The notes under the pieces are model-generated. The model ran no database searches. It had not been told where the DNA came from and saw nothing but the letters and a program-made list of their open reading frames with translations. Below are positions 1-20,734 of a DNA stretch of 20,734 bases, piece after piece; position 1 is the first letter of the stretch; each line of letters begins with the position of its first letter. The stretch covers positions 1 through 20,734 of the IMG/VR virus record IMGVR_UViG_3300028168_000194; one strand, 5' to 3'. This DNA is from a virus. Both the position numbers and the translations under genes were made by a program.

Positions 1-641
1 AGGACTCCGCCGGGTGTCGCGCCGTTGCTGAAGAACCTGGCCCCGAATTCCTCGGTGGATAAAGCCAGGCCGATGGCCTCCCGCGCCAGCGTGATCGGTG
101 AATAGCCGACCAGCCCATCGAAGCCCAGGCCGGGTATATGCCAGACCCGATAGGCCGGCAAAGTGACCATGCCAGCTGCGTTGGGCAGATAATACTTGTA
201 GACGATCTGATCGTTCTCGCGCCAGACCTGCATCCTGTCGGGCCGCAAAGGCCAGAGCGCCTTGATCCGGGTATAGCCATCCCACTCTATCTCGGCGTAG
301 GCGTTGCCCCAGGTGACCAGGTGGGCCATCAGCGTCTCGCGAAAGGTGAAGCTGTTCATCTCCGGGTTGGGCGTATCGTGCAGGATTCGGTAGAGGGGAT
401 GCTCAACCGCCCGCTGTTTTCCTCGGCCCAGTCGCGTATATAAGAATAATGGTAAAGAGGCCAGCGTCTCGGACAGTATGCGCACACAAGCGTACACAGC
501 CACGGCGGAGAGCGAGGTCGTCTCCGTGACGTTGGCACCGGTATTGCTCCTGCGCCAAAACGGATTCAGCGGATCATCTACCCTGCTGGTAACATTGCCG
601 GCTGTGCCGCCGAATAGTCTCTTTAATAAGGGTATCTTCAT
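1..641 (-). CDS. Phage portal protein, HK97 family (3' end beyond window)
   Basis: This is the N-terminal 213 residues of a portal protein; the gene is cut by the left edge of the window. Portals form the dodecameric ring at the capsid vertex through which DNA is packaged by the terminase. My translation gives MKIPLLKRLFGG at the N-terminus, then family-typical stretches: SAVAVYACVRILSETLASLPLFLY, HPLYRILHDTPNPEMNSF, the LVTWGNAYAEI motif, and YSPITLAREAIGLALSTEEF followed by GARFFSNGATPGGV. The ATG (639-641) overlaps the TGA of the large terminase gene as ATGA, so the two are translationally coupled. Order small terminase, large terminase, portal is the standard HK97-type packaging module. 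Confidence is high from motifs and synteny. Confidence 0.93.
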   Translation of the reverse strand, partial: MKIPLLKRLFGGTAGNVTSRVDDPLNPFWRRSNTGANVTETTSLSAVAVYACVRILSETLASLPLFLYTRLGRGKQRAVEHPLYRILHDTPNPEMNSFTFRETLMAHLVTWGNAYAEIEWDGYTRIKALWPLRPDRMQVWRENDQIVYKYYLPNAAGMVTLPAYRVWHIPGLGFDGLVGYSPITLAREAIGLALSTEEFGARFFSNGATPGGV

Positions 642-2191
642 AAGACAGTTATCCCCTGCGTTTCGTATACCGAAGTCAATTTGCTGTGCCGGCTGGCCCG
701 GTCGATGGCCATGATGAGCGCGACCATGCCGTCGATCTTCTGCGTGGATTTCTCCTTGTCCGGCTTTATATTGCCGGCGGGATCAGTCCTAACCACCAGG
801 TTATCGCAGTTCCATCTTAAAATAGGATGCCCTCCATGCCTGATCTTCTTGCTCAAGACCAGGTTCATTAACTCTTTAGTCGGAGCGCTCATGGAGCCGA
901 AGCCCTGGCCGAAGGGCACCATTAAAAAGCCGGCGTCGGTCAAGTCCTGGCTCAATTTGGTGGCGCCCCAGCGGTCGAAGGCCACCTCGGCAATATCGTA
1001 TTTCTCCCTTAACTGTTCCAGCGTGTGCTGGACATATTTATAATCAATGACATTGCCCTCGGTGAGCGTTATGAGTCCCTTCTTGGCCCAGGTGCGGTAA
1101 GGAACGCGATCTTTCCTTTCCTTTTCGACCGCCGTGTCGCCGGGAATCCAGAAATGGGTCAGGACGTCGCAGGTTCCATCATCGGCAGCGAAGACCAGGG
1201 ACAGGGCGGTCAAATCCGTTGTGCTGGATAGGTCAAGGCCGGCATAACAGGTGCGGCCCTGCAGGCTCTTAATGTCCACCTGGCCGTTGCAGGCGTCCCA
1301 GGCATCCATCGGCAGCCATCGTTCGGCTGAGTTGACCCACTGATTCAAATAGAGCCTCCTGAAGGTCATCTCCAGCGCCGGCGTCTCCTGGGCTTTCCTG
1401 CATAGCGTCCTTAACTCATCGATCTTGCGGAAGGTGCCCAGGGCAGGATTGGCCGCCCGCCAAATCTCTTCGAGCTTCCAGTCCGCATCATCGGGAGCTG
1501 CGTAGATAACAGCGAAATGCGTCGGGTCCTCGACTATGCCCTTCAAAACCTTTATCGAGTAATCGTGCTGCTCGAAGCAGATCGAGTTGCGGTCGTAGCC
1601 GGCGGTGGTGATGATAACCGTTAGCGGCTGCCGCCTGGCGCCGGTGGAAGTGGTTAGCGTGTCCCACAATTCCCTGTCCGGTGAGGCGTGCAACTCGTCA
1701 TAGACTATGCCGTGGGCGTTGATGCCCCACTTGGTGAAGGCTTCGGCGCTGATGGCCAGGTAAAATGAATTGTATTTATAGTAGACGATGCGCTTGGTGC
1801 TGTTGGAGATCCTGGAGATGTTGAACAGGTTGGGCTCCTGGCGCACCATGGCAGCCGCCTCGTTGAAGACCAAAGACGCCTGCTGCCGGTCGTTGGCTGC
1901 AGAGTAAATCTCGGCGCCGATCTCGCTGTCAGCATATAGCAGATATAGGGCTATAGAAGCAGCCAGCGTGGTCTTGCCATTCTTACGGGGAAGCTCAATG
2001 TAAGCGGTGCGATACTGCCGCGTGCCGTCCGGATTAAGTGTCCCGAACAGCGGCCGGATGATCTTTTCACGCTGCCAGTCTTGGAGTATGAAGTTGTGCC
2101 CGGCATACTCTCCCTTGGTATGCTTCAACCTTTGTATGAAGTCTACCGCGCGCTGGGCGTGGTATTCGCTGAAATTGGTTTTTCGTTTCAT
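638..2191 (-). CDS. terL: Phage terminase large subunit
   Basis: This is the DNA-packaging motor: an ATPase that pumps DNA through the portal, plus a nuclease that cuts concatemers. At 517 aa it is full length for the Terminase_1 (HK97-type) family. The ATPase domain shows a deviant Walker A, LPRKNGKTT (residues 67-75), and Walker B/catalytic acid GIVYDELH (161-168). The RNase-H-like nuclease half shows GLDLSSTTDLTAL (D320), an acidic residue in VAFDRW (D406) and a third in KIDGMVAL (D486), matching the usual three-acid arrangement. The start ATG overlaps the TAA of the small subunit gene by one base, and the stop overlaps the portal start by four. The gene appears intact. Confidence 0.95.
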   Translation of the reverse strand: MKRKTNFSEYHAQRAVDFIQRLKHTKGEYAGHNFILQDWQREKIIRPLFGTLNPDGTRQYRTAYIELPRKNGKTTLAASIALYLLYADSEIGAEIYSAANDRQQASLVFNEAAAMVRQEPNLFNISRISNSTKRIVYYKYNSFYLAISAEAFTKWGINAHGIVYDELHASPDRELWDTLTTSTGARRQPLTVIITTAGYDRNSICFEQHDYSIKVLKGIVEDPTHFAVIYAAPDDADWKLEEIWRAANPALGTFRKIDELRTLCRKAQETPALEMTFRRLYLNQWVNSAERWLPMDAWDACNGQVDIKSLQGRTCYAGLDLSSTTDLTALSLVFAADDGTCDVLTHFWIPGDTAVEKERKDRVPYRTWAKKGLITLTEGNVIDYKYVQHTLEQLREKYDIAEVAFDRWGATKLSQDLTDAGFLMVPFGQGFGSMSAPTKELMNLVLSKKIRHGGHPILRWNCDNLVVRTDPAGNIKPDKEKSTQKIDGMVALIMAIDRASRHSKLTSVYETQGITVL

Positions 2192-2670
2192 TAGTCATTT
2201 TTCTTGGTAGACTCACTGCAGAAGTCCAATAGCTTATTCCATCCCTCATTGTCAGTGGCCTGGTTCATGTTGATGCGGCCACGGCTGGCCGGCGTCATGC
2301 CGAACTCCACCAGGAACTTGTGGCACTGCTCGGCCGCCTTGTTGGCCACCCACAGCATCGGTGAGGTGATCACGTTGCCGCTGGCTGTTTTGAACAGGGG
2401 GCCCTTCTCATTGAGCACTTTCTCGGCCTGCTTCCAGCGGTCGTAAGCCTGGCAGTACAGGGCCAGCTCGGTGCGGTCGATCTTTGACAGCAGGCCGGCG
2501 GTCACGAGCTCAGGAACTATCCGTCTCCATTCGGCTTTTGCGCCTTTGCTCAGGTGATCAGGGCAGGACGGCAGGCTGGGTGCTAGCTGGGGCTCTTTCT
2601 TTATGCGGTCTTTATTTTTTTCGCCCTCGAGTATCTTCACCCTATTAGGGCGAGGTATGCGGCCTTTCAT
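2191..2670 (-). CDS. terS: Phage terminase small subunit, P27 family
   Basis: This 159-aa protein is the DNA-recognition subunit of the terminase. The basic N-terminus (MKGRIPRPNRVKILEG) followed by PSCPDHLSKGAKAEWRRIVPEL and DRTELALYCQAYDRWKQAEKVL is characteristic of P27-type small terminases, as is the NKAAEQCHKFLVEFGMTPASRGRI C-terminal part. The start is supported by an AGGAG ribosome site seven bases upstream of the ATG. It lies directly before the large subunit gene, with stop and start overlapping by one base. Upstream is a 252-base gap with two 21-base direct repeats, the probable control region for the packaging genes. Confidence 0.92.
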   Translation of the reverse strand: MKGRIPRPNRVKILEGEKNKDRIKKEPQLAPSLPSCPDHLSKGAKAEWRRIVPELVTAGLLSKIDRTELALYCQAYDRWKQAEKVLNEKGPLFKTASGNVITSPMLWVANKAAEQCHKFLVEFGMTPASRGRINMNQATDNEGWNKLLDFCSESTKKND

Positions 2671-2767
2671 TAATTGCTCCTGTCAATACAAGGTGTTAAA
2701 TGTTTAACAGGGCAACCTGCAATTAGGCCAAATCTCATATGAAACAGAGTATTTTCTCACACAAAAA

Positions 2768-2788
2768 CGACATCTTTTGCTTGACACA
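2768..2788. repeat. 21-base direct repeat, copy 1
   Basis: This is the first of two identical 21-base copies that share the core CATCTTTTGCTTGACAC. The second copy starts 59 bases further on, close to six helical turns. Both lie upstream of the small terminase gene. They may be binding sites for a late-gene regulator; no function is shown by the sequence itself. Confidence 0.7.
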
Positions 2789-2826
2789 TGCTTTTGAACC
2801 TAAAGTTGCCCTTCCTTACGATAAAG

Positions 2827-2847
2827 CGACATCTTTTGCTTGACACA
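2827..2847. repeat. 21-base direct repeat, copy 2
   Basis: This is the second identical copy of the repeat that begins at 2768, in the same orientation. Each copy contains TTGACA on the plus strand, but no convincing -10 element follows at 16-18 bases, so I do not call plus-strand promoters here. Confidence 0.7.
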
Positions 2848-2922
2848 AGATGGTAGCCACAGAAACAAAACGAAATAACGAATAAAACCGTGGCTAAAAT
2901 GGCGGCTGTAATGGAGCCCGCG

Positions 2923-3705
2923 CTAATCCAACTGGGCTATCAGGCTGGATTTGATAGGCTGTTCAATCATTATGAATTTAAGCGCATAGCTGGGATTATC
3001 CAAGTGATCGCTTACAAAGCGCTGGAAGTCACGGGCATACATGGGCTCAAACTGCATGCCGGACAGTACCTGGGCACGGTAGACATTCCAGGCACTTTTA
3101 TGCTTGAAGCGGCAATGGATCATCATGTGGCAGCGGTAGCAAAGGCCATACTTGCCGATGTTATCGCCGAAGGGCTCGCTGTAATCCTCGCTGTGGGCCT
3201 CGATTATCCCTTTAGTCTGCCCGCAGCAGTCGCACTTGACCGGATTGCTGCGCCGGCCGCCGGCGACTTCACCTTTTAGCCACTGCAAGGCTTTGAACCT
3301 CAATGCTGGTTTAAATCCGTTGTATGCGTTCATAAATGTTTTTACAACCTTCACGGCTCCGTTGGGCAGCCGGCCGTCTTCTTTAAATCCTCTCTTTAAA
3401 TAAAAATCCGGTTTAAGGGCATAGGCCTCTACACGGTTAGCCCCGCTTTCTATAGCCTCGTTCAATAAGTATTCTGTCAAGTGGGTGCCGATCCCTTTCC
3501 CTCGAACTGTAGGAACTACGTAGACGCCTTTAATTCTTATACCATTATTCGCAAGCGAAAGCAACCCTGCCATCCCCAGAATTCTACCGCCTTGCTCCAC
3601 CACGTTCCACACGGTTTTGTCGCTTTGTTTCAGGCTAACATGCTCACGTGCTGCTTTGGAAGCATACCCTTTGATCTCAATGAATGAACAAGGCCTAATC
3701 AACAT
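2923..3705 (-). CDS. GNAT acetyltransferase-like domain fused to HNH/zinc-finger-like domain
   Basis: This 260-aa protein has two parts. Residues 1 to about 125 look like a GNAT N-acyltransferase: strand-helix pattern, the acetyl-CoA pyrophosphate-binding motif VRGKGIGTHLTEYLL (68-82), and the late FYLKRGFKEDG (101-111) common in GNAT C-termini. Residues 150-260 carry paired metal-ligand motifs, C158-x2-C161 (KCDCCG), H171 in IEAHSEDY, C189-x2-C192-H193 and H197, arranged like a HNH/zinc-finger fold. The start ATG overlaps the end of the upstream ParB-like gene by 11 bases, so it is the last gene of an overlapping four-gene set. GNAT-fold enzymes can act on DNA bases (phage Mu Mom is the known case); whether this one does is inference. 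Alternatives are protein acetylation or drug modification. Confidence 0.75.
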   Translation of the reverse strand: MLIRPCSFIEIKGYASKAAREHVSLKQSDKTVWNVVEQGGRILGMAGLLSLANNGIRIKGVYVVPTVRGKGIGTHLTEYLLNEAIESGANRVEAYALKPDFYLKRGFKEDGRLPNGAVKVVKTFMNAYNGFKPALRFKALQWLKGEVAGGRRSNPVKCDCCGQTKGIIEAHSEDYSEPFGDNIGKYGLCYRCHMMIHCRFKHKSAWNVYRAQVLSGMQFEPMYARDFQRFVSDHLDNPSYALKFIMIEQPIKSSLIAQLD

Positions 3706-4213
3706 GCTTCGCCTTGCTTTCCGCCGGGTACCAGGCCTTGGAGTATTTCCAGTTCTTGGTATCTTTGGCCTTGAAGACGCCCTCCTGCATCAATAGGTTG
3801 ACCTCGTCCGGCGTGGCCCCAATCTCCTGGGCGACCTGCTCCGGCGGCAGGCCCAGGTCGTTGATCAGTTCCTTGACCAGCTTGGCCATGTCTACCGCGA
3901 CGGCTGAGCCCTTGGCGCGGTTCATCCGCACTGTCATAACCATGGCTGAAGCACGGTCAACGTCCAGGACGGCTGCCGGCACCATACCTTTATATTTTTC
4001 CTTTAAGGCCGGGCTCTCTTTACTCAGCATCCAGCGGTGAAAGCCGTCGATGATAACGTTATCCCTTGATATCAAGATCGGCTGCACCCAGCCGGTCTTG
4101 ATGATGCTGCGTTCCAGGAGCTTCAACTCCGGGGTGAATACGATGTTGGGATTGTAGTCGTTGGCCGTCAGTTCGTCGGCCTTGACCCAGGCGATATTAT
4201 CAATGGGTTCCAA
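3695..4213 (-). CDS. ParB-like (ParB/Srx fold) protein, IbrB type
   Basis: This 172-aa protein has a ParB N-terminal-like domain: SIIKTGWVQPILIS (36-49), then DGFHRW (56-61), then a run typical of IbrB-type proteins, TVRMNRAKGSAVAVDMAKLVKELI (94-117), followed by a helix-turn-helix-like stretch LPPEQVAQEIGATPDEVNLLMQEG. The start is a TTG (4211-4213) with a strong GGGAGG ribosome site seven bases away, and it overlaps the PAPS-reductase-like gene by 14 bases. IbrB-type proteins are known as constant partners of IbrA-type PAPS-reductase homologues in prophages. They were first described as activators of eib genes in E. coli, and their biochemical role is unclear. The family call is fairly secure; the function is not. 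Confidence 0.82.
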   Translation of the reverse strand: MEPIDNIAWVKADELTANDYNPNIVFTPELKLLERSIIKTGWVQPILISRDNVIIDGFHRWMLSKESPALKEKYKGMVPAAVLDVDRASAMVMTVRMNRAKGSAVAVDMAKLVKELINDLGLPPEQVAQEIGATPDEVNLLMQEGVFKAKDTKNWKYSKAWYPAESKAKHVD

Positions 4214-5303
4214 GTTTGAGTCCCTCCCGCTTTTGCTGGTCTTTGTTAATCGGTAAGATCACGCGCTTGTACGACCCGCTGAGGAAGTGCTTGAAGATGT
4301 GCAGCAGCGGGTAGGCAGCGCCGTTGAATTTATGCAGGTTGATGCAGGTCTCCATCGCCTCCACGGCGTTGACGTGCTCATGCTCGTCCTCGATGTTTTC
4401 GTCGATCCATGTCCTTATGCCTTCTATGCTCTGGCCGTATTTGGCCTTGACCGCTTCACGGTCTAAGTCCCGGTAATACCTCTCGTGGGCCAGCATCTCA
4501 GGGAATAGCTCGATCACCTGCTGATACAGCACCGGCTCGTAATGCCTCAATAAATGGAAGCGCTTGGCTGATTCGGCGTGCAGCGGCGTGGATACCCTTA
4601 AATTCTGTCCGGCCCACAGCTGTGAATCGTAGGTTGGGCAGTATTTAACGTCGTTATCGTAGAAGTATTTGAAGACGTCCTCTTCCAGCCAGTCGAAAAT
4701 GGGCTTGACCATCTTGACGTTGGGCACGTTCAACTGCCCGCCGCTCATTTTGGTCGGGGAGTTGATGTAGTTCTCGTTGAGCTTGTTGACGCTGGCCCGG
4801 TAACGGATCAGGCTCTCGCTGGAACGTATGCCCGTTACAAAGGCCTGCTTCCCCTTGAAAAAGGTAGAGACGTAGGCATCCATGGAGTATTGGTCGAAGG
4901 CCCGTTTATCATCTTTGGCCAGGGTAACGGCATAGTCGGGAGCCGGCCGGATGTGCCGGCGGTTCGGGTCCCACTGTATGTATTCGAAGGTTTTGCCCAG
5001 GACGTACTTCTTGCTCAACAACGGCACCGCGAAGTACAGCATGTTGACCCAGGGCTTGGCCCTGTACTCATTAACAAAATCGATCACCGATTGCTGTATG
5101 ATCTCCTCATCCCGGAAGACGACATTGACCTTGCTTATGCCCCTCTCCTCAGCGATTTCCCTGACCAATAACAGCGTTACCAGGCTGTCCTTGCCGCCGG
5201 AAAACATCACGACCACGCTGTCAAAGATATCAAAGACGTGCCGGATGCGGTCGCGGGCCTCACTCAAAACGTCCTGGTCGATGTAACGCTTAAACCTTGA
5301 CAT
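4200..5303 (-). CDS. PAPS reductase-like PP-loop protein, IbrA type
   Basis: This 367-aa protein belongs to the adenine-nucleotide alpha-hydrolase (PP-loop) superfamily. The PP-loop FSGGKDS lies at residues 34-40, followed by a Rossmann-like NVVFRDEEIIQQSVIDFV. Further on are GIRSSESLIRYRA and KPIFDWLEEDVFKYF, both typical of phage PAPS-reductase homologues. Such proteins activate a substrate with ATP and are used in sulfate reduction, tRNA thiolation and DNA phosphorothioation (DndC). I chose the ATG at 5301-5303 because the longer frame (to 5345) would overlap the upstream ParB-like gene far more. It is flanked on both sides by ParB-like genes with 14-base overlaps. No sulfate-assimilation genes are nearby, which argues against a metabolic role. 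Confidence 0.85.
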   Translation of the reverse strand: MSRFKRYIDQDVLSEARDRIRHVFDIFDSVVVMFSGGKDSLVTLLLVREIAEERGISKVNVVFRDEEIIQQSVIDFVNEYRAKPWVNMLYFAVPLLSKKYVLGKTFEYIQWDPNRRHIRPAPDYAVTLAKDDKRAFDQYSMDAYVSTFFKGKQAFVTGIRSSESLIRYRASVNKLNENYINSPTKMSGGQLNVPNVKMVKPIFDWLEEDVFKYFYDNDVKYCPTYDSQLWAGQNLRVSTPLHAESAKRFHLLRHYEPVLYQQVIELFPEMLAHERYYRDLDREAVKAKYGQSIEGIRTWIDENIEDEHEHVNAVEAMETCINLHKFNGAAYPLLHIFKHFLSGSYKRVILPINKDQQKREGLKLGTH

Positions 5304-5877
5304 GTAAGTCCAGTGATTCAATGAATATCTGCAGGCGCTGGGCAATGGTCTCGGCCTCAGGGTATTTGGCCTTTAACCATTTAATGAACTTGAACCAGCT
5401 TTCCTGCTGCTGTTCGTCGTCAAAGATGATGTTGTATTGGATCACTACGCCCTGCTCGCCCTGCTCCCCATCGCCTGGGTTAAACTGTGTCATCAGCTGT
5501 TCGATCTCTTTCTCATCGAAGCCGGTCAATGTCAGATCGAACTGGCCATCGTCTAAGTCCTGCAGGATGTCCTTTAAAGCCGGAAGATCCCAATCAGTCA
5601 ATTCCTGTATTTTGTTGTCAGCTATTAAATATGCATCAGCCTTGGCGCCTTCCAGGTCAAGGTAAATAACGGGCACCTCGGTCAGCCCGGCCTTTTCAGC
5701 TGCCTTTAACCTGGCATGGCCGGCCAGGACGTAACCGTCTTTTGAAACGAGAACTGGATTAGTCCAGCCGAACTCTTTAATACTTTTAACCAATTTGTTT
5801 AAGGCGCCTTCCGGGTGCTGCCGAGGGTTCCGCGGATGTGGTTTTAGTGAAGTGATTTTCACGGTTTTTACGTTCAT
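5290..5877 (-). CDS. ParB N-domain protein (phage type)
   Basis: This 195-aa protein begins with a textbook ParB/Spo0J N-terminal domain: ITSLKPHPRNPRQH (8-21), LVKSIKEFGWTNPVLVS (29-45), GYVLAGHARLKAAEKAG (48-64) and the VPVIYLD strand. The following LIADNKIQELTDWDLPALKDIL is common in phage-encoded ParB-domain proteins that lack the partition-type helix-turn-helix, so a chromosome-partition role is unlikely. It starts the four-gene overlapping cassette with the IbrA-type protein, a second ParB-like protein and the GNAT/HNH fusion. The start ATG is preceded by a G-rich stretch, and its ribosome site is not textbook. ParB domains are now known to bind CTP in partition proteins; whether this one does cannot be read from the sequence. 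Confidence 0.88.
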   Translation of the reverse strand: MNVKTVKITSLKPHPRNPRQHPEGALNKLVKSIKEFGWTNPVLVSKDGYVLAGHARLKAAEKAGLTEVPVIYLDLEGAKADAYLIADNKIQELTDWDLPALKDILQDLDDGQFDLTLTGFDEKEIEQLMTQFNPGDGEQGEQGVVIQYNIIFDDEQQQESWFKFIKWLKAKYPEAETIAQRLQIFIESLDLHVKV

Positions 5878-5889
5878 TTTAGTGTTAGA

Positions 5890-5901
5890 CCCCCCCTGGT
5901 C
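5890..5901. repeat. 12-base direct repeat C7TGGTC, copy 1
   Basis: A run of seven C followed by TGGTC, repeated exactly at 5969-5980 and followed in both cases by an A/T-rich ATT-containing stretch. It lies just upstream of the ParB-like gene start (minus strand). The role is unknown; each copy contains a CCTGG. Confidence 0.6.
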
Positions 5902-5968
5902 AATTCCGGGAATTTTTGCGTGGTGCTGGCCACCGGTTTCAAGAGATGAAGGCGTCAGCTATTTGATG

Positions 5969-5980
5969 CCCCCCCTGGTC
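5969..5980. repeat. 12-base direct repeat C7TGGTC, copy 2
   Basis: This copy is identical to the one at 5890-5901 and lies 79 bases away. It ends two bases before the -35 element of the plus-strand promoter at 5983, so it borders the junction between the minus-strand structural block and the plus-strand island. Confidence 0.6.
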
Positions 5981-5982
5981 TA

Positions 5983-6011
5983 TTGAAATACATATATTAT
6001 GCTGGTAGAAT
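5983..6011 (+). promoter_or_regulatory. Sigma70-type promoter for the 6049 gene
   Basis: TTGAAA (5983-5988) and TAGAAT (6006-6011) are separated by exactly 17 bases, with the expected start of transcription near 6018. A short inverted repeat CACCTA/TAGGTG (6016-6021 and 6028-6033) spans the predicted start and could be an operator or a leader hairpin. The downstream gene has an AGGGAG ribosome site. Confidence 0.65.
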
Positions 6012-6048
6012 CTTTCACCTACGTATATAGGTGGTTAGGGAGAGTATC

Positions 6049-6405
6049 ATGGACATAAATAAATTAGTGGAAATTTATCGATTGGTGAGGCGGTTGTATC
6101 TGTATAGTAAAACTGGTGCCATTGCAAATCCCGAAGAGATTGCGGCAACATTAAATAAGGGAGATCCCGATGCTGATGTTAAACCGTCCGATGTTCTGGC
6201 GGCGCTTGCTTACGGCATGCTTTGTGAAGATCGATTCAACTTTGAAATCCAGATAAAATACCGTGGCCCAAAGTCGCGCAAGAACCCCGCAGCCACATTC
6301 ACATTTGCTGGAAGGCCTGTAACACCTTCACAGGTGAAAAAGATATCTAAGTTCGAAAAAAGATATGGTGAAATTGACTTCAAAGAAAAGAAAGATTCAC
6401 CGTAA
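6049..6405 (+). CDS. Hypothetical protein, 118 aa
   Basis: I do not recognise this protein. It starts MDINKLVEIYRLVRRLYLYSKTG and continues with a mixed charged sequence, ending in a lysine-rich tail (KKISKFEKRYGEIDFKEKKDSP). The segment VKPSDVLAALAYGMLCEDRF looks helical, possibly a small winged-helix or adaptor fold, with no catalytic motif visible. I chose the ATG at 6049 rather than the in-frame GTG at 6031 because AGGGAG stands six bases upstream of it and because the GTG falls inside an inverted repeat at the predicted transcription start. It is a single-gene unit with its own promoter, facing the minus-strand HNH gene. Confidence 0.6.
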   Translation: MDINKLVEIYRLVRRLYLYSKTGAIANPEEIAATLNKGDPDADVKPSDVLAALAYGMLCEDRFNFEIQIKYRGPKSRKNPAATFTFAGRPVTPSQVKKISKFEKRYGEIDFKEKKDSP

Positions 6406-6420
6406 ATGCTGTGAACTGTC

Positions 6421-6771
6421 TCAGCATTTCATACCGCCTTGTTCCGATCGATCTTTGCCGTGCTCTTTTGCATGACAGTCAACACAAAGGGCAACAAGAT
6501 TGCCACTGTCGTTGTTCTTCGGGTTCCTGTCCTTATGATGTACGACTTCTGCTGCTGTGATTCGCCCGGTCTGGTTACATACACCACATAATGGATTGTC
6601 CTTTAAATAAAGATGGCGAATTCTGCGCCAGGTGCTATTGTATCCACGTTGATTAGCGTTATCCCTGTAATTGTCTACTTCTTGACTATGTACTGCACAG
6701 TAACCGGCACGGTTATTGGTTAGATTGGGGCAGCCAGGGTGTCTGCAGGGGCGCTTTGGTTGATACGGCAT
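6421..6771 (-). CDS. HNH endonuclease (phage packaging-associated type)
   Basis: This 116-aa protein has two metal sites. The N-terminal one is a small zinc finger (C9, C14, C25, H28), and the second is a HNH nuclease core: C62-x2-C65, VVHHKDRNP (H78, H79), N91 in SGNLVALC, and C96-x2-C99-H100 with H104. The layout matches the HNH proteins (such as HK97 gp74) that many tailed phages carry close to their terminase genes and that assist terminase cutting. Here it is separated from the terminases by the ParB/IbrA/IbrB/GNAT cassette, and it sits between plus-strand accessory genes. It is probably part of the original minus-strand phage backbone interrupted by the island. The fold is secure; the packaging role is inferred. 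Confidence 0.88.
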   Translation of the reverse strand: MPYQPKRPCRHPGCPNLTNNRAGYCAVHSQEVDNYRDNANQRGYNSTWRRIRHLYLKDNPLCGVCNQTGRITAAEVVHHKDRNPKNNDSGNLVALCVDCHAKEHGKDRSEQGGMKC

Positions 6772-6824
6772 AACTTTCGCAATAAACTATCTAAATTTAG
6801 CTTTAATGTATAATTAACGATCAT

Positions 6825-7610
6825 ATGACCAGCGACTTTGAAAAAGAGTATAAAGAGCTTGAGCGATGTTTTGAGCATCGTGTTGAATTAGATCGACTTA
6901 GATACCCAAATTCAGTATTCCTGCCCAATGTTCCACCGAATGGCCCAGTTGATTTCGTATTCATCGGCATGGAGCCTTCTTATGATAAATGGGCTAAAGA
7001 TCGCCTTGACGCAGAACAGCAGATAGCCTCAGGTTATAGGAATTTTATGTATTCGCTTGAGGATTTTATTTTGCACTATTGTATTCGGCGATATTTATGT
7101 AATGATGGATCAACATACTATATTACCGATTTGTCTAAGGGGGCAATGAATACTAAGATTGCTGATACGGAGCGAGAAGAGCGTTATCAAAACTGGTATC
7201 CATTATTACAGAAGGAACTTTCTTTAGTGGCCAAGTATAATACAAAATTAATTGCAATCGGAAAATCTGTGGAACAGTTTCTCAGTGATAATCATCATCA
7301 ACCTGCACCAATCTATCTTCACCATTACTCAAATCAAAATGGGAAAAGCAGAAAGGATTATATTACAGACAACCATAAGGAATTGGAATTTGAGAACTTT
7401 AAATATAACGAGCCCGTTACACGTCAAGATATCATTACAGAAGCTAAAACGATGCTAATGGAGTGGAATATACCTCAGTTACTGATCGAAAAAACTGTCA
7501 CTCGAATAGGCAGTGGCACTTTAAGTCTGTCTGAACCTCGGCACATACTTATCTTTGTTTGTGCCGATATTTTTATAAAAGTTAAAGGCCATTTGACCGT
7601 TCCCCATTAA
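6825..7610 (+). CDS. Uracil-DNA glycosylase superfamily-like protein
   Basis: This 261-aa protein resembles the uracil-DNA glycosylase fold. The N-terminal strand-loop VDFVFIGMEPSYDKW (42-56) takes the place of the active-site GxxPG-type loop, and a later KLIAIGKSVEQFL followed by IYLHHYSNQNG takes the place of the second motif, with its histidine. Such enzymes excise modified bases, but the match is loose and catalysis is uncertain. The gene is AT-rich like its neighbours. A TATAAT (6809-6814) lies only ten bases before the ATG and no Shine-Dalgarno is evident, so the message may be nearly leaderless. A terminator-like hairpin (7538-7576) lies inside the last 25 codons, so the true C-terminus may once have been shorter. 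Confidence 0.5.
   Translation: MTSDFEKEYKELERCFEHRVELDRLRYPNSVFLPNVPPNGPVDFVFIGMEPSYDKWAKDRLDAEQQIASGYRNFMYSLEDFILHYCIRRYLCNDGSTYYITDLSKGAMNTKIADTEREERYQNWYPLLQKELSLVAKYNTKLIAIGKSVEQFLSDNHHQPAPIYLHHYSNQNGKSRKDYITDNHKELEFENFKYNEPVTRQDIITEAKTMLMEWNIPQLLIEKTVTRIGSGTLSLSEPRHILIFVCADIFIKVKGHLTVPH
7538..7576 (+). terminator. Terminator-like hairpin inside the 3' end of the glycosylase-like gene
   Basis: TCGGCACA (7538-7545) and TGTGCCGA (7560-7567) form a perfect 8-base stem with a 14-base loop, followed by TATTTTTAT. This looks like an intrinsic terminator for plus-strand transcription, but it lies before the open frame's stop codon. Confidence 0.5.
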
Positions 7611-7640
7611 ACAGCAGCACCTTGTCTTAAAGTCCTGGCC

Positions 7641-7670
7641 AAATAAAAAAGCCCGCATTTCTGCGGACTT
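7641..7670 (-). terminator. Rho-independent terminator, minus strand
   Basis: Read on the minus strand, AAGTCCGC, a six-base loop and GCGGGCTT form an 8-base stem with one G-U pair, followed directly by TTTTTTATTT. The plus strand lacks the U tract. It would stop transcripts from the endonuclease gene (8759-9466) that read antisense through the methyltransferase gene. Confidence 0.6.
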
Positions 7671-7874
7671 ATCCAACTTACCTCAATTATATTTACGTTC
7701 GGTTGTATTTGTCAACTTATTGATTTCGTATCTGGCTTGTCAATAGTGATCGATGCGTTAGCTTGAGCTTCTCACGTGAGATAGACTGTCCCCGCAGGGC
7801 TATTATAACCGCCAGCACCAGTACGACCGCATCACCCTCACTGATAATGTATAATCTAGGAGATTATTTTTGAG

Positions 7875-8762
7875 ATGGTCGCCAAAATGAAGTCAAAGAA
7901 ATTATTAGACATAGGTTGCGAGAAAATTTGTAGTTGTCCAGATAATCATATTAATTGCTTAACAGCAAAAGAGTGGATTAAAAGCCAGATTGCTCTCTGG
8001 GAATTCTCATATGAAAAGCGAGACATTAGAGATAAGAGCGTTCATCCTGCAGTATTCCCAATTGGCCTCCCAGCGAAGTGCATTAGCTTATTTACACATG
8101 AAGGAGAGCTGGTTCTTGATCCATTTGGTGGTATTGGCACAACTTTATTAGCAGCACAGGATCTCAACCGAAATGCTGTCGCCTTTGATCTTAAACAGGA
8201 GTTCGTTGATGTTGCAAATACTCGGTTGTCGCAGGGTAATTTACTAAATACAACCAAGCAAATAATGATTAAAGATGACGCTCGCAACATACCTGATTAT
8301 TTGAAAGAAAATACAGTCACGCTAGCAGTGACATCTCCTCCATATTCTCAATTCCTTGGTAAACCAAAATTAAATAAAAGCATGAGAGGCGATTTACGGA
8401 GTAATAAGCATTATTTAACTGTGCAACAATATTCGCAGGATCCAAATGACCTTGGCACATTAGAGCCGATTGCATATAGTAAAGCACTAGCGGAAATTTA
8501 TCGCGGTATACTTCCCTTGCTTAGGCCTAAATCCCATTGCGTAATCAATGTTAATGACCTTTGGTGGGAAAATAAGCGAATCCCAACCCATATATATATT
8601 GTGCAGGAAATGACTAACGTTGGTTACGAGTTGCGCAATATTCTGATCTGGGATAGGCGCAATCTAATTAACGGCGTCGGCATATTCGGGTGGCCAAATA
8701 ACTACATAAAATTGGGGACCACCATGGAATATATCCTGGACTTCTGGAAACCTCAGAGCTAA
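7875..8762 (+). CDS. DNA methyltransferase of a type II restriction-modification system (probably N4-cytosine)
   Basis: This 295-aa protein belongs to the N4-cytosine/N6-adenine amino-methyltransferases. The motif order is X (SVHPAVFPIGLPAKCI, 55-70), I (the AdoMet-binding VLDPFGGIGTT, 80-90), then IV (TSPPYS, 153-158), with a long variable region after it; this is the gamma-like order. The SPPY form of motif IV is usual for N4-cytosine enzymes. It ends tail to tail with an MvaI/BcnI-family endonuclease gene: the stop codons overlap in CTAA at 8759-8762. The methyltransferases that accompany that endonuclease family modify cytosine N4 in CCNGG-type sites; applying that here is inference. A TATAAT lies at 7850-7855 and an AGGAG at 7858-7862, though the spacing to the ATG (12 bases) is long. 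Confidence 0.9.
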   Translation: MVAKMKSKKLLDIGCEKICSCPDNHINCLTAKEWIKSQIALWEFSYEKRDIRDKSVHPAVFPIGLPAKCISLFTHEGELVLDPFGGIGTTLLAAQDLNRNAVAFDLKQEFVDVANTRLSQGNLLNTTKQIMIKDDARNIPDYLKENTVTLAVTSPPYSQFLGKPKLNKSMRGDLRSNKHYLTVQQYSQDPNDLGTLEPIAYSKALAEIYRGILPLLRPKSHCVINVNDLWWENKRIPTHIYIVQEMTNVGYELRNILIWDRRNLINGVGIFGWPNNYIKLGTTMEYILDFWKPQS

Positions 8763-9466
8763 AGTATCTGCTTGTAGTTGTCAAATAGCTCAAGGAAGTA
8801 TGTTTTATTTATCCTGAATCCTGTCCCATGATCGTGATACTTGCCTTTTGAACTGCCACTTCTGTATACCCCGATTCGTATATCCACCTTCAATCTATCG
8901 TTTAGAATGGCAGTCTTAAATTTGGCTATACTTAATTCGGATAGTAGGAATGCTTCTATATAGTGGAATTGTTCTGTTGCCGTTTTGCGTTCTCCCTTAG
9001 TCTCAGCAAATACCAACAGTATTTTATTCGATTTTGCCTTTAGTACATCATCAAATACAGTTATAGGCCAATATGCTTCTATATTCCCTTTATTAGAAAG
9101 ATACAATTTATTATCTTTAAATATCGATTGGAAACCTAAATTGTTTGGTTTTGACCCATCAACAGTTGTGTGTAGTCCATATTCGCCTAAATTGTCTTTA
9201 TATTTATAAGCCTCAAAGAGTAGCCGGTTGGTGCCCTTAGGGTTCGGGCTTTTAGTCGCAAGTGTAAGCATGCTACCGCTGTCAATTCTTTTTGCTTTAA
9301 GCTCTATATCACCGATATCGGGTAATTTAAGATTGTTTTCCTTCAACCCTAATAAATCCTCCAGAGTTTTCCCTATGCCAGTATCGTGAGCTCGGTGCGT
9401 TGTTACGAAATCCATCGCCTTGATTTTTACTAATTCTTTATGGACATCCTCAAGCGTTTTCATCAT
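8759..9466 (-). CDS. MvaI/BcnI-family type II restriction endonuclease
   Basis: This 235-aa protein matches the MvaI/BcnI restriction endonuclease family, monomeric enzymes known to cut CCWGG or CCSGG. The diagnostic N-terminal run is present: HRAHDTGIGKTLEDLLGLKENN (24-45), followed by the metal-binding core PDIGDIELKAKR (49-60), with D50/D53, E55 and K57 as candidate catalytic residues, then SMLTLATKSP. I moved the start to the ATG at 9464-9466 because AGGAGGCC lies six bases upstream, and the longer frame adds 27 residues not expected in the family. It has its own promoter (9503-9531). The substrate site cannot be read from the sequence; CCNGG-like is the expectation from the family. Confidence 0.9.
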   Translation of the reverse strand: MMKTLEDVHKELVKIKAMDFVTTHRAHDTGIGKTLEDLLGLKENNLKLPDIGDIELKAKRIDSGSMLTLATKSPNPKGTNRLLFEAYKYKDNLGEYGLHTTVDGSKPNNLGFQSIFKDNKLYLSNKGNIEAYWPITVFDDVLKAKSNKILLVFAETKGERKTATEQFHYIEAFLLSELSIAKFKTAILNDRLKVDIRIGVYRSGSSKGKYHDHGTGFRINKTYFLELFDNYKQIL

Positions 9467-9502
9467 TAAGCTGGCCTCCTGCTTCACATATCTATGGCAT
9501 AC

Positions 9503-9531
9503 AGAATACTCTGTCCAGTTTACATAGACAA
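9503..9531 (-). promoter_or_regulatory. Promoter of the restriction endonuclease gene
   Basis: On the minus strand TTGTCT (9526-9531) and TATTCT (9503-9508) are 17 bases apart, four of six matches each to the sigma70 consensus. The predicted start is near 9496, giving a leader of about 30 bases before the AGGAGG-preceded ATG. It is divergent from the promoter of the ASCH gene. Confidence 0.5.
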
Positions 9532-9561
9532 GAAACTTAACAATCAATCATGAAATGCAGG

Positions 9562-9567
9562 TATAAT
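9562..9567 (+). promoter_or_regulatory. TATAAT -10 box before the ASCH-domain gene
   Basis: A perfect TATAAT lies 18 bases before the ATG at 9586. The best -35-like sequence, TTAACA at 9537-9542, is 19 bases away, so the promoter would be suboptimal. If it is used, translation must start at 9586 rather than at the earlier in-frame ATG (9550). Confidence 0.4.
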
Positions 9568-9585
9568 TATGAAGCAGGTTATTTG

Positions 9586-10038
9586 ATGTTGGGAGAGAAG
9601 TTCATTTTGATTTCAATTCAACCACGCTATGCTGAGAAGATATTTATGGGTGTGAAGACAGTTGAATTTAGAAGGGTATTTCCCCATGTTGTGCATGGTA
9701 GATACATGTTTGTTTATATATCATCCCCGATCAAAGCAATTTCGGGTTTCTGTGAAGTTGCCAATATCTTCCTAGGGGATATTGACGATTTATGGAATAG
9801 ATATAAATTGTCGGGTGGTATATCAGAAAAAGAATTCTCTCAATATTTCCGCGGGAAAGATCGGGGTTATTGCGTTGAAATAGCTTCCGCCCATGTTCTA
9901 GACAAACCAATAAAATTACAGAATATAAGGGCAGACTATTCCGCCTCAGAAATACCCCATCAATTTACCCCTCCTCAAAACTATTGCTATATTGGAAAGG
10001 ATCATCCGCTTTACAATTTGTTAATAAGGTCAATTTAG
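9586..10038 (+). CDS. ASCH-domain (PUA-like) protein
   Basis: This 150-aa protein looks like an ASCH domain: FILISIQPRYAEKIFMGVKTVEFRRVFP (6-33) has the typical start (S-x-x-P-x-Y-A-x-x-I-x-x-G-x-K-x-x-E-x-R), followed by GRYMFVYISSPIKAISGFCEV and the late TPPQNYCYI. ASCH domains share the PUA/EVE-like barrel that binds RNA or modified nucleotides and often accompany defence genes. I prefer the ATG at 9586 because the domain begins directly after it and a TATAAT overlaps the first codons of the longer frame (from 9550). It is divergent from the restriction endonuclease and 48 bases ahead of a nuclease-like gene. A role in sensing nucleic-acid modification is inference. Confidence 0.72.
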   Translation: MLGEKFILISIQPRYAEKIFMGVKTVEFRRVFPHVVHGRYMFVYISSPIKAISGFCEVANIFLGDIDDLWNRYKLSGGISEKEFSQYFRGKDRGYCVEIASAHVLDKPIKLQNIRADYSASEIPHQFTPPQNYCYIGKDHPLYNLLIRSI

Positions 10039-10086
10039 AACTTTATTATCATAGTTATAGATAATGATTTAAGGTACTTAATCAAA

Positions 10087-11139
10087 ATGAAAGATCCATG
10101 CGAAAATTTCCCGCAACTAAACCTCAGTAGCGCTGAAGCACTTAGAGACGTTCTGAGGCGTGATAAAGACACTCGATTGGAGGGTATTTGTATTGAACAT
10201 GTATTTCAAAATGATCTCTTCCCTTGCGATGGCCCAACATTAGCTATATCGGACGGTTGGTGGCTATTACGTAAGCCGCGCAGCATCGAAGACTACTGTC
10301 TCTTTAAGTTTTCTGACGGTCCCCTCACAATCATTGACCTACGCGTGATCAAGAAACTGCTCGAGCTTAAAATAGAATGCTATTTAATCCGTGTCTACAT
10401 AGGAACGACAAATGAGTTCCGGGGCATAAAGCTGGATATCAACAATATAGATAAACCGGCCATTCTGCAGAGCGTCGATACTTATGTGCCGGTTTCAATT
10501 ATCTTTTCCAACATAGGTGCCGTAACTTGCAGCGCTCCTGCGATGCCTAATCAAGGAGTCACTTCCGCGCGCCAGAATCAAGCCATTGAATTGTTGGTTG
10601 AATTCGGTCAGTTACGATTTGCTGCATTGCAGCGGCTGTTTGCAAATTGCTTTCTATCATCCTACTTTCAGAGCGTATGGGACGTAGATGGGTTCATATT
10701 CAACGGTAACAGTCTCGCCGTGTTAGAAGTCAAGCAGAAATATCCTTCTGCAAGCGGAACATTCGGAATAAATGTAGGCGTTAGTAAATGGATGTCATGG
10801 TTCCATAATCGTGGAGTGGAAGTATTTCATTTCATACTGACGAAACCTATTTGGGATTTTCGATCCCCTGCACTCGATATGATCAGTGACCCTAAATATA
10901 AAGCCAACTCTCTATGGTTGGGATCCAAGATAAACCCTTCAATGTTCACAGGGACCGCCAGCACTTCCCCCACTAGAACGTCGATATATACCAACTATCG
11001 TCTACCGTATCTCAATGTACCAGTAACTGCGTTCCATTTGATAAAAACGCTTGGGAAAGGGATCTCTAACCTAAGTGCTTTCTTAGAGGGAAGAACTCGC
11101 CCGATATCAAGTATTACAGACATACCCCGGCTGCGCTAA
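10087..11139 (+). CDS. PD-(D/E)XK-type nuclease candidate, unknown family
   Basis: I do not recognise this 350-aa protein as a named family. Residues about 160-260 have the arrangement of a PD-(D/E)XK nuclease core: a helix (NQAIELLVEFGQLRFAALQRLFAN), then VWDVDGFIF with D199/D201, then LAVLEVKQK with E214 and K216, then a glycine-containing stretch and a helix-strand HNRGVEVFHFILT. The N-terminal 150 residues form a separate region with no motif I know. It follows the ASCH-domain gene and precedes a small unknown gene in the same direction, directly beside a complete restriction-modification pair. Possible roles are a second restriction enzyme or a modification-dependent nuclease. The fold call is moderate; the biological role is open. 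Confidence 0.65.
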   Translation: MKDPCENFPQLNLSSAEALRDVLRRDKDTRLEGICIEHVFQNDLFPCDGPTLAISDGWWLLRKPRSIEDYCLFKFSDGPLTIIDLRVIKKLLELKIECYLIRVYIGTTNEFRGIKLDINNIDKPAILQSVDTYVPVSIIFSNIGAVTCSAPAMPNQGVTSARQNQAIELLVEFGQLRFAALQRLFANCFLSSYFQSVWDVDGFIFNGNSLAVLEVKQKYPSASGTFGINVGVSKWMSWFHNRGVEVFHFILTKPIWDFRSPALDMISDPKYKANSLWLGSKINPSMFTGTASTSPTRTSIYTNYRLPYLNVPVTAFHLIKTLGKGISNLSAFLEGRTRPISSITDIPRLR

Positions 11140-11155
11140 AAGCATTTTTGTATGC

Positions 11156-11497
11156 ATGCTAAAATATACTTTGAGGCTATCGAATTTGTACAGGCAATTT
11201 CATCCCAGAGCCAATATTGCAATTGAGTGTGATTGTGGTTCGACACCCATGGACGGAAAATATTACGTTATTAAGGATGGCACTATAATAGATAGCTTCC
11301 GCCGTTTGAAAGCAGCTAAAATTCTCTATCAGCAGTTAATTGACGAGATGGCATTACCACCTTTGCCACCGCCTCCAGACCCGTCCAAAGAACATATGCT
11401 CAACGAATATTACATGAACCTTTCGAACAACGCACTGTTAGGTGGGCCTCGAAGCTCCAAAGGTAAAAGAAGTGGCAGATTCCATAAATCCAGATAA
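11156..11497 (+). CDS. Hypothetical protein, 113 aa
   Basis: I do not recognise this protein. The N-terminal half contains IAIECDCGS and KYYVIKDGTIIDSFRRLKAAKILYQQLIDEM, which reads as a short beta-hairpin followed by a helix. A proline-rich linker (PPLPPPPDP) and a basic tail (SSKGKRSGRFHKSR) follow. It starts 16 bases after the nuclease candidate and shares its direction and AT-rich composition, so the two are probably co-transcribed. It is the last gene of the plus-strand island; the next gene is on the minus strand and convergent. Confidence 0.6.
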   Translation: MLKYTLRLSNLYRQFHPRANIAIECDCGSTPMDGKYYVIKDGTIIDSFRRLKAAKILYQQLIDEMALPPLPPPPDPSKEHMLNEYYMNLSNNALLGGPRSSKGKRSGRFHKSR

Positions 11498-11549
11498 CGC
11501 GTAATAAAAGTCAAAGTGCGGCTAATTACGAGGATAAACAGATTCAAAT

Positions 11550-11969
11550 CTATATTAATTCTCTATGTTTATTCTCATACTTACCATTCAGTAACTTTCG
11601 CATCCTGGTAATAATACCCTGATTAACACAATAGATAGCCCTCTCACAATCCATGCTTGGGCAATCTCGAATGATGCAAAGGTTCACAATATCTCTCTGC
11701 ATCCTGCTCAATTCCTTTGACCTTGATATATGCAATAGCATCGATGGCGTTATTTCCGTTGCTACCTTATGCCATATATCGTTCTTGGGGCACAAACTGC
11801 TGATCGCCCGGTCTATGTCCGCCTTCCAAATACTAAACGTGGCATTATAATCTTTACGACCGGAAACCGATTTGAGCCATTTTGTGGCTTTATCGACCGG
11901 CATGTTGCCGGAAGCCAAATCAATATAGTTCTCCATGATAAACTTGATTTGTCCGTTACTGTATCCCAT
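11550..11969 (-). CDS. Hypothetical phage protein, possible HTH regulator
   Basis: This 139-aa protein has no family that I recognise with confidence. It is predicted to be mainly helical. The C-terminal part, LSRMQRDIVNLCIIRDCPSMDCERAIYCVNQGIITRMRKLLNGKYENK, has the spacing of a sigma-region-4 or late-regulator-like helix-turn-helix, which would suit the last gene of an early operon upstream of the packaging genes. It overlaps the preceding small gene by 14 bases. Treat the regulatory reading as a guess based on position and a loose pattern. Confidence 0.6.
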   Translation of the reverse strand: MGYSNGQIKFIMENYIDLASGNMPVDKATKWLKSVSGRKDYNATFSIWKADIDRAISSLCPKNDIWHKVATEITPSMLLHISRSKELSRMQRDIVNLCIIRDCPSMDCERAIYCVNQGIITRMRKLLNGKYENKHRELI

Positions 11970-12150
11970 CGTTTCTATCCCATCGCGGCTTAATAGTCAT
12001 TAGGCGGGCAATTTTCTCCGGGCTCTCCAACTTGACCTTAAGTGTGATATTTCTTCGAGCCCTAATTCGAGCCTTCCCTTTGAACATGGCTACCAAACTC
12101 AACCAGGTCAACCGGCTGGGTTCATTGCAGCAACTTATGAATTCAGGCAT
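11956..12150 (-). CDS. Small hypothetical phage protein, 64 aa
   Basis: I do not recognise this small protein. It is basic in the middle (FKGKARIRARRNITLKVKLESPEKIARLM). The gene call rests on a near-perfect ribosome site, AAGGAGGT, five bases before the ATG at 12148-12150, and on overlaps of a few bases with the HNH gene upstream and the 139-aa gene downstream, as expected in a compact operon. Confidence 0.6.
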   Translation of the reverse strand: MPEFISCCNEPSRLTWLSLVAMFKGKARIRARRNITLKVKLESPEKIARLMTIKPRWDRNDGIQ

Positions 12151-12352
12151 CAATAACCTCCTTTATTCCGTGTTCCCTGGCATGGTGCCGGCCGCATAGT
12201 AGGATCAGATTATTCAATTCGTCCTTGCCGCCTTGTGACCTCTTGATTTTGTGGTGTATCGCCAGGCCGCGGAAATCACCTGGGCCTCGGCAGACTTCGC
12301 AAAGGTGGCCGGCTTTGTCAAACACTTTTTGTCGCATTTTCTTGGTAATCAT
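12143..12352 (-). CDS. Small HNH endonuclease-like protein
   Basis: This 69-aa protein consists almost entirely of a minimal HNH motif: C18-x2-C21 (HLCEVCRG), AIHHKIKRSQGG (H33, H34), N48 in DELNNLILLC, C53, and RHHAREHG (H56, H57, H61). HNH modules of this size are common in phage genomes as nicking or structure-specific nucleases. It lies between the orphan methyltransferase and two small phage proteins in the minus-strand operon, and its last codons contain the ribosome site of the next gene. The substrate is unknown. Confidence 0.85.
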   Translation of the reverse strand: MITKKMRQKVFDKAGHLCEVCRGPGDFRGLAIHHKIKRSQGGKDELNNLILLCGRHHAREHGIKEVIDA

Positions 12353-12381
12353 TCCTTAGCCTCGCCCTTGCAATCACCCGG

Positions 12382-13527
12382 TTAAGCATTAATCTCCAAT
12401 GGCATAGAAACCGACTGTACTCGCTCAATCTGCATTTCACAGTATTTGTCCGACGTATCAATCAAGACGGCCTTGCGGCCAAGTTGTTTGGCTACTTTGC
12501 CGGTTGTACCGCTGCCGCCGAAAGGATCAAGCACGATATCAGCTGGTCTGGTGGAAGCCATGATACAACGCATGGGGATTTCTTCAGGAAAGGTGGCAAA
12601 GTGGGCGCCGGAATAGTTCTGCGTGGTGATCTCCCAGACCGACCGTATATTCCTGCCGATTGAAGCGAAGTCGCCTTTGACCATTCCGTGTTGTTTGAGC
12701 AGTGGGTCATTGGTGCCCATCCTGTATTTGGAGCGATCCCTGTCTCCCCAATCCCGCGCTGGCTCCCTGACAGCATCAGAATCGAAGTAATATTTAGCGC
12801 TCTTGGTCAGCATGAGAATATATTCGTGCGCTTCTGTTGGCCTGTCTTTGACCGATTCAGGCATAGGATTTGGCTTGCTCCATATAACCACAGAGCGCAT
12901 ATACCAGCCATCTTGTTGAGCCGCTATGGCCACTCTAAATGGAATGAGGCACAGGTCTTTAGGCTTTAATCCTCTGGGTACGATGCCGGATAATCCAAAC
13001 CTCTCGATGTGACTTGATGGCTTGCCGAACTCTTTATGCTTGCCGTAGTAATCAGGGTTATTGCCGGCCTTACCACTGCCGGCATAGCTATCCCCGATGT
13101 TCCACCAGACAATCCCGTCTTTTTTCAGCACGCGCTTTATTGCCCGAAGTATCTCGACAGTATGTTCGATGTACATTTCAGGCGCCGGCTCCAGGCCGTA
13201 AGCGCCGTTCCATGCCTGGCATTTGAGGCACTGGCAATGCTGAATTGGAACGTCCCTATTAACACTGCCGGAATTGGTCTTTTGCTTATCGCTAGCTGTT
13301 TGATCGTTATTGCGAATGTATGATCTGTCAGCCCACTCATGCTCACAATCGTTGTGGTTGTTCCAGATGTAATCTTGTTGGCCTTCATAACGTCGCAGTC
13401 CCCAGTATGGCGGCGAAGTCACGCATGCCTGCACACTTTCAGCCGGTAACTCTGCCAGGATATCCAGACAGTTACCGTTAAAGATATCTACCCAGGGATC
13501 GGAGTAAAGAGCTTTTAACATAGCCAT
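12382..13527 (-). CDS. Phage orphan DNA methyltransferase (SPPY, beta-type)
   Basis: This 381-aa protein is a site-specific DNA amino-methyltransferase of the kind common in tailed phages. The catalytic motif IV, TSPPYWGLRRY (37-47), comes first and the AdoMet-binding motif DPFGGSGTT (334-342) near the C-terminus, which is the beta order. Between them are cysteines C98, C100 and C103, probably a metal site, followed by the characteristic YGLEPAPEMYIEH and DGIVWWNIGDSYAGSG. No endonuclease adjoins it, so it probably protects phage DNA from host restriction or marks it for regulation. The start is supported by AGGAG upstream. Directly before it stand two AT-rich palindromes and a dense TGTGCG array. 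The methylated base (N4-C or N6-A) cannot be fixed from sequence. Confidence 0.92.
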   Translation of the reverse strand: MAMLKALYSDPWVDIFNGNCLDILAELPAESVQACVTSPPYWGLRRYEGQQDYIWNNHNDCEHEWADRSYIRNNDQTASDKQKTNSGSVNRDVPIQHCQCLKCQAWNGAYGLEPAPEMYIEHTVEILRAIKRVLKKDGIVWWNIGDSYAGSGKAGNNPDYYGKHKEFGKPSSHIERFGLSGIVPRGLKPKDLCLIPFRVAIAAQQDGWYMRSVVIWSKPNPMPESVKDRPTEAHEYILMLTKSAKYYFDSDAVREPARDWGDRDRSKYRMGTNDPLLKQHGMVKGDFASIGRNIRSVWEITTQNYSGAHFATFPEEIPMRCIMASTRPADIVLDPFGGSGTTGKVAKQLGRKAVLIDTSDKYCEMQIERVQSVSMPLEINA

Positions 13528-13554
13528 TTACTCTCCTGCACAGCCATGTACACC

Positions 13555-13585
13555 AGGGATATATCCCTTTAGGGATATATATCCC
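13555..13585. promoter_or_regulatory. Twin palindromes before the orphan methyltransferase
   Basis: AGGGATATATCCCT (13555-13568) is a perfect 14-base palindrome. It is followed after three bases by GGGATATATATCCC (13572-13585), a second perfect palindrome. The two also pair with each other as one larger imperfect hairpin. They lie 28 bases before the methyltransferase start and could be operator sites or a cruciform. Confidence 0.65.
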
Positions 13586-13591
13586 CTGGGA

Positions 13592-13726
13592 TGTGCGGTA
13601 AGTGTGCAACTGTGCGCACAGGTGTGCGTTGTAGCTAACGCACTCTCATTTATCGGTTGATAACGCACAGTGGGGTGTGCGCCCAAAACGCACAGGTGTG
13701 CGCGGGTGTGCGCTGGAGGTGTGCGC
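13592..13726. repeat. TGTGCG array (iteron-like or operator cluster)
   Basis: Over 135 bases the motif TGTGCG, or a one-base variant, occurs about eleven times in both orientations. Direct copies start at 13592, 13603 (variant), 13611, 13623, 13676, 13697, 13707 and 13720. Inverted copies lie at 13615-13620, 13639-13644 (variant), 13664-13669 and 13689-13694. The 14-base unit CGCACAGGTGTGCG is present twice (13615-13628 and 13689-13702), and TGTGCGCACA (13611-13620) is a perfect palindrome. The array ends four bases before the helicase stop codon. Its position after the primase and helicase genes suggests a replication origin with iterons, or an operator cluster for the methyltransferase. Confidence 0.75.
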
Positions 13727-13729
13727 CTG

Positions 13730-14968
13730 TTAATTGACATGCGGTAAACACCACCTGCCATCATTGAGCTTGGCCACATACTTGGAATCATGTAAGTTTG
13801 AAAGCCGGGCTCTTATCTTGTTTTGCGGTTCGTTTAACCCGTCAGACAGGTCGATCACCGTCATGGGTCCCCGTTTCAAAGCCATCAATATGCGTTTGCC
13901 CAGGGATAACTTAATCTCAAACTCTGCTACGTTCTCGACGTTTATCCTGCGAAATATGGTCTTGCCTTCCACCTTGTTAAAAATGACCTCTATGCCAATC
14001 GGCGGGTGCTTTGTATCCACGTTACATTTATAGTGGGACATCATAACGTTGAGCTTGTCGATGCCAGGCTCCTGGTGTGAGGTAAGTTCCCAGACTGACC
14101 TGGGCAGATTGTTGAAGTAGGCTGATCCAAAAGGGGATTTACTCCTCAGGTCGGTCTTTTTAGCGGTATGGTGGATCAAAAGAGATGTCACATTAAGCCG
14201 CCTTAACGCTCTAAAAAAATCTTGAGCCGCTGTGCTGTCGTTGACATCACCTTTGACCGCCCCGATGATGGAATCGATGATAACGGTGTCTATCTCGTTG
14301 GCCCTCACCATCTCGTGTATGGCATTAATATCATCAGCCAGGGGAGACCAGCAGCGCCGGTAAGAGATCATGTACTCAGGCAGGTCATGGCCACGTCTAA
14401 ACCATTGAATATTCCGCCTGTATGTATTGTTGGAAGTTTCCCAGTCGAGAATCAGCACCTTGCCGTACTTCGGTTTAAAGCCTAAAGGATTATTATTCCA
14501 AGGCAGCGTAATGCAGCTGGCAATATACAATCCGACAGACGACTTCCCGCTTCCGCCGTCCGCAAACAGGAGGGTCGGCTCACGATCAAGTAAGATGGGA
14601 TATACCTTGTACTCAACAGGTGTGATAGCTTCATCCGTCCAGAGTTCCTCGATAGGCTCGCCCTCGCGCAGTTTGTTGAGGGTGATGCCGCATATCTGCT
14701 CGGTGACTTCATCCCAATCGACCTTGGCTTTATATACCTTGCTGAGAGCATTCTTAAGCAAGGTTTTGCCCTGGGACGTTCCTAATAAGTTAAATGTCTG
14801 TTGTAATAAGTGCGGTTTATATTCCGGGTTAGATGTAGTGAACTTCAGTTCACAACTTATGCGCCCGTCCTTATGCTCATGTATGCGTGATACATGGGCC
14901 GTGAGCTGGTACTCAGCCCAGGTGAACTCGTAATTTGAGCCTTTATCACTAAGTACAGGCTGTGGCAT
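13730..14968 (-). CDS. RepA-like AAA helicase (AAA_25 type) with C-terminal winged helix
   Basis: This 412-aa protein is a RecA-fold ATPase of the RepA/AAA_25 kind used by phages and plasmids as a replicative helicase. It has Walker A ADGGSGKSS (136-144), a second conserved strand VLILDWETS (171-179), Walker B DTVIIDSIIG (227-236) and LLIHHTAK (263-270). The N-terminal 110 residues are a separate region without recognised motifs. The C-terminal 60 residues (ILMALKRGPMTVIDLSDGL to WCLPHVN) look like a winged helix-turn-helix, probably for DNA binding. It overlaps the Toprim gene by 20 bases, so the two probably act together in initiating replication. The repeat array just beyond its stop could be its target. 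Confidence 0.88.
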   Translation of the reverse strand: MPQPVLSDKGSNYEFTWAEYQLTAHVSRIHEHKDGRISCELKFTTSNPEYKPHLLQQTFNLLGTSQGKTLLKNALSKVYKAKVDWDEVTEQICGITLNKLREGEPIEELWTDEAITPVEYKVYPILLDREPTLLFADGGSGKSSVGLYIASCITLPWNNNPLGFKPKYGKVLILDWETSNNTYRRNIQWFRRGHDLPEYMISYRRCWSPLADDINAIHEMVRANEIDTVIIDSIIGAVKGDVNDSTAAQDFFRALRRLNVTSLLIHHTAKKTDLRSKSPFGSAYFNNLPRSVWELTSHQEPGIDKLNVMMSHYKCNVDTKHPPIGIEVIFNKVEGKTIFRRINVENVAEFEIKLSLGKRILMALKRGPMTVIDLSDGLNEPQNKIRARLSNLHDSKYVAKLNDGRWCLPHVN

Positions 14969-15689
14969 AGGTTAAATCCCATCCGCCCTTTTTGGGTATC
15001 TCGTAAGCTAATACCTGCTGCCAGAATCGCAGTCGGTATTGAATCAGCTCCAATCTCGGCCAATGTCTCATCGGCGCCATCTTCAACCATTCCAATTCCT
15101 CGATCAGCTGCTCCGGCCTCATGGTTTTCAACTTCTTGTCATATTCGCGCCGATATTCCAGCGGCATATGGATCGACGCATCATCGGCTAACTCCGATAG
15201 CTGCTCAGCCGTACCGCCGGCCTCGATCCAATCGCTGATATCCTTGCCTGGGCCCGGCAGTATGATGATCTTCACACACTCGGCAGTAAGATAAATTTCA
15301 TAAGCTACGGTTAGAGCGTGCTTCCACCCGGCCTGGTCTTTATCCGGGCAGATAAGCACCAGGGCGCCGTTTAATGCCTCGGTATAACTCTTACGCCATT
15401 TGCCGGCTCCCATGGGACAAGTTGTGGCCTCAAAGCCCAGTTTGCCCAAGTTGTCTGCGTCTTTCTCGCCCTCTACCAAGAAAACCGGTATCTCATGATT
15501 GATGGCCCGCGTGATCTCCGGAAGCCGATAAAGCACCGGTTCAATGCCCTGCAGACTATAAACATGCCCGCCTTTCCCATCCGGCCGGCGCTGCGTAAAG
15601 CGTTTGGGCTCATAGCGAACCGTCTCGTGGATTACGGCGCCGGATAGGTCACGGTATTTATATATTGCAGCGATCTTGTCAGCCATCAT
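14949..15689 (-). CDS. Toprim-domain primase-like protein
   Basis: This 246-aa protein carries a Toprim domain of the DnaG/phage primase kind. The catalytic glutamate lies in FLVEGEKDADNL (E73) and the DxD pair in VLICPDKDQAGWKHA (D116, D118), with a glycine-rich CPMGAGKW in between. The preceding region (YEPKRFTQRRPDGKGGHVYSLQGIEPVLYRLPEI) is typical of phage primase-like proteins that lack the N-terminal zinc finger on the same chain. The C-terminal 80 residues are helical and unassigned. The start codon is one of two adjacent ATGs behind GAGGA. The gene is followed, with overlap, by the RepA-like helicase. A strong GC hairpin (15698-15726) lies immediately upstream of the ribosome site. 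Confidence 0.88.
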   Translation of the reverse strand: MMADKIAAIYKYRDLSGAVIHETVRYEPKRFTQRRPDGKGGHVYSLQGIEPVLYRLPEITRAINHEIPVFLVEGEKDADNLGKLGFEATTCPMGAGKWRKSYTEALNGALVLICPDKDQAGWKHALTVAYEIYLTAECVKIIILPGPGKDISDWIEAGGTAEQLSELADDASIHMPLEYRREYDKKLKTMRPEQLIEELEWLKMAPMRHWPRLELIQYRLRFWQQVLAYEIPKKGGWDLTYATACT

Positions 15690-15697
15690 TCCTCATT

Positions 15698-15726
15698 GCC
15701 CGGCCCCGCAGGCTCAGGGGCCGGGC
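15698..15726. promoter_or_regulatory. Strong GC hairpin before the primase gene
   Basis: GCCCGGCCCC (15698-15707) and GGGGCCGGGC (15717-15726) form a perfect 10-base inverted repeat with a nine-base loop. It stands within the 124-base gap between the BRO-N gene and the primase-like gene. No T run follows on the minus strand, so it may attenuate or block translation of the primase rather than act as a simple terminator. The rest of this gap shows no convincing gene. Confidence 0.6.
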
Positions 15727-15813
15727 GCCACTATGTTATAAGGAGGCAGGCCTGGCTCGGTTGTTCACGCCGGGTTTGTACCGATGGTTGTTTTATCCCG
15801 GACACCAGGCTGA

Positions 15814-16617
15814 TTATTTGTCGAATAAATCCTTGGCCACTACCCAGAGCCTGTCTATCTCGCCGGCATACTCTACGTATGCCAGCACGCTCTTATATCT
15901 GCTAGCGCGGGCTTCACGTTTGATATCACGCCTCGTCCTCAGCCGGAAGGCGTCGTAGAGGTGATTCCATATATTCTCGAAATCTTTAAATTCACAGGGA
16001 TGCTTGGCCATGTACTTATCAATGAACAGTATGATTTCATTGCGCCTGGTGAGCGGAGGCACCGGCGGCAATAGGGCTTTGACTTCCTGGCCAGTCTTCA
16101 GATGGAATACGTCGTTTTTCAGAGAGACAACTTCAGTGCGCATATCTTTGACATCGATGAATATGTTGATGATTTCCTGGGCCAAGGCTTTGATGGATTC
16201 CAGATCAAGTTTATATGTGGGTGTGCTCTCGACTGCTGCTCTTTCTTGCCTCATAGCCGGCACCGTCTCAATCAATTTCCGATAGAGAACTTTGGCCAGG
16301 GGCTTGCGGGATTTGACTATGATGTCGTAGAGGCCAACTTCATCGGTGTAGGGTAAGAGTTGAATACCCCCGGCAGTTTGGCACTCTATCCAAGATATGC
16401 TGCCTAAAAGGATGGGGTTATTAACACCCTCCTTGCTGGAAGGGGTGGGGTTATTACCCCCACCCTTCGTTAATCGTGCTATAACGTCCTTTGTCCTTTT
16501 AATGTTCAGGGCCGCACACACGTCAGTGACACAATAAAGAATCCTACCGTCAACACTATTGGCCCGCCGGATCACATTGTCGTTGAACTTGAAAACGGTT
16601 AATTCCTTAGTCTGCAT
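15814..16617 (-). CDS. BRO-N domain antirepressor-like protein
   Basis: This 267-aa protein starts with a BRO-N domain: FKFNDNVIRRANSVDGRILYCVTDVCAALNIKRTKDVIARL (9-49), then GGIQLLPYTDEVGLYDIIVKSRKPLAKVLYRKLIETVPAMR (83-123). BRO-N domains bind DNA and in temperate phages often act as antirepressors or early regulators. The C-terminal half (helices around LESIKALAQEIINIFIDVKDMRTEVVSLKNDVF, then a region ending RRDIKREARASRYKSVLAYVEYAGEIDRLW) is not a KilA-C domain that I recognise. Between the two BRO-N blocks there is an in-frame duplicated GNNP/VNNP segment. It lies in the minus-strand early operon, 16 bases after the coiled-coil protein gene. Confidence 0.85.
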   Translation of the reverse strand: MQTKELTVFKFNDNVIRRANSVDGRILYCVTDVCAALNIKRTKDVIARLTKGGGNNPTPSSKEGVNNPILLGSISWIECQTAGGIQLLPYTDEVGLYDIIVKSRKPLAKVLYRKLIETVPAMRQERAAVESTPTYKLDLESIKALAQEIINIFIDVKDMRTEVVSLKNDVFHLKTGQEVKALLPPVPPLTRRNEIILFIDKYMAKHPCEFKDFENIWNHLYDAFRLRTRRDIKREARASRYKSVLAYVEYAGEIDRLWVVAKDLFDK

Positions 16618-16633
16618 AACCTGCCTCCTGAAT

Positions 16634-17242
16634 TTATCCTGTTCTGGCTGTCGTAATTACCCTGGGCGTTATCAGCACGCCAGGTATCTCCCTGGCGCCG
16701 GCCTTGACCATGGCCCTGATCTTCACCTCGTCCGGCTTGCACAGGTTCCTGGGCACGAGATCGGGCTCCACGACCGTGAATTCCCAATCCTCTTTGTAGG
16801 TCACGGTCCCGACATGGGCATGAGAGGTCTTGGCCACAGGCCTAATTACTATCTCCTCCGGTTGAAATACCTCACCAGTTTCCCGCGCCTCATTGATCTG
16901 GGCTGCATTGATCTTCATCTGCTCGATCATCAAGGCTTCAGCTTCCCGTTTCTGCCTGGCGTTCCAGGATTTCAAGGCCAGGTCGATTTTGGTTAAACCT
17001 AATTCCAGTCGGGATAAATAGGGCTTGAAAAGATTGTTGATCTGCTTCTCGGCCTCACGAATTGGGACTATCAATTCTTTGCGCTTGTCATCGGCTGTCT
17101 TCCATGAGCGGCGTCCGATGATCAACAAGTCTTCGCAGTTTTTCTGCTGCTCCTGCGTGGTTATCTCCACCGCTTCAACTATGAAGCGCAGCAGCGATTC
17201 GTCTCTCTTTTTGAGTTCCTGCAGCTCCTGTTGCGGTTCCAT
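16634..17242 (-). CDS. Phage recombination-module protein, coiled coil
   Basis: This 202-aa protein begins with a long charged helix region (residues 1-125, for example QEQQKNCEDLLIIGRRSWKTADDKRKELIVPIREAEKQINNLFKPYLSRLELGL), predicted coiled coil. It ends with a short conserved domain: YKEDWEFTVVEPDLVPRNLCKPDEVKIRAMVKAGAREIPGVLI. I know this C-terminal pattern from tailed-phage proteins encoded beside single-strand annealing or replication genes, but no enzymatic activity is assigned to it. The ATG follows the previous gene's stop codon without any gap. It probably takes part in phage DNA recombination or replication; that is inference from the neighbourhood. Confidence 0.72.
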   Translation of the reverse strand: MEPQQELQELKKRDESLLRFIVEAVEITTQEQQKNCEDLLIIGRRSWKTADDKRKELIVPIREAEKQINNLFKPYLSRLELGLTKIDLALKSWNARQKREAEALMIEQMKINAAQINEARETGEVFQPEEIVIRPVAKTSHAHVGTVTYKEDWEFTVVEPDLVPRNLCKPDEVKIRAMVKAGAREIPGVLITPRVITTARTG

Positions 17243-17839
17243 CTACTTCGGCTCCATGGCTTCAACGATTTTGGCCCAGGCAGCATCCAGGTCGGTTACT
17301 TCTTTAGAATCCGTTATGCCGAGGATCTTCAAGATATCAGCCCGGTATAAATCCCATTTGGCATTGGCCTGGGTGAAAAGCTGACCCACGGTGGTTATTT
17401 TCGTGCGTCCCGCTGGGCTTTCCTCAGTTTTTCCGGTGTCACCGGCTGCCGACTTGCCTTTCAGGGCAGCAGCGATGCTCTGGATAGTGACACCTATCTG
17501 CGTACCCAGGGCGGTCAATGGTTCCTGCCGGTACAGATTCTTCTCGAACAGGTCAACTTTGCCGGCCACGGCCAGGTCAACTACGGCCTTGTAAGCCACC
17601 TGGGCGACGATGAGCTCGTCATTCCTTTGATAGCTGCCCTTTGCAAAGCCTTTGCCATCGGATTTGACCAGGTACGAATCCCCTCGGTCATTCAACTCGA
17701 GCTTTTCAGCCGGTATATCGTCACCCGGCTTGTAAGACTTAAATGCGATGATCTTCTTATCAACGCCCTCACAGACAACCTCGTAATACTTGTTGCCGTT
17801 TTTAGACGTGTTTTCCAGCGCACTTAAAACCTTGGACAT
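17243..17839 (-). CDS. Hypothetical phage protein, possible ssDNA-binding (OB-like) protein
   Basis: I do not recognise this 198-aa protein by name. The N-terminal 60 residues (LSALENTSKNGNKYYEVVCEGVDKKIIAFKSYKPGDDIPAEKLELND) alternate in the manner of a small beta-barrel and resemble OB-type nucleic-acid-binding domains. A linker rich in K, G, S and T follows (GKSAAGDTGKTEESPAGRTK). The last 50 residues (VGQLFTQANAKWDLYRADILKILGITDSKEVTDLDAAWAKIVEA) form a small helical domain like those appended to phage recombination and ssDNA-binding proteins. It directly precedes the coiled-coil protein gene, with no intergenic base. An ssDNA-binding role is plausible but unproven. Confidence 0.68.
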   Translation of the reverse strand: MSKVLSALENTSKNGNKYYEVVCEGVDKKIIAFKSYKPGDDIPAEKLELNDRGDSYLVKSDGKGFAKGSYQRNDELIVAQVAYKAVVDLAVAGKVDLFEKNLYRQEPLTALGTQIGVTIQSIAAALKGKSAAGDTGKTEESPAGRTKITTVGQLFTQANAKWDLYRADILKILGITDSKEVTDLDAAWAKIVEAMEPK

Positions 17840-18003
17840 GCTTGCCCTCCCTCACAGTTATTACATAGCCGTTCTTTTTCAGATACCGGCTGCCTGGCGA
17901 ATACCCTGTACTTATCACCGCATTTGCGGCAGACGTACCAGCGATAACGCCCGATGCGGCCTTCTGTATATTCCCTGCATTTAGTGTTCGGCTTCAGGCT
18001 CAT
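17824..18003 (-). CDS. Small zinc-ribbon protein
   Basis: This 59-aa protein has two CxxC pairs: YVCRKCGDKYR (C25, C28) and ERLCNNCEGG (C47, C50), the ligand pattern of a zinc ribbon. Such proteins in phage early regions are usually of unknown function and may bind nucleic acid. I prefer the ATG at 18001-18003 to the GTG three codons earlier. It overlaps the upstream 49-aa gene and, by 16 bases, the downstream gene. Confidence 0.68.
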   Translation of the reverse strand: MSLKPNTKCREYTEGRIGRYRWYVCRKCGDKYRVFARQPVSEKERLCNNCEGGQACPRF

Positions 18004-18130
18004 GCTGCGCACTCTCCATTTTGGAAATGGCCTGTTTCATAACCCTATCTATAAGCCGATGAATGAAGTAGTCGCTCTCGTTTCCCCACTCCACACCAGC
18101 CAATACGAATTCACTGATCGCTTTGGCCAT
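17981..18130 (-). CDS. Small hypothetical protein, 49 aa
   Basis: A short open frame, MAKAISEFVLAGVEWGNE and onward to SAQHEPEAEH, with a good ribosome site (AAGGTGGGA) upstream of the ATG. It overlaps the end of the ribbon-helix-helix gene by 20 bases and the start of the zinc-ribbon gene by 23. It fits the compact early operon. I do not recognise it; it is probably a single helical domain. Confidence 0.55.
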   Translation of the reverse strand: MAKAISEFVLAGVEWGNESDYFIHRLIDRVMKQAISKMESAQHEPEAEH

Positions 18131-18287
18131 TTCCCACCTTCGCCTCAGGGAATAATGCTTCTCTGATATACTGTGAGACGGAGATATTCCTCAGCTTGGC
18201 GACACCTTTGAGGTAGTCAATCTGATGCTTGTCCAGTACAATACAGATGGTGGATTTCTTTAGCAGCTGTTTCTTCCGTCCGCGCAT
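18111..18287 (-). CDS. Ribbon-helix-helix (CopG/Arc-like) DNA-binding protein
   Basis: This 58-aa protein is the first gene of the minus-strand early operon. After a basic start (MRGRKKQLLKKS) it has a short strand TICIVLDKHQ, followed by two helices IDYLKGVAKLRNI and SVSQYIREALF, the ribbon-helix-helix pattern. Such proteins are dimeric repressors or activators. The ATG at 18285-18287 has GAGGGGT five bases upstream; the longer frame to 18317 would start from a weak TTG and overlap the promoter. Its promoter (18308-18336) faces the repressor promoter, so it could act as the early-side partner of the lysogeny switch. Confidence 0.8.
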   Translation of the reverse strand: MRGRKKQLLKKSTICIVLDKHQIDYLKGVAKLRNISVSQYIREALFPEAKVGNGQSDQ

Positions 18288-18307
18288 TGGATACCCCTCG
18301 GACTTAA

Positions 18308-18336
18308 AAATTAACACAGGAAAAGGTCCCTGTCAA
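18308..18336 (-). promoter_or_regulatory. Early-operon promoter (minus strand)
   Basis: On the minus strand TTGACA (18331-18336) and TAATTT (18308-18313) are exactly 17 bases apart. The predicted transcript starts near 18301, leaving only about 14 bases before the ATG of the ribbon-helix-helix gene. The -35 lies in a GTATTGACA unit that is mirrored in the repressor promoter. Confidence 0.65.
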
Positions 18337-18417
18337 TACATTTTTGTCAGTGTTTAATTAGTTATTGCTTATATGCTCGGAGTGGGCAGGTACGCCGAAG
18401 TCAATAAGGTATTGACA
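18331..18417. repeat. Mirrored GTATTGACA units in the divergent promoter region
   Basis: TGTCAATAC (18331-18339) and GTATTGACA (18409-18417) are exact reverse complements, 69 bases apart, and each contains the -35 element of one of the two divergent promoters. GTTTAAT also occurs at 18352-18358 and 18455-18461. One regulator could bind both units and switch the two promoters; this is inferred from the arrangement. Confidence 0.5.
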
Positions 18418-18440
18418 AATAAAATCAAAAATGTTAACTT
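18412..18440 (+). promoter_or_regulatory. Repressor/integrase promoter (plus strand)
   Basis: TTGACA (18412-18417) is followed after 17 bases by TAACTT (18435-18440), a moderate -10 element. The predicted transcript begins near 18447 and reads the repressor and then the overlapping integrase gene. The leader of about 54 bases holds a GTTTAAT repeat. Confidence 0.5.
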
Positions 18441-18500
18441 TGGTTAATGGAATTGTTTAATGACCTGAGGTGTGACCGTATTACCGGGTAGGTTTACGAG

Positions 18501-19078
18501 ATGAACACCGAGTTTGCGCAATTACTCAGGCAGCTAAGGGTTAGAAAGGGTTTATCGCAGAAAAAACTGGCGGAGTTGGTGGGCATCAGCCAGGTTTCGA
18601 TCTTCCGCATGGAGCAGGGGGAAGTAGAAAAACCCACCGCAAAGGTTCTGGAAAAGCTGTCCAATATCCTGGACGTAGATATACACAGCTTGATCAAGTC
18701 GTCGATCCCTGATTACAAGATACCGTTTGAATTACCCGATCATTTAATAAACAGGCTGCAACTGATTATGCCAGTTGCGGTGCCGGTGGTGGCAGAATTG
18801 CATATGCCGGGTGAGATTTTAGAGTACGTCTACGTGGAGCGGCCCAGGGTTGGCCCAGTCGATTATGTGGGCATCCGGGCCAAAGGCTTCTGCATGGAGC
18901 CGGAGATACTGGACGGCGACACCATCATCCTCGACCGAAACGCCCTTCCTGAAGCTGGCAAGACAGTGCTGGTGTTCCACAATGGTGATGAGGAACCTCG
19001 CCTGATCAAATATAAGGCCAAGGAAGATTTTAAGAATTGCGATATCTACGGTGTCGTGGTGTGCATCGTGAGGAAGAT

Positions 19079-19082
<4 letters not shown>
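18501..19082 (+). CDS. HTH repressor with LexA/S24-like domain, altered active site
   Basis: This 193-aa protein is the likely prophage repressor. The N-terminal Cro/CI-type helix-turn-helix is clear: LLRQLRVRKGLSQKKLAELVGISQVSIFRMEQGEVEKP (8-45). The C-terminal half aligns with the S24/LexA autoproteolysis domain, AVPVVAEL (93-100), then YVGIRAKGFCMEPEILDGDTIIL (122-144). The catalytic serine of the usual GDSM is replaced by cysteine (C131 in GFCM). The Ala-Gly cleavage site expected after the VPVV strand is absent (LHMPGE instead). The candidate lysine, K170 in RLIKYK, remains. The protein may therefore not self-cleave in an SOS response. Its stop overlaps the integrase start by four bases, so both are expressed together. 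Confidence 0.88.
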
Positions 19083-20687
<1,605 letters not shown>

Positions 20688-20734
20688 GCGGAAATAGTGA
20701 TTGATGAAATAGGTTTTGTGCTCATTCTGGTATA

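Follow-up and report, generated by a model that had tools for sequence, protein, structure and literature searches.

A viral cassette with a fixed ParB1-IbrA-IbrB core and interchangeable tailoring enzymes, a candidate phage DNA modification system

Sequence comparison places the four-gene cassette described here in a family found in many unrelated bacterial viruses and built as a fixed core with an interchangeable tailoring enzyme, because ParB1, an IbrA-like PP-loop enzyme and an IbrB-like protein are constant in all 39 full-flank loci and the slot beside them is swapped between a GNAT acyltransferase, a class-I methyltransferase (MTase) and an ectoine-synthase (EctC)-like cyclase. We give about an even chance to the cassette being a modification system encoded by the phage, its own DNA being the most likely substrate. 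No functional study, and no biochemical or mass-spectrometric evidence on members of the cassette, was found in the open-access literature.

The window, by which we mean the whole 20.7-kb (20,734-nucleotide) stretch of virus DNA analysed, carries the cassette as four open reading frames (ORFs) in the order ParB1, IbrA-like, IbrB-like and GNAT+HNH-like (Table 1), with the terminase genes directly downstream. The preliminary description of this DNA was right in its outline: the overlaps it had put at 11-14 bases measure 14 nt (5303-5290), 14 nt (4213-4200) and 11 nt (3705-3695), domain matches to Pfam and PHROG bear out a PP-loop enzyme, two ParB-fold proteins and a GNAT+HNH-like fusion, and the scan of window proteins (a subset of the ORFs of a 20.7-kb virus fragment) recognised no sulfate-assimilation gene. 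The same proteins included no recognised cysteine desulfurase, DndD/E or ParA. Homologues set the start of the IbrA-like gene at ATG 5303, the TTG at 5345 being too early, and a scan for promoters and terminators stayed at chance level (4 vs 4.4; 5 vs 5.0).

Table 1. Positions of the cassette genes, domains and motifs within the window
Feature	Coordinates	Strand	Evidence
ParB1, first cassette gene	5290..5877	(-)	ParB/Srx fold; ParB_N match
IbrA-like PP-loop ATP-pyrophosphatase, 367 aa	4200..5303	(-)	PAPS_reduct, phrog_2302
SGGKDS PP-loop of IbrA-like protein	5184..5201	(-)	Invariant across aligned homologues
IbrB-like protein, TTG start, ParB_N then helix-turn-helix-like segment	3695..4213	(-)	phrog_2159
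DGFHR motif of IbrB	4034..4048	(-)	Near-invariant
GNAT+HNH-like fusion ORF	2923..3705	(-)	Pfam GNAT; phrog_2340
GNAT acyltransferase domain, residues 1-124, RGKGIG acyl-CoA loop	3334..3705	(-)	Acetyltransf_1, AF2, Foldseek
Zinc/HNH-like domain, residues 125-260	2923..3333	(-)	phrog_2340 endonuclease 4.8e-6

The order ParB1-IbrA-IbrB with a transferase and an HNH-like gene is shared by dozens of virus contigs of divergent sequence (IbrA identity 34-67%); gene order is permuted among lineages and gene content persists. Co-occurrence was counted in a non-redundant set of 39 viral loci whose flanks are complete, and ParB1 and IbrB accompany the window-type IbrA in all of them. The slot holds a GNAT in 17 of these loci, a class-I MTase in 16, both in none and no recognised enzyme in six, the Phlyer group included (Fisher p=2e-6); the MTase matches of loci L160 and L163, 2.8-3.5 kb upstream, are doubtful, and both loci were left outside the HNH-like tree and the core trees compared with it, L160 being kept in the slot counts. 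At least 12 switches between GNAT and MTase fall on the IbrA tree. Natural swap pairs have flanking DNA that is 75-80% identical, as exemplified by the Arthrobacter phages Kovu and Wheelbite, in both of which gp8 lies between IbrB and the terminase genes, as an acetyltransferase in the former and a methyltransferase in the latter. Of 63 loci, at least 23 have a TerL homologue no more than 5.6 kb downstream, a count from which terminase matches overlapping cassette genes were left out as spurious alternative frames.

The third occupant, the EctC-like cyclase, is usually fused to IbrB and came from 80 further loci, a set biased by having been fetched with the IbrB of an EctC fusion; in all 80 it either adjoins IbrB or forms one protein with it, and the HMMs used found none of the other slot enzymes there. 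The domain (PF06339) matches at 1.3e-32 in the IbrB fusion Gaia gp104, and DUF3440 was found at 6e-55 in the IbrA of Gaia and at 6e-52 in that of CHPC1148. Classical bacterial loci (PA7, Achromobacter, Sphingomonas, Azoarcus and others) carry GNATs of one HMM family between IbrA and IbrB, the HMM matching the window GNAT at 2.8e-9. The expectation that all four genes travel together is borne out strongly, with the amendment that the GNAT alternates with at least two other enzymes in a slot that holds only one of them at a time.

The window GNAT matches Acetyltransf_1 at 6.5e-12, its acyl-CoA loop fits motif A (R/Q-x-x-G-x-G/A), and its AF2 model (pLDDT 92) has Foldseek hits of probability 1.0 to GNATs, CoA complexes among them. 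The zinc/HNH-like half has no Pfam family match, HNH included; its invariant pattern is CxxC...HxExY...CxxCHxxxH (C,C,H,E,Y,C,C,H,H), in which the CxxC/CxxCH and one His are conserved and the HH/DH pair typical of the motif is incomplete. This domain is extra, because the window has a separate HNH of ordinary type (6421-6771, phrog_144 3e-28), and we rejected the idea that it is the packaging HNH on the same ground. The fusion was likewise dismissed as the essential novelty: it appears private to the window, and almost every relative encodes the HNH-like domain as a gene of its own, seen as a separate, adjacent ORF in L007, L009-L011, L013, L014, L016, L036, L037 and L042.

This HNH-like partner is inherited with the transferase: transferase changes number 2 on the HNH-like tree (0/500 shuffles) against 9, 8 and 9 on the IbrA, IbrB and ParB1 trees. 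Physical adjacency explains part of this co-inheritance. In the pair L149/L143 the transferase is swapped and the HNH-like gene is unchanged.

Both ParB-fold proteins of the core have recognisable relatives. ParB1 (ParB_N 1.3e-10; phrog_620 1.4e-52; PDB Spo0J/ParB 7e-10) is closest to the ParB domains fused to phage and type II DNA methyltransferases, as judged from phrog_498 'DNA methyltransferase' (1.3e-47) and PADLOC MTase_II PDLC03229 (2.8e-31, over the ParB part). The IbrB-like protein matches phrog_2159 at 6.6e-70 and ParB_N at 4.3e-4, which is below the Pfam cut-off; its alignment to ParB-family PDB chains (3e-6) continues through the helix-turn-helix (HTH) part. It has the DGFHR and RxNRAKG motifs of its family, the first comparable to the DGQHR-type motifs of ParB-fold modification partners. 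The window copy could be impaired, because it has Ala where about 98% of relatives have the His of RAKGxH.

The IbrA-like protein matches PAPS_reduct (PF01507, 3.1e-16, with VMFSGGKDSL) and phrog_2302 (7e-107). Its AF2 model, for which virus-contig sequences supplied the alignment rows, has a pLDDT of 85.5, and the nearest folds by Foldseek are FAD synthase, CysH and CysD (ATP sulfurylase), AMP transfer being the activity of two of these three.

Joint modification of DNA by the cassette, as first proposed, remains the best reading, amended in that the GNAT is not obligatory, the fusion is peculiar to the window and the likeness to DndC stops short of sulfur chemistry. The link to DNA comes from the kinship of ParB1 to methylase-fused ParB domains, the HTH of IbrB, the nearby TerL and the SNF2-like or PD-(D/E)XK genes that adjoin classical IbrA. 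ParB1 and IbrB would be the nucleotide- and DNA-binding parts that direct IbrA to its target. There the PP-loop would adenylate an oxygen, either that of a base carbonyl or one of a carboxylate, to allow installation of an amine-type group. The GNAT would then acylate this group, a step that a class-I MTase or an EctC-like cyclase would take over in sister phages, and the HNH-like zinc protein, matched to the tailoring enzyme, would probably bring that enzyme to the core or to DNA. Acting late, beside packaging, the cassette would shield progeny DNA from host nucleases, and slot swaps would alter the final chemical face of the DNA. In the most specific form of this reading, the core would put an amine-bearing group on a base and the slot enzyme would finish it, a GNAT giving an acyl amide, an MTase a methylamine and an EctC-like cyclase a cyclic amidine. 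This would be a new hypermodification system spread worldwide in tailed phages, one core yielding chemically different phage DNAs; we put that form forward tentatively, as a guess with roughly one chance in three.

The same logic of core and tailoring could serve another substrate, such as tRNA or rRNA, a protein (host RNA polymerase or terminase, for example), or a nucleotide or amino acid in free form, which we think unlikely but worth serious attention. PP-loop enzymes often work on tRNA or free nucleotides, the nearest folds FAD synthase and ATP sulfurylase act on small molecules, EctC in its known role acts on a free amino acid, and the GNAT and class-I MTase families act equally on proteins, RNA and small molecules. 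The best matches of the cassette MTase, though weak, are to small-molecule types (UbiG, ToxA), and the core has no DNA-specific catalytic domain (base-flipping methylase, TGT, hydroxymethylase). The ParB1, IbrB and terminase evidence for DNA, together with the HNH-like partner, argues against such a substrate. A transcription co-activator system, in which IbrA and IbrB would control genes of the prophage or the host, is a distinctly poor prospect: the names and annotation of homologues, which go back to E. coli IbrAB, and the combination of HTH and ParB folds favour it, as does the only phenotype reported for IbrAB, which is that eib prophage genes are activated in E. coli (Sandt 2002, cited in PMC7649339), but this activation could be a by-product of DNA modification, and neither the intact PP-loop active site nor the swapping of acyltransferase, methyltransferase and cyclase is explained by it.

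DNA phosphorothioation or base thiolation, with IbrA as a sulfur transferase like DndC or TtcA, seems to us improbable by a little more again. The PP-loop and ParB-fold partner do resemble DndC and DndB, matches to DndC exist (weak, 1e-4 to 2e-5), and the family has one invariant Cys, C236 in YCxxY (alignments A1 and A3); a single Cys can donate sulfur, as in LarE. Against this, the aligned IbrA-family members have no CxxC or DndC/TtcA-type Fe-S or sulfur-relay cysteine set, C236 is present at the aligned place in FAD synthase, and it is hard to see what acetylation, methylation or cyclisation would do on a phosphorothioate. The DndC analogy, also noted earlier for a Mycobacterium abscessus prophage (PMC8092301), therefore stands for the fold and the ParB-fold partner and not for sulfur chemistry. 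With CysH and DndC catalytic cysteines missing and these nearest folds, phosphorothioation appears less likely than an adenylation-driven modification, and sulfate assimilation very unlikely.

Mom-like modification of adenine, with the GNAT as the sole modifying enzyme and the rest of the cassette accessory, has very little in its favour beyond the fold and the late position near packaging: the core stays while unrelated enzymes replace the GNAT in half of the loci, so this chemistry is no common denominator, and the window GNAT is closest to ordinary acetyltransferases and has no Mom family among its Pfam, NCBIfam and PHROG matches. The idea of an auxiliary metabolic gene (AMG), a phage PAPS reductase (cysH) boosting host sulfate assimilation, follows the annotation in most phage records and the reading of PMC9301287 and PMC6145125 but was rejected as next to impossible on catalytic residues and gene context, neither the C-terminal ECGxH Cys of CysH nor the Fe-S cysteines of APS reductase being found in 16-25 aligned members.

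Phage 'cysH/PAPS reductase' genes have been counted as globally conserved AMGs and argued to drive viral sulfur cycling (PMC9301287). By its residues the IbrA family examined cannot be a PAPS reductase, and it always occurs with ParB-fold partners; at least part of that inference therefore needs rereading. The cassette MTase may need the same, since UbiG is also on the AMG list. Should the cassette modify DNA, the long unresolved chemistry of IbrA/IbrB would be explained, a modification system with interchangeable finishing steps would be added to those known, and phage biologists would gain isolated pairs differing mainly in one finishing enzyme.

Among known systems, IbrA/IbrB (E. coli ECOR-9 and prophages) has the same pairing of PP-loop and ParB-fold genes, IbrB belonging to the same phrog_2159; classical IbrA combines PAPS_reduct with DUF3440, whereas the window type forms its own family, phrog_2302, shares for the most part 25-31% identity with the bacterial IbrA loci retrieved, lacks DUF3440 at E<=0.01 and is joined by ParB1, a tailoring enzyme and the HNH-like partner. 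DndBCDE and Ssp are alike in a DNA-directed PP-loop enzyme and, in Dnd only, a ParB-superfamily partner (DndB); the cassette has tailoring enzymes instead and no Fe-S or dyad cysteines, and neither DndD/E nor a desulfurase was seen among the window proteins scanned. The ParB-fold proteins DndB and DpdB both work in DNA modification systems (PMC10853773, PMC12839542), and in Dpd (7-deazaguanine) the ParB-like ATPase DpdB assists the base-modifying enzyme, though the cassette is without TGT and queuosine-type genes. Phage CmoA-CmoX-CmoY, making 5-carboxymethylcytosine and then a glycine amide, follows the same logic of a handle and an AMP-forming PP-loop ligase, often with a ParBc gene on the same contig (PMC12783734); the cassette differs in having no CmoX-type C5-methyltransferase and a PP-loop enzyme of PAPS-reductase/FAD-synthase rather than asparagine-synthetase type. 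EctC shares PF06339 and its conserved residues with one branch, not including the window, and those loci are not ectoine operons because the HMMs used found no GNAT in them. Mu Mom is also a GNAT-fold enzyme from the late region of a temperate phage, whereas the GNAT of the cassette is a replaceable module tied to a PP-loop core.

The 20.7-kb window holds a serine integrase, a repressor, early genes and minus-strand terminase genes; a cassette of four overlapping minus-strand genes (overlaps 14, 14 and 11 nt) lies between the early and the terminase genes. These four genes were found at the positions reported in the preliminary description; the sole correction concerns the PP-loop gene, whose homologues start at ATG 5303 rather than at 5345. 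The window copy of IbrB has Ala at residue 104, where about 98% of relatives have the His of an RAKGxH motif, and its activity may be altered; this His is also missing from IbrB in loci L163, L139 and L142.

Features of the window and their annotation
Feature	Position	Strand	Annotation
Direct repeats	2753-2847		Two of 36 nt, 83% identical, 59 nt spacing; between cassette and terminase small subunit
Fourth gene	2923-3705	-	GNAT, then zinc/HNH-like domain (Pfam, NCBIfam, PHROG)
IbrB-like	3695-4213	-	ParB_N protein with HTH
IbrA-like	4200-5303	-	PP-loop protein with PAPS-reductase domain (Pfam, NCBIfam, PHROG)
ParB1	5290-5877	-	ParB_N protein (Pfam, NCBIfam, PHROG)
CCCCCCCTGGTCAATT	5890-5905, 5969-5984		Two copies, one mismatch, directly upstream of ParB1; possible operator
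Type II restriction-modification pair	7875-9547
Methyltransferase	7875-8762	+	PADLOC PDLC03363 (5e-124)
MvaI/BcnI-family endonuclease	8759-9547	-	Convergent with methyltransferase
PDC-M11B	9550-10038	+	Candidate defence protein after the pair
350-aa ORF	10087-11139		Beside restriction system; no match in Pfam, PHROG or PADLOC
Serine integrase	19037-20656		C-terminus GAGFEPATFGL
tRNA-Met	20613-20687	-	Overlaps 3' end of integrase gene; overlap probably the attachment site

With the PP-loop protein as query, virus contigs yielded 49 loci; an alignment-based search returned more, and one HMM per cassette component was run across 210 loci. Dropping near-copies left 63 loci with window-type IbrA, of which 38 had complete flanks, making 39 with the window. 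There is a genuine cassette here, and its conservation is strong: ParB1 and IbrB were both found by HMM in 39/39 full-flank loci, and the HNH-like protein in 31/39. With X as the enzyme in the interchangeable slot, three gene orders occur among lineages (ParB1-IbrA-IbrB-X-HNH, ParB1-IbrA-X-HNH-IbrB and HNH-IbrB-ParB1-IbrA-X); content is kept despite permuted order, so the association is more than inherited linear order. ParB1-like proteins at L024:4605-6008 and L035:3998-5416 are open frames of about 470 aa whose N-terminal ~270 residues lack a Pfam match.

Interchangeability of the tailoring enzyme makes the cassette more informative than the preliminary description suggested. Elsewhere a class-I methyltransferase-like protein (phrog_11826) replaces GNAT, beside IbrB or IbrA; the 39 loci comprise 17 with GNAT only, 16 with methyltransferase only, none with both and 6 with neither (Fisher p=2e-6). 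On the IbrA tree the slot has switched occupant at least 12 times, even between well-supported neighbours. In Arthrobacter phages Kovu and Wheelbite the DNA on either side of the slot is 75-80% identical, yet the slot itself, which in both follows IbrB and precedes the terminase genes, encodes an acetyltransferase in one phage and a methyltransferase in the other; L013/L020 and L149/L143 are further such pairs. Just upstream of ParB1 in Kovu/Wheelbite are proteins of 459 and 528 aa (L052:2007-3386, L211:1710-3296) without convincing Pfam match.

Occupant changes were counted on trees of the 36 loci having both transferase and HNH-like protein. The IbrA, IbrB and ParB1 trees required 9, 8 and 9 (shuffle mean ~11.8), whereas the HNH-like tree required only 2, a count as low as in none of 500 shuffles. 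Transferase and HNH-like protein are therefore swapped jointly around a stable core. The two form a single polypeptide in the window, and part of the linkage could be due to mere adjacency; in L149/L143 the transferase was swapped without the HNH-like gene, which is there on the opposite strand.

Several converging lines hint at a tie to DNA. Phage and type II DNA methyltransferases carry fused ParB domains, and these are the best relatives of ParB1; the likeness of IbrB to ParB extends through the HTH. In the window the terminase genes come after the cassette. Of the 63 loci, at least 23 have a TerL homologue no more than 5.6 kb downstream, a lower bound as few terminase families served as queries. 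SNF2-like or PD-(D/E)XK genes adjoin classical IbrA, the bacterial and prophage type. The Dnd and Dpd pathways of DNA modification use ParB-superfamily proteins (PMC10853773, PMC12839542), and the phage CmoA/CmoX/CmoY carboxymethylcytosine system is found together with ParBc genes (PMC12783734). A modification system, probably one acting on phage DNA, is the likeliest reading of the cassette, with about even chances; the main rival, a target in RNA, protein or small molecules, appears unlikely. Phage PAPS-reductase-like genes have been assigned to sulfur assimilation (PMC9301287, PMC6145125) and IbrA/B credited with a prophage co-activator role or a link to virulence (PMC4541368, PMC7649339); likeness to DndC was already remarked for one M. 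abscessus prophage (PMC8092301); in the open-access literature we came across no account of the core-plus-slot organisation.

The slot extends to deeper branches. GNAT genes lie between IbrA and IbrB in some viruses and in classical bacterial loci (Pseudomonas aeruginosa PA7, Achromobacter, Sphingomonas, Azoarcus, a deltaproteobacterium and Dactylosporangium); most of these GNATs score as such in Pfam, and an HMM built from them matches the window GNAT at 2.8e-9. In another large branch the slot is held by an ectoine-synthase (EctC) domain; mycobacteriophage Gaia gp104 (PF06339, 1.3e-32) joins it to IbrB in one protein, and in a Planctomycetota locus it is a separate gene. EctC was fused or adjacent in 80/80 virus loci, a set drawn from many samples (43 non-redundant by EctC sequence) and biased by its Gaia IbrB query; the HMMs used detected no other slot enzyme in these loci. 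Acidic, Tyr and His residues are conserved in the EctC-type domains. Amine or amide chemistry is known for all three occupants (acetylation, methylation, cyclising condensation), from which we infer that the core yields an amine-bearing product. Cysteine dioxygenase and EctC are both cupins, and gene 20 of M. abscessus prophiGD21-3 might for that reason be an EctC-type slot enzyme. It was described as 'cysteine dioxygenase-like' and lies near a PAPS-reductase-like gene (genes 20 and 23; PMC8092301).

All aligned IbrA homologues share an invariant PP-loop and an invariant GxR..ES..R region. The predicted structure is nearest to FAD synthase, CysH and the ATP sulfurylase CysD, followed by NcsA/TtuA and TilS. 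The adenylating members have in common that an oxygen is adenylated and then substituted. CysH is near in fold, but its ECGxH motif, like the Fe-S cysteine set, is missing from the aligned IbrA homologues; the single invariant Cys of IbrA is shared, in the aligned segment, with human FAD synthase.
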